Origin: an uncultured Terriglobales bacterium
Lineage (GTDB): Bacteria > Acidobacteriota > Terriglobia > Terriglobales > Acidobacteriaceae
NCBI GenBank assembly: GCA_955652395.1
Contig: CATPBJ010000112.1
Location: forward strand, 1 to 45,220
DNA length: 45,220 bases
Direction: 5' to 3'
A program made the position numbers and the translations under genes. Position 1 is the first letter of the stretch. Every line of letters starts with the position of its first letter. The notes below the pieces were generated by a model. It ran no database searches and was not told the origin of the DNA. It saw only the letters and a program-made list of their open reading frames with translations. Positions 1-45,220 of the stretch are shown here, one piece after another.

Positions 1-186
1 CTCTCCCACCTCGCTGCCGCATCGAACCAGTCCGCTGGCAATGCTCCACTCGAAGGTGGCCAGGTTCAGTGACGAGCAAGCCGTTCGCACCAGGCGCACG
101 GCGCGCATCTCTTCCACGGTTTCCATCACCACAATGGGAGTGGAAGAGCTGAGCAGGATTTTCAGGCGCTCCAGAGCATCTGCCAT
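1..186 (-). CDS. AAA ATPase-like protein, N-terminal fragment (cut by window start)
   Basis: Only the first 62 codons are present; the gene runs off the left edge. The start ATG is at 184-186 on the reverse strand. The visible residues include a segment reading STPIVVMETVEEMRA, followed by a short helical stretch. This resembles the N-terminal cap of Ycf46-type AAA ATPases, which begin with a similar 'pivvvet.EE.ra' strand ahead of the AAA module. That assignment is from memory of the family; the Walker motifs lie outside the window, so ATPase activity cannot be confirmed. The gene is divergent from rpsT, with a 94-nt gap holding a probable rpsT promoter. Confidence 0.6.
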   Translation of the reverse strand, partial: MADALERLKILLSSSTPIVVMETVEEMRAVRLVRTACSSLNLATFEWSIASGLVRCGSEVGE

Positions 187-192
187 AAGGGT

Positions 193-222
193 TTGACCAT
201 CTACGACTTACTCCCGTAAGAT
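193..222 (+). promoter_or_regulatory. Probable rpsT promoter
   Basis: TTGACC at 193-198 (5 of 6 to the sigma-70 -35 consensus) is followed after 18 nt by TAAGAT at 217-222 (4 of 6 to the -10 consensus). The predicted transcript would have a leader of about 50 nt before the rpsT ATG at 281. Assigned by consensus matching only. Confidence 0.45.
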
Positions 223-280
223 AGATGATTCGGGAGATCCGGAATACCGTCACCATAGAAACGAAGGTAACGAACCAGAC

Positions 281-544
281 ATGGCAAATCATTTTTCGGC
301 GCTGAAGCGCGCCCGTCAAACCGAGACCCGATCCGTCCGCAACCGTGCCAACACTTCCCGCCTGCGCGGCGCGCTGCGAGATTTGCGTGAAGCCCTGGCC
401 AAAGGCGATAAAGCCGGTGCCGAAGTGGTTTTCAGACAGACCGTTTCCGCCCTCGATAAGGCCATCCAGAAGGGCGTGATTCACGAGAACACCGCCTCGC
501 GCTATAAGTCCCGCCTGAGCGCGCGGGTGAATGTGCTGAAATAG
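281..544 (+). CDS. rpsT: 30S ribosomal protein S20
   Basis: 87 residues, the usual length for bS20, which binds 16S rRNA early in small-subunit assembly. The N-terminus [15 protein letters not shown] and the C-terminal [20 protein letters not shown] are diagnostic: S20 has a basic N-terminal helix rich in K/R and a conserved N-x-A-x-R-x-K-S-R-L segment. The gene stands alone, as in most bacteria. AAGGT lies about 13 nt upstream of the ATG and is a distant, weak ribosome binding site. The TAG stop is the first part of a short heptamer repeat array at 543-563. Identification is secure. Confidence 0.97.
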
Positions 545-563
545 CTTTCAGCTGTCAGCTCTC
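543..563. repeat. Heptamer tandem array after rpsT
   Basis: Three degenerate 7-nt units in a row (AGCTTTC, then AGCTGTC, then AGCTCTC), beginning inside the rpsT stop codon. Closely related units occur at 32775-32802. It belongs to a family of short-period intergenic arrays seen throughout this window. Confidence 0.7.
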
Positions 564-634
564 AGGACGTCCTTCCGGCGGATACTGGCGGGGAAACGGG
601 CTATGGCCCTGTTGTCTTCCCTACGTCGGATTAC

Positions 635-1213
635 CTAGCGGAAGCGTGGAATCAGGAAGCCGGCGTGCTTCTGGTGCTCACGGAAAGCGTCTCCGAATTG
701 CCGGCTGAGCATAGCTTCTTCCTTTCTTGCCTTCAAACAGTATCCCGCCAGCACCAGGCAAAGACCTAGGACACATCTCCACTCGTCGATGGCGAGAGCC
801 GACCCAAAAGTTGCGAGAATGAGCCCGGAATAAATGGGGTGGCGCAGGCGAGCATAAGGGCCGGTGCGGATCAGTTGATGGCCTTCCTTGATTGTGACTC
901 GCGCGCTCCAATATTCCGCCAAATGATACCGGGCCCAAATGGCTAACCCAATGCCTGTCCACGTAAGGACGACACCCGCAACAACGCTCGCCATAGTGCG
1001 GGGCAAGACCCGAGTTCCCAAAAAGCCGATTCCCGTCGAACCACTAAATATCAGCCCATAGCCGACAATTTCAATCGAGAGCACGGCGAATCGAGAGGTG
1101 AAGGACTCTTTCTCGCGAGTGGCGCGGGTCTTGAGTGCGCCCACGATCCAGTAGATGACAAATACGATCCAGGGAAACTCGACCAGGAGGCGAAACACCT
1201 CTTTTGTCGTCAT
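635..1213 (-). CDS. Isoprenylcysteine carboxyl methyltransferase-family membrane protein
   Basis: 192 residues with about five hydrophobic segments. The C-terminal half carries GPYARLRHPIYSG followed by an ARKEE-type charged stretch, the SAM-binding signature shared by the ICMT/PEMT (phospholipid methyltransferase) superfamily. Bacterial members are inner-membrane methyltransferases whose substrates are mostly unknown; some methylate phospholipids or small isoprenoid-like acceptors. It is the last gene of the psd-pssA-asd-lptE-holA run, 7 nt after holA. The holA TAG is part of its AGGAA ribosome binding site, so the two are probably translationally coupled. The location near phospholipid genes makes a lipid substrate tempting, but that is inference. 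Confidence 0.8.
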   Translation of the reverse strand: MTTKEVFRLLVEFPWIVFVIYWIVGALKTRATREKESFTSRFAVLSIEIVGYGLIFSGSTGIGFLGTRVLPRTMASVVAGVVLTWTGIGLAIWARYHLAEYWSARVTIKEGHQLIRTGPYARLRHPIYSGLILATFGSALAIDEWRCVLGLCLVLAGYCLKARKEEAMLSRQFGDAFREHQKHAGFLIPRFR

Positions 1214-1220
1214 TTGATTC

Positions 1221-2345
1221 CTAAACTGGCAGTTCTTCCTGGGACCATCCGGGGATTTCGGGCTTGGCTTCGGCGGTGAGATCCAGGATTAGCTTTTCTA
1301 GTACGAACCGCTTGGTGGGCGGATTCGAGCGCAGGGCCAGGTCGGTCTTGGCCACAAGTCGAATGGCTCGCGTGAGTTCTCGTTTCGACTTGTAACGGCG
1401 GGCTTGCCGGATGATGTCATCGGCGGCGAAAGGCGGGACTCGGAACCCCTGCCACAGCGCGGCCCAGAGCATGCGCTGGTCGCGCACATTTCGCTCCAGG
1501 ATCACCAGCATCTGGCGAAAAGTCTTGGCCAGCATGTAGAGATGTCCGATGGCGGCTTCGTCGCCGTCGCCCGTGCTCAGGATCGCATCCAGCATTTGCA
1601 GCGCTCGCACCCGGTCTTTAGCGGAAATCGCGTCGGTCAGTTCGTACAGCGACCGCTGCTTCGCCGCCAGCACCATGGTTTCCACGTCGCCGAGCGTGAT
1701 TCGTCTCTTCTCGCCTACGTAGAGGATTAGCTTCTCCAGCTCATTGGAGACCATCATCATGTTGCCGCCGAGAGCGTCCACCAGTTCACGGGCGGCATCG
1801 GCGTCAATTTTCACCGCTAGCATCTTGCAGTATTCGCCAATCCAGCGGACGGCCTCACTCTCTTCGACCCGCGCCAGTTCGACGATGGCGCAATACCCGC
1901 CCATGGTCTCCCGAATTCGCTGATAGCGCTCTTTGTCGGTCATGTCCATGCGCCGCGCATCGGCCGGGATGCTGATGTGGTCGGCGACAAAAATAAGCAC
2001 CGCATCCGGGTTGGGGTCTTTGCAGTAGGCCTCGATGGCGGCCAGTTTCGCATCGTTCGATCCGCGCCCGAACAGGGTCTTGACTCCGCGGACGAAGAAC
2101 ACCTGGAACGGTGCCATCAGCGAAGGCGTGCGGACGCGATCGAGAACTTCTGCCAGGACGGTCTCTGAGAGATCAAAGTCAAACAGGCTGAAATCGCGCA
2201 GGTCGGCGGGCACCAGGTGTTTGATAAGGGCTTCGCGGCAGCGCTTGCGGAAGAAGGTTTCATCGCCCACGAAAACATACGCGGGCCGCAGCTTGCGGGC
2301 TTCGACCTCGGAGACGAAGCGGTCGGCTTGGGCGAAGGCCCGCAT
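1221..2345 (-). CDS. holA: DNA polymerase III subunit delta
   Basis: 374 residues. HolA opens the beta sliding clamp as part of the clamp loader. The N-terminal segment PAYVFVGDETFFRKRCREAL, the central segment SNELEKLILYVG and the C-terminal helical collar are typical of the family. I chose the ATG at 2345 over an in-frame upstream ATG at 2381. The shorter start has a strong GGAGGG (2352-2357) 6 nt upstream and lies after the lptE stop; the longer one would overlap lptE. HolA commonly follows lptE (the rlpB-holA pair in E. coli), which supports both assignments. Residues after 345 are poorly conserved in this family. Confidence 0.93.
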   Translation of the reverse strand: MRAFAQADRFVSEVEARKLRPAYVFVGDETFFRKRCREALIKHLVPADLRDFSLFDFDLSETVLAEVLDRVRTPSLMAPFQVFFVRGVKTLFGRGSNDAKLAAIEAYCKDPNPDAVLIFVADHISIPADARRMDMTDKERYQRIRETMGGYCAIVELARVEESEAVRWIGEYCKMLAVKIDADAARELVDALGGNMMMVSNELEKLILYVGEKRRITLGDVETMVLAAKQRSLYELTDAISAKDRVRALQMLDAILSTGDGDEAAIGHLYMLAKTFRQMLVILERNVRDQRMLWAALWQGFRVPPFAADDIIRQARRYKSKRELTRAIRLVAKTDLALRSNPPTKRFVLEKLILDLTAEAKPEIPGWSQEELPV

Positions 2346-2361
2346 CAGAAGCCCTCCACTT

Positions 2362-2976
2362 TCAGAAACCCTCCAGCACATCGCTCACCAGGGTGCGGGC
2401 AAACTCGCGCGACAGCCGTTCTAGCGCGGGCGAGTCTTCCTCAAAGAAACTGGAGAGTTCGCGCGAGACCTGATACTCCTCCCGGAACAGGTAAGAAGGA
2501 TTTTCGTAGAGCACCTTGCCTTGGCGGTCGGTCAACGTCACTTTCGCCGTCACAACCACAAGCGCGCTCGAGGCCCGCCCCGTCTGCGAGTCATAGGTCA
2601 ACGGCGAAGTCGAGGTGCTGATCACGGTACCGCGCAGAGTGGCATCCGCGGAGTCGTTGGGTTCGTTAAGGATGCGGTAGTGCGTGCGCGTGACCATCTC
2701 CTGCACCACCGCGGAGGTCAACCTCTGCTCGATTTTGTAGGTCGGTGTGCGGTTGACGAATGCCGGGATGGCAATGGTCTGGAGGTTGGCCGGGAGAGTG
2801 ACGGCATGGCCAGCGGTGTGATATCCGCAGGCCGTACTTAAAAGCGAGATTATCTGCAGGGTGCAGATGCGCGGCCATCTCGCGCTTGAAAATTGAGAAC
2901 TGATTTCACGGCCTCGCGCGGGGGAGTCGCCCGCGATCACACTAAGCACACCAGCCTCACCAGCCACACCCTTCAT
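2362..2976 (-). CDS. lptE: LPS-assembly lipoprotein LptE
   Basis: 204 residues from an ATG overlapping the Asd-like stop (ATGA). LptE plugs the LptD barrel that inserts LPS into the outer membrane. After a weak hydrophobic stretch the sequence reads STACGYHTAG. The lipid-modified Cys would be residue 50, and the CGYH start of the mature protein is typical of LptE/RlpB. The mature part has the expected layout (IPAFVNRTPTYKIEQRLT, later a TLRGTV strand). The N-terminal leader is unusually long and its residues 12-20 are encoded by a GC-rich dispersed palindrome. A disrupted or extended signal peptide is therefore likely, and the true start could be an unrecognised codon. holA follows after 16 nt. 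The family call is good; the N-terminus is uncertain. Confidence 0.85.
   Translation of the reverse strand: MKGVAGEAGVLSVIAGDSPARGREISSQFSSARWPRICTLQIISLLSTACGYHTAGHAVTLPANLQTIAIPAFVNRTPTYKIEQRLTSAVVQEMVTRTHYRILNEPNDSADATLRGTVISTSTSPLTYDSQTGRASSALVVVTAKVTLTDRQGKVLYENPSYLFREEYQVSRELSSFFEEDSPALERLSREFARTLVSDVLEGF
2918..2942. repeat. Dispersed GC palindrome in the lptE leader
   Basis: A 25-nt stretch centred on a GCGGG/CCCGC inverted repeat matches 15943-15967 inside the ABC exporter at 23 of 25 positions. Here it encodes part of the LptE leader; there it is part of an in-frame insertion. It is therefore a repeat family rather than conserved coding sequence. Confidence 0.75.
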
Positions 2977-4052
2977 TGGATCTTCCCTTTGGGGCGGGTG
3001 GCAGCCATGTTTTCTGCGCATTCAACCCCCGTAGCGGCGGCGATCCGGAGGTTGTCTGCGGCCGCCCACAACCACAGGCCGTTGGCCAGATTGGTGTCGG
3101 GCTGGATCGAGACCAGAACATCTCCTTGTCCCGCTGCGTTCACGTTGCTCGGGGACTCTTCCGCCAAACCGGTGATGGTGACATGCTCCCCCGCCAGCGC
3201 TTTGGAAATGGCGTCGATCTCCACCGGCCTTTCCATTTCGACATGCAAGGTAAACGCGTATCCATGAAAGATGGGCGCCTGCACCATCAGGAGAGACGCC
3301 GGGGGGGCGTCCTTTCCGGCGATGCGCTTATAGTGCTTGAGCACACGACGCTCCACTGTGCTCAGCGCCGGAACGGACTGCTCACCGTAGCGTGCCACCA
3401 TATTGAACGCCACCTGGGTATCGAATATTTTTTTGGGCAGCTGCTGGAAGGAAAGCAGATTCACGGTTTGCTCATGGAGCTCGTCCATGCCCTTCTGCCC
3501 ATGTTCCGAAGCCGGTTCAAAAACCGTAGCCACGACTCGTTTCACTATGGCCGACTTCTGGATCCGTAGTAGCAGAAGCGCGAGCACTACGGCAGCGGGA
3601 TGGGCCACGACCGCCGGCCCGGGTTGCAACTCCGGAGTAAGCACCTGGCCCAGCTGACGCTGAATCCACGGCGATTTCACGTCTGCATAAGGTTCGTCCT
3701 CCAGAGCGTACGAGAGGTCGACGATCGCACTGCCTGCCTTTTGCGACTTTTTCCAGTTCTGGCGGGTACACTCCTGGTCGGAAGCAAAGAAAGTGAAATC
3801 AATTTTTTCGAATTGCTCCGACCGTACGCTCTGAATAAACGAAACCTCGTCACCCACTGACTCCAGTTTGCCCAGAGACTCGTTGTCGTCAAGCAGCTTG
3901 ATGTCCAGGGAAGGAAAATTACGGTCACCCAGAACCTCGGCAACCTCTTTCCCCTTGAGCGTGCCCGCGCCCACGATGGCCAGGCGGTACAGGTTCGCTG
4001 CCCGCACCGGATCCGCATGCGCCGTTGGGACGGATTTGAAATTCGAGCTCAT
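2973..4052 (-). CDS. Aspartate-semialdehyde dehydrogenase-like protein lacking the catalytic Cys (Usg-1 type)
   Basis: 359 residues from an ATG overlapping the pssA stop (ATGA); the reading frame stays open upstream but that part lies inside pssA. The N-terminus has the NADP-binding Rossmann start (LAIVGAGTLKGKEVAEVL). The C-terminus has the Asd/ArgC dimerisation domain (LLMVQAPIFHGYAFTLHVEM). In true ASADH the substrate thiol lies in an 'NPNCS' motif; the corresponding segment here reads VVAHPAAVVLALLLL and has no Cys. This matches Usg-1-type paralogues, which are not expected to make aspartate semialdehyde. Its place between pssA and lptE with ATGA overlaps at both ends suggests a role linked to envelope lipid synthesis, but no function is known to me. 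Confidence 0.85.
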   Translation of the reverse strand: MSSNFKSVPTAHADPVRAANLYRLAIVGAGTLKGKEVAEVLGDRNFPSLDIKLLDDNESLGKLESVGDEVSFIQSVRSEQFEKIDFTFFASDQECTRQNWKKSQKAGSAIVDLSYALEDEPYADVKSPWIQRQLGQVLTPELQPGPAVVAHPAAVVLALLLLRIQKSAIVKRVVATVFEPASEHGQKGMDELHEQTVNLLSFQQLPKKIFDTQVAFNMVARYGEQSVPALSTVERRVLKHYKRIAGKDAPPASLLMVQAPIFHGYAFTLHVEMERPVEIDAISKALAGEHVTITGLAEESPSNVNAAGQGDVLVSIQPDTNLANGLWLWAAADNLRIAAATGVECAENMAATRPKGKIQ

Positions 4053-4927
4053 GAAGCCTGCGGCGCCTCGGTGTAGGCTGGAGGTGGCGGCGGATTCCCC
4101 TTCCGCCGGAAGATCCACTTCAAACGCCAGAATACGCCGGAAAATACGTAGAGCAACGCGATCAGGAACAACACCCACTGCGAATAGAAGCGGATTGCCG
4201 CGAACAGCAATCCAAATAGGATCACCAAACGGAATGGTTGCCGGGAACGGAAATCAATGTCCTTGAAGCTGTAAAAACGCCAGGTGCTGACCATGAGATA
4301 GCCCACGGCCACCACCATTAGCATCCAGGTAAGGGCCGTCCACCAGGAGGCGATGGGATCGCCGTTGGAAAAATGCACCACGGCGGCGATCACCCCCGCG
4401 CCGGCCGGAATCGGCATCCCGACAAAGTACTTCTTGCCCGGACGGCCGGGGTTGGAAGGCTGTGGATTGCTGGTGATGTTGAAGCGGGCCAGGCGGCTAG
4501 CGCCCGCCATCAGGAACAGGAAGCTGGCAATTGCGCCGAATTGGAGCAGCTTGTTGTACAACTCGCCCAGATTTGTCGGCAACTGGCGAAATCCCCAGGT
4601 CCAGGCCAGCAGAGCAGGCGCGACGCCGAAGGTGATGACATCCGCCAGGGAGTCTAACTCCTTGCCAAAATCGCTGCTGGTTCCGGTCATGCGAGCAATG
4701 CGACCGTCCAAACCATCGAACATCACGGCAAAGCCGATGGCTTTGGCGGCGTAGTCAAAATGCCACGCGTCGGCGATGGTCGCGTGCGTAATCTGGAGAA
4801 TCGCGTAGTACCCGAAGGCAATATTGGCAGTGGTAAAGAGCGAAGGCAGAATGTACATACCCTTGCGCAGCCGTCGGGGAGGTTTCTCTCCTGTGCGTCG
4901 CCTCGGCTCCGGGACTTCAGGATCCAT
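4049..4927 (-). CDS. pssA: CDP-diacylglycerol--serine O-phosphatidyltransferase
   Basis: 292 residues (a GTG one codon upstream could also start). PssA makes phosphatidylserine from CDP-diacylglycerol and serine at the inner membrane; the neighbouring Psd then decarboxylates it to phosphatidylethanolamine. The CDP-alcohol phosphotransferase signature D-G-x2-A-R-x8-G-x3-D-x3-D is intact near residues 75-97. Six or more membrane segments follow, and the C-terminal tail is basic and proline-rich. The N-terminus also has a basic Arg/Pro-rich cytoplasmic segment. The start overlaps the end of psd by about 11 nt, and the stop overlaps the Asd-like ATG, so translation of the four genes is probably coupled. 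Confidence 0.94.
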
Positions 4928-5594
4928 CACAGAACTCCTTGACGAGTCGGTTCTGCCCCACTGTGGTCAGCGGTTCGGGCACGCGGCCCAGATAGGCCAG
5001 CACGCTGGATCCGCCCTTCACGCGGTCTCCCACTTTGATGTGCAGATTGGCGGAGGCATCCAACAAAACATCGACTCGCGAACCAAATTTGATCAACCCC
5101 ACCCTTTCTCCCCGCATCACGGGATCGCCAACTCTCTTGGTGAACACAATCCGGCGCGCCAGGAGGCCTGCGATCTGCTTGAACGCAACGGTTTGCCCGT
5201 CCGCTTCGACCGTGACCGTGTTCTGCTCATTGTGCTCGGCCGACGCCGGGTTCATGGCGTTGAGAAACTTTCCTTTTTGATAGCGAACGTCCTTGATCAC
5301 GCCCGCTGTCGGCGAGCGGTTGACATGCACGTCGAACACGCTGAGAAAAATGCTGATCCGGGTGCGCGCGATGCCATTCATCAGAATGGACGACACATCG
5401 GTCACCTTGCCATCGGCCGGCGAAACCACAGCTCCGGCAGAGTCCGAGATTACCCTCTCCGGATCGCGGAAAAACCACAAGAAGAACACCGCCAGCAGGC
5501 ACGCGGGCAGTGCCCATACTGGACCAGCCAGCCAGCCTAGGAGCACAGCAGCTCCAGCCAGCGCGAGTGCGTAATAGTAGCCGTCGGGAACCAT
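4917..5594 (-). CDS. psd: Phosphatidylserine decarboxylase (short form)
   Basis: 225 residues, the length of the short archaeal-like Psd type. It self-cleaves to form a pyruvoyl cofactor and converts phosphatidylserine to phosphatidylethanolamine. Visible features are two N-terminal membrane segments ending at WFFRDPER, the VSPADGKV motif, [13 protein letters not shown], and the cleavage site GGSS, where Ser196 would become the pyruvoyl group. It is the first gene of the operon psd-pssA-asd-like-lptE-holA-ICMT. There is no clear ribosome binding site upstream of the ATG at 5594; the leader to ydcH (about 149 nt) contains the ydcH terminator. Confidence 0.95.
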
Positions 5595-5660
5595 CGGGAG
5601 CTATTGGGAATTATAGTGCAGGCAAGGCGGGTCGGTCGCTCCCTGAAGGCAAATGATAAT

Positions 5661-5683
5661 AAAAAAAGGCGCTTACCCGCGCC
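5661..5683 (-). terminator. Rho-independent terminator of ydcH
   Basis: Read on the minus strand: stem GGCGC (5679-5683), 6-nt loop, stem GCGCC (5668-5672), then seven T residues (5667-5661) and a further T-rich stretch. It sits 61 nt past the ydcH stop and upstream of psd, separating the two transcription units. Confidence 0.75.
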
Positions 5684-5743
5684 GTGTTCGAGGCAGATTT
5701 AACCCCTTGGCGGTCACAGCCGCGATCCGTTGGAGGAACTGAG

Positions 5744-5974
5744 TTAGGCGACCTGGCCCTGCTGCATGACCAGGCGGAACTGCCGCTCAATGGACTGCAT
5801 CTGGTCCTTGAGCCGCAGTTTCAGCTTCTTAAGCCGGACTTCTTCCAGCTTTTCGTCTTCTGTTAGGTAGCGCTTTTGGGTAAGTGATTCGAGACGTTCG
5901 GCGTACTGCGTGTGCTCCTGAGCCAGCTTGCGGAACTCGTCGTTGCTGACCAGGAGCTGGTCCTTTGGAGTCAT
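5744..5974 (-). CDS. DUF465/YdcH-family small coiled-coil protein
   Basis: 76 residues, highly charged and predicted as a helical hairpin. The centre reads LTQKRYLTEDEKLEEVRLKKLKLRLKDQM; the 'L-x-x-x-D-x-x-L-x-x-L-K-K-x-K-L-x-L-K-D' pattern is characteristic of the DUF465/YdcH family, small cytosolic proteins of unknown function. A perfect AGGAGG (5984-5989) lies 9 nt upstream of the ATG, suggesting strong translation. A clear terminator follows, so it is probably monocistronic or the end of the rimI unit. Confidence 0.85.
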   Translation of the reverse strand: MTPKDQLLVSNDEFRKLAQEHTQYAERLESLTQKRYLTEDEKLEEVRLKKLKLRLKDQMQSIERQFRLVMQQGQVA

Positions 5975-6050
5975 CCAGTAGACCCTCCTGAGCGTTGGTA
6001 AGGCCTTAACCTACCACACCGCCCCAACCGCTTCAATCCTATTTCCACAG

Positions 6051-6076
6051 GTGAACAAGTTTTCATAGTGAACAAG
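6051..6076. repeat. Paired direct repeat GTGAACAAG upstream of ydcH
   Basis: GTGAACAAG occurs at 6051-6059 and again at 6068-6076, 17 nt start to start, in the rimI-ydcH gap about 80-100 nt upstream of the ydcH start. Just beyond it is a small hairpin (TGCACC 6079-6084 with GGTGCA 6091-6096). It could be a paired protein-binding site; no regulator is identified. Confidence 0.4.
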
Positions 6077-6114
6077 CTTGCACCACTCGAGGTGCAGAAT
6101 AAATCCGGGGCAGC

Positions 6115-6567
6115 CTAAACAAAACCAAGGCGATACAGGATCGCGTCTTCGTGAGGATCTTCGTAGTATCTCGGGCGGCGACCGCTTTCGAGGAACGCCC
6201 ACTTCTCGTAGAGGGCCCGCGCTGCGTGGTTGGATTCGCGGACTTCTAACAATATCGCCGTTGCGCCTTGGGCTCTGGCCAAATCCAAAAGCTCGCCCAG
6301 CAAACGCGCACCCAAACCTCGCCGGCGCGCTGGACCAGCAATAGCAATATTTTCGATCTCCCATTCTTCACCCACCACTCGAGCAATCACGAATCCCTGA
6401 AAGCTGGCCACCTCCTGCATGATGAGGGCTACCCTGGCCGGATCGGAGGCGCGAAACAGCGCTTCATACTGTTCGGCAGACCAGTGCGCCGCCGTGGCGG
6501 CGTGCTTCTCCAGGGCCATCATGGCGGGCAGGTCGGCGGTGGTGGCGGGACGGATCGAGAGCTTCAC
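6115..6567 (-). CDS. rimI: Ribosomal-protein-alanine N-acetyltransferase-like GNAT protein
   Basis: 150 residues starting with GTG. GNAT fold: the N-terminal IRPATTADLPAMMALE strand-helix, the acetyl-CoA binding loop ARRRGLGARLL (R/Q-x-x-G-x-G/A pattern), and the C-terminal SNHAARALYEKWAFLESGRRPRYY, which is typical of RimI. RimI acetylates the N-terminal alanine of S18 in E. coli, and homologues may have broader substrates. It lies downstream of tsaB, the arrangement found in many bacteria, separated by a short-period repeat array that fills the whole gap. Confidence 0.88.
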   Translation of the reverse strand: MKLSIRPATTADLPAMMALEKHAATAAHWSAEQYEALFRASDPARVALIMQEVASFQGFVIARVVGEEWEIENIAIAGPARRRGLGARLLGELLDLARAQGATAILLEVRESNHAARALYEKWAFLESGRRPRYYEDPHEDAILYRLGFV

Positions 6568-6573
6568 GGACTA

Positions 6574-6640
6574 GTTTCCGGTTTCCGGTCTCTGGTTTCA
6601 GGTTGCTGCCTTAGCTAAGAGTCGCTAACAGCTAAGAGCT
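6574..6640. repeat. Heptamer repeat array between rimI and tsaB
   Basis: Five consecutive 7-nt units from 6574 to 6608 (GTTTCCG twice, then GTCTCTG, GTTTCAG, GTTGCTG), followed by a second set built on AGCTAAG/AGTCGCT at 6613-6640. The array fills the gap between the two genes and ends next to the tsaB stop codon (6645-6647). Confidence 0.75.
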
Positions 6641-6644
6641 GCTC

Positions 6645-7295
6645 TTAGGCAACAGGCCGCCGGATATAATTCGCGTCCAGTTCCTCGGCGGAGGTTATTT
6701 TTTCCGCCCGAATCTTCTGCCATCCCAGGCGGGCGATCGCATCGCTTCGGGGCAGCTCAATCTCTTCCGCCTGCAACCCCGCCTCGCGGACGGCATTCGC
6801 CAGGCTGGGATCTGCGGTCACGACGGTTGATCCCGTCGCAGCCTCGAGCAACTCTGCGCGGGTCAGCAATCGCTCTCCCAACGGATGGACGTCATCACCG
6901 TGAACTTCGTACTCCCCCGCGTAAACCTCGTGCCGCCCCGCATCGAGCACCGCTATCACTTTGCCGTGTGAACGGCCTGAGACGGCCAGCACTTCTAGCA
7001 GCGATACCGCTGCGATCGGCTTTTCCAGGACTTCTGCCAGCGCCTTGATCGCCGCCAGTCCGACGCGCACTCCGGTAAATGAGCCGGGACCGGAGACCAC
7101 GGCGAAGGCGCCAATATCCGTTTTGCTGAAGCGATGTTTCGCGAGCAGGGCGGCGATTTGCGGCACCAATTGTGCCGAGAAAGTTCCTCCCTCGAGCGGC
7201 ACCACCTCAATTACATTGCAAGCTTCGCCCGGCCCGCAGCGTGCCAGGGCGATGCTGCCATGCTTGCCCGAAGTGTCGGCGGCTAGAAGAAGCAT
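6645..7295 (-). CDS. tsaB: tRNA threonylcarbamoyladenosine biosynthesis protein TsaB
   Basis: 216 residues. TsaB is the non-catalytic partner of TsaD in t6A37 modification of ANN-decoding tRNAs. The sequence begins LLLAADTSGKHGSIAL (ASKHA nucleotide-binding fold phosphate 1 loop) and has the signature VVSGPGSFTGVRVGLAAIKALA. The short C-terminus ends in a DANYIRRP motif, as in other TsaB proteins. tsaB is followed by rimI, a frequent pairing. tsaD and tsaE are not in this window. Confidence 0.95.
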   Translation of the reverse strand: MLLLAADTSGKHGSIALARCGPGEACNVIEVVPLEGGTFSAQLVPQIAALLAKHRFSKTDIGAFAVVSGPGSFTGVRVGLAAIKALAEVLEKPIAAVSLLEVLAVSGRSHGKVIAVLDAGRHEVYAGEYEVHGDDVHPLGERLLTRAELLEAATGSTVVTADPSLANAVREAGLQAEEIELPRSDAIARLGWQKIRAEKITSAEELDANYIRRPVA

Positions 7296-7310
7296 CTTGA
7301 AAGATTTCTG

Positions 7311-7340
7311 TCCGTGGGAATCCGCGAAAATCCGTGGCGT
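7311..7340. repeat. Decamer tandem array between tsaB and mce
   Basis: Three 10-nt units, each starting TCCGTGG or TCCGCGA, in phase at 7311, 7321 and 7331. It occupies the 54-nt gap between mce and tsaB. Same style as the heptamer arrays but with a longer unit. Confidence 0.55.
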
Positions 7341-7349
7341 CTTTCGAAG

Positions 7350-7748
7350 TCAGCGGATCGCTTCCACCAGTTCCAGCAGCACGCCGCCCGCGCTCGAAGG
7401 ATGTACGAAAACATATTTATGCCCGCCGGCACCCACCTTGATTTCGTCTGAAACCAGCCGCACGGCATCTTTCTTCAGCCGCTCGACTGCGGCCTCCAGG
7501 TCGGGGACACACAGCGAGACGTGGTGCAATCCCTCACCCCGCTGGGCGATGAATTTCGCGATGACCGAGCTCTCCGAAGTGGGCTCAAGCAGTTCCAATC
7601 GGCTCTCGCCCAGTGGCACCAGCACGACACGCACTTGCTCGGCCTCGACTGTTTCCTCAGCCGTGAGGTTAAGCCCCAGCTTCTCGTATATGCCCTTTGC
7701 GGCGGCGAGCGACTTCACGGCAACGCCAATATGGTCAATGCTGAACAT
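7350..7748 (-). CDS. mce: Methylmalonyl-CoA epimerase
   Basis: 132 residues, vicinal-oxygen-chelate (glyoxalase/VOC) fold. It interconverts (S)- and (R)-methylmalonyl-CoA between propionyl-CoA carboxylase and methylmalonyl-CoA mutase. Key features: IDHIGVAVKSL near the N-terminus (metal-binding His), GEGLHHVSLCVPDLEAA in the middle, and GGVLLELVE at the C-terminus (metal-binding Glu). A GGAG lies 8 nt before the ATG. It follows meaB in the same orientation, which strengthens the call, since both serve the mutase. The mutase itself is outside the window. Confidence 0.93.
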   Translation of the reverse strand: MFSIDHIGVAVKSLAAAKGIYEKLGLNLTAEETVEAEQVRVVLVPLGESRLELLEPTSESSVIAKFIAQRGEGLHHVSLCVPDLEAAVERLKKDAVRLVSDEIKVGAGGHKYVFVHPSSAGGVLLELVEAIR

Positions 7749-7809
7749 CAGAGAGTCTCCATCTCAATATAGGCGCGAGCGTCACGCTTGTGCGCGGATT
7801 CGGGATGGG

Positions 7810-7827
7810 GGAGGACACTCGTCCTCC
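7810..7827. repeat. Small palindrome between mce and meaB
   Basis: GGAGGAC (7810-7816) and GTCCTCC (7821-7827) form a perfect 7-bp stem with a 4-nt loop. The core resembles other GC-rich dispersed palindromes here, for example the one after fabF. No T-run follows, so it is not an obvious terminator. Confidence 0.5.
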
Positions 7828-7841
7828 GACAAAAACGCTTG

Positions 7842-8795
7842 TCACGCTTTTCCCATCCTGCCCACAATCTCTTCCACCAGCGTATAAGGGTCGCGTTTGT
7901 GTTCGGCCACTTCGGCGGCGTAGCGGGCGACCGCGCCGTTCCCTAGCTGCTCGCGTGCCCGGTCTAACAGCGCATCGCGCAACATCTCGACCAGGCGATT
8001 TTGCCAGTTCTGAACATTGTGCTGAACCACCAGATTTTCCTTCTGCAGATAGGCCTCGTAGTCACGAATCGCCGCCGCCAGTTCGGCGATGCCGGTGCCT
8101 TCGCTGGCCACCGTCTTCACGATCGGAGGAGTCCAGTTGTCGCTGCGCTCAGCCAGGGACTGCAAAGCGCGAATTTCCCGCTCCACTCGCTCGGCGCCTT
8201 CGCGATCGCTCTTGTTGATGACGAAGATGTCGGCGATCTCCATGATGCCGGCCTTGATGGTTTGCACATCGTCGCCCATACCCGGCATCAGAATGACGAT
8301 GGTGATATCCGCCAGGCGCACAATGTCGACTTCATCCTGCCCGACGCCGACTGTCTCAATCATGACCAGATCGCGTCCCGAGGCATCGAGCACCGTGGCC
8401 ACGTCCGCCGTGGTGCGTGCCAGCCCGCCCAGCGAGCCGCGGGTCGCCATGCTGCGAATATAAATTCCAGGATCGGAAAAATGGTCCTGCATGCGGATGC
8501 GGTCGCCCAGAATGGCCCCGCCCGTGTAGGGACTGGTGGGATCCACGGCGATGATGCCTACCGTCCTGTTTTCCTTGCGATAGTGGCGGGCGAGTTGGTC
8601 GACCAGCGTGCTCTTGCCCGCACCCGGCGGGCCGGTGAGTCCCAACAGTCGGGCGTGTCCGCTATGTGGAAACAGGGCCTTGAGCAGTTCAGACCATCCT
8701 GGCGTGCGGTTTTCGACCGTGCTGATGACACGGGCGAGGGCGCGCGCATCGCCCGCGCGGAGTTGATCAACTAGAGGTGGGGCGTCGGAATTCAA
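7842..8795 (-). CDS. meaB: Methylmalonyl-CoA mutase-associated GTPase MeaB (ArgK family)
   Basis: 317 residues from a TTG. MeaB is a G3E GTPase that gates adenosylcobalamin delivery to methylmalonyl-CoA mutase and protects it from inactivation. Motifs are clear: Walker A GPPGAGKS at residues 55-62, VDPTSPYTGGAILGDRIRM, ETVGVGQDEVDI (switch region) and NKSD for guanine specificity. The next gene is methylmalonyl-CoA epimerase, so the pathway context fits. There is no good ribosome binding site upstream of the TTG. Older annotations call this family ArgK kinase; that function is not supported. Confidence 0.94.
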   Translation of the reverse strand: MNSDAPPLVDQLRAGDARALARVISTVENRTPGWSELLKALFPHSGHARLLGLTGPPGAGKSTLVDQLARHYRKENRTVGIIAVDPTSPYTGGAILGDRIRMQDHFSDPGIYIRSMATRGSLGGLARTTADVATVLDASGRDLVMIETVGVGQDEVDIVRLADITIVILMPGMGDDVQTIKAGIMEIADIFVINKSDREGAERVEREIRALQSLAERSDNWTPPIVKTVASEGTGIAELAAAIRDYEAYLQKENLVVQHNVQNWQNRLVEMLRDALLDRAREQLGNGAVARYAAEVAEHKRDPYTLVEEIVGRMGKA

Positions 8796-8891
8796 GCAAG
8801 TAAGTGTAAAGCAGAATCACGAACCACTGCACGGCGGCCGTCAGCCAGGAAGAAGTCTCGCTAATAATACCCTCGGGTACATCAGATTGCA

Positions 8892-10469
8892 TTGGCAAAT
8901 CGTGCTTTATATTGCAAAGTACATCGCATGCTGGCTCTGAATGATCCGTTCCTTCGACCGATTCCCAAACGCTGGATTCCAGCGGAAATGACCACACCAC
9001 CAAAGCTCGATCCGGACGCGCCTGCCGCTTCGATCAATCTATGTTACGCGCTGCTCATCAACCCGTTTTATCCCAAAGACGCAAATGCCAGCTTCGGCAA
9101 ACACGTGCTCACGCCAACGCTTGCGCTCACCAGTGTTGCCGCTACCACGCCGGAACATTGGCGCGTGGAGTACTGGGACGAGAACCTCCTGCATGGACGT
9201 CCGCCGCATGATCCGCTTCCGCAGGTCGTCGGCATCACCGTGCACTTAACGTTTTGCCATCGCGCCTACGAACTGGCCAGGTGGTACCGGAACCGGGGCT
9301 CGAAAGTAGTCCTGGGCGGACTGCACGTCTTGTCCTGCCCCGATGAGTGTGCGCCTCATGCGGATGCTCTGGCTCTGGGAGACGGGGTGCAGCTCTGGCC
9401 CAAGATTTTGCGCGACGTGGAAACGGGTCAGCTGCAATCCCGCTACCTCGCGACCTATGAAAACGACTATTCCGATGATCCCCGGCCCCGCCGCTCAATG
9501 CTGCGTCGCGCGAGTTTCTTGACCACCACCAGCCTTATTGCCACGCGGGGCTGCCACAACCGGTGCGGCTTCTGTTATTTGGCGACGGATGGCCTGCGAA
9601 TACCGTACCGCATGCGCCATCCACAGCAGGTAGCAACCGAGTTCGCCGCTGACGGACAGCCTTATGCAGTATTTGTTGACAACAATCTAGGGTCCCGTCG
9701 CGATTATCTGCATGCCCTATGTGCGGAGCTTCGGCCGCTTAACAAGATCTGGTCCGCAGCGGTCACGATTGACGTTACCGACGATCCCAGCCTCATCCGC
9801 AACATGGCCTTAGCTGGATGTACCGGCGTTTTCGTCGGCTTCGAGTCCCTATCAGACAAGAATCTGGCCGATGCCCACAAGAAAACGCCGCAAACCTTAG
9901 ACTACGCACGCCGGGTGCGCATGCTGCACGACTATGGCATCCAAGTAAACGGTTCCTTCGTCCTCGGCTTCGACCACGACCGGAAGGATGTCTTTACTCG
10001 TACGGCAGACTGGATTGAGGAAAACCGTTTGGAGTGCGCCACATTCCACATTCTTACACCCTATCCGGCCACACCCTTGTTTCGGCAGATGGAAGCGCAA
10101 GGCCGCCTGTTACATCGAGATTGGTCCCTGTACGACACGGCGCATGCAGTTTTTCGGCCCCAACACATGACCCCAGAGGAGCTGGAGCTTGGGTATGCTT
10201 GGATCTACCAGCGCTTGTTTTCGCATGTCTCGATCTGGCGCCGCCGCCCGGAAGACTGGCGCGCGGTCCCAATGTATCTGGCCATGTCGTACTTGTATAA
10301 GCGTTCGAACCGCTTTTGGCACCAACTGATCAGGCACGATCTGGTGCATGCGGTGTGGCGCCCCCTGGTTGAGATCACCCGCCTGCGGCACATATACTAT
10401 CGGCGAAGACTAATGCAGGGTCACGCAGGCATCGCGGCTTCCGGGCAGATCGTAGCGGCCGGAGTTTAG
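8892..10469 (+). CDS. B12-binding-type radical SAM protein
   Basis: 525 residues if the TTG at 8892 is used, or 513 from the ATG at 8928; I cannot decide, as neither has a good ribosome binding site. The N-terminal third has a cobalamin-binding Rossmann pattern (VVLGGLHVLSCPDE, then DALALGDGVQLWP). The radical SAM core starts with TRGCHNRCGFCYL, a CX3CX2C cluster motif (Cys 221/225/228 in TTG numbering). It is followed by FVGFESLS and a VLGFDHD segment typical of class B radical SAM enzymes. The C-terminal 100 residues are basic and aromatic. Family members include methylases and lipid-modifying enzymes; the substrate here is unknown. It is divergent from meaB and convergent with an acyl-CoA dehydrogenase only 20 nt away. 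Confidence 0.85.
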   Translation: MANRALYCKVHRMLALNDPFLRPIPKRWIPAEMTTPPKLDPDAPAASINLCYALLINPFYPKDANASFGKHVLTPTLALTSVAATTPEHWRVEYWDENLLHGRPPHDPLPQVVGITVHLTFCHRAYELARWYRNRGSKVVLGGLHVLSCPDECAPHADALALGDGVQLWPKILRDVETGQLQSRYLATYENDYSDDPRPRRSMLRRASFLTTTSLIATRGCHNRCGFCYLATDGLRIPYRMRHPQQVATEFAADGQPYAVFVDNNLGSRRDYLHALCAELRPLNKIWSAAVTIDVTDDPSLIRNMALAGCTGVFVGFESLSDKNLADAHKKTPQTLDYARRVRMLHDYGIQVNGSFVLGFDHDRKDVFTRTADWIEENRLECATFHILTPYPATPLFRQMEAQGRLLHRDWSLYDTAHAVFRPQHMTPEELELGYAWIYQRLFSHVSIWRRRPEDWRAVPMYLAMSYLYKRSNRFWHQLIRHDLVHAVWRPLVEITRLRHIYYRRRLMQGHAGIAASGQIVAAGV

Positions 10470-10489
10470 TAGCAGCTTGATATGTCGAG

Positions 10490-11632
10490 TCAGTCCTTCA
10501 ACAACTGCCGCGCAATGACCAGCCGCTGGATTTCGCTCGTCCCCTCGCCGATGGTGCATAGCTTCACGTCACGGTAAAACTTTTCCGCGGGATAGTCTTT
10601 GATAAACCCGTACCCGCCGTGAATCTGCACTCCCTCGTTGGCACACCGGACGGCCACTTCGCTGGCGTAGAGCTTGGCCATGGACGATTCCAGCGTAGTC
10701 TTCATCCCGGCATCTTTCATGGCGGCCGCGCGCAAGGTCAGCAGCTTGGCGGCTTCAATTTCGGTGGCCATGTCGGCCAGCTTCCACTGGATCGCCTGAA
10801 AGTCGCTGATCGCCTTGCCAAACTGCTTGCGCTGCTTGGAATACTTCAGCGCGGCCTCGTAAGCGCCCTCGGCCATGCCCAGCGACAGCGCCGCGATTGA
10901 GATGCGGCCGCCATCCAGCACGCGCATAGCGTCGATAAATCCGTCACCTTCCTTGCCGCAAAGGTTCTCGGCCGGAATGACGCAATCTTCAAAAATCAAT
11001 TCAGCCGTATCGCTGGCCCGCAAGCCGAGCTTGTTCTCTTTCTTTCCCGGGCGAAACCCCTTCGTTCCTTTTTCCACGATGAAGGCCGATAGTCCATGCG
11101 TGTGCGCGGCGCGGTCGGTCACGGCAATCACTACCAGAACATCGGCGTAGTGGCCATTGGTGCAGAAAGTCTTGGTGCCGTTCAGCACCCAGTTATTTCC
11201 CTTGCGCATTGCCGCCATACGCGCGCTACCCGCGTCTGATCCGGACGAAGGCTCGGTCAGGCCCCAGGCTCCGATGGCGTCGCCCGAGGCCAGCGGGCTG
11301 ACGTACTTTTTCTTCTGCGCTTCATTCCCGGCAAGAAAAATATGGTTTGAGCACAGCGAGGTATGGGCCGCAACGATAATTCCCACCGAGCCGTCCACGC
11401 GGGAGAGTTCTTCGATAGCCGTGACATATTCGACATAACCCATGCCGGCGCCGCCGTACTCGGGCGGAAACACAATGCCCAGCAGACCGAGTTTGCCGAG
11501 TTCTTTGACCGTCGCCAACGGGAATTCACCGGCCTCGTCCCACTCCATGACGTGGGGCGCGATTTCGCACTCGGCAAATTCGCGGATGCTCTTCTTCAGT
11601 TGAAGCTGTTCTTCGTTGAGTTGGAAATCCAA
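10490..11632 (-). CDS. Acyl-CoA dehydrogenase
   Basis: 380 residues from a TTG start with GGAGG 4 nt upstream. FAD enzyme of beta-oxidation or branched-chain acyl-CoA breakdown. Visible motifs: [14 protein letters not shown] (flavin and substrate binding), [23 protein letters not shown], and the C-terminal [20 protein letters not shown]. The closing [15 protein letters not shown] contains the Glu that acts as catalytic base in the short/medium-chain group. The length is normal for the family. Substrate chain length cannot be judged. No electron-transfer flavoprotein genes are nearby. An AT-rich patch at 11675-11690 upstream is a possible promoter. Confidence 0.95.
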
Positions 11633-11674
11633 GATGCCTCCGGGTCCAACCAGGAACTCGCTACGACGTCGCGG

Positions 11675-11690
11675 AAATTAATTTTAATTA
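11675..11690 (-). promoter_or_regulatory. AT-rich near-palindrome upstream of the acyl-CoA dehydrogenase
   Basis: A stretch of almost pure A/T (AATTAATTTTAATTA) in otherwise GC-rich DNA, 43-58 nt before the TTG start at 11632. It is close to self-complementary. It could be an A/T promoter element or a TetR-type operator; no convincing -35 box is visible. Confidence 0.3.
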
Positions 11691-11780
11691 GAACATAGCG
11701 CTCGAGGGAGAAGAAGTCCGGCACCGACCGTTGGCGGATCAGCGAGGAAACGCGCATTTCAGCCCCCAAGCCAGGCCCCA

Positions 11781-11979
11781 TCAGAAAACCGGCAGAAGGT
11801 AGATAGCCACAATGATACCGCCCACAATCAGCAGCATGGTTCTTGCGCGGCGTACCGACTGCTGTTGGGTTGCGATGGCCGGCTGCTGATTTCCCAGGGC
11901 CAGCTTGGAATTTTCGATCTGTGGCTTCTCGAAGTCACGGATTTCCCTCGAGAAGTTGGATCACCTTGTCGTCCGACAT
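11781..11979 (-). pseudogene. Small C-terminally anchored membrane protein with a one-base frameshift
   Basis: From the ATG at 11979 the frame reads MSDDKVIQLLEGNP and stops. If one C is removed from the CCC run at 11945-11947 the frame continues without a break to a stop at 11781, giving 65 residues. The restored protein has a charged N-terminal helix (LLEEIRDFEKPQIEN), a Gln-rich linker (GNQQPAIATQQQ), a basic VRRAR stop, and one C-terminal transmembrane helix (MLLIVGGIIVAIYLLPVF). The total of 199 nt is 66 codons plus one base, as expected for a single insertion. It may be a recent mutation or a sequencing error. Function unknown. Confidence 0.65.
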
Positions 11980-12092
11980 GACTCTGCGCTCCGAGTCCTA
12001 TCTGACTATGCGAAAGAATAAGCGCGAAAGAGTGCGGAAGGAGTACGCCCTTGGTATAAGGACTCGAAGCACTGTTTCCTGGATGACAGGGC

Positions 12093-13277
12093 CTAACCGA
12101 TCCGTTCCGCGGTCAAAAACCGCTCAAATACTTCGTTCGAAAGCAGTCTTCCGCGCGGTGTCAGCCGGATCACATCGCCGTCGCGTTCCAGCAGCCCCGC
12201 TTCCACGCACTCCGAAATGGTGCCGGAGTGACTCTCGGTTGCCGATTCCCCGAATTCAGCACTGACTTTTTCCAAGTCCACGCCGTGGTTCAGGCGCAGC
12301 CCCAGGAAGAAGGTCTCTTCCAGAGCAGCTTGCGTCGACACCGGTATTTTCTTGGGCGGCGCTCCGGCCACGTATTCCTCGAGCAAGTCCGGCGAAGAGA
12401 ATCGCACCGCTTCTCCCCGTTTCGCGGCGCAGGGCAGCATGGAATGGGCATCTATGCCAAAGCCGAGATACGGCAGGCGTGTCCAGTATTTCAGATTATG
12501 ACGCGACTCCTGCCCAGGCCGGGCGAAGTTCGAAATCTCGTACTGGCATACTCCCGCCGACTCCAGCCGCTCGCAGGCGGTTTCGTAGAAGTCGGCAGTG
12601 AGTTCGTCGTCGGGAACGAAATGCGCATGGTATCTTGTACCGCCTGCGGTCAGCTCGCGTCCCAGGCGTGAGTCGTCATCCACCTCCAGCATGTAGACGC
12701 TGACGTGAGGCACTCCGGTGGCGACCACCTCGGCGATGGAAAAGTCCCAGCTCTCAGCCGTCTGGTGAGGGAGGCCGGCAATCAGATCAGTGTTGATGTT
12801 CTCAATACCGGCGGCGCGGAGATGGGCAATATCCTCGACCACGGTCGCGCGCTGGTGCAGACGTCCGACCGACGCTGCCTCGATATCGACAAACGACTGC
12901 ACTCCCAGGCTTACCCGATTCACTCCGCAGCGCTGCAATGCTTCGATCATCGCTGGAGACATGGTTCCGGGGGCGCATTCCACCGTGATCTCTGCGCCTC
13001 TCTCAACCGCAAACTTTTGCGAAATCGTGACAAATAAGCGCTCCAACTGGTTTATATCGAGTATCGTAGGAGTGCCGCCGCCGACAAAAATGGAGTCGGC
13101 CGAGAATTCCAACACGCCGCCCATCTGTTCCGCGGTTTTGCCGCCGCGGTTGATGTCGGCGGCCACACGTTCCACGTAGCGTTCAAAGACGGCCCGGGAA
13201 AAGACGTCCGAGCGAAAGTTGCAATAGGTACACTTAGTCCGGCAGAACGGCACCGAGATATAGAGGCCAAGGGACAT
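12093..13277 (-). CDS. hemW: Radical SAM heme chaperone HemW
   Basis: 394 residues. It starts MSLGLYISVPFCRTKCTYCNF, in which Cys12, Cys16 and Cys19 form the CX3CX2C radical SAM cluster. The absence of extra N-terminal residues, together with VPFC, is typical of HemW rather than of oxygen-independent coproporphyrinogen oxidase HemN, which is longer. Other family motifs: FVGGGTPTIL, VSLGVQSF, DLIAGLPHQT, YEISNFARPG and LGFGIDAHSM. HemW binds heme and is thought to load it into target proteins; the family is often misannotated as HemN. The HemW C-terminal domain (LNHGVDLEKV) is present. It stands alone, divergent from the ketosynthase gene. Confidence 0.92.
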   Translation of the reverse strand: MSLGLYISVPFCRTKCTYCNFRSDVFSRAVFERYVERVAADINRGGKTAEQMGGVLEFSADSIFVGGGTPTILDINQLERLFVTISQKFAVERGAEITVECAPGTMSPAMIEALQRCGVNRVSLGVQSFVDIEAASVGRLHQRATVVEDIAHLRAAGIENINTDLIAGLPHQTAESWDFSIAEVVATGVPHVSVYMLEVDDDSRLGRELTAGGTRYHAHFVPDDELTADFYETACERLESAGVCQYEISNFARPGQESRHNLKYWTRLPYLGFGIDAHSMLPCAAKRGEAVRFSSPDLLEEYVAGAPPKKIPVSTQAALEETFFLGLRLNHGVDLEKVSAEFGESATESHSGTISECVEAGLLERDGDVIRLTPRGRLLSNEVFERFLTAERIG

Positions 13278-13368
13278 CGTGACTGATTATCCCACTTCGC
13301 GTAGCATGGACAGCGGTCAAGTCGTCCGAAAACGAGTGGTTCGGGACAGAAACAGTATTTAGAAACTC

Positions 13369-14619
13369 ATGGTTCCTCGCGTAGTCATAACAGGAGTCGG
13401 TGTCGTAAGCCCCAACGGTATAGGCAAAGAAGCCTTTTGTCTCGCTCTCCTCGGCGGAAAATCGGGGGTGAAACGCATCTCCCGCTTCGATCCGTCTTCG
13501 CTCCCGGTACACATCGCCGGCGAGATTCCTGAGTTTGACGAACTAGCCTGGGTGGACGTGCGCGAACGCAAACATGTCTCCCGCGTGGTGCCGCTGGCCG
13601 TGGCTGCCTCGACGGAAGCAATCAAGGATGCCGGCCTCGATCCCTCCACCATGTCCCTGGAGGAAAAGCGTGAGATTGGCGTGATTCTGGGCACGGGCGG
13701 CGGGGCACAGGAATTCTCCGAGGAGCAATACCGGCTGTGGCATAGTGGACACGTGAAACAGGTCAGCCTGTTCTGCATTCCCAGCGGCACTATGGGGACA
13801 CTGCCAAGCGAAATCAGCATGCGCTTCGGATTTCGCGGCTACAGCCACGTGGTGACCGCTGGCTGCACTTCTTCCACCGACGCTATCGGCTATGCCTACC
13901 AGCATATTCAGGCGGGCGTGCTGCCCATGTTTCTGGTGGGCGGTGTGGATTCACCTATCACTCCCGGCATCATCAAGGGCTATTCGTTGCTGCGCGCGCT
14001 GACCCAGTCCTGGAATCACGCTCCCGAGAGCGCATCGCGGCCATTTTCCGCCGACCGTGACGGCTTTGTCATCGCCGAAGGCTCGTGGATGTTCATTCTC
14101 GAGGACTCCGACCATGCGCGCGCGCGGGGCGCCCACATCTACGCCGAAATCGTCGGTTACGGTTCGACCTGCGAAGCTTTCCACCGGGTGCGCATGAGCG
14201 AGTCGCCTGAAGAGCCGGCTCGCGCCATCACGCTGGCCCTCGAAGAGGCCAGCCTCGCGCCGGAAGACATCCAGTACGTCAACCTGCATGGCACTTCCAC
14301 GGAAATGAATGACCGGGTCGAAACGAGGGCGTTGAAGCTGGCGCTCGGCGAGCATGCCGGGAGAATTCCCATGTCGGGGCTGAAATCGCAGATCGGACAC
14401 GCTCAGGGCGCCTGCGGCTCAGCCAGCCTGGCGGCCACGCTGATCGCGATGGAACACGGTAAGATTCCGCCCACCATCAATCTGGACGCACCCGATCCGG
14501 AATGCGATCTGGATTACGTACCCGACATCGGCCGCAAGGCCCAGATCGAGTATGCGATCTGTAACTGCGTGGGCTTCGGATCGAAGAACTCGGCGTTGGT
14601 GCTGAAAAAGACCGCGTAG
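13369..14619 (+). CDS. FabF-like beta-ketoacyl-ACP synthase with type II PKS-like active site region
   Basis: 416 residues, thiolase fold. The Cys-His-His triad is complete: Cys166 in TAGCTSSTDAIGYAY, His307 in NLHGTSTEMND, and His344 in KSQIGHAQGACG. The sequence around the Cys (GCTS rather than ACAT) and the segment SRPFSADRDGFVIAEGS followed by DHARARGAHIYAEIVGY resemble ketosynthase-alpha subunits of aromatic type II polyketide systems more than housekeeping FabF. No chain-length factor, ACP, ketoreductase or cyclase gene is nearby, so the pathway is unknown. The gene is isolated between hemW and an ABC exporter. Its TAG stop is the first part of a GC-rich multi-hairpin element. Confidence 0.88.
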   Translation: MVPRVVITGVGVVSPNGIGKEAFCLALLGGKSGVKRISRFDPSSLPVHIAGEIPEFDELAWVDVRERKHVSRVVPLAVAASTEAIKDAGLDPSTMSLEEKREIGVILGTGGGAQEFSEEQYRLWHSGHVKQVSLFCIPSGTMGTLPSEISMRFGFRGYSHVVTAGCTSSTDAIGYAYQHIQAGVLPMFLVGGVDSPITPGIIKGYSLLRALTQSWNHAPESASRPFSADRDGFVIAEGSWMFILEDSDHARARGAHIYAEIVGYGSTCEAFHRVRMSESPEEPARAITLALEEASLAPEDIQYVNLHGTSTEMNDRVETRALKLALGEHAGRIPMSGLKSQIGHAQGACGSASLAATLIAMEHGKIPPTINLDAPDPECDLDYVPDIGRKAQIEYAICNCVGFGSKNSALVLKKTA

Positions 14620-14685
14620 GGGCAGGTGTCCTCGCCTGCCCGGCGGAGCAGCGCTCCGCAGCACTGGCGGGCTTCGCTCGCCCGC
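14617..14685. repeat. Triple-hairpin REP-like element after the ketosynthase gene
   Basis: Three GC-rich stems in a row: GGGCAGG/CCTGCCC (14620-14626 with 14635-14641), GCGGAGC/GCTCCGC (14643-14649 with 14653-14659), and GCGGGC/GCCCGC (14667-14672 with 14680-14685). There is no T tract. The left end includes the ketosynthase TAG stop. The serial-hairpin layout resembles the insert in the ABC exporter gene. Confidence 0.65.
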
Positions 14686-14799
14686 TCAGATGCGGACATC
14701 TGGCCCAGGTAACGCCCTAGCCCGAAAAACCTTTTCCATCTTCCCCTCTTCTTTCTTAATCTACTTAAGGTATCTTTAGCTGATACCCCAAGCTATCCG

Positions 14800-16788
14800 A
14801 TGGCCCAAGAAGAAGAGGTACTAGGTAAAGCGTATGACAGCCGCCTGATGAAGCGGCTGCTCCAGTATTTGCGCCCTTACAAATGGCAGACAGGGATCGC
14901 CCTGGGCTCGATTCTGCTCAAAGTCGGGGCCGATGTTCTGGGGCCCTATCTCACCAAGGTCGTCATCGATCGCTACCTGGCGCCGGTACCGGGTGGACAC
15001 ACGCCGTTGGATCGCTTCCTGAGCAGCCAGGCGCTGGTCGGCATCGCCCAGGTCGCTGCCATCGGAGTGGTCCTGCTGATCTTCAGTTTCCTGCTGGATT
15101 ATCTTCAGGTCTATTACATGCAGTGGGCGGGGCAGATGGTGATGTTCGATCTGCGCCGCGAGATTTTCCGCCACCTGCAGCACATGCACATCGGCTTCTT
15201 CGACAAGAATCCCGTCGGCCGCTTGGTTACGCGCACCACCTCCGACGTGGACGCGTTGAACGAAATGTTTACCTCCGGTGTGGTATCCATTTTTGAAGAT
15301 GTCTTCGTGCTCGCCGGAATCGTATGGTTCATGCTCCGCATGAACCGGAACCTCGCCCTGATCACCTTTGCAGTCTTACCGCTGATCGGGTTCGCCACTA
15401 AGATCTTCCGCGACAAGGTGCGCGATTCGTACCGGCGCATTCGCACCGCTATCGCCCGGATCAACTCCTACATGCAGGAGCACGTCAGCGGCATGGCTGT
15501 ATTGCAACTTTTTAATCGCGAGCAGCGCGCCTATGACAAATTTTCTGAAGTGAACGCAGTCCACATGGACGCCTTCAAAGACGCGATCATGGCCCATGCT
15601 GTCTACTACCCGGTCGTGGAAATTCTTTCGGCGACCGCGATCGCATGTGTGATCTGGTTCGGCGGCAACGACGTCATACGTGGCGCGACCACAATCGGGG
15701 TCCTCGCGGCTTTTATCCAGTACGCACAACGCTTCTTCCGTCCCATTCAGGACTTTAGCGAGAAATACAACATTCTGCAGTCGGCCATGGCAGCCAGCGA
15801 ACGTGTTTTCAAACTGCTGGACACTCCCGCGGAAATCACTTCGCCCGCGGTTACGAAGACGCCGACGGGGCCGGGACGCATCGTGTTCGATCATGTCTGG
15901 TTCGCATACCGCAATACGCCAGGGAAAGATGGCGGCAAGAACGCGGGCGAGTCGCCCGCGACCACACCAGCGAGCACGGCCCCCGGCGATGGTCATGTGG
16001 GGACGGGGCTTCGCCCCGTCCCGGCCGAGCAAGGGCCGGCTGTTCCTAGCGAACCCGATTGGATTCTTCGCGACGTTTCCTTCACCATCGAACCCGGTGA
16101 AACCGTAGCGATCGTGGGCCACACCGGCGCGGGCAAGACGACGATCATCTCTCTGCTCATGAGATTCTACGACGTCCAAAAGGGCGCGGTCAAAATTGAC
16201 GGCATCGATGTAAAAGATATGGACCTGGCCGAACTTCGCCGCCGCTACGGTGTGGTCCTGCAAGACCCGTTTCTGTTTACCGGAACGGTCGAGGGCAACA
16301 TCCGCCTGGGCACGGAATGGATTACGGACCAGGACGTGGAAAAAGCTGCCGAAAATGTAAACCTTGCCGACTTCATCCGCGGGCTTCCGCAAGGCTTCAA
16401 GGAAGAGGTCCACGAGCGCGGCTCAACCCTCTCCACCGGTCAGAAGCAACTCATCTCGTTTGCCCGTGCGCTGGCGCACGACCCCAAGATCCTGATTCTG
16501 GACGAAGCCACCTCGAGCGTGGACACCGAGACCGAGTTGCGGGTACGAGACGCACTCAACCGCATGGTCGAGGGCCGCACATCTGTGGTCATCGCGCATC
16601 GGCTTTCGACCATCCAGCGCGCCGACAAGATTATCGTGATGCACAAGGGCCAGGTGCGCGAAGTAGGCACACACCAGCAACTGCTCGCCCAGCGCGGCAT
16701 TTACTACAAGCTCTACCAGTTGCAATACAAAGACCAGGAGATTCCGGTCGGCGCGGGCGGGCAGGTCACGGCCAACGCGGACGACTAG
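14800..16788 (+). CDS. ABC exporter (MsbA-like fused permease-ATPase) with a repeat-derived insertion
   Basis: 662 residues, longer than the roughly 590-610 usual for homodimeric ABC exporters. The N-terminal half has six membrane segments and the exporter coupling region (HLQHMHIGFFDKNPVGRLVTR). The ATPase half has Walker A GHTGAGKT at residues 440-447, a signature STGQK near 545 and Walker B ILILDEATS near 568. About 45 extra residues (roughly 374-417, Gly/Pro/Ala-rich) separate the first ATPase strand (FDHVWFAYR) from DWILRDVSF. The DNA there is a chain of palindromes shared with other loci, so a mobile repeat appears to have inserted in frame in a surface loop. The substrate may be lipid or drug; the nearby lpxB makes lipid A flipping conceivable but unproven. 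Confidence 0.9.
   Translation: MAQEEEVLGKAYDSRLMKRLLQYLRPYKWQTGIALGSILLKVGADVLGPYLTKVVIDRYLAPVPGGHTPLDRFLSSQALVGIAQVAAIGVVLLIFSFLLDYLQVYYMQWAGQMVMFDLRREIFRHLQHMHIGFFDKNPVGRLVTRTTSDVDALNEMFTSGVVSIFEDVFVLAGIVWFMLRMNRNLALITFAVLPLIGFATKIFRDKVRDSYRRIRTAIARINSYMQEHVSGMAVLQLFNREQRAYDKFSEVNAVHMDAFKDAIMAHAVYYPVVEILSATAIACVIWFGGNDVIRGATTIGVLAAFIQYAQRFFRPIQDFSEKYNILQSAMAASERVFKLLDTPAEITSPAVTKTPTGPGRIVFDHVWFAYRNTPGKDGGKNAGESPATTPASTAPGDGHVGTGLRPVPAEQGPAVPSEPDWILRDVSFTIEPGETVAIVGHTGAGKTTIISLLMRFYDVQKGAVKIDGIDVKDMDLAELRRRYGVVLQDPFLFTGTVEGNIRLGTEWITDQDVEKAAENVNLADFIRGLPQGFKEEVHERGSTLSTGQKQLISFARALAHDPKILILDEATSSVDTETELRVRDALNRMVEGRTSVVIAHRLSTIQRADKIIVMHKGQVREVGTHQQLLAQRGIYYKLYQLQYKDQEIPVGAGGQVTANADD
15940..16040. 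repeat. REP-like multi-palindrome element inside the ABC exporter coding sequence
   Basis: Inverted repeats in series: GCGGGCG/CGCCCGC (15943-15959), GGACGGGGC/GCCCCGTCC (16001-16009 with 16013-16021), and CCGGCC/GGCCGG (16021-16026 with 16034-16039). The first 25 nt match 2918-2942 in the lptE leader at 23 of 25 positions. The reading frame stays open across the element. Confidence 0.8.
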
Positions 16789-16857
16789 GCAAGACCTCGG
16801 GGACACTAGCAGTCGTTTACAGCCCATCCTTCGCGATAACATGAATGGAGATAGTCT

Positions 16858-17341
16858 ATGAAGTGGCTTCGCGCAGGGCTGGAAATAGTTGGCGTGATGG
16901 CGCTTCTGGCCATCCTTTTTTCGTGGCGTCCGCCGTTGGGGAGTTCCGCGGCCCGCGAGTCAATAAAGCAAAGCCGAAGGAAGTTCTTTTCGTCCTCAAC
17001 GAGGCTGCGTTTCCGTACAACAGAATTTCAAGGTGTTGGCTAGCTATGAATCGGAGGAGCTTCACCGGTGACCACTTGGATTACTACTGCATATCTCTTG
17101 CGAAGTTCGACCCTTCCGACTTCACGAAGAAAGAGTGGCACGAGGGGCCTGAAGCTGGCCGTCGGTGCAGCACGTCAAGCGGTCGATACTTGCTTCCCTA
17201 TCCGCGGAGCAAGCAGACTCGGCAGAGATGAACATTATGCTCCCGAAGGTCGTTCTGCATGGCCGGCAACCCTCGGCTGCGGAAGTGATCTTGTACGATC
17301 CCAAGGCCAGGGTGCTCTATTACGTGAACTATAAGACCTGA
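16858..17341 (+). pseudogene. Decayed gene for a small membrane-anchored protein, several frameshifts
   Basis: Fragments of one protein can be followed through three frames. They are MKWLRAGLEIVGVMALLAIL (signal anchor), then EVLFVLNEAAFPYN in another frame, NFKVLASYESEELHR in the third, DHLDYYCISLAKFDPSDFT back in the second, and finally SVQHVKRSILASLSAE followed by AEVILYDPKARVLYYVNYKT to the stop at 17341. The first shift is at a run of six T (16916-16921). At least four indels are needed, so this is genuine decay rather than one sequencing error. The ancestral protein would be about 160 residues. I do not recognise its family. Confidence 0.65.
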
Positions 17342-17349
17342 GCGAGCGT

Positions 17350-17367
17350 GGGGAGAGACCTCTCCCC
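17350..17367. promoter_or_regulatory. Perfect palindrome just upstream of lpxB
   Basis: GGGGAGAG (17350-17357) and CTCTCCCC (17360-17367) form an 8-bp stem with a 2-nt gap, ending 5 nt before the lpxB ATG. In RNA this hairpin would cover the ribosome binding site position (the left arm GGGGAGAG is purine-rich). It could be a dispersed repeat, an operator or a translational control hairpin. Confidence 0.4.
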
Positions 17368-17372
17368 TTACA

Positions 17373-18557
17373 ATGTCCTCCGTGCGAATCCTGATCTCCG
17401 CTGGGGAAGCTTCTGGCGAAATGTACGGCGCGCTGCTCATTGAAGCTTTGAGGCGTCTCGCGGGCGGTGGGACCCGCGCCACCTTGAAGCAACATTTGGA
17501 ATTTTTCGGTGTGGGTGGGGGTCGCATGCGAGCCGCGGGTTGCGATACCGTGGTCGACTCCAAAGATCTTGCTGTAGTCGGCATCTCGGAAATCCTCAGC
17601 CATCTGCCCAAAATCTGGGGTCTGTTTCACAAGCTGATTGCGGAAGCGGACAAACGCAAGCCTGATCTCGCCATTGTCATTGATTCCCCCGCGTTCAACT
17701 GGCGCGTGGCCCGCCAGATGCGCAAGCGTGGCATTGCGGTGGTCTACTACGTCTGTCCGCAATTCTGGGCGTGGCGTCAGGGACGGGTACGTCTGCTGCG
17801 AAAATATGTCGACAAGGCGTTGGTGATTTTCCCGTTCGAGGAGAAGTTCTACCGCGACCGCGGAGTGGATGCCGCATTCGTCGGCCACCCTCTCGCCGAC
17901 CTTCCCCGGCCTGAAATCGATCGCTCGGCCTATGCCAACCTGCACCATCTGGATGCCGCCAAACCCTGGATCACGCTCATGCCCGGCAGCCGCGTGAAAG
18001 AAGTGCGCATGAATCTGCCCGTGATTCTTGAGTCGGCCGCGAAGTTAGGCCCGGCATACGAATTTCTGCTGCCGGTTGCTCCCACACTGGATCGCCGCTT
18101 CCTGCCAGCGCTTATCGGGGACAATTCCATCCAGCTGGTTCCCGAGGCCCTGCCCGCTCTGGCCCAGTCGCGAGCCGGAATCATTGCCAGCGGCACGGCT
18201 ACGGTCGAGGCCGCAATGATGGGGACGCCATTCGTGATGGTGTACCGGGTCTCGCCCTTGACCTACCGGGTGGGGCGCCCGCGGGTCAAAATACCGCACT
18301 TTGCCATGGTCAACCTGATTGCTGGAGAGGAGGTGGTCCCTGAGTTAGTACAGCACGATTTCACCGCCGAGAAGGTTGTGGTCAGGCTCAATGAAATCAT
18401 TTCTGATGGCCGTGCCCGGAATAAAATGATCGCTGGGCTGGCCGGGGTGAAAGCCCGGTTGCACGGACCAATTCAAGACGAACGGCACCCAGTGGATCGT
18501 GCTGCCGAGGCGATTCTGTCGTTGTTGGGCGCAGGCGGGATGCCAAAAACTGGCTAA
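17373..18557 (+). CDS. lpxB: Lipid-A-disaccharide synthase
   Basis: 394 residues, GT19 family. It joins UDP-diacylglucosamine and lipid X to make the lipid A disaccharide at the inner membrane. Family motifs: ISAGEASGEMYGALL at the N-terminus, GVGGGRMRAAG, VIDSPAFNWRVA, YYVCPQFWAWRQGRV, FVGHPLAD, LMPGSRVKEV, and near the C-terminus ASGTATVEAAMMGTPFVMVYR. This indicates an LPS-bearing outer membrane. The other lpx genes (lpxA, lpxC, lpxD) are not in the window. A decayed gene and a GGGGAGAG palindrome lie directly upstream. Length and motifs are normal. Confidence 0.96.
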   Translation: MSSVRILISAGEASGEMYGALLIEALRRLAGGGTRATLKQHLEFFGVGGGRMRAAGCDTVVDSKDLAVVGISEILSHLPKIWGLFHKLIAEADKRKPDLAIVIDSPAFNWRVARQMRKRGIAVVYYVCPQFWAWRQGRVRLLRKYVDKALVIFPFEEKFYRDRGVDAAFVGHPLADLPRPEIDRSAYANLHHLDAAKPWITLMPGSRVKEVRMNLPVILESAAKLGPAYEFLLPVAPTLDRRFLPALIGDNSIQLVPEALPALAQSRAGIIASGTATVEAAMMGTPFVMVYRVSPLTYRVGRPRVKIPHFAMVNLIAGEEVVPELVQHDFTAEKVVVRLNEIISDGRARNKMIAGLAGVKARLHGPIQDERHPVDRAAEAILSLLGAGGMPKTG

Positions 18558-18632
18558 GCCTTGTCCTGCCAGCATCTTTTGCGCCACAATCTTCATCTTA
18601 ACGGTTATCGTAGTTGTGTCAGGAGACCGCTT

Positions 18633-20645
18633 TTGATCCATTTTCAACCGCAGCGTCAGCGTCGAACCCTGTTGCTGTGCCTTGTTTTCTGCTTCTTTTT
18701 GATGTCGTTGCCCTCGCGGGCGGCCGACAAGATGCGCCTGCGCGTGGACGACTACCAGATCGACGCCGAGCTCACGCCACATACCCACAAGATCAGCGCG
18801 CGGGCCAGGGTGAAGTTCACCGCCCTTGAAGATCTGAATGTCGCGACTTTTGAATTGCACAACGCGCTGCGCGTCATCAAGGTGGTCGATGCGGCGGGCA
18901 AGCCGTTGAGCGCCGAGCGCGTCACCCAGGATTCCACCATTCGCATTCCGCTCACTACTCCGGTGGCTAAAGATAGTTCGACCACGCTTACTTTCGAATA
19001 CGAAGGTGCGCTCGATTCCGCCGACGACAGTCCGGTACAAGGCCTCAAGCTGGCCCACATCGGCGACGACACGACCTACCTGCTGTACGCGGGCCGCTGG
19101 TTCCCGGTGAATGCCTACGGCATCAACCGCTTCACCGCCACCATGAACATCACCGTGCCGGCGCACATGATAGTCATCGGCAGCGGAAAGGAGTCCCCCG
19201 GCAGCGCCCCGGCAGCCAAGCGACCCGCAGGCGCCATGCCCACAAAGACCTTCGCCTTCGCCTGGGACAAGCCTAGTTTTCCCGGCACCATCGTGGCCGG
19301 CATTTTTCAGGAGGTCAAAAGTGATGAAGCCGGTCTGGACCTTCACGTCTTCTTCAAGCCGGCACATCAGAACCTGGGAGCAAGTTACGCGACCACTGCG
19401 GTCAAGGAATTCACCTACTACGTGACGCTCTACGGTGCTGCGCCTTCGACCACTCTGAAAGTGGTCGAGATCCCGGACGACACCGTACCCGCGGCCTGGG
19501 CACCGGAAATCGCCGCCGTCGCCAGCCGGGCCGTCACCGAAAAGGTCAATTACCGATTGCTGGCCAACACCATCGCACACCAGTGGTGGGGCGCCTCGGT
19601 CAGCCCGGCGTCGCGGGACGACTGGTGGCTGAACGACGGCTTTGCCCGTTATTCCGAGGCCCGCTACGTCGAACAGGCGGCGGGTCAGGCAGGTTTGGAA
19701 GAGACGGTTAAGGATATGTCAGTCGGTGCGCTGGCTTACGACACGGTACCACTCTCCAGCGCTGGAAAGCTTGATGTGTTCTCTCCTGAATTCCAATCTC
19801 TTGTGACCGACAAGGGCGCCATGATCCTGCACATGTTGCGTTGGGTCATCGGCAATCAGAAATACGACCAAACCATGCGCACTTTCGCCGGCAAGTACGC
19901 GGGGAAGTCGGCATCCCTGGATGATTTCCGCGCTCTGGCCGAGCAGAACTACGGCCAGCAGCTTACCTGGTTTTTCTCCCAGTGGCTCGACTCCACCGGC
20001 GCACCGGAATTCAAGACCAAGTACACCATCTTCCGGCTGGGCAACAACAAAGGCTTTCGAGTTGTGGGCCAGATCTCACAGGACCTCGATCTGTTCCGCA
20101 TGCCGGTGGACCTCAAGATCGATACCGACGGCAAGACGGAGAACAAACGCATCGAAGTCGTGGGCACGAATTCGGCGTTCAACGTCGAAACCTACGGCAA
20201 GCCCCGCCGGATCGTGGTCGATCCCGATGACCGGGTGCTGAAAAACTCATCCGACGTCAGGCTGAGAGCTTCCATCCAGCGCGGCCAGGGCCTGACCCAG
20301 CAGGGAGACCTTGCGGGCGCGCTGCTGGAGTTTAACAAAGCGCTCGACGTCAACAAGAACAGTTCGCTGGCCCACTATCGTGTCGCCGAGGTCTTCTTCC
20401 TCCAGCGGAACTTCCAGGCCGCGGCCAACGCCTATCGCGACTGTCTGAACGGCGATGGCGAGCCGCGCTGGACCGAGGTCTGGAGCCACATTCAGCTGGG
20501 CAAGATCTTCGACGTCACCGGACAGCGCGAACGCGCCACCAATGAATACCGTCAAGCGCTACAAACCAACGACAACACCCAGGGCGCTCTGGATGAGGCC
20601 CGGAAGTATCTGCAAAAAGCATTCGAGCAGCAAAAAAACGGATAG
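18633..20645 (+). CDS. Secreted M1-peptidase-like protein without zinc site, with C-terminal TPRs
   Basis: 670 residues from a TTG with AGGAG 7 nt upstream; an upstream TTG at 18561 is less likely. The signal peptide is TLLLCLVFCFFLMSLPSRA followed by ADK. The body follows the M1 aminopeptidase layout: a beta-saddle, then the gluzincin-like domain. The zinc helix HExxH is replaced by NTIAH (residues 312-316), the third ligand region reads WLNDGFARYSE instead of WLNEGFAxYxE, and no GAMEN motif is visible. Catalysis is therefore unlikely. The last 125 residues hold two or three TPR-like repeats (GALLEFNKALDVN, AANAYRDCL, ATNEYRQAL). It may act as a periplasmic binding or scaffold protein. It lies 75 nt after lpxB and may be cotranscribed. 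Confidence 0.85.
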   Translation: MIHFQPQRQRRTLLLCLVFCFFLMSLPSRAADKMRLRVDDYQIDAELTPHTHKISARARVKFTALEDLNVATFELHNALRVIKVVDAAGKPLSAERVTQDSTIRIPLTTPVAKDSSTTLTFEYEGALDSADDSPVQGLKLAHIGDDTTYLLYAGRWFPVNAYGINRFTATMNITVPAHMIVIGSGKESPGSAPAAKRPAGAMPTKTFAFAWDKPSFPGTIVAGIFQEVKSDEAGLDLHVFFKPAHQNLGASYATTAVKEFTYYVTLYGAAPSTTLKVVEIPDDTVPAAWAPEIAAVASRAVTEKVNYRLLANTIAHQWWGASVSPASRDDWWLNDGFARYSEARYVEQAAGQAGLEETVKDMSVGALAYDTVPLSSAGKLDVFSPEFQSLVTDKGAMILHMLRWVIGNQKYDQTMRTFAGKYAGKSASLDDFRALAEQNYGQQLTWFFSQWLDSTGAPEFKTKYTIFRLGNNKGFRVVGQISQDLDLFRMPVDLKIDTDGKTENKRIEVVGTNSAFNVETYGKPRRIVVDPDDRVLKNSSDVRLRASIQRGQGLTQQGDLAGALLEFNKALDVNKNSSLAHYRVAEVFFLQRNFQAAANAYRDCLNGDGEPRWTEVWSHIQLGKIFDVTGQRERATNEYRQALQTNDNTQGALDEARKYLQKAFEQQKNG

Positions 20646-20673
20646 CCTGAATGTGGGCTCGGTAATGAACCAC

Positions 20674-20706
20674 GTAGCGCCGCCGGCGGCTGTCGTGGGG
20701 GGCTAC
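20674..20706. repeat. GTAGC...GCTAC palindromic element at the thioesterase stop
   Basis: A GC-rich element bounded by GTAGC (20674-20678) and GCTAC (20702-20706), with GCCGCC/GGCGGC inside. On the minus strand the boundary GTAG supplies the TAG stop of the thioesterase gene. Related elements occur at 34790-34934 and 41535-41550. Confidence 0.6.
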
Positions 20707-21128
20707 TGGAATGCGCGCTTCACGGCCAGAGTGACCATGGCCTTGGAGACCAGCTTTTCTTCTGCATCCTTCAGCGCGAAAACTTCTGCCTCGCAAATCA
20801 CTAGCATTTTACCTGCACGCAGCACACGTCCGCGGCAACGCAAGCGGTCGGCCACGGCCGGATGCAGAAAATTTATTTTGAACTCGACGCTGACCACGTC
20901 ACGGTCCAGACCGACCGCGCCGCGGGCCGCGCATCCGGCAGTGTGGTCCGCCATGGTAGCCAGCACGCCCGCATGGATCAGGCCGTGCTGTTGTCGGTGG
21001 CGCTCGGCTGGAACCAGCATAGTTTCGCAATATTCGTCTTCGATACGAGTCAACTGCATACCTAGGTCGCGAACGAAGTTGGCGCTGTCGAATATGTGGC
21101 GCACCTGGTTTTTCAGGCGTTCATCCAT
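20703..21128 (-). CDS. PaaI-family hotdog thioesterase
   Basis: 141 residues, single hotdog domain. The central helix segment HGLIHAGVLATMADHTAGCAA matches the PaaI/YdiI-type pattern H-G-G-x-x-x-x-L-x-D-x-A, with the active-site Asp on the long helix. It is followed by VSVEFKINFLHPA, also typical. Members hydrolyse acyl- or phenylacetyl-CoA thioesters, often as housekeeping clean-up enzymes; the substrate here cannot be inferred. The gene lies 57 nt upstream of fabH in the minus-strand map (fabH is transcribed first), so both may share a transcript. Its TAG stop lies in a dispersed palindrome. Confidence 0.85.
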   Translation of the reverse strand: MDERLKNQVRHIFDSANFVRDLGMQLTRIEDEYCETMLVPAERHRQQHGLIHAGVLATMADHTAGCAARGAVGLDRDVVSVEFKINFLHPAVADRLRCRGRVLRAGKMLVICEAEVFALKDAEEKLVSKAMVTLAVKRAFQ

Positions 21129-21185
21129 GGGATTCTGAGCGACCCGGAGACTGAGCTTCCAGAGTCCGCAATCGAGAAAGAATTT

Positions 21186-22184
21186 CTAGAAGGCCCACCG
21201 CAGTAGGGTCACGCCCACCGTGAATCCCGCGCCCACTGACGCCAGCAGCACCAGGTTGCCCTTCTTGAGCTTACCTTCCTGCCGCGCGGTATCCATCGCC
21301 AGAGGGATCGTTCCGGCGGTAGTGTTGCCGTAACGATCGATATTGACCACCACGCTCTCCGGTCTCATACCCAGACGGTCCGCCGTAGCCGTGATAATCC
21401 GCCGGTTGGCCTGGTGGGGAATGAAGGTATCGATGTCGGCGCCTTTGAGTCCGTTACGGGTCAAGATCTTCTCGCACAGTTCTGCCTGCTTGCGGACAGC
21501 GAACTTGAAGACCGCCTGCCCATCCTGATGAACGTAGTGCATTCGCTTCTCCAGTGTTTCCTGGGTGGCGGGATGGAGGCTCCCGCCACCTGGCATGTAG
21601 AGCGAACAACCACCCGAACCATCCACTTCGTGAATGAAATCGATCAAGCCCACCGAGTCGCCCTCAGCCGGTTCCAGGATGACCGCACCGGCGCCGTCGC
21701 CAAAAATCACGCAGGTGGCGCGGTCGGTGTAGTCGATGATCGATGACATCACGTCCGCCCCGATCACCATCACTTTGGTGTGCGCGCCGGTGGCAATAAA
21801 TTGCGCCCCGGTCTGGAGCGCGTAAACGAATGCCGAGCAGGCGGCTGAAAGATCAAATCCCCAAACTCCTTTTGCGCCCAGCTTGTGCTGCACCAGGCAG
21901 GCGGTAGAAGGAAAAAACATGTCCGGCGTGACCGTGGCTACCAGGATCGCATCCAGGTCGGAGGGCTCCAGGCCGCGCTGGGCCAGTGCCCGGCGTGCGG
22001 CCTCGGTGGCCAGGTCGCTGGTGGCTATGCCCTTGTCCGCGATATGCCGCTCGCGAATGCCGGTGCGCTCCACAATCCAGTCGTTGGAGGTTTCCACCAG
22101 CTTTTCCAGATCGTCATTGGTCAGAAGACGCGGCGGGACATAAGCACCCAGGGCAGTAATCTTGGCGCGCACCAGTTGGCTCAC
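21186..22184 (-). CDS. fabH: Beta-ketoacyl-ACP synthase III
   Basis: 332 residues from a GTG at 22184. The frame stays open to 22289 but that extension has no similarity to the family, and GGAGA lies 9 nt before the GTG. FabH starts fatty-acid synthesis by condensing acetyl-CoA with malonyl-ACP. The triad is visible: Cys116 in LSAACSAF, His in [10 protein letters not shown] and Asn in [13 protein letters not shown]. The start of the mature fold, [20 protein letters not shown] followed by [13 protein letters not shown], is canonical. The genes commonly next to fabH (plsX, rpmF, fabD) are absent upstream, where a 387-nt gap leads to a divergent DUF1800 gene. Confidence 0.95.
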
Positions 22185-22571
22185 TCGATCAGTTCTCCGG
22201 GTTCGAATCTTGTGGTGAAAGACGAACCGTTTATTTTGACGCACCCATACGGCAATGTCCAACTGTATGTCCCGCAGAGGGTTGCTCAAATCCGGACGGT
22301 CGAGTCCATCTCTCGACGAGCCGGTCGTCCATTACCCCGGTACATGTACCTGCAGCCGCAAAATGCACGACGGAGCTACGCCGCTAGTGCTTCCGAAAGG
22401 CAGCGCGCGCCCCGAAATGGCACTAGTCCCGGAATGGACCACGGAGACCTTCGCATACAGGCAGCGTTTGACTACGCTTCACCAGCCACTCGAAAACTTG
22501 CGACGCGCCCATGTGCGACGCGCCCATGAATGTTTCCTCTGTACTCGGATCTTCAGGAAAGGGGATCAGAG
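22185..22571. other. Gene-free divergent region between fabH and the DUF1800 gene
   Basis: 387 nt with no convincing coding sequence; the open frames here lack start signals and family resemblance. It should hold the promoters of both divergent genes, but no strong -35/-10 pair stands out. A GGTTCG...CGAACC inverted repeat lies near 22202-22235. A perfect 15-bp tandem duplication (TGCGACGCGCCCATG) occupies 22499-22528, shortly before the DUF1800 ribosome binding site. Confidence 0.6.
22499..22528. repeat. Perfect 15-bp tandem duplication
   Basis: TGCGACGCGCCCATG is present twice, back to back, at 22499-22513 and 22514-22528, ending 43 nt before the DUF1800 start. A recent tandem duplication or a duplicated binding site. 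Confidence 0.8.
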
Positions 22572-25241
22572 ATGATCGGATCAGCAAAGTCTCCAGGCGC
22601 AAGGTTCGCGGGCGCTATGGTGGTTTCTCTTGTCATTCTTGCATGGTCGGGCTGCGGCGGCGGGATGAGTGTTGGTGGCTCGATCTCGACTTCAAACGGT
22701 ATGACGGTTACGCCTCCGAGCGCCACGGTTCGCGCCGGAGACAGCACCCAGTTCTCGGCCACGGTCACGGGAAACATGAACCAGTCCGTTACCTGGTCAG
22801 TGAACGACGTGGCCGCCGGGAATTCAACCGTTGGCACCATCGATGCCACTGGAAAATACAAGGCTCCGGCCAGCCTCCCCACGCCGAATTCGGTGAAAAT
22901 CAAGGCCACTAGCACAGCTGACAGAACCCTTTCCGCAACCAGTTCTGTGAGTCTCGAGAATCCTATTCCTCAACTCGACACTTTGAGCCCTACCTTCCTC
23001 CCAGTGGGCAATTTCTCACTGAAAGTGGGGGGCGCAAATTTCGTGAACGGTGCCCAAGTGATGTTCGGTGGAACGGCCTTGACCACCACCTATGTGAGCC
23101 CTACCCAGCTTACGGCCAGCGGAACCGCCGCAGCGGCACAAGTAGGAATGGTCAAGATCACGGTCGTGAATCCTGACCCCGGCAAAATCGGGTCTACCGC
23201 CTCCTTGAACGTGCAGGTGGGCGCTGCCGGCCAAGTGTCGGTGCAGGTGATACCAGCCACCGCCGAGATCACCGCCGGCTCCACGTTCCAGTACCGGACG
23301 GCCGTAAACGGCGCGGGTGGCAATACCGCGGTGAAGTGGGCAATTAACGGAATACCGAATGGCAATCCGACGGTAGGCACGATTTCCGCGGGCGGAATAT
23401 ATCAAGCGCCGGCTACGGTCCCGACCCCCAACACGATCCAGGTGCAAGCGACCAGCTTGGCGGATACGACCGCTACCGCCACCGGCACGGCAACCCTTAC
23501 CAACCCGGCACCGGTCGTAACGGCAGTGCTGCCCACGACGATTCCCGTGGGTGCTTTCACCTTGGTGGTCACCGGCCAGCAATTTGCGAATGGTGCGGTT
23601 GTGTCATTCGGGGGCACGTTCCTGACCACCACGTTTGTCTCGCGCAACGAACTCACGGCAACCGGCACGGCAACCAGCGCTCAAGCCGGCACGGTTCAGG
23701 TTACCGTGATCAATCCCGATCCCGGCTCGAAAACCTCCAACGCGTTTGCGCTGGCGGTGGGAACCTCCGCCAATACTTTGAGCGCCGCGGCAGCCGCACG
23801 CCTGCTTGAACAGTCCAGCTGGGGCGTAAACCCACAGACCCTCTCGCATGTGCAAGCCGTGGGCGTGCAGGCGTTCCTCAATGAGCAGTTCGCCGCGCCG
23901 GCTTCGCCCTTCCCCGCGCCCGGAGCTAACGACGATATGTCCTTCGTGCAAAAGCGCTTTTTCACCAATGCGCTAACCGGTCAGGACCAGCTGCGGCAGC
24001 GCGTGGCCTGGGGCCTCTCGCAGATCCTGGTGGCCTCAGCCGTAAAAATAAACAACCCCAGCGCATTCGTGCTTTGGCAAAACATGTTCCAGAACGACGC
24101 CTTCGGCAACTTCTCCACACTACTGACGGACGTCACTCTGAGCCCGGTGATGGGCAACTATCTGGACATGGTGAATAACGATAAGCCCGACCCCACTCGT
24201 GGCATCAACCCTAACGAGAACTTTGCCCGCGAAATATTGCAGCTGTTCAGTATCGGACTGGAAAAGCTAAATCCGGACGGTACGCCGCAACTGGATGGCT
24301 CGGGTAATGCCATCCCGACGTATGGCCAGGACGAGATCATTGGCTTCGCCCACGTGTTCACGGGATGGACCTATCCCACCAAGCCGGCAGCAACCGCTCG
24401 CTTCGGCAATCCTGAATTCTACGGTGGGCCCATGATCCCCTTCGACAGTCACCACGATACCGGCGCAAAACTCCTGCTGAACGGAGTAACGCTTCCAGCC
24501 GGTGGAACCGCGCAGGCTGATCTAACGGCTGCGCTGCAGAACATTTTCAGCCATCCCAACGTGGGCATGTTCATTTGCAGGCAGCTCATCCTGCGCCTGG
24601 TGACGAGCAACCCGAGTCCAGAATATGTAGGCCGGGTGGCCGCCGTATTCGGCGACAACGGCAACGGCGTGCGCGGCGACCTGAAGGCGGTGGTGTCCGC
24701 AATCCTGATGGATCCAGAGGCGCGCCGCGGCGACGATCCGGCTCAGGTTCAACCTAGTGACGGTCACCTTAAAGAGCCCGTGCTGTTCATCACCAACCTG
24801 TTGCGCGCGATGAATGGCGTGTCTGACGGCGCGGTGCTCTCGGATCGGGCTAACGACATGAAGCAGCCGCCGTTCTTCTCGCCGACGGTGTTCAATTTCT
24901 ATCACCCCGATCACGTGATTGCTGGGACTACGTTATTTGGCCCCGAATTCGAGATCTTCGACAACAGCACCAGCGTATCCCGGATCAATTTCGTGAACAC
25001 CCTGGTTTACGGATCGGTGAGCGGGACCACCACCGTGGATCTCTCAGGCTACGTGCCGCTGGCCGCAAACCCGGATCAACTGGTCACCGCCGTCGCGGCC
25101 GTGATGTTGCACGGCCAGGTGTCGGACAACATGCGGAGCACCCTGGTAACTACGCTTTCGGGCATCCCTGACAACACCCGGCGCACCAAGGCCGCTTTCT
25201 ATCTGATCGGCAGTTCATCGCAGTTCCAGGTCGAACACTAA
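22572..25241 (+). CDS. Ig-like/IPT-domain lipoprotein with C-terminal DUF1800
   Basis: 889 residues from the ATG at 22572, preceded by an AGGAAAGGGG stretch. The N-terminus is a lipoprotein-like signal ending LAWSGC (Cys28). Two tandem modules of about 190 residues follow, each a bacterial Ig-like domain (GDSTQFSATV / GSTFQYRTAV, then VGTID or VGTIS) plus an IPT/TIG domain (LPVGNFSLKVGGANF / IPVGAFTLVVTGQQF). The C-terminal half is DUF1800: AAAARLLEQSSWGVNPQTL, the NENFAREILQLFSIGL motif, GQDEIIGFAHVFTGWTY and the FICRQLILRLV helix. DUF1800 proteins almost always pair with a DUF1501 gene, as here with a 13-nt gap. The pair's function is unknown; it is common in Acidobacteria and Planctomycetes. 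Confidence 0.9.
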   Translation: MIGSAKSPGARFAGAMVVSLVILAWSGCGGGMSVGGSISTSNGMTVTPPSATVRAGDSTQFSATVTGNMNQSVTWSVNDVAAGNSTVGTIDATGKYKAPASLPTPNSVKIKATSTADRTLSATSSVSLENPIPQLDTLSPTFLPVGNFSLKVGGANFVNGAQVMFGGTALTTTYVSPTQLTASGTAAAAQVGMVKITVVNPDPGKIGSTASLNVQVGAAGQVSVQVIPATAEITAGSTFQYRTAVNGAGGNTAVKWAINGIPNGNPTVGTISAGGIYQAPATVPTPNTIQVQATSLADTTATATGTATLTNPAPVVTAVLPTTIPVGAFTLVVTGQQFANGAVVSFGGTFLTTTFVSRNELTATGTATSAQAGTVQVTVINPDPGSKTSNAFALAVGTSANTLSAAAAARLLEQSSWGVNPQTLSHVQAVGVQAFLNEQFAAPASPFPAPGANDDMSFVQKRFFTNALTGQDQLRQRVAWGLSQILVASAVKINNPSAFVLWQNMFQNDAFGNFSTLLTDVTLSPVMGNYLDMVNNDKPDPTRGINPNENFAREILQLFSIGLEKLNPDGTPQLDGSGNAIPTYGQDEIIGFAHVFTGWTYPTKPAATARFGNPEFYGGPMIPFDSHHDTGAKLLLNGVTLPAGGTAQADLTAALQNIFSHPNVGMFICRQLILRLVTSNPSPEYVGRVAAVFGDNGNGVRGDLKAVVSAILMDPEARRGDDPAQVQPSDGHLKEPVLFITNLLRAMNGVSDGAVLSDRANDMKQPPFFSPTVFNFYHPDHVIAGTTLFGPEFEIFDNSTSVSRINFVNTLVYGSVSGTTTVDLSGYVPLAANPDQLVTAVAAVMLHGQVSDNMRSTLVTTLSGIPDNTRRTKAAFYLIGSSSQFQVEH

Positions 25242-25254
25242 AGGGAGAACCTCC

Positions 25255-26607
25255 ATGGCATTTTCACGCAGAGACTTTCTGAAAAAGACTTGCTGCACCG
25301 CGGCTGCCGGATTTGCCGCTGCCAGCTTCAACCGGTTTGGCATGGTGAATGCGCTGGCCCAAACCGCCCAAGATTACAAGGCCCTGGTCTGCGTCTTCCT
25401 GTTCGGCGGCAACGACAGCAATAACATGATCGTTCCTCTGAGCAGCAGCGGATACGCCTCCTATCAGCAGATCCGCTCCGTACTGGCCCTCCCCCAGGGC
25501 AGCCTGCTTCCCATTGCTCCGCCCAGCGCGGGTTCGCCTTTTGGATTTCATCCCCGGTTCCCGGAGATGCAGGCTCAGTTCAACCAGAAACATCTGGCTG
25601 TGCTGACCAACCTGGGCACGCTGGTTCGCCCCACGACTCGCGCTCAATATCAGCAGAGGCAGGTCACGCTTCCTCGGAATCTTTTCTCCCACGAAGATCA
25701 GCAGGCGCAGATGCAGACTGCCGCGCTCGATAACAGCGGCCGGACCGGATGGGCAGGGAGAACCGCGGATAAGATCCAATCCATCTATGGCGGGACCTTC
25801 CCCATTATTATTTCGCTGGCGGGATCGAATATCTTTTGCGAAGGCCTGGTGGCCCGCGCCATCGAGTCCAGCGGCGACCCCACCCGATTGCTGTCCGGCT
25901 TCAGCAGTTCCGCCGAATCGCAAAGCCGCCTGTCCGCCCTGCAGAACCTGCTGACCTTCGACACTGGCGTTACATTGATCCAGCAAGCCAGCGGCACCAC
26001 AAACAATGCCCTCCGGGACAGCAAATCGCTGTCCGATGCTCTGGCCGCAGGTCCGGCTCTGGCTACGGTCTTCCCCAACACCGGTCTGGCGCGACAGCTC
26101 AAGCAGGTGGCGCAGATCATTTCCGTGCGCTCCGCCCTGGGAGTGCAACGCCAGATTTTCTTCGTTTCGATCGGCGGTTTCGACACGCACAGTGACCAAC
26201 TGCCTGCGCAGGACAACCTGTTAACCCAGATCAGCGGGGGTATGAACGCGTTCTACCAGGCTACGGTGGAGATCGGAGCGGCCTCACAGGTCACCGCCTT
26301 CACCTTGTCAGACTTCAGCCGGACTTACCAGCCGGACAGCACCTCTGGAACTGACCACGCCTGGGGCGGTCATCATCTGGTCCTGGGAGGAGCGGTCCAC
26401 GGCGGCGATTTCTACGGTACCTTCCCAACCCTGGCTCTCGCCGGGCCCGACGACTCCGGCAATGAAGGACGCTGGATTCCGACGACCTCGCTTGACCAAT
26501 ACGCGGGCACGCTGGCCAGCTGGTTTGGAGTACCGACGGCAGATCTACCAACGATCTTCCCCAATCTGCCGAACTTCTCCAACCAGCTGTTGAACTTTGT
26601 GGGGTAG
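25255..26607 (+). CDS. Tat-exported DUF1501 (sulfatase-like fold) protein
   Basis: 450 residues. The twin-arginine signal SRRDFLKK is followed by a hydrophobic, Ala-rich stretch ending near ALAQ. The body matches DUF1501: LVCVFLFGGNDSNNMIVPL near the N-terminus, FSHEDQQAQMQT, VSIGGFDTHSDQL and, near the C-terminus, TLSDFSRTYQPDSTSGTDHAWGGHHLVLGGAV. The Asp/His-rich motifs resemble metal sites of the alkaline phosphatase superfamily. Export through Tat implies folding, perhaps with metal, in the cytoplasm. GGGAG lies 7 nt upstream of the ATG. With the DUF1800 lipoprotein it probably forms an operon and perhaps an envelope complex. Confidence 0.92.
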   Translation: MAFSRRDFLKKTCCTAAAGFAAASFNRFGMVNALAQTAQDYKALVCVFLFGGNDSNNMIVPLSSSGYASYQQIRSVLALPQGSLLPIAPPSAGSPFGFHPRFPEMQAQFNQKHLAVLTNLGTLVRPTTRAQYQQRQVTLPRNLFSHEDQQAQMQTAALDNSGRTGWAGRTADKIQSIYGGTFPIIISLAGSNIFCEGLVARAIESSGDPTRLLSGFSSSAESQSRLSALQNLLTFDTGVTLIQQASGTTNNALRDSKSLSDALAAGPALATVFPNTGLARQLKQVAQIISVRSALGVQRQIFFVSIGGFDTHSDQLPAQDNLLTQISGGMNAFYQATVEIGAASQVTAFTLSDFSRTYQPDSTSGTDHAWGGHHLVLGGAVHGGDFYGTFPTLALAGPDDSGNEGRWIPTTSLDQYAGTLASWFGVPTADLPTIFPNLPNFSNQLLNFVG

Positions 26608-26640
26608 GAAAAAATCCGGTGAGAGACCAGGCCTAATAAA

Positions 26641-26745
26641 GCCAGGCACCGGACACCCACTGCACACGCAAGAGCCCGTTACCGTTGCTTCCTTCCGGAC
26701 CTGGCGGGGTTGGCGGGAATGCATCGCGCGGGACCGATGCCTGAC
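26641..26745 (-). ncRNA. ffs: Signal recognition particle RNA (small bacterial 4.5S type)
   Basis: Read on the minus strand, the sequence contains the SRP domain IV hallmark AGGTCCGGAAGGAAGCA (around 26687-26703), with the conserved GGAA tetraloop and the asymmetric internal loop bound by Ffh. The 5' CAGGCATCGG and the 3' CCGGTGCCTG pair to close the long hairpin, defining a molecule of about 105 nt. A TAAAAT -10 box (26754-26759 complement) sits 8 nt before the inferred 5' end. It lies antisense to the flanking genes, in the gap between the DUF1501 and transglutaminase genes. Its receptor gene ftsY is at 39303. Ends are approximate. Confidence 0.92.
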
Positions 26746-26753
26746 CGTCTTTG

Positions 26754-26759
26754 ATTTTA
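26754..26759 (-). promoter_or_regulatory. -10 box of the SRP RNA gene
   Basis: TAAAAT on the minus strand (5 of 6 to TATAAT), 8 nt before the inferred SRP RNA 5' end at 26745. No good -35 box is visible at 16-18 nt, so the promoter may depend on other contacts. Confidence 0.5.
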
Positions 26760-26886
26760 ACATCGGTTCCGGACGCAACCTCTCACTCGCCGCTGTCATC
26801 CTGAAGCAAAGCGATTGCTTTCACGGACCGATGCGGAGCGAATCGGTTTCCTCCCTTCCTCTAAGCCAAGTCGCCGAGCTTGGCGC

Positions 26887-26907
26887 GGCCTGCACGGGCG
26901 AGGACGC
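26887..26907. repeat. GC palindrome upstream of the transglutaminase gene
   Basis: A GCGGGCG...CGCCCGC-like arm pair (CGGGCGAGGACGCCCGCG) close to the units at 2918 and 15943. It lies in the untranslated stretch between ffs and the transglutaminase start. Upstream at about 26797-26815 is a second dispersed-type sequence beginning TGTCATCCTGAAG. Confidence 0.5.
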
Positions 26908-26998
26908 CCGCGCCTCCATATCCCGAATCCCCGCCTCTGTGGGGTGCCCTCAGTACTCTTCCCTTCTTGGCCATCATAGCGAACAATGGAGCACAGCC

Positions 26999-29173
26999 AT
27001 GGCTTCCGCTGGCAAATTGCATCCCACGACCCTGCTCGCAGGATCCCTTCAGCGCTACTTTGAGGTCTCCCTCTATCTATTGCTGTTTGCTGGCTTTGGC
27101 ACACTGGCTTCCACCGGAGGGCTGGGTATTGCCACAGTTCTTTTGATAGGTTCGGCGCTTCTCTTCCGCGGATACCTGTTGTTCCGGCGTCGAGCTTGGC
27201 TGATTTCCGAGCGCTGGACTGCCCTCCTTACCCTGGGCTATATGGCGTTTTACCTGGCCGACTATTTTCTGATCTCGGGCGGATTTCTCAACGCCACCGT
27301 CCATCTGGTTTTGTTCGTGATGGTGGTGCGGTTGTTTTCGGCGCAGCGCGATCGCGATTTCTATTTTCTGTCTGTGATCGCGTTTCTGATGGTGCTTGCG
27401 GCGGCGCTGCTGACTGTGGACAGTCTTTTCCTGCTGGCCTTCGCGGTCTTCATGCTGATGGCTGTGGTCTGTTTCATCCTGATGGAGATGCGCCACATCT
27501 CCGCCAAGGCCGGAGTCCATTCGCGGGAGTCAGACATGGGGCCGACTTACCGGAACCTGGCGACCTCGCTGGCTGTAGCCTCCCCCGTACTAGTGCTTGG
27601 TATTCTGTTGAGTGCGGCCGCGATTTTCTTCCTCTTGCCGCGCGCCTCCGCCGGTTATCTGGGGGCGTATGCTCCCGGCGGTGAAATTAGCACCGGATTC
27701 AGCGACACGGTTGAACTGGGACGCATTGGCGAGATCCAGCAGTCCAGTTCGGTCGTCATGCACATTCAGATTGACGGAAATGAGCCGGGCAGCTTCGACC
27801 TGAAATGGCGTGGGGTCGCGCTCGGCAACTTCGACGGCCGCTCTTGGTCAAACAACCGGGCACAGCACCCGCTGTTCCCCCAACTGGACGGTCTTTTCGT
27901 GTTGTCGCGGACGCCTGGCAGCGTTCAGAAAGGGTCTGTCCACCCGATTTACTATCGAGTGTTGATGGAACCCGTAGGAATGAATGTTTTCTTACTCGCG
28001 GGCGCGCCGGAGACTCTGGAAGGCAATTACGGACACCTGGCCATCGACGACGGAGGGGCAGTTTTCGATCTGGATCCGGAACATCCCGTCAATCGCTACC
28101 GGGCATCTTCCAACGTCGCGCAGGCCGCAGCCAGCGACCTCCGCACCGCGGGCAAAACGTATCCGCCCGATGTAGTTTCGAACTACCTCGACCTGCCCGT
28201 GCTCGATAGTCGCATCCCGGGGCTCGCGAAAGAAATTACAGCCTCGGCAGACAGCAATTATGACAAAGCCCGGGCTTTGGAAACCTACCTTCGCACTCAC
28301 TTCGGCTACACCCTGGAGTTGTCGCGCACGGTGCCGCATGATCCCCTAGCCAATTTTCTTTTCGAGCGCAAACAAGGACATTGCGAATACTTCGCCTCCT
28401 CGATGGCGGTGATGCTGCGAACCTTGGGAATTCCGTCGCGTGTCGTAAACGGATTTCGGACCGGCGAATTCAATGATCTGTCTTCGCAATATGTCGTACG
28501 GGCAAGCAATGCCCACTCCTGGGTAGAGGCTTACTTCCCAAACCATGACTGGGTGGCTTTCGATCCGACGCCGGACGCGTCGATTCCGGTGCGCACCGGT
28601 TGGAGCCGGGTGTCACTGTACGTCGACGCCATGGCTTCGTTCTGGCGGGAATGGATCATCAACTACGACGTGGGTCACCAGCGATCCCTGGCGGTGAGCG
28701 CAAGTAGTCGCGGCCGCCAACTGGTTTGGGCTTTGCGGCGTGGGTGGCATCGCCACTATAAAGGGCTTCGGGCGGCGGCCCGCCACACCGGGAGCGAGGC
28801 GGCTGGGTCCCCACTGCGCTGGGGTCTCGGAGGAGTGTTGATTGCGGCCCTGCTTATGTTTGTGGTCAACGCGCCGGGGCTGCTGCAAGCCCTGGGCAAA
28901 ATCCGGCTAGCGGCGCGACCGGAAAGGTCTCCTCGGCGGGCCGCCACGATCTGGTACGAGCGGATGACAGAGAGCGTGGCCCGGCGAGGATGGCGCAAAT
29001 CGCCGACCCAGACTCCCGACGAGTTCGTTTCCCGGATTGACGATGCCGGCGTCCGCGAGAGGGTCGCGGAATTTACCCGGCACTACGAAAGCGCGCGCTT
29101 CGATGATTCCGTCGAGGATGTGCGGCGCTTGCCCGAATTGTATGAAGAAATTTCAGCGACCCGCCGCCGCTGA
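26999..29173 (+). CDS. TgpA-like membrane protein with periplasmic transglutaminase domain
   Basis: 724 residues from the ATG at 26999, which has GGAG 7 nt upstream; the open frame extends to 26597 but that part overlaps ffs and a repeat. The N-terminal 200 residues hold about six or seven membrane helices (DUF3488 type). A soluble beta region follows, then the transglutaminase core with Cys462 in QGHCEYFASSMAVMLRTLGI, His506 in ASNAHSWVEAYF and Asp522 in VAFDPTPDAS. A further helix lies near residue 615-640, and a C-terminal tail resembles the DUF4129 end (TPDEFVSRID). TgpA homologues usually follow MoxR and DUF58 genes; none are here. Predicted periplasmic crosslinking or proteolysis; the substrate is unknown. 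Confidence 0.9.
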   Translation: MASAGKLHPTTLLAGSLQRYFEVSLYLLLFAGFGTLASTGGLGIATVLLIGSALLFRGYLLFRRRAWLISERWTALLTLGYMAFYLADYFLISGGFLNATVHLVLFVMVVRLFSAQRDRDFYFLSVIAFLMVLAAALLTVDSLFLLAFAVFMLMAVVCFILMEMRHISAKAGVHSRESDMGPTYRNLATSLAVASPVLVLGILLSAAAIFFLLPRASAGYLGAYAPGGEISTGFSDTVELGRIGEIQQSSSVVMHIQIDGNEPGSFDLKWRGVALGNFDGRSWSNNRAQHPLFPQLDGLFVLSRTPGSVQKGSVHPIYYRVLMEPVGMNVFLLAGAPETLEGNYGHLAIDDGGAVFDLDPEHPVNRYRASSNVAQAAASDLRTAGKTYPPDVVSNYLDLPVLDSRIPGLAKEITASADSNYDKARALETYLRTHFGYTLELSRTVPHDPLANFLFERKQGHCEYFASSMAVMLRTLGIPSRVVNGFRTGEFNDLSSQYVVRASNAHSWVEAYFPNHDWVAFDPTPDASIPVRTGWSRVSLYVDAMASFWREWIINYDVGHQRSLAVSASSRGRQLVWALRRGWHRHYKGLRAAARHTGSEAAGSPLRWGLGGVLIAALLMFVVNAPGLLQALGKIRLAARPERSPRRAATIWYERMTESVARRGWRKSPTQTPDEFVSRIDDAGVRERVAEFTRHYESARFDDSVEDVRRLPELYEEISATRRR

Positions 29174-29338
29174 CGGCCCCCGAGGTGAGAAGCGCGCCGG
29201 GCGTGCTGGTACCCGTGACTCCTTGATCGCTAACGAAGGTACGGCCGAGCAGGACTGTGAGCTCATTCTTATCCTGGGCGCTGGCGCCCGAAATCAGGCT
29301 CACCAGCGAGCCCAGAAGCGCAACTGTGTGCGCTTCAT
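29160..29338 (-). pseudogene. Remnant of a secreted-protein gene (N-terminal part only)
   Basis: A strong ribosome binding site (GGAGGTGAA) precedes an ATG at 29338 that reads MKRTQ and then soon stops. One base out of frame, a signal peptide and mature start are readable: VALLGSLVSLISGASAQ, then DKNELTVLLGRTFVSDQGVTG. The similarity ends where the frame runs into the antisense strand of the transglutaminase gene. This looks like the 5' end of a gene for a periplasmic or outer-membrane protein left by a deletion plus a frameshift. The family is not certain; I recall similar starts in acidobacterial beta-barrel-like proteins. Confidence 0.45.
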
Positions 29339-29486
29339 TTCACCTCCCCGCGAATTTCCCCTGACCAAGCCCGCCTAGAGGTTGGCACGCCGCCACGCGA
29401 GCTAGATTCGGGAAAGCGATACCTCGTTTGGTGCCGCCGGGCAGCCAGGTGACAAGCAAGCAAGAGTGTTAAAATCAACAGATTGC

Positions 29487-30977
29487 ATGGCCACGAAAAC
29501 CTTACCCGCGCCGTCCCAGGACTCGACCGAAGCCACCGCACCTGCATCTCCTGGCCCTACCCGGGTGGGTTTCGTAAGCCTGGGTTGTCCCAAGAATCTG
29601 GTGGACAGCGAGGTGATGATGGGCCTTCTGGAGCGGGCCGGGGCCACGCTGGTCTCGGGCGCCGAAGAAGCCGACGTAATCGTGGTTAACACCTGCTCGT
29701 TCATCGCCAGCGCCCAGCAGGAGTCGGTGGACACGATCCTGGAGATGGCGAAGCACAAGAGTACGGGGCGCGCCCGGAAGCTGGTGGTCGCGGGCTGCCT
29801 GGTGGAACGTTTCCGCAACGATATTCGCCAGAACATTCCTGAAGTGGATGCGGTGGTCGGAACGGGAGAACTGGAGGCGATTCTGGCAGCGACCGGAGTG
29901 GCCCCTGCTCCGGCGGTCGATTCTCCGTTCAGGATTCTGCAATCGCGGGCCGAAGGCGATGCCCGCGCCGCGCAGGGCCGATTTTCGCGCGAGACCTGGG
30001 ACGGCGCCATCGCCGACTTACCCAACTATCTGTACGACGAAGCCACGCCGCGCGTGCTGGCCACCCCGCGCCATACTGCCTACATCAAGATTGCCGAGGG
30101 CTGTGATCATCCCTGTACCTTCTGCATCATTCCCCAACTGCGCGGCCAGTTCCGCTCGCGGCGGTTTGAGTCCGTTATCGCTGAAGCCGAACGCCTGGCG
30201 CTGTCGGGTGCGCGCGAAATTACCCTCATCGGCCAAGACACTACCTGTTACGGCGAAGACTTCGGCCTGAAAGACGGCCTGGCGCTTCTGCTAGAAAAAC
30301 TGGCTGCAATTGAAGATCTGCGCTGGGTCCGTTTTCTTTACGCCTATCCCAACAAGATCACTGGCCGCCTGCTTGAAACCATCGCATCCCATGAAAAGAT
30401 TTGTTCCTACATCGATGTGCCCTTGCAGCATGCGTCCCCCAGCGTTTTGAAACGCATGAAGAGGGGCGCGGGAGGCGATATCTTCTTGCGCTCGATTGAG
30501 AAAATGCGCCGGACGATTCCCGGGGTCACGCTGCGCACATCGTTCATTGTCGGTTTCCCGGGTGAGACTGAAAAAGAGTTTGAAGAGCTTTGCCAGTTCG
30601 CGCGCGACTCGGAGTTCGACTGGATGGGCGCGTTCGGCTACTCCGACCAGGAAGGCGCGGGCGCGTTCTCCGAGGAAAGGAAGTTACCCGAGCGCGAAAT
30701 TGAACGCCGCCGGAAACATCTCATGGGAATCCAGCGCAAGATCAGCAAGGGGAAAAAGAAGACGCTGGTGGGCAAGGAATTTGATCTCGTCCTCGAAGGC
30801 GTCTCCAACGAAAGCGATCTGCTGCTCGAAGGCAGGACTCCAATGCACGCGCCCGAAATCGACGGCAAGGTGTTCGTCAACGACGTTCCCCTGGAGCTGG
30901 AGCCGAAGACAGGCGAGTTCTATCGCTGCCAGATCACTGAGGCCCACGACTACGACCTGGTCGCCAGGATTTTGTAG
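29487..30977 (+). CDS. rimO: Ribosomal protein S12 methylthiotransferase RimO
   Basis: 496 residues from the ATG at 29487; a GTG 21 nt upstream is possible. RimO adds a methylthio group to Asp of ribosomal protein S12. Domains in order: UPF0004 with cluster cysteines in VGFVSLGCPKNLVDSE, VVNTCSF and VAGCLVER; the radical SAM core with CDHPCTFC (Cys206/210/213); and a C-terminal TRAM-like domain (VGKEFDLVLEGVSNES). SLGCPKNLVDSE and RGQFRSR separate RimO from the related MiaB. The stretch 110-160 is longer and more Ala-rich than usual. yacG follows after 7 nt, and pgpA overlaps that gene. Confidence 0.95.
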   Translation: MATKTLPAPSQDSTEATAPASPGPTRVGFVSLGCPKNLVDSEVMMGLLERAGATLVSGAEEADVIVVNTCSFIASAQQESVDTILEMAKHKSTGRARKLVVAGCLVERFRNDIRQNIPEVDAVVGTGELEAILAATGVAPAPAVDSPFRILQSRAEGDARAAQGRFSRETWDGAIADLPNYLYDEATPRVLATPRHTAYIKIAEGCDHPCTFCIIPQLRGQFRSRRFESVIAEAERLALSGAREITLIGQDTTCYGEDFGLKDGLALLLEKLAAIEDLRWVRFLYAYPNKITGRLLETIASHEKICSYIDVPLQHASPSVLKRMKRGAGGDIFLRSIEKMRRTIPGVTLRTSFIVGFPGETEKEFEELCQFARDSEFDWMGAFGYSDQEGAGAFSEERKLPEREIERRRKHLMGIQRKISKGKKKTLVGKEFDLVLEGVSNESDLLLEGRTPMHAPEIDGKVFVNDVPLELEPKTGEFYRCQITEAHDYDLVARIL

Positions 30978-30984
30978 GAAGCCG

Positions 30985-31194
30985 ATGGCTCGCACGCGCA
31001 ATCTCAAGCTGAAGTGTCCGAACTGCAAGAAGGCGGTGACTAGCCAGGATACGGAGTTCCCCTTCTGCAGCGACCGCTGTCGTCTGATCGATTTGGGCAA
31101 ATGGGCCAGCGGCGGGTATGTGATCTCGTCGCCGGTGCAGGATACCGGCGACGGAATCGAAGATCTCTCGCGAGAACCTGATGAGAACTCCTGA
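30985..31194 (+). CDS. yacG: DNA gyrase inhibitor YacG (zinc-binding)
   Basis: 69 residues. YacG binds GyrB and blocks DNA binding by gyrase in E. coli. Four zinc ligands are present: Cys11 and Cys14 (KCPNCKK), Cys28 and Cys32 (FPFCSDRC), followed by the conserved RLIDLGKWASGGYVI. The acidic C-terminal tail (DTGDGIEDLSREPDE) is typical. It lies 7 nt after rimO and overlaps pgpA by 14 nt, so the three genes are probably translated from one transcript. The role as an inhibitor comes from E. coli; regulation here is unknown. Confidence 0.92.
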   Translation: MARTRNLKLKCPNCKKAVTSQDTEFPFCSDRCRLIDLGKWASGGYVISSPVQDTGDGIEDLSREPDENS

Positions 31195-31681
31195 GGGTGG
31201 GCCAGGCGCCCCGCTCTGGGCCACGCTTGTGGCCACCTTCTTTGGAATTGGGCATCTACGTCCCGGACCTGGTACCTGGTGCTCTGGAACGACAGTCGTT
31301 CTCTGGTGGCTTCTGGGACGCTGGATCGGGCCCGGCTGGCAGCCTTGGGCGGCTGGCCTGCTCGCTCTGGCGGCGGTTTTAGCCGGAATTCCGGCTGCCA
31401 CACAAGTGGCACGGGCCAGCGGTCGCAAAGACCCACCGTATGTGGTCATTGACGAAGTCGCCGGTCAACTTATCACTTTGATTGCGGCGCCGATCACGTG
31501 GCAATCTCTGCTGCTGGGCTTTATACTTTTTAGAGCGTTCGATATCGTCAAGCCGCCACCGGTACGCCAACTCGAACGCCTCCCTCAGGGAGTGGGCATC
31601 GTGGTTGATGATGTGGGAGCCGGTCTGTACGGCCTGGCGGTGATGCAGATCGTACTGCATTTCGGCCTGCTCCCGCGATGA
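31181..31681 (+). CDS. pgpA: Phosphatidylglycerophosphatase A
   Basis: 166 residues. It dephosphorylates phosphatidylglycerophosphate to phosphatidylglycerol in the inner membrane. Motifs: FFGIGHLRPGPGTWCS near the N-terminus, VIDEVAGQLITLI in the middle (acidic metal-binding region) and FRAFDIVKPPPVRQLERLPQGVGIVVDDVGAG near the C-terminus, all characteristic of PgpA. Four hydrophobic segments. With psd, pssA, plsY and gpsA it completes much of the phospholipid pathway within this window. The start overlaps the yacG end by 14 nt, indicating coupling. Confidence 0.95.
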   Translation: MRTPEGGPGAPLWATLVATFFGIGHLRPGPGTWCSGTTVVLWWLLGRWIGPGWQPWAAGLLALAAVLAGIPAATQVARASGRKDPPYVVIDEVAGQLITLIAAPITWQSLLLGFILFRAFDIVKPPPVRQLERLPQGVGIVVDDVGAGLYGLAVMQIVLHFGLLPR

Positions 31682-31706
31682 AAGCGCTCTGAAGAAGCTG
31701 GAGTCA

Positions 31707-32771
31707 ATGGGAATATCCGACCGTCTGCTAGGGAAGAAGAACGTCAATGGCCACCCGCACATTGAGGCGGTGCATCCCAGCGCTGCCTTGCCCGGTGGTG
31801 AAGTGCGTATTGTGGGCAAAGCTCTTCGACCACACGAATTGCGCCGGCCTCAGGTTCGTTTTGGGGATGTCGAGGGTGCAGTGGTCATCAGTTCCGACGA
31901 TTTTCTGGTGGCCCGTGTGCCACCCGGCGCATCTTCGGGACCGGTGGTGGTATCGACGAACGGCACCGCGAGCAACCCGCATCAGATGAAAGTTGCCGCT
32001 CCTATTGCGGAGAATCTGCATCCCGTAACCAATCCTGCGCTGGACGCCGAGGGCAACATCTACGTCACCTTCTCTGGATCGCGCGGCCAGAAAGTTCCGG
32101 TGGCCATCTTCAAGATCGACACTAATTACAACGTCAAGCCGTTCCTGGCGGAAATGACCAACGCCACCGCCATCGCTTTTGATCGAGTGGGCCAGATGTA
32201 CGTCTCCTCGCGTTTTGACGGGACGGTGTACCGGGTAGCGCCGAACGGCACCATGTCCACCTATGCCGAGGGTATGGGCGTAGCGACTGGAATCGCGTTC
32301 GATCCCCACGAAAATCTCTATGTCGGCGATCGCAGCGGTACAGTTTTCAAGATCGGCAAGGACCGCCAGATTTTTGTTTTCGCCACACTCGAACCCAGCG
32401 TTTCCGCCTATCACCTGGCATTCGGCCCCAGCGGAGACCTGTTTGTCGCCGGGCCCACGACCTCGAGCTTCGATTCCGTGTACAAAATCGATTCTCACGG
32501 GAGCGTTTCTATCTTTTACCGTGGCTTAGGACGTCCGCAAGGACTGGCGTTTGATATCGAGGGCAATCTTTACGTGGCGGCGTCGCTTTCTGGGAAGCGC
32601 GGCATCGTCAAAATCACGCCCGAGGCCAAAGCTTCCATCGAAGTTGCCGGCCCGGGACTGGTTGGTCTGGCCTTCGCACCCGGCCGGTCCGCGGTGCTGG
32701 CTACGACCGGCGCGGTACATCATCTTTCGTGGGGTGTCGAGGGGGCGCCGCTCGTGCCGGAGTTGGCGTGA
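31707..32771 (+). CDS. IPT/TIG-domain plus six-bladed beta-propeller (NHL/SMP-30-like) protein
   Basis: 354 residues. The N-terminal 85 residues are an IPT/TIG Ig-like fold (IEAVHPSAALPGGEVRIVGKAL, later VARVPPGASSGPVVVSTNG). The remainder has at least six repeats of the kind NPALDAEGNIYVTFSG, AIAFDRVGQMYVSSRFDGTVYRV, GIAFDPHENLYVGDRSG, HLAFGPSGDLFVAG and GLAFDIEGNLYVAAS, a beta-propeller. No signal peptide is seen, which is odd for this fold; it may be cytoplasmic or exported by another route. It is conserved in gene neighbourhoods of this phylum to my recollection. Function unknown. It lies 25 nt after pgpA and 109 nt before cinA. Confidence 0.85.
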   Translation: MGISDRLLGKKNVNGHPHIEAVHPSAALPGGEVRIVGKALRPHELRRPQVRFGDVEGAVVISSDDFLVARVPPGASSGPVVVSTNGTASNPHQMKVAAPIAENLHPVTNPALDAEGNIYVTFSGSRGQKVPVAIFKIDTNYNVKPFLAEMTNATAIAFDRVGQMYVSSRFDGTVYRVAPNGTMSTYAEGMGVATGIAFDPHENLYVGDRSGTVFKIGKDRQIFVFATLEPSVSAYHLAFGPSGDLFVAGPTTSSFDSVYKIDSHGSVSIFYRGLGRPQGLAFDIEGNLYVAASLSGKRGIVKITPEAKASIEVAGPGLVGLAFAPGRSAVLATTGAVHHLSWGVEGAPLVPELA

Positions 32772-32774
32772 GAT

Positions 32775-32802
32775 AGCTGTCAGTTCTGAGCGATCAGCCG
32801 GT
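32775..32802. repeat. Heptamer array after the IPT/propeller gene
   Basis: Four 7-nt units in phase: AGCTGTC, AGTTCTG, AGCGATC and AGCCGGT, beginning 3 nt after the stop. The first unit is identical to one in the rpsT-downstream array at 550-556. Confidence 0.6.
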
Positions 32803-32833
32803 CCGTCTATTGCGCCGAAACCGTTCCGACAAA

Positions 32834-32860
32834 CCTCTGCATCCTCTGTGTCCTGTGCGG
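32834..32860. repeat. Nonamer array upstream of cinA
   Basis: Three 9-nt units in phase (CCTCTGCAT, CCTCTGTGT, CCTGTGCGG). It is close to the cinA GTG at 32881 and may overlap its promoter. Confidence 0.55.
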
Positions 32861-32880
32861 TTTCATTTACACTCTTAACC

Positions 32881-34128
32881 GTGAATGCCGAGATCATTGC
32901 CATCGGCTCCGAGCTACTGACTCCCTTCCGCCAGGATACGAACTCCCTCTACCTCACGGAAAAGCTCAACCAGCTTGGCGTCAATGTGATCTTCAAGACT
33001 ATCGTCGGCGACCACCGCGAACATCTCACGGGTGCGGCCAGCCTTGCGCTTTCTCGCGCCGAGATCGTGATTCTCATGGGCGGCCTGGGGCCTACCGAAG
33101 ACGATCTCACTCGTGAAGCAGTAGCGGATGCGTTGGGACTTGGACTGCGTCGCGACCCAGAGATTGTCGCCGGTCTGGAACGCCGCTTCGTGGCGCGCGG
33201 CTGGAAAACCATGTCGCCCAATAATCTGAAGCAAGCGGACGTGATCGCTGGCGCCACGGTCCTGCCTAATGTCAACGGCAGCGCTCCGGGGCAGTGGATC
33301 GGCGGCAAGTATGAGGGGGAAGAAAAAATCATCATGCTGCTGCCTGGCCCTCCGCATGAGATGAAAGCCCTGTTCGACGAGCAGTGCATGGATCGGTTAA
33401 GGGCGAAGCTGCCGCCGCAATTCATGGCAACCCGGGTTCTGAAGATTGCCATGATGCCCGAGTCGCTTTGCGATGCGCGAGTCGCGCCCATCTACCAGCG
33501 CTATACCGACGTTCAAACCACGATCCTGGCAGGAGCTGGGGAGATCCAGTTGCACCTGAAGACCCGCGCGGCGTCGCTCGAGGCCGCACAACAGCGGGTG
33601 GACCAGCTGGCCGAGGAAATCGAAGAAGAACTCGACGACAACGTTTTTTCGGACAACGGAGACTCGCTGGAACAGATTGTCGGCTACTACATGCAGATGC
33701 GCAATGCCACGCTGGCAGTCGCAGAGTCCTGCACCGGCGGACTGCTGGCGGAGCGCATCACCACGATCAGCGGCAGCTCGCGTTATTTTCTCGGCGGGGC
33801 GGTGGTTTACTCGAACCAGCTCAAGACTGCTTTCGCCGATGTTCCTGCAGACTTGATCGAAAAGCACGGAGCCGTAAGCAGCGAAGTGGTGGTTGCGCTG
33901 GCCGAGGGCATTCGCAAGCGCTGCGGCTCAACCCTGGGAATTGGCGTTACGGGTGTGGCGGGCCCCGCGGGTGGCACGCCGGAAAAACCAGTGGGCCTGG
34001 TCTTCCTCGCCCTGGCGGGTGAAAAAGGGACCGAAGTCGCGGAAAGAAATTTTCCCGGCGATCGCAAACGCATCCGCTGGTTCGCCAGTCAGCTGGCGCT
34101 GGATATGGTGAGAAGAAAATTGATGTGA
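32881..34128 (+). CDS. cinA: Competence/damage-inducible protein CinA (NMN amidohydrolase family)
   Basis: 415 residues from the GTG at 32881; the frame stays open upstream to 32551 but that part overlaps the propeller gene. Two domains: an N-terminal MoCF-like domain (AEIIAIGSELLTPFRQDTNSLYL, then GGLGPTEDDLTREAVADALG) and a C-terminal PncC-type nicotinamide-nucleotide amidase domain (AVAESCTGGLLAERITTISGSSRYFLGG, with VTGVAGPAGGTPEKPVGLV). Full-length CinA proteins deamidate NMN and hydrolyse ADP-ribose in pyridine nucleotide recycling; the competence link is from Streptococcus. The length is typical. thpR follows after a 74-nt inverted heptamer repeat. Confidence 0.95.
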   Translation: MNAEIIAIGSELLTPFRQDTNSLYLTEKLNQLGVNVIFKTIVGDHREHLTGAASLALSRAEIVILMGGLGPTEDDLTREAVADALGLGLRRDPEIVAGLERRFVARGWKTMSPNNLKQADVIAGATVLPNVNGSAPGQWIGGKYEGEEKIIMLLPGPPHEMKALFDEQCMDRLRAKLPPQFMATRVLKIAMMPESLCDARVAPIYQRYTDVQTTILAGAGEIQLHLKTRAASLEAAQQRVDQLAEEIEEELDDNVFSDNGDSLEQIVGYYMQMRNATLAVAESCTGGLLAERITTISGSSRYFLGGAVVYSNQLKTAFADVPADLIEKHGAVSSEVVVALAEGIRKRCGSTLGIGVTGVAGPAGGTPEKPVGLVFLALAGEKGTEVAERNFPGDRKRIRWFASQLALDMVRRKLM

Positions 34129-34130
34129 AG

Positions 34131-34201
34131 CAGTCGTCAGTCGTCGGTCCTCAGTCATCAGCAAAACCGCTAGGCTGAAGGCTGACGACCGACGACTGCC
34201 G
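34131..34201. repeat. Inverted pair of heptamer arrays between cinA and thpR
   Basis: The left array has units CAGTCGT (twice), CGGTCCT and CAGTCAT; the right has GCTGAAG, GCTGACG, ACCGACG and ACTGCCG. Bases 34138-34162 pair with 34174-34198 at 22 of 25 positions around an 11-nt loop, so the transcript would form a long hairpin. The 7-nt phase is perfect within each arm. It ends just before the thpR start. Confidence 0.8.
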
Positions 34202-34202
34202 G

Positions 34203-34793
34203 ATGTTTATGCGAGTCTTCGTTGCTCTCGATATCGACGACGCCATCCGTGCGCGCCTGGAACAATTTCTGGACGGCGTGCGCGGATTTGCGCCTGAGGC
34301 TCGGTGGTTGCGTCCCGAATCGATGCATGTGACTCTCAAGTTCATCGGAGAGAAGTCTTCTGAAGCGGTGGAAGAGATCAAGCCGTCGCTGGGTGCGATC
34401 CGGGCGGGCGTCATTGAGATTTCATTTCGCGGTTATGGATTTTTCCCCACTTCCAAAGCGCCTCGCGTTTTCTGGATTGGCATGGTCGCCGGCCCGGAGC
34501 TGGCCGCCCTCGCGAAGGCGGTGGATGAGGCTACGGCGGCGCTTGGCGTCCCAAAAGAAGAACACGAGTTCAGCCCGCATCTCACGTTGGCTCGTCGCAG
34601 CGGCTCCGGAGCGCCCGGTTGGCGCAAGGGCGACGGCGCCAACCCGGTGTTTCAGCGTTTGCAGGAGAAATTGGCTGCAATGCCGCCTCTTGATTTTGCT
34701 ACGATGACCGCCCGTGAATTCTTCCTGTACCAGAGCCAATTGATGCGGGGCGGTGCTCGGTACACGAAGATTGCAGGCTTCCGGCTGGGGTAG
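34203..34793 (+). CDS. thpR: RNA 2',3'-cyclic phosphodiesterase (2H family)
   Basis: 196 residues (or 194 from a second ATG at 34209). 2H phosphoesterase with both catalytic HxTx motifs: MHVTLKF (His42, Thr44) and SPHLTLAR (His126, Thr128). The start RVFVALDI and WLRPESMHVTL are typical of the ThpR/LigT branch, which hydrolyses 2',3'-cyclic phosphate ends of RNA; the physiological target is not settled. An Arg/Gly-rich stretch between residues 130 and 150 (RSGSGAPGWRKGDGA) looks longer than usual. The TAG stop is part of a large GC-rich REPIN-like element. Confidence 0.92.
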   Translation: MFMRVFVALDIDDAIRARLEQFLDGVRGFAPEARWLRPESMHVTLKFIGEKSSEAVEEIKPSLGAIRAGVIEISFRGYGFFPTSKAPRVFWIGMVAGPELAALAKAVDEATAALGVPKEEHEFSPHLTLARRSGSGAPGWRKGDGANPVFQRLQEKLAAMPPLDFATMTAREFFLYQSQLMRGGARYTKIAGFRLG

Positions 34794-34934
34794 CGGCCGG
34801 CGTCCCGCCGGCTGTCCGGCGGGCGTCCGCGCCCGCCGCGAGGCGACCTGTTGAACCGGAAGTTGCGGCTAAGCGCTTGCTCCAAGATGGGTGGGCGAGA
34901 CGCCCCCCGAGAGCCGGCGGGACGCCGGCGCTAC
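34790..34934. repeat. REPIN-like element: two inverted GC palindromes around a spacer
   Basis: The left end (34790-34812) and right end (34913-34934) are inverted copies differing by a single inserted base over about 22 nt; both carry the GTAGC/GCTAC boundary. Each end contains a further hairpin: GGCGGGCG/CGCCCGCC (34818-34825 with 34830-34837) and GGGCG/CGCCC (34893-34897 with 34901-34905). The 145-nt unit fills the thpR-plsY gap and supplies the thpR TAG stop (34791-34793). It encodes no protein, and the layout matches a REP doublet or small MITE. Confidence 0.85.
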
Positions 34935-34942
34935 GAAAATCG

Positions 34943-35545
34943 ATGAGTATTTTTCTCACCGCCGCCTTGAGCTATCTGCTGGGATCGATACCTTTTGGTT
35001 TTATCCTGGTTCGAAGTTTTCGGGGACAGGATATTCGGCTGACCGGCAGCGGCAATATCGGCGCCACCAATGTCGCCCGCTCATCACCCGCCTTGGGCGT
35101 GCTTACGCTCGTTCTGGATGCGCTTAAGGGATGTGCCGCGGTGGCGCTCACCCGCGCCTTCTTTCCGGGCCGCAATGTGCTGGCTGGCCTGGCCGCGCTT
35201 TTCGCGATCGTGGGCCACATGTTTCCCATCTGGCTGAAATTTCGTGGAGGTAAAGGAGTAGCCACGGCGTTAGGGTCTTTTGCCCTGCTCGCACCCAAGG
35301 CCCTGCTCGTCACGTTGGGCATCTTTATTGCGGTGGTGCTGGTGTTTCGTCGTGTCTCTCTTGGGTCAATCCTCGCAGTCGCACTCTTCCCTCTTCTAGC
35401 TTGTCTACTACACGACTACGGCGAAACGCCTCAGGTGCTCGTCTCCATGGGGGTAGCGTCGGTACTCATCATCGCCCGGCACCACCAGAATATTCGCCGG
35501 CTTCTGGCCAGGACCGAACCTCGCTTTCAGTGGAGACGCGGATGA
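34943..35545 (+). CDS. plsY: Acyl-phosphate:glycerol-3-phosphate acyltransferase PlsY
   Basis: 200 residues from the ATG at 34943; the frame is open upstream but lies in a repeat. PlsY makes lysophosphatidic acid from acyl-phosphate and glycerol-3-phosphate. Motifs: SYLLGSIPFGFIL, SGNIGATNVAR (substrate loop) and GHMFPIWLKFRGGKGVATALG, with five hydrophobic segments. The stop overlaps the gpsA ATG (ATGA), so the enzyme making glycerol-3-phosphate is coupled to the enzyme using it. PlsX, the acyl-phosphate source, is not in the window. Confidence 0.96.
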   Translation: MSIFLTAALSYLLGSIPFGFILVRSFRGQDIRLTGSGNIGATNVARSSPALGVLTLVLDALKGCAAVALTRAFFPGRNVLAGLAALFAIVGHMFPIWLKFRGGKGVATALGSFALLAPKALLVTLGIFIAVVLVFRRVSLGSILAVALFPLLACLLHDYGETPQVLVSMGVASVLIIARHHQNIRRLLARTEPRFQWRRG

Positions 35546-36564
35546 GCCGGATCGCGGTCATCGGGGCGGGCGCGTGGGGCACAGGTCTTGCCATCGTGAT
35601 AGGGCGCGGGGGCAATCACCAGGTCCGACTCTGGGCACACGAGAAAGAGGTCCGCGATTCGATCTTGGTCGGTCGCGTGAACGAACTGTTTCTTCCCGGA
35701 CAGTCGATACCGACGCCCGTCTCCCCAACCGGAAGTCTGCAAGAAGCTTTGGATGGTGCTGAAATCGTGGTAAGCGTCATGCCTTCGCAGCATTGTCGTC
35801 ACTTGTTCCAGCAAATGCTGCCCCATCTTACTCCCTCGATGCTATTCGTGAGCGCAACCAAAGGACTGGAGGAGACCACCCTTTTGCGGATGACTGAAGT
35901 GGCCACGCAGGTCATCGGATCGGGCAGGGATTTTGCGCCGCGGATCGGCGCGCTAAGCGGTCCGTCATTCGCCAAAGAAGTTGCGCGCGGCGATCCCACC
36001 GCCATTACGGTGGCGTCGCAGGATACCGAACTGGCGGAAACCGTGCAGCGCGAATTCAGCGATCCCCGGTTCCGGGTCTATACCAACGACGACGTTGTCG
36101 GACTCGAACTCGGAGGCGCGCTAAAAAACGTCATCGCCATCGCGGCCGGGGTATGCGATGGACTGGGACTCGGGCACAACTCCATCGCTGCACTCATCAC
36201 GCGCGGCCTGGCTGAGATCACACGGCTGGCCGTGGCCTGTGGCGGACGTCAGGAAACCATGTCCGGACTCGCCGGCCTTGGCGACCTCGTGCTCACTTGC
36301 ACGGGCGGCCTCTCGCGCAATCGCAGCGTAGGCGTCGAACTGGGGCGCGGCCGCAAACTGCCGGACATCATTGCCGGCATGCACGGAGCGGTCGCGGAAG
36401 GTGTGTTCACTACCGAGGCCGCTGTCGGACTGGCTCGCGCCCGCGGCGTTGAAATGCCGATCACCGAACAGATGGATGAGATTCTGCATCGCGACAAGTC
36501 TCCTGCAGAGGCGATCCGCGATCTGATGACTCGCAGCGTCAAGAGTGAGACAGCTCTTACTTAG
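35542..36564 (+). CDS. gpsA: Glycerol-3-phosphate dehydrogenase [NAD(P)+]
   Basis: 340 residues from the ATG overlapping the plsY stop. It reduces dihydroxyacetone phosphate to sn-glycerol-3-phosphate for phospholipid synthesis. Motifs: VIGAGAWGTGLAIVIG (dinucleotide fold), GALSGPSFAKEVARGDPTAITVAS, and the substrate domain LKNVIAIAAGVCDGLGLGHNSIAALITRGLAEI with the catalytic Lys. The C-terminal residues MTRSVKSETALT run into a heptamer repeat, which forms the last codons and the TAG stop. The family normally ends near this point, so no residues appear lost. Confidence 0.96.
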   Translation: MSRIAVIGAGAWGTGLAIVIGRGGNHQVRLWAHEKEVRDSILVGRVNELFLPGQSIPTPVSPTGSLQEALDGAEIVVSVMPSQHCRHLFQQMLPHLTPSMLFVSATKGLEETTLLRMTEVATQVIGSGRDFAPRIGALSGPSFAKEVARGDPTAITVASQDTELAETVQREFSDPRFRVYTNDDVVGLELGGALKNVIAIAAGVCDGLGLGHNSIAALITRGLAEITRLAVACGGRQETMSGLAGLGDLVLTCTGGLSRNRSVGVELGRGRKLPDIIAGMHGAVAEGVFTTEAAVGLARARGVEMPITEQMDEILHRDKSPAEAIRDLMTRSVKSETALT

Positions 36565-36611
36565 CTCTTACGCTCTTAGCTTCTACCTTCTGGCTTCTGG
36601 CTTCTGGGTTG
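36552..36611. repeat. Heptamer array at the gpsA 3' end
   Basis: AGCTCTT at 36552-36558 lies within gpsA and recurs at 36563-36569. From 36577 the units TAGCTTC, TACCTTC, TGGCTTC (twice) and TGGGTTG run in perfect 7-nt phase. The repeat encodes the last residues of GpsA. Confidence 0.7.
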
Positions 36612-36688
36612 CAGCCGTCCAGCACAAACTTAAGACTTGGGTCTTTCGAAAGGTTACCTCTCTCCAGGCCTTCTGGGACAATGCAGCC

Positions 36689-37123
36689 ATGACTCGTTTC
36701 CAAATCTTCTTCGTAGCTTTCTCTTTCCTTGGTTTCTGCGCCACTGCCGGAGCGCAATCTTGTCCGAAGGTCACTTACACGACTCCAGCCGCAACAACGA
36801 AGCAGATGGTCGCGAGCGTGAACTGTCTTGTAGGCAAGAGCGCCGCGGGCCAAAGCGAAGTAAACAAAGCTGGTCTGATGGTCGAGAGTTTTCCGGTGAT
36901 CGGGCCGCAGCATACCCGCAGCTTTCGAAAAATTCTACTGGCGCTGATTTCCGTACCCGCGGGCAATGAAACCAAAACTGCTCTTGCCACCACTGATAAT
37001 CCCAATGCGACGGTGAGCGCGACTGCCGGCGCGGAATGCAAGCTCAAAATTAACCCCGACAACTCGGTGGACGGCTATTGCAACCAAACCGGGGGGAACC
37101 TCTTCATTGTTTACAACAACTAA
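36689..37123 (+). CDS. Small secreted protein of unknown function
   Basis: 144 residues from the ATG at 36689 (the frame extends to 36545 but overlaps gpsA and the repeat). The signal peptide is FQIFFVAFSFLGFCATAGA, cleaved before QSCPK. The mature protein is small, Thr/Ala/Asn-rich, and has four Cys that could form two disulfides (SCPKVT, NCLVGK, ECKLK, YCNQTG). Its centre reads FRKILLALISVPAGNETKTAL. No known family is recognised and there is no functional neighbour: gpsA upstream and an HD-GYP sensor downstream. Base composition is less GC-rich than the neighbours, which hints at a different history. Confidence 0.65.
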   Translation: MTRFQIFFVAFSFLGFCATAGAQSCPKVTYTTPAATTKQMVASVNCLVGKSAAGQSEVNKAGLMVESFPVIGPQHTRSFRKILLALISVPAGNETKTALATTDNPNATVSATAGAECKLKINPDNSVDGYCNQTGGNLFIVYNN

Positions 37124-37280
37124 CGCCGGCTGCCATGGCCCGGCTAACGAAGAGTTCCTGAACTTTGGTAATAGACATTGGCCTTCAGTCTTGACCTTGT
37201 GACCGGCTTCACCCAGTAAAATTTCAACAGAAACTATTGCCTCCAGCCATCGCAAAAAGCGAGGCCTGGCCCACTTTGTC

Positions 37281-39122
37281 TTGAAATTACCCCTTCCATC
37301 ACGCATCCCGATCTTGTACGTCATCCTCGGTGTGCTCACGCTCATCAGCGTGGTACCGATGTATTTTTATTCGGCGCAGGTGGAAGCGATCAACCGCGAG
37401 CGTCTGATCACCAACGAGCGGCTGCTGCAAAATACCGTAACGCGCTCTCTGGCTGACGACATCTCGCAACACCAGGAATCGTTGCGCATGATGCTGGCCA
37501 ACCTGTCTTCAGCTCTGCAAGTGGCCAGTGGGGGAGACATTACCGACGAGCATGTGGAGGCGCCGGAGCTGCGCGCTCTGCTGGAGCACTTTGTTTCTTC
37601 GTCGGGCGATCTGGCTTACGCTACTTTGCTGAACGCGGAGTCCAAGGGAATCTCGGCTGGACGCATCGCGCCCGACGCCTTTCTGCAACGCGACCTGGTG
37701 CGGGCCTATCAAGCCGCCCGCGAAGGCCGCGCCTACAGCGGGCAGGCCCTGGTGGTCGGCAGCGGGAAGTCCGCCCGCACTGTCATGCTGGTCAGCACCC
37801 CGGTCATGTATGGCGGGCGCTTTCTGGGAATGATCGGGGCGGTAGAGGATCTGGAGTTCCTGATACGCCGTTTGCTGGAAGTCAACCGCGGCGGGCTCAC
37901 GCCCTACGTGGTTGATAGCGAGGGCCGCCTGGTTGCCGGGGCTACACCCGATTACGCCACCGGCCAGGATTTGACCAACTCGGAGATCGTACGCAACTTC
38001 CTGGAACAGGGCGGCCAGGCTCAACTGGTCGCGGCCACGCGGGAATTCAGTGTTACCCAGGGCAATAAGAGCACGAAGATGCTCGGCACCTATAGCCCGG
38101 TCGGCAATCTGAACTGGGCGGTGATCGTGCAAAAGCCGCGCGACGAAGCTTACCGCGGGGTATTCGAAATGCAGCGCAGCGCCCGTCTGTTGGCGCTAAT
38201 TGCCATTCTGTTAAGCGTCGGCATCAGTATTTTTGCGGCGCGCCGGATTACCAATCCGCTGGAAGTTCTCACCGCTTCGAGCCGCGCCATCGCGCGCGGA
38301 GACTTTTCGCAGCGGGTCCAATTGAGGAGCCGCACCGAAATTGGGGAACTGGCGGCGACCTTCAACACCATGTCCGAGGAACTCGAGCATTTCGTACTCG
38401 ATCTCAAACGGGCCGCTACGGAAAATCGCGATCTGTTCATGAGTTCGATTCAGATGCTGGCCGGCGCGGTGGACGAAAAAGATCCCTACACTCGTGGACA
38501 CTCTGACCGGGTGACACGCTACTCAATGATGATCGCGCGAGAGATGGGCCATCCTGAGGAATTTCTGGAAATCGTCCGCGTGTCCGCCCAACTGCACGAC
38601 GTGGGCAAGATCGGCATTGAAGATCGCATCCTCAAAAAGCCGGGAGCGCTGACCCCGGAAGAATTCGAAATCATGAAGACTCATACCAGCAAGGGAGCCA
38701 ACATACTGCGTCCGGTGGCCCAGCTGAAAGACATGATTCCAGGCATCGAACTGCACCACGAGTCGCTCGACGGGCGCGGCTATCCCCGGGGGCTGAAGGA
38801 TGCGGACATTCCCTTGCTGCCGCGCATTATCGCGGTTGCCGACACCTTCGATGCGCTGACCACAAACCGCCCTTATCAGCAGGCGTACGATCCGGAAGCC
38901 GCACTCCGGATCATCCACAATCTTTCCGGCAAGCGACTGGACCCGAATGCTGTCGCCGCCCTCACCGCGATTTACAAGCGGGGCGAAATCCAGATCCAGC
39001 AGCCTGAGGTGTCCATTCCAGCGGCCCTCGATCAGACGCCTTTAAGCCAGCCTCGGGTTACGCCCTCATCTTCCCCCGAAGTCGGTGCAGCCGTGGCCGC
39101 CGCGGAAGTCTCCGGACGATAA
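37281..39122 (+). CDS. Membrane HD-GYP signalling protein with extracytoplasmic Cache-like sensor and HAMP domain
   Basis: 613 residues from a TTG at 37281; no good ribosome binding site, so the start is uncertain. One N-terminal helix (ILYVILGVLTLISVVPMYFY) and a second near residues 295-315 flank a periplasmic sensor of about 260 residues that looks like a Cache/PAS-type domain (TPYVVDSEGRLVAG). A HAMP segment follows (ITNPLEVLTASSRAIARGDFSQRV). The HD-GYP domain has His439-Asp440 in QLHDVGKIGI and Gly500-Tyr501-Pro502 in HHESLDGRGYPRGL. HD-GYP proteins hydrolyse cyclic di-GMP. The Pro/Ser-rich C-terminal tail is unstructured. A PilZ-domain gene, a possible c-di-GMP effector, lies at 44257. 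Confidence 0.92.
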   Translation: MKLPLPSRIPILYVILGVLTLISVVPMYFYSAQVEAINRERLITNERLLQNTVTRSLADDISQHQESLRMMLANLSSALQVASGGDITDEHVEAPELRALLEHFVSSSGDLAYATLLNAESKGISAGRIAPDAFLQRDLVRAYQAAREGRAYSGQALVVGSGKSARTVMLVSTPVMYGGRFLGMIGAVEDLEFLIRRLLEVNRGGLTPYVVDSEGRLVAGATPDYATGQDLTNSEIVRNFLEQGGQAQLVAATREFSVTQGNKSTKMLGTYSPVGNLNWAVIVQKPRDEAYRGVFEMQRSARLLALIAILLSVGISIFAARRITNPLEVLTASSRAIARGDFSQRVQLRSRTEIGELAATFNTMSEELEHFVLDLKRAATENRDLFMSSIQMLAGAVDEKDPYTRGHSDRVTRYSMMIAREMGHPEEFLEIVRVSAQLHDVGKIGIEDRILKKPGALTPEEFEIMKTHTSKGANILRPVAQLKDMIPGIELHHESLDGRGYPRGLKDADIPLLPRIIAVADTFDALTTNRPYQQAYDPEAALRIIHNLSGKRLDPNAVAALTAIYKRGEIQIQQPEVSIPAALDQTPLSQPRVTPSSSPEVGAAVAAAEVSGR

Positions 39123-39161
39123 CTCTCGGCACCTTGCCGTCAAAGGCATAACTGGCGAGGC

Positions 39162-39223
39162 CGCAAAGCGCGCCTGGACTCGATCAAATAATTCTTTGCG
39201 TTGCGGTCTTTGCGGTTAAAAGC
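39162..39223. repeat. Inverted CTTTGCGG/CCGCAAAG repeat upstream of ftsY
   Basis: CCGCAAAGCGCGC (39162-39174) is followed by CTTTGCG, TTGCGGT and CTTTGCG units (39194-39214) and GGTTAAAAGC. The arms are related to the sequence at 43300-43360. The 7-nt phase links it to the heptamer arrays. Confidence 0.65.
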
Positions 39224-39302
39224 TCGTCAACCCGAAGGCCTTCAGAGACTTCATCCCCCGGCCCGCTATAATCAATTCGTAGACTCCAGGTCCCGAAATT
39301 CC

Positions 39303-40259
39303 ATGATTCAGACCCTCTTTGGCAGCCTCGACGAACAGCAGAGACCCAGCTTCCTGGATCGCATGAAGGAAGCGGTTACCCGCACTCGTGAAAATCTGAG
39401 CGAGCGCATCGAAGAGGTGGTCTCTTTTGGCAAGGAAATCGACCGGGCCACCCTGGACGATCTTGAAGCGACGCTCCTCGGGGCCGACCTGGGTACGACT
39501 ACGACTCATGAAGTACTGGCGAAGCTCCGCGAAAAAGCTGATCGCAAACAGATCGGGAATGTGAACGAACTTAAGCGGCTGCTCAAGGAAGAAATTCTTG
39601 CCATCCTGACCGCCACTGATTATCAACCGGTCACAAGCGTGGACGGAACGCCCGAGGTAATCCTGGTAGTGGGGGTTAACGGCACGGGCAAGACGACGAC
39701 CATCGGCAAGCTGGCACAGGTTCTGCGTTCGGACGGCAAGACGGTCTTGCTGTGTGCGGCAGATACTTTCCGGGCCGCCGCCATTGAACAGCTTGAAGTC
39801 TGGGGACAGCGCACCGGGACCGAAGTCATCCGCACCAAGGCAGGCGGAGATCCGTCGGCGGTGCTCTACGATGCGCTGCAGGCGGCGACGGCGCGGCACA
39901 CCGATTACGTGATCATCGATACCGCTGGACGCCTGCACACCAAGACCAATCTGATGGCCGAGTTGGAGAAGATGCGACGCACGGCGCAGCGCATCATTCC
40001 CGGCGCGCCCCATGAGACCCTGCTGGTCATGGACGCCACCACCGGGCAGAACGGTTTGCAACAGGCCCGGCAGTTCACGCAATCGGCCGGCGTGACCGGT
40101 ATCGTTTTGACCAAGCTCGATGGCACGGCCAAGGGCGGCGTGGTGGTCGCTATATGGCGAGAACTAGGTGTTCCGGTGCGCTACGTGGGGGTGGGCGAGA
40201 AGGCTGGCGACCTGTTGCCGTTCAATCCCAGGGATTTCGTGGATTCACTTTTCGCTTAG
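39303..40259 (+). CDS. ftsY: Signal recognition particle receptor FtsY
   Basis: 318 residues from the ATG at 39303; the frame is open from 39201 but that part is repeat sequence. The protein is the short form: the N-terminal acidic domain of E. coli FtsY is missing and the NG domain starts almost at once. N domain: a helical bundle with DDLEATLLGADLGTTTTHEVL. G domain: GVNGTGKT (residues 124-131), DTFRAAAIEQLEVW, DTAGRLHTKTNLMAEL and TKLDGTAKGGVVVAI. FtsY docks the SRP-ribosome complex (with the ffs RNA at 26641) at the membrane. Confidence 0.96.
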   Translation: MIQTLFGSLDEQQRPSFLDRMKEAVTRTRENLSERIEEVVSFGKEIDRATLDDLEATLLGADLGTTTTHEVLAKLREKADRKQIGNVNELKRLLKEEILAILTATDYQPVTSVDGTPEVILVVGVNGTGKTTTIGKLAQVLRSDGKTVLLCAADTFRAAAIEQLEVWGQRTGTEVIRTKAGGDPSAVLYDALQAATARHTDYVIIDTAGRLHTKTNLMAELEKMRRTAQRIIPGAPHETLLVMDATTGQNGLQQARQFTQSAGVTGIVLTKLDGTAKGGVVVAIWRELGVPVRYVGVGEKAGDLLPFNPRDFVDSLFA

Positions 40260-40302
40260 CCTGCGTCGCGGCATCAAAGCTTACTGGGTCCACGAATTTT
40301 CA

Positions 40303-41538
40303 ATGTCCAAGAAAGCGGTTAAACGCGAAAGCCGGAAAGCATCGCGCAAATCCTCGACTTCCGCGCGGCCGAATTCGTCGAGTCGCGAGCATGACAAATT
40401 CTTTCTCCAGCGCGCCCTTGAGCTAGCCAGTAAGGGTATCGGTTTAACTTCGCCCAACCCCTGCGTGGGGGCCGTCGTTGTAGATAGCAAAGGACGAGTA
40501 ATCGGTGAAGGCTCCCACACCTTTGAGGGAATCAAGCACGCCGAAGTGCTGGCCCTGGAGCAGGCTGGCGACCCAGCCCGCGGCGCAACCCTTTACATCA
40601 ACCTCGAACCTTGCTCGCATCAGGGCCGCACCGCGGCTTGCGCCGACGCGGTCATCGCAGCCGGCGTCCGTCGCGTGGTGGCCTGCATGCAGGATCCCAA
40701 TCCGCTGGTTGCCGGCAAAGGGTTTGAGCGGCTTCGCAATGCCGGAGTCTCTGTTGCGTCAGGCATTTTGCAGGAAGAAGCTAAAGTGCTGAATGAGAGT
40801 TTCGCCAAATATATTCGCCAGCACACGCCCCTGATCACGCTCAAGTCCGCCATGACGCTTGACGGCAAGATCGCTCCTACTCCAGGCGAGTTACACCCCC
40901 CCGCGGCGCTCGGCGGAGGAGGCGCGAGCGGCGGATGGATTACCAGCGCTGTTGCCCGTAGCCACGTGCAAGAGCTTCGTCACTGCCATGACGCAATAAT
41001 GGTCGGGGTGGGCACGATCATCGCGGACGATCCATTGCTCACGGACCGCAGCGGTCTTCCACGGCGCCGGCCGCTGCTGCGGGTGATTGTTGATTCGCGG
41101 CTGCGCCTGCCTCCCGAATCGCGCGTGGTCAAGACGGCAAAGGACGATGTGCTCGTACTCTGCTCTTTCGCCGAGGAGAAGAGGAAGCGCGAGCTGCAGG
41201 ATCAGGGAATCAGGGTGGAACAGGTGCCGGTAGGAGTTGGAGACGGCCGTCCGGATATGACACAAATCGCCCGCCGCCTGGGGACCATGGAGATCACCAG
41301 CCTGCTGGTCGAGGGCGGAGCCATGATTAATGGCGCGGCGCTGGCCTCGGGCGTTGTTGACAAGGTATTTCTTTACTACGCGCCTAAAATTCTCGCGGGC
41401 ACCGGGTCGGTGCCGTTTGCCATCGGCCCCGGCTTCGCCCACATGAGCGATGCGGCTTATGTGAAAGCAATTAGGCTGCACCGTTTCGGCGAAGATTTTG
41501 GGGTTGAGGGATATTTGCGGGATCCGTACGCGGAGTAG
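40303..41538 (+). CDS. ribD: Bifunctional diaminohydroxyphosphoribosylaminopyrimidine deaminase / reductase RibD
   Basis: 411 residues from the ATG at 40303, the first codon clear of ftsY. The first 30 residues are a basic tail (SKKAVKRESRKASRKSS), longer than usual. Deaminase domain: His79 and Glu81 in KHAEVLALE, Cys104 and Cys113 in EPCSHQGRTAACADA (zinc site). Reductase domain: TLKSAMTLDGKIA, GVGTIIADDPLLTDR and LLVEGGAMINGAAL. A Gly/Ala-rich stretch (LHPPAALGGGGASGGW, near residues 197-212) appears to be an insertion between DGKIA and WITS. ribE follows after 21 nt. The TAG stop lies in a 16-bp perfect palindrome. Confidence 0.95.
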   Translation: MSKKAVKRESRKASRKSSTSARPNSSSREHDKFFLQRALELASKGIGLTSPNPCVGAVVVDSKGRVIGEGSHTFEGIKHAEVLALEQAGDPARGATLYINLEPCSHQGRTAACADAVIAAGVRRVVACMQDPNPLVAGKGFERLRNAGVSVASGILQEEAKVLNESFAKYIRQHTPLITLKSAMTLDGKIAPTPGELHPPAALGGGGASGGWITSAVARSHVQELRHCHDAIMVGVGTIIADDPLLTDRSGLPRRRPLLRVIVDSRLRLPPESRVVKTAKDDVLVLCSFAEEKRKRELQDQGIRVEQVPVGVGDGRPDMTQIARRLGTMEITSLLVEGGAMINGAALASGVVDKVFLYYAPKILAGTGSVPFAIGPGFAHMSDAAYVKAIRLHRFGEDFGVEGYLRDPYAE

Positions 41539-41550
41539 CGCCGGCGCTAC
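41535..41550. repeat. Perfect 16-bp palindrome at the ribD stop
   Basis: GTAGCGCCGGCGCTAC is a perfect palindrome that includes the ribD TAG (41536-41538). It has the same GTAGCG...CGCTAC ends as the REPIN-like element at 34790-34934, and ends 9 nt before the ribE ATG. Confidence 0.7.
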
Positions 41551-41559
41551 AATACCCCC

Positions 41560-42204
41560 ATGTTCACCGGCATCATCGAAGAAGTCGGATGCGTCATTCG
41601 CGTCGCTCGAGAGAACGGTAACCGCCGACTTAGCGTAGCGGCTACCCGATTGAACCAGGAACTCAAGACGGGCGACAGCATTGCTGTCAGCGGTGTCTGC
41701 CTCACCGCGATCGAAATCACGCCCACGTCTTTCGCGGCCGACCTGGCGGCCGAGACCTGGAAGCGGACCTCGTTCTCTCGTATCAAAAAGGACGCGCTGG
41801 TGAATTTGGAGTTGCCCATGCGCGCTGACGGACGCTTCGGCGGCCACATCGTTCAGGGCCATGTGGACGGCACCGGCAAATTCATGGCGTTGGATCGTGT
41901 TCGAGGAGCGGACGACTACTGGCTGCGGATTGCAATACCTCCGGAACTGGCGCGCTATGTGATCTTCAAGGGTTCACTCTGCATCGAAGGCATCAGCCTC
42001 ACCGTCGCCAAGGTCGATGGCATCGAAGTGACGGCCGCGATTATTCCGCACACGGTAAAGATGACAAATCTCAAGTCGCTCAAGCCGGGCGATCCCGTGA
42101 ACCTCGAAGTGGACACGGTGGCAAAATACGTGGAAAAGATGATCAAGGGAGAATCCACGAACTCGTCGCTCACAGTGGAGCGGTTGGTGCGCGAAGGATT
42201 CTAG
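41560..42204 (+). CDS. ribE: Riboflavin synthase alpha chain
   Basis: 214 residues. It dismutates two 6,7-dimethyl-8-ribityllumazine molecules to riboflavin and pyrimidinedione. Two similar lumazine-binding barrels are visible: MFTGIIEEVG with GDSIAVSGVCLTA in the first half, and GRFGGHIVQGHVDG followed by KGSLCIEGISLTVA in the second. The C-terminal helix (NLEVDTVAKYVEKMI) drives trimer formation. It lies 21 nt after ribD, the usual order ribD-ribE; the other riboflavin genes (ribBA, ribH) are not in the window. No FMN riboswitch is seen upstream of ribD. Confidence 0.96.
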   Translation: MFTGIIEEVGCVIRVARENGNRRLSVAATRLNQELKTGDSIAVSGVCLTAIEITPTSFAADLAAETWKRTSFSRIKKDALVNLELPMRADGRFGGHIVQGHVDGTGKFMALDRVRGADDYWLRIAIPPELARYVIFKGSLCIEGISLTVAKVDGIEVTAAIIPHTVKMTNLKSLKPGDPVNLEVDTVAKYVEKMIKGESTNSSLTVERLVREGF

Positions 42205-42220
42205 AGCGATTTCCGGGTAC

Positions 42221-42243
42221 ACCTGAGAGGTCAGTCCTCAGGT
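42221..42243. terminator. Hairpin between convergent ribE and the small gene
   Basis: ACCTGAG (42221-42227) pairs with CTCAGGT (42237-42243), a 7-bp stem around a 9-nt loop. It lies between the ribE stop and the stop of the convergent small gene and includes the latter's TGA. No T-run, so only a weak terminator candidate, possibly serving both directions. Confidence 0.4.
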
Positions 42244-42398
42244 GGGTCCGCTACCGCAGCGGCACTGCGGTACGGCGACCGAGGCTTTTTTGGGGCGGTC
42301 ACGTAGGCGTAGGGATCTTCGTGGGCTCCGGGTTTCGGCCTGAAGAGGCGCTTGACGCGATCGAGCCATTCCTGGATACGAGTATTCTTGGGGCGCAT
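42231..42398 (-). CDS. 55-residue basic Pro-rich small protein
   Basis: Too short for most gene finders. An AAGGAG lies 7 nt upstream of the ATG at 42398, an excellent ribosome binding site. The product starts MRPKNTRIQEWLDRVKRLF and continues with a polar stretch containing EDPYAYVTAPKKPRSPYRS and an acidic end (DPPED). The first 20 residues form an amphipathic, Arg/Lys-rich helix; the rest is probably disordered. It lies 38 nt after the MlaF-like ATPase gene in the same direction and may be in its operon. I do not recognise a characterised family. Confidence 0.65.
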   Translation of the reverse strand: MRPKNTRIQEWLDRVKRLFRPKPGAHEDPYAYVTAPKKPRSPYRSAAAVADPPED

Positions 42399-42436
42399 CG
42401 TGGTGCTCCTTCGCGTTCTCGAATCATTTTAACAGC

Positions 42437-43264
42437 TCACGCCGGCGGAGAGTCTTTGTCCGTCGGCCCGTTGTCGGAGGTCGCGTTCACTTCAATGGAC
42501 GCCGTTATTCCCGGCTCATCGAGCTTGAGAAACTCCTGCACAATAGGTTCATCGCATCGCTCCATCTCGTCATAAGTTCCGAAGAAGATAGCTTTGGCTT
42601 CGTAGAGAAACACCACGCGGTCGGCCAGTTTCTTGGCCAGGCGCATATCGTGAGTCACGACCACGCTGGTCAGGTGCAGCTGAATTTTCAGCCGTTTGAT
42701 CAGATCGCCGAGGAGTTGAGCCATCAGCGGATCCACCATCGTCGTGGGTTCGTCATACAGGACGCATTCCGGTTGGGCTGCCAACGCTCGCGCGATCGCC
42801 ACCGAGCGCTTCATTCCGGTGGACAAATCGGAGGGTAACTGGTCGCGCATCTCTTTGACTCCGACCATGTCCAGCAGGCCATCCACGATCTGATAGATCT
42901 GCTCCTCCGAAAGCTGCCGCCGTTCGCGCAGCGGAAAAGCCACGTTCTCGCCCACGGTGAGCGAATCGAACAGAGCACCGTTCTGGAAAACGATTGTGAC
43001 TTTCTTGCGAATACGTTCCAAGTCTTCCTCGCCATAGTCTGTGATGTCCTCATGGGCGACGATCACACGGCCGGAATCCGGCTTGAGAAATCCCATGATG
43101 TTCATGAGCGATACAGATTTGCCCACGCCGCTGCGGCCCAGAATGCAAACCGTTTCTCCAGGCATCACGCTGAAGCTGACGTGGTCGAGTACGCGATTGT
43201 CCCCAAAGGCCTTGGAGACATCCTTGAACTCGATGTAAGGTCCGGACTGGTCTTCGCTGGACAT
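42437..43264 (-). CDS. MlaF-like ABC transporter ATP-binding protein
   Basis: 275 residues, a stand-alone ABC ATPase of the retrograde phospholipid (Mla/MCE) transport type. Walker A is GRSGVGKS, the Q-loop is [23 protein letters not shown] (the 'GALFDS' stretch is typical of MlaF/Ttg2A), and Walker B is [14 protein letters not shown] with the H-loop VVVTHDM. The signature reads [15 protein letters not shown]: the second Gly of LSGG is kept but the first is Thr. The last 25 residues are an acidic, low-complexity tail ([16 protein letters not shown]). Its expected partners, an MlaE permease and an MCE protein, are not in the window. The following 55-residue gene may belong to the same operon. 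Confidence 0.88.
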
Positions 43265-43299
43265 AAGCTGGTCGTTAGCGCTAGCGGCTTCTTAGCGTC

Positions 43300-43370
43300 C
43301 TTTGCGGTCAAAAGCGCTTAACCGCAAAGATCGCATAAGGACACGAAGAAATCCGCAAAGCGCGCAAAGC
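43300..43370. repeat. CTTTGCGGT/ACCGCAAAG palindromic repeat upstream of the MlaF-like gene
   Basis: CTTTGCGGT (43300-43308) and ACCGCAAAG (43321-43329) enclose a smaller palindrome AAGCGCTT (43312-43319). It is followed by further CCGCAAAG and CGCAAAG copies to about 43369. It shares its words with the repeat at 39162-39223 and fills much of the gap between the mobA-like and MlaF-like genes. Confidence 0.75.
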
Positions 43371-43421
43371 TGTTGTTGCTCGTCGGTCAAAAACCGATGG
43401 TCTAATACTAAGTGCTCCTGA

Positions 43422-44030
43422 TCATTGAGCTGACAACTTCAGCCGGGCTTCCTGCCAGTCTTTCTCATTATTCAGGTTGCGGAACATCTCTTCCCCGAAA
43501 CCGTTTCGTTCCAACTCCGGCTGCTGGATCACCCGGGTTCGCACTTCGGCGAACAAGGCATCGATCTTGTTTTTCCCAGCTCGCAGCGATTGTTCTGCAA
43601 CTTCCGCAAAATCACTTCGGTAGACGGCACACAGCGGCTGCAGGCCTCCGGCCGCGGCCGGAACCACTACCACAGCCTTGCTTGCACGTGCCTGAGCAAT
43701 CAGATAGTTCAGAAACTCCGCCTGAAGAAATGGCATGTCCACTGCTGTGATCAAGTTCAGGTCGGTGCGTGTCCTCGCCAGCGCGGCCTGAATTCCAGCG
43801 AGGGGTCCGCATCCGGGATATATGTCTTCCACCACCGGACCGAACGCCGCGAATTTCTCCGCCCTGCCGACGATCCATGCGTTTCCGGTCGCCGCATTTG
43901 CGAGTTCCAGCGCATGCGCTAACAGAGTGCGCCCTCCTAACTGCAAAAACGCCTTGTCCTGGCCCATTCGAGAGCTTTTTCCGCCTGCCAGGACAAACCC
44001 GGTTACATAGTCCACGCCGTGATAATACAC
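43422..44030 (-). CDS. mobA: Molybdenum cofactor guanylyltransferase-like protein (MobA family)
   Basis: 202 residues from a GTG at 44030 (or from an internal GTG 15 nt later). NTP-transferase fold: the nucleotide-binding loop GFVLAGGKSSRMGQDKA, PGCGPLAGI and the metal-binding AVDMPFL match MobA, which attaches GMP to molybdopterin for DMSO-reductase-type enzymes. The family is close to MocA and other NTP transferases, so the exact nucleotide is not certain. No molybdoenzyme or other mob/moa gene is nearby. The C-terminus (NLNNEKDWQEARLKL) is also MobA-like: 'NINTPEDL' is the family pattern. Confidence 0.85.
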   Translation of the reverse strand: MYYHGVDYVTGFVLAGGKSSRMGQDKAFLQLGGRTLLAHALELANAATGNAWIVGRAEKFAAFGPVVEDIYPGCGPLAGIQAALARTRTDLNLITAVDMPFLQAEFLNYLIAQARASKAVVVVPAAAGGLQPLCAVYRSDFAEVAEQSLRAGKNKIDALFAEVRTRVIQQPELERNGFGEEMFRNLNNEKDWQEARLKLSAQ

Positions 44031-44256
44031 GCCCTAGTCTTTGCCTTGGCAGCCTTGGACCGCACGTCCGCTTCGGGGAACTTAGGGCCCGATGCGACTT
44101 CTCTGGCCCCACGCGCTACCCACAACATCACAGAACAACCATTATTTCCAGGCAGTTGCGGGGCCATGCCTTTATTAGACGAAAGTAACCTAGCCCAACC
44201 GCCAATCGTTGTTGGATGATAGTTCTTCCCGGCGATCCCCTCCGGAAGAAACGACC

Positions 44257-44784
44257 ATGGCTCAGAAGTTAATGGATGTCCTCATGCTTGGCCGCTGCTC
44301 TCATGAATTTTCGTGGCCCCGACGGGCTGCCGACGGTCACTACTACCAGGTGTGCCTGCTTTGCGCCGCAGAGTACAAGTACGACTGGAAGACGATGAAG
44401 CGGATCAAGCGCATGCCGAGCGCGCCCGAACCGACGAGCGAGACGCGACGAGGCCAGAACGGCAAAAAGCCGACCTGGGTTCCGCGCGCCCGGCGCTTAA
44501 CGTTGCAGACCGCCGTCCGCTACCGCCCCAAGGGCTTGGGCACCTGGCACGAGGGTACGGTCGAAAACCTAAGCCAGTCCGGCGTGCTCCTGCTCGGGCC
44601 CCAGCAATTGCCGGTTAATACCCTGGTCGAGATGGTGTTCGAAATGCCGGAGGAGATTTCCGGCCAGAAGAACAGCACGGTGCTTTGCCAAGGCCGCATT
44701 ATTCGGCGGAAGGATACCCGCGATTCGGGGTCGATCGGCCTGGCAGCGTCAATTCTTGACTACAAATTCCTGCGTCTGCACTGA
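44257..44784 (+). CDS. PilZ-domain protein with N-terminal Cys motifs
   Basis: 175 residues from the ATG at 44257, with GGAAG upstream. The N-terminal 45 residues contain GRCSHEFSWPRRAADG and CLLCAAEYKYDW, a CX2C plus further Cys and His that may bind zinc. After a polar linker, the C-terminal domain is PilZ-like: ARRLTLQTAVRYRPKG, then GTVENLSQSGVLLLGPQQL, with a final RRKDTRDSGSIGLAASI. The PilZ c-di-GMP motif is normally RxxxR...D/NxSxxG. NLSQSGVLL fits the second part; the R-R segment is less clear (PRARRL). It may sense c-di-GMP made or removed by enzymes such as the HD-GYP protein at 37281. Confidence 0.8.
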   Translation: MAQKLMDVLMLGRCSHEFSWPRRAADGHYYQVCLLCAAEYKYDWKTMKRIKRMPSAPEPTSETRRGQNGKKPTWVPRARRLTLQTAVRYRPKGLGTWHEGTVENLSQSGVLLLGPQQLPVNTLVEMVFEMPEEISGQKNSTVLCQGRIIRRKDTRDSGSIGLAASILDYKFLRLH

Positions 44785-44969
44785 CCCCGCAGGCCGGGTC
44801 CACGATCTGCCCCCAAGAGCAGCTTCCGTGGGAGCGTAAATTGTTCTCCACCGTACGGTTATAGGCCTGGTATCCGCGGGCTCCACAGCCATAATTTTGC
44901 CCGAGACCGGAAGCCTTTCTGCATCTAAACTGTCTGTAGTGGGTTTAAGCTCAACCAGGAGCATTCTTT
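44785..44969. other. Intergenic region before the BON lipoprotein
   Basis: 185 nt with no coding sequence or clear palindrome seen. It should hold the promoter of the BON lipoprotein gene; no -35/-10 pair stands out. A possible AGGAG ribosome binding site ends it at 44957-44961. Confidence 0.5.
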
Positions 44970-45220
44970 ATGAAGGCAAAACTCTCCCTCGGCGTCGCCG
45001 GGATCATGCTGCTCGCGATTCTGACAGTTGGCGTCGGTTGCACCAAGGCCCCGAATGACGCCGAACTTACCAGCGACATCCAGACCAAGCTAGCTACGGA
45101 CTCCGGTCTGCAGGGCAAGCAACTAGGCGTGAAAGCAGAAGGCGGGACCGTGACCCTGACGGGCACAGTGGACAATGACGTTCAACGCGAAGCAGCGGCA
45201 CGCTACGCGGCTGCCCAGCC
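44970..45220 (+). CDS. BON-domain lipoprotein (cut by window end)
   Basis: The first 83 residues are visible; the stop lies outside the window. AGGAG (44957-44961) is 8 nt upstream of the ATG. The N-terminus is a lipoprotein signal (LGVAGIMLLAILTVGVGC) with the modified Cys at residue 24. The mature part reads DAELTSDIQTKLATDSGLQG, then VKAEGGTVTLTGTVDNDVQREAAARYA, the beta-alpha-beta pattern and conserved Gly-x-V-x-L-x-G of a BON domain. Such proteins (OsmY, DolP) bind phospholipid and help outer-membrane integrity under stress. Whether one or two BON domains follow is unknown. Confidence 0.85.
   Translation, partial: MKAKLSLGVAGIMLLAILTVGVGCTKAPNDAELTSDIQTKLATDSGLQGKQLGVKAEGGTVTLTGTVDNDVQREAAARYAAAQ

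Follow-up and report, generated by a model that had tools for sequence, protein, structure and literature searches.

A DUF1800-DUF1501 gene pair from an uncultured Terriglobales bacterium as a candidate two-part extracytoplasmic enzyme

The window analyzed here, a stretch of 45,220 nucleotides from an uncultured Terriglobales bacterium, encodes a DUF1800 protein and a DUF1501 protein on the same (+) strand. Both genes lie where an earlier note on this DNA had placed them (Table 1), which confirms the observation of a DUF1800-DUF1501 pair at this locus. Since the stop codon of the DUF1800 gene and the start of the DUF1501 gene are only 13 nt apart, we infer that the two form one transcription unit. 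The sequence AGGAAAGGGG precedes the DUF1800 ATG at 22572, with the reading frame also being open from 22530, and GGGAG is found 5' of the DUF1501 ATG at 25255. PF08811 matches the DUF1800 protein at aa 410-887 with 277.4 bits (cut-off 26.1) over profile positions 1-419 of 419, and PF07394 matches the DUF1501 protein at aa 42-396 with 120.4 bits (cut-off 27) over profile positions 2-342 of 390. A sequence-based search of solved structures returned chance matches only for both proteins.

Table 1. Position and basis of the features of the DUF1800-DUF1501 pair within the window.
Feature	Position	Strand	Details and basis
DUF1800 protein gene	22572..25241	+	889 aa; ORF; PF08811, E 3.2e-82
N-terminal signal of DUF1800, lipobox-like AWSG-C (Cys28 = 22653-22655); putative Sec/lipoprotein export	22572..22655	+	Sequence, regex
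Module 1, Ig/Big_2-like + IPT/TIG, approximately aa 39-220	22686..23231	+	NF058597 at 22962-23219; duplication alignment; AF2; VIA-align
Module 2, Ig/Big_2-like + IPT/TIG, approximately aa 221-402	23232..23777	+	NF058597 at 23505-23759; PF01833, aa 314-390; duplication alignment; AF2
DUF1800 helical domain, aa 410-887	23799..25232	+	Motifs NENFARE (aa 548), HHDTGAK (627), and HPN (661); conserved columns
DUF1501 protein gene	25255..26607	+	450 aa; PF07394, E 1.4e-34; AF2 pLDDT 90.5
Twin-arginine motif SRRDFLKK, aa 4-11, of Tat signal	25264..25287	+	TIGR01409
DUF1501 catalytic-like domain	25378..26442	+	Conserved D54, H146, D310, H312, D353, R356, D367, H368

The N-terminus of the DUF1800 protein fits, by sight and by regex, a PROSITE-like lipobox pattern, with an unusual Trp at position -3. 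When the regex was run on 96 type-A DUF1800 proteins, 2 of which were too short, such a site was detected in 30 of the 94 testable proteins including that of the window, i.e., in approximately one-third of the relatives. The lipoprotein or Sec-like N-terminus suggested in the earlier note is supported at this level, and the DUF1800 protein is a probable surface lipoprotein. The internal duplication of an Ig-IPT module, which had been claimed as well, far exceeds chance: 84 of 166 aligned columns are identical between the 2 modules, and the alignment score of 427 compares with a mean of 56 and a maximum of 89 over 500 shuffles (z 41). In line with this, NCBIfam NF058597 yields 2 separate matches within the protein. 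The AF2 model (pLDDT 90.7) shows only beta structure between aa 43 and 396, and VIA-align relates aa 40-130 to a Big_2 domain (7r3t; Z 11.8, rmsd 2.2) and aa 131-220 to the IPT/TIG domain of EBF3 (3muj; Z 13.8, rmsd 1.6). A general role for this arm finds no support, as the arm differs among relatives, of which only approximately one-third have the lipobox-like site. A Pfam scan of 10 relatives revealed TIG in 1 (L112), CHRD or Big_7/PKD in 3, and no further Pfam domain in the remaining 6. Furthermore, the arm comprises less than 120 aa before the core in 13 of the 58 type-A proteins that could be measured (of 96, the other 38 lacking the motif used for the measurement).

The pairing of the two genes was followed across genomes in related loci found via type-A DUF1800. 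Of 583 such loci, 80 were examined, and a DUF1501 gene was found downstream on the same strand in all 78 that offered more than 700 nt of room; 72 of these fall inside a 600-nt rule, 5 have an open frame that merely starts further upstream, and one (L143) has its partner at 1.0 kb. The loci listed span several phyla. Within a sample of 197 genomes from the phylum of the window, all 101 DUF1800-bearing genomes also carry DUF1501, resulting in a Fisher p of 2.6e-40 if genomes are taken as independent and kinship is ignored. Moreover, distances among DUF1800 and among DUF1501 proteins correlate (r 0.60 over 66 pairs, permutation maximum 0.16, shared species ancestry ignored). The earlier note had named many genomes with one gene alone as a refuting case, and within this phylum the pair largely withstands that check: no DUF1800 genome lacks DUF1501, and DUF1800 is absent from 15 of the 116 DUF1501-bearing genomes. 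Among 29 B-type DUF1800 genes sampled, 3 lack a DUF1501 gene in the 3-6 kb on each side. The pairing is thus strong but not absolute. A conserved third gene, also proposed as a target for searches, did not emerge from a rough clustering of neighboring ORFs of at least 110 aa (blastp, 1e-8) over the 80 type-A loci, and we reject it for type A because the largest neighbor clusters comprise 7 and then 4 loci, with scattered positions.

Export of the DUF1501 protein through the Tat pathway, as previously proposed, is well in line with the match to TIGR01409 (20.4 bits against a cut-off of 16.7 bits, E 4.8e-4). Among the DUF1501 partners at the 80 loci listed of 583, RRx[FLIVM] was found in 77 of 78 and RRQW in the remaining one, with the motif being sought in at most 110 residues around the start of the DUF1501 match. 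The AF2 model of the protein aligns best to an NPP-type phosphodiesterase (VIA-align Z 18.2 over 243 residues, rmsd 3.3), followed by choline sulfatase, PafA, and EptC (Z 16.3-17.1), and Foldseek relates it to a sulfatase with an E of 3.5e-5, the query-normalized TM-scores being low (0.28-0.40 among the 50 matches listed). By prediction, the DUF1501 protein has an alkaline-phosphatase-superfamily fold.

A tree of DUF1501 proteins splits cleanly by upstream partner, which is DUF1800 of type A, DUF1800 of type B, or PSD1, with 2 partner changes, equal to the minimum of 2. The PSD1-paired proteins form a separate clade with 100/100 support, and the partner was checked for all 22 rows labeled in this way. 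In the type-A alignment (74 rows, i.e., the window protein and 73 of 78 partners, trimmed at the Tat motif, so that counts for R5 and R6 are partly built in), D54, H146, D310, H312, and R356 as well as D or E at position 353 occur in all 74 rows, and D367 and H368 in all 73 ungapped rows. S145, a candidate nucleophile position just before helix 146-155, is present in 72 of 74 rows. Across the three clades, H146, D310, and H312 are kept in 85 of 85 rows, and F354 and R356 in all 84 ungapped rows. In the PSD1-paired clade, D54 is replaced by Ser (21 of 22 rows) or Ala (1 of 22), and position 145 is Asn in 17 of 22 rows. Together with the predicted fold, this conserved set bears out the metal-hydrolase-like Asp/His motifs noted earlier. 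In the alkaline phosphatase superfamily, the second metal site usually has a His after an Asp. When residues are equated to known metal ligands by their order along the sequence, the conserved Asp/His order matches that of NPP, sulfatase, EptC, and PafA, whose folds the prediction resembles as well; in contrast, sequence identity is 7-12% among the matches listed, and Phe354 stands at the usual second-site His, so that the metal center of DUF1501, if any, would differ.

The pairing of DUF1501 with PSD1 raises the relationship between the two partner families. A profile of 28 type-B DUF1800 proteins against one of 26 PSD1 proteins scored 48.9 (probability 70%), compared to a maximum of 41.3 in 100 block shuffles, and 33.6 (8%) against the 21 long PSD1s only; type-A DUF1800 alone gave no signal (21.1). 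The comparison of the C-terminal halves exceeded its shuffle maximum by a slim margin (35.8 versus 34.3), and the crossed comparison of the DUF1800 C-terminal with the PSD1-protein N-terminal half scored 28.2. A PSD1 HMM gave weak and mixed matches to DUF1800 proteins (best E 0.02). In a reciprocal search of 681 sequences, 17 PSD1-type proteins ranked on top (16 of the 26 sampled and a PSD1-like neighbor, L167), 16 of which match at the same place (E 0.014-5.1); since these proteins are related to each other, the ranking does not represent independent evidence. Judged by these profile comparisons, type-B DUF1800 appears to be a remote relative of PSD1 in its C-terminal half. Homology between the DUF1800 N-terminal half and the PSCyt2 part was rejected for lack of a signal, the score being 13.1 and the mean of 40 block shuffles 15.7. 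PSD1 had no match in the window's own genome, which is 88% complete, while other genomes were matched, including 37 matches each in G023 and G045.

We give even chances to the reading that the pair is a two-part extracytoplasmic phospho- or sulfo-ester enzyme, with DUF1501 predicted to be catalytic and DUF1800 its dedicated partner, and we infer its metal binding, chemistry, substrate, physical contact, and surface location along the following lines. The pairing itself, the predicted fold, the conserved Asp/His residues, and the fidelity to partners in the tree sampled are what the data demonstrate. DUF1501 would be exported folded through Tat and act on phosphate or sulfate esters as a hydrolase or transferase of the alkaline phosphatase superfamily, its target most likely being a glycan or lipid of the envelope or a polysaccharide outside the cell. 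DUF1800 would take the Sec route, probably receive a lipid at Cys28, and be directed to the outer membrane, given Gly at +2; its helical C-terminal domain may dock, position, or regulate DUF1501, and the 2 Ig-IPT modules could represent an interchangeable spacer or binding arm.

It is unlikely that DUF1501 is instead catalytically dead or purely structural, and that the Ig-IPT modules are the working part of a pair serving as surface adhesin or matrix-binding complex. The arms of the window protein are adhesin-like beta domains and vary in relatives (CHRD, Big_7, PKD), and Phe354 as well as the loss of D54 in the PSD1-paired clade would suit a dead enzyme; however, the invariance of H146, D310, and H312 over three deep clades would be unusual for a scaffold, and the 13 relatives without a long arm argue against an adhesin. 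Equally improbable, in our view, is that DUF1800 itself is the enzyme with DUF1501 assisting, or that the two proteins process one polymer in successive steps. The strongly conserved polar set of DUF1800 (NENxxRE at aa 548-554, H628, H661, N663, and P681) and the three B-type copies without nearby DUF1501 speak for this, whereas no enzyme fold was found, which is a weak counterargument since the structural comparison covered aa 41-397 and the Ig/IPT part took up the matches listed. An extracellular redox module, a role suggested for PSC2/PSD1 proteins in the accessible part of PMC2754498, would agree with DUF1501 also partnering PSD1 proteins, of which the two inspected whole (L075 and L079) contain CxxCH, but is highly improbable given the esterase-type predicted fold of DUF1501 and is rejected for the window protein because its DUF1800 lacks this motif.

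The pair had been put forward as the best candidate for an undescribed two-gene system in the window. That it is undescribed does not hold, as PMC5122149 (2016) already reports the two genes, their operon, and a Tat motif on DUF1501, and links the pair to bacterial chitin synthase operons. Overall, the earlier interpretation is partly supported. The literature searched yielded no activity, structure, or interaction of a DUF1800 or DUF1501 protein and no activity report for the PSD1 family or the DUF1800 pair, whose biochemistry appears unstudied. Compared to the operons in the available part of PMC5122149, the window shares the same 2 adjoining Pfam families and the Tat motif on DUF1501. It differs in that no chitin synthase is found among the eight window proteins scanned, no neighbor family recurs at the 80 related loci (by clustering, not by a chitin synthase search), and that part of the source says nothing about an Ig-IPT arm.

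Slightly short of an even chance, we consider DUF1800 and PSD1 (DUF1553) to be branches of one ancient partner family; DUF1800-DUF1501 and the PSCyt2/PSD1-DUF1501 modules of PVC bacteria would then be the same kind of two-component surface alkaline-phosphatase-superfamily enzyme, with every DUF1501 clade having kept to one type of partner and no heme motif in the DUF1800 branch. PSD1 and DUF1501 genes reach dozens of copies in some genomes. Should DUF1501 prove to be a phospho- or sulfo-ester enzyme that works with a dedicated partner, joint assays of two large unknown families would become feasible, with the smaller DUF1800 pairs serving as the tractable model. The PVC-type modules differ from the window pair in the CxxCH of the inspected PSD1-type proteins and in their DUF1501s, a separate clade without D54, and the window DUF1800 protein has no Pfam match to PSD1 (PF07587) up to an E of 0.1. 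What they have in common is a partner gene directly 5' of DUF1501, the DUF1501 residues H146, D310, and H312, and, for the PSD1 profile, an apparent remote similarity to type-B DUF1800 in its C-terminal half.

Within the window, the DUF1800 and DUF1501 genes are separated by 13 nt and read in the same direction. The earlier note had regarded them as a candidate two-gene system, to be refuted by many genomes with either gene alone. In a survey of 197 Acidobacteriota genomes (profile matches at E 0.001), DUF1800 was found in 101 and DUF1501 in 116 genomes (99 and 106, respectively, above family cut-offs). All 101 DUF1800 genomes also carry DUF1501, whereas 15 of the 116 DUF1501 genomes lack DUF1800, 10 of them with weak matches only (best E 6e-5 to 8e-4) and 5 with strong ones. 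A scan of bacterial genomes with an alignment of type-A DUF1800 proteins, the type including the window protein, yielded 583 loci, of which the best 80 stem, as named, from Acidobacteria, alpha-, beta- and gammaproteobacteria, Myxococcota, Verrucomicrobia, Lentisphaeria, Bacteroidetes and Chloroflexi, and DUF1501 lies downstream in all 78 type-A loci with sufficient room, with a distance of 1.0 kb in L143. Within the phylum, DUF1501 accompanies 17/17 type-A loci (window and L043-L058), 26/29 loci of the second type, B (L006-L034), and 4/4 further loci (L059-L062). Around the 3 exceptional type-B loci (L024, L031 and L034), three DUF1501 profiles found no match in stretches of 11-12 kb; thus, type-B copies can occur by themselves. 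The corresponding genomes (G033, G009 and G186) each contain other, adjacent DUF1800-DUF1501 pairs. Longer stretches around the three loci are L185, L186 and L187; in L186 (around L031), a nucleoside symporter gene follows the type-B DUF1800 gene.

Features of the DUF1800-DUF1501 region in the window
Feature	Position	Direction	Remark
DUF1800 gene	22572-25241	same as DUF1501	889 aa
DUF1501 gene	25255-26607	same as DUF1800	450 aa
Bacterial small SRP RNA gene	26643-26740	minus strand	RF00169 (67 bits); right after DUF1501
ORF of transglutaminase gene	26597-29173		mechanically called, TTG start

The third upstream partner type is PSD1 (PF07587), as in PVC-type PSCyt2-PSD1 modules. A DUF1501 tree of 85 rows (37 of 74 type-A, 26 type-B and 22 PSD1-paired, two of the latter being the same gene) resolved three clades by upstream partner (support 99/99, 96/92 and 100/100) with 2 partner changes, the minimum. 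A PSD1-type ORF adjoins all 22 PSD1-labelled rows, and DUF1800 is present in the locus of every type-B row. Distances of DUF1800 and DUF1501 correlate over 66 pairs (r 0.60), and the nearest neighbour is the same for both in 38 of these, both values still including shared species history.

The source genome (4.42 Mb, 234 contigs, 88% complete) contains another DUF1800 copy at a contig end (C227), a DUF1501 fragment at the end of a different contig (C36) and a third, weak DUF1501 match below the family cut-off (C58). Among the best 80 of 583 loci, the closest named match is from an Acidobacteriaceae MAG (L105, 54% identity), which suggests Acidobacteriota as the source phylum. Since the SRP RNA gene sits within the transglutaminase ORF, whose first Pfam domain begins at aa 161, the true start of that gene is probably downstream of the TTG. 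A conserved third gene, for which the earlier note had suggested searching, did not emerge: in rough ORF clustering, at most 3 of the 80 named loci share a neighbour family at any given position. Two more gene families near the pair are shared among four loci named as Caulobacterales (L162, L170, L172 and L184), one being by sight reminiscent of conjugation ATPases. L119, L121, L135 and L136 share a long protein family close to the pair, directly downstream of it in 3 of 4; in L136, this protein combines beta-propeller, GSDH, CHRD and Calx-beta domains. Furthermore, a PSD1-type protein is encoded near the type-A pair in L120, L145 and L167.

The internal duplication described for the window DUF1800 protein was confirmed: the two copies carry the same residue at 84 of 166 aligned positions (z 41). 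In the predicted structure, both modules consist of a Big_2/Ig-like domain followed by an IPT/TIG domain; NCBIfam labels the latter a 'choice-of-anchor Z' repeat, with 13 matches in the source genome, 2 of them in this protein. Comparable Ig-like repeats were seen by sight in L051, L052, L056 and L057 from the phylum. A Pfam scan of ten further relatives revealed TIG (L112), CHRD (L122 and L167) or DUF5648, five Big_7 and PKD (L111), and no additional Pfam domain in 6 of the ten, including L109 with just 567 aa. This differing domain content indicates that the N-terminal arm is exchangeable between relatives. Of 96 type-A proteins examined, 94 were testable, and a regular expression matched a lipobox-like site in 30 of these; predicted lipidation is hence common, not general.

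Searches of the open-licence literature for DUF1800, DUF1501, their Pfam/COG identifiers and PSD1/PSCyt retrieved no recognisable biochemical study of the pair. Passages of the cited articles link it to chitin synthase in other bacteria (PMC5122149), state that PSCyt2 genes usually adjoin a family of unknown genes (PMC5615132), and contain no DUF1800-PSD1 link (PMC5122149, PMC6653060, PMC7563939, PMC4960237, PMC5615132, PMC4452313, PMC6946804, PMC6329079, PMC2754498 and PMC3597751). Profile comparison of 28 type-B DUF1800 with 26 PSD1 proteins yielded a score of 48.9 over 207 columns (probability 70%), compared to at most 27.8 in 98 column shuffles, at most 41.3 in 100 block shuffles and 18.9 for the reversed profile. 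All 95 DUF1800 proteins scored 40.5 (block shuffle maximum 36.0). With the comparison restricted to the 21 long PSD1 proteins, the type-B score fell to 33.6 (8%); type-A DUF1800 by itself gave no signal (21.1). The reciprocal HMM search, run over 681 sequences, had PSD1-type proteins in all of its first 17 ranks, 16 of them aligned at one place, with a best E of only 0.014. Split into halves, the C-terminal parts scored 35.8 (shuffle maximum 34.3), the N-terminal parts gave no signal, and one crossed pairing reached 28.2. Remote homology of the DUF1800 C-terminal half to PSD1 is thus probable, not proven.

From fold and context, we infer the chemistry and substrate of the pair; in the best-supported reading, two extracytoplasmic proteins would act together as an ester hydrolase or transferase, with DUF1501 as the catalytic part, exported via Tat, and DUF1800 as its partner, exported via Sec and probably lipidated. 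The AF2 model of DUF1501 (pLDDT 90.5; alignment of 74 rows, the window protein and 73 of 78 partners) best matched sulfatases in Foldseek (E 3.5e-5; TM-score 0.28-0.40 among the rows listed) and NPP-type phosphodiesterases in VIA-align (Z 18.2), followed by choline sulfatase, PafA and EptC. The predicted fold therefore matches the alkaline phosphatase superfamily. D54, H146, D310, H312 and R356 are invariant in 74/74 rows, position 353 (D/E) is acidic in all 74, and D367 and H368 are kept in 73/73 ungapped rows. Across the three clades, H146, D310 and H312 are kept in 85/85 rows; in the 22 PSD1-paired rows, the D54 position is Ser in 21 and Ala in 1, and that of S145 is mostly Asn. Known members of the superfamily have Asp-His ligands where DUF1501 shows Asp/Glu-Phe. 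Hence, the putative second metal site of DUF1501 must differ from that of the known enzymes.
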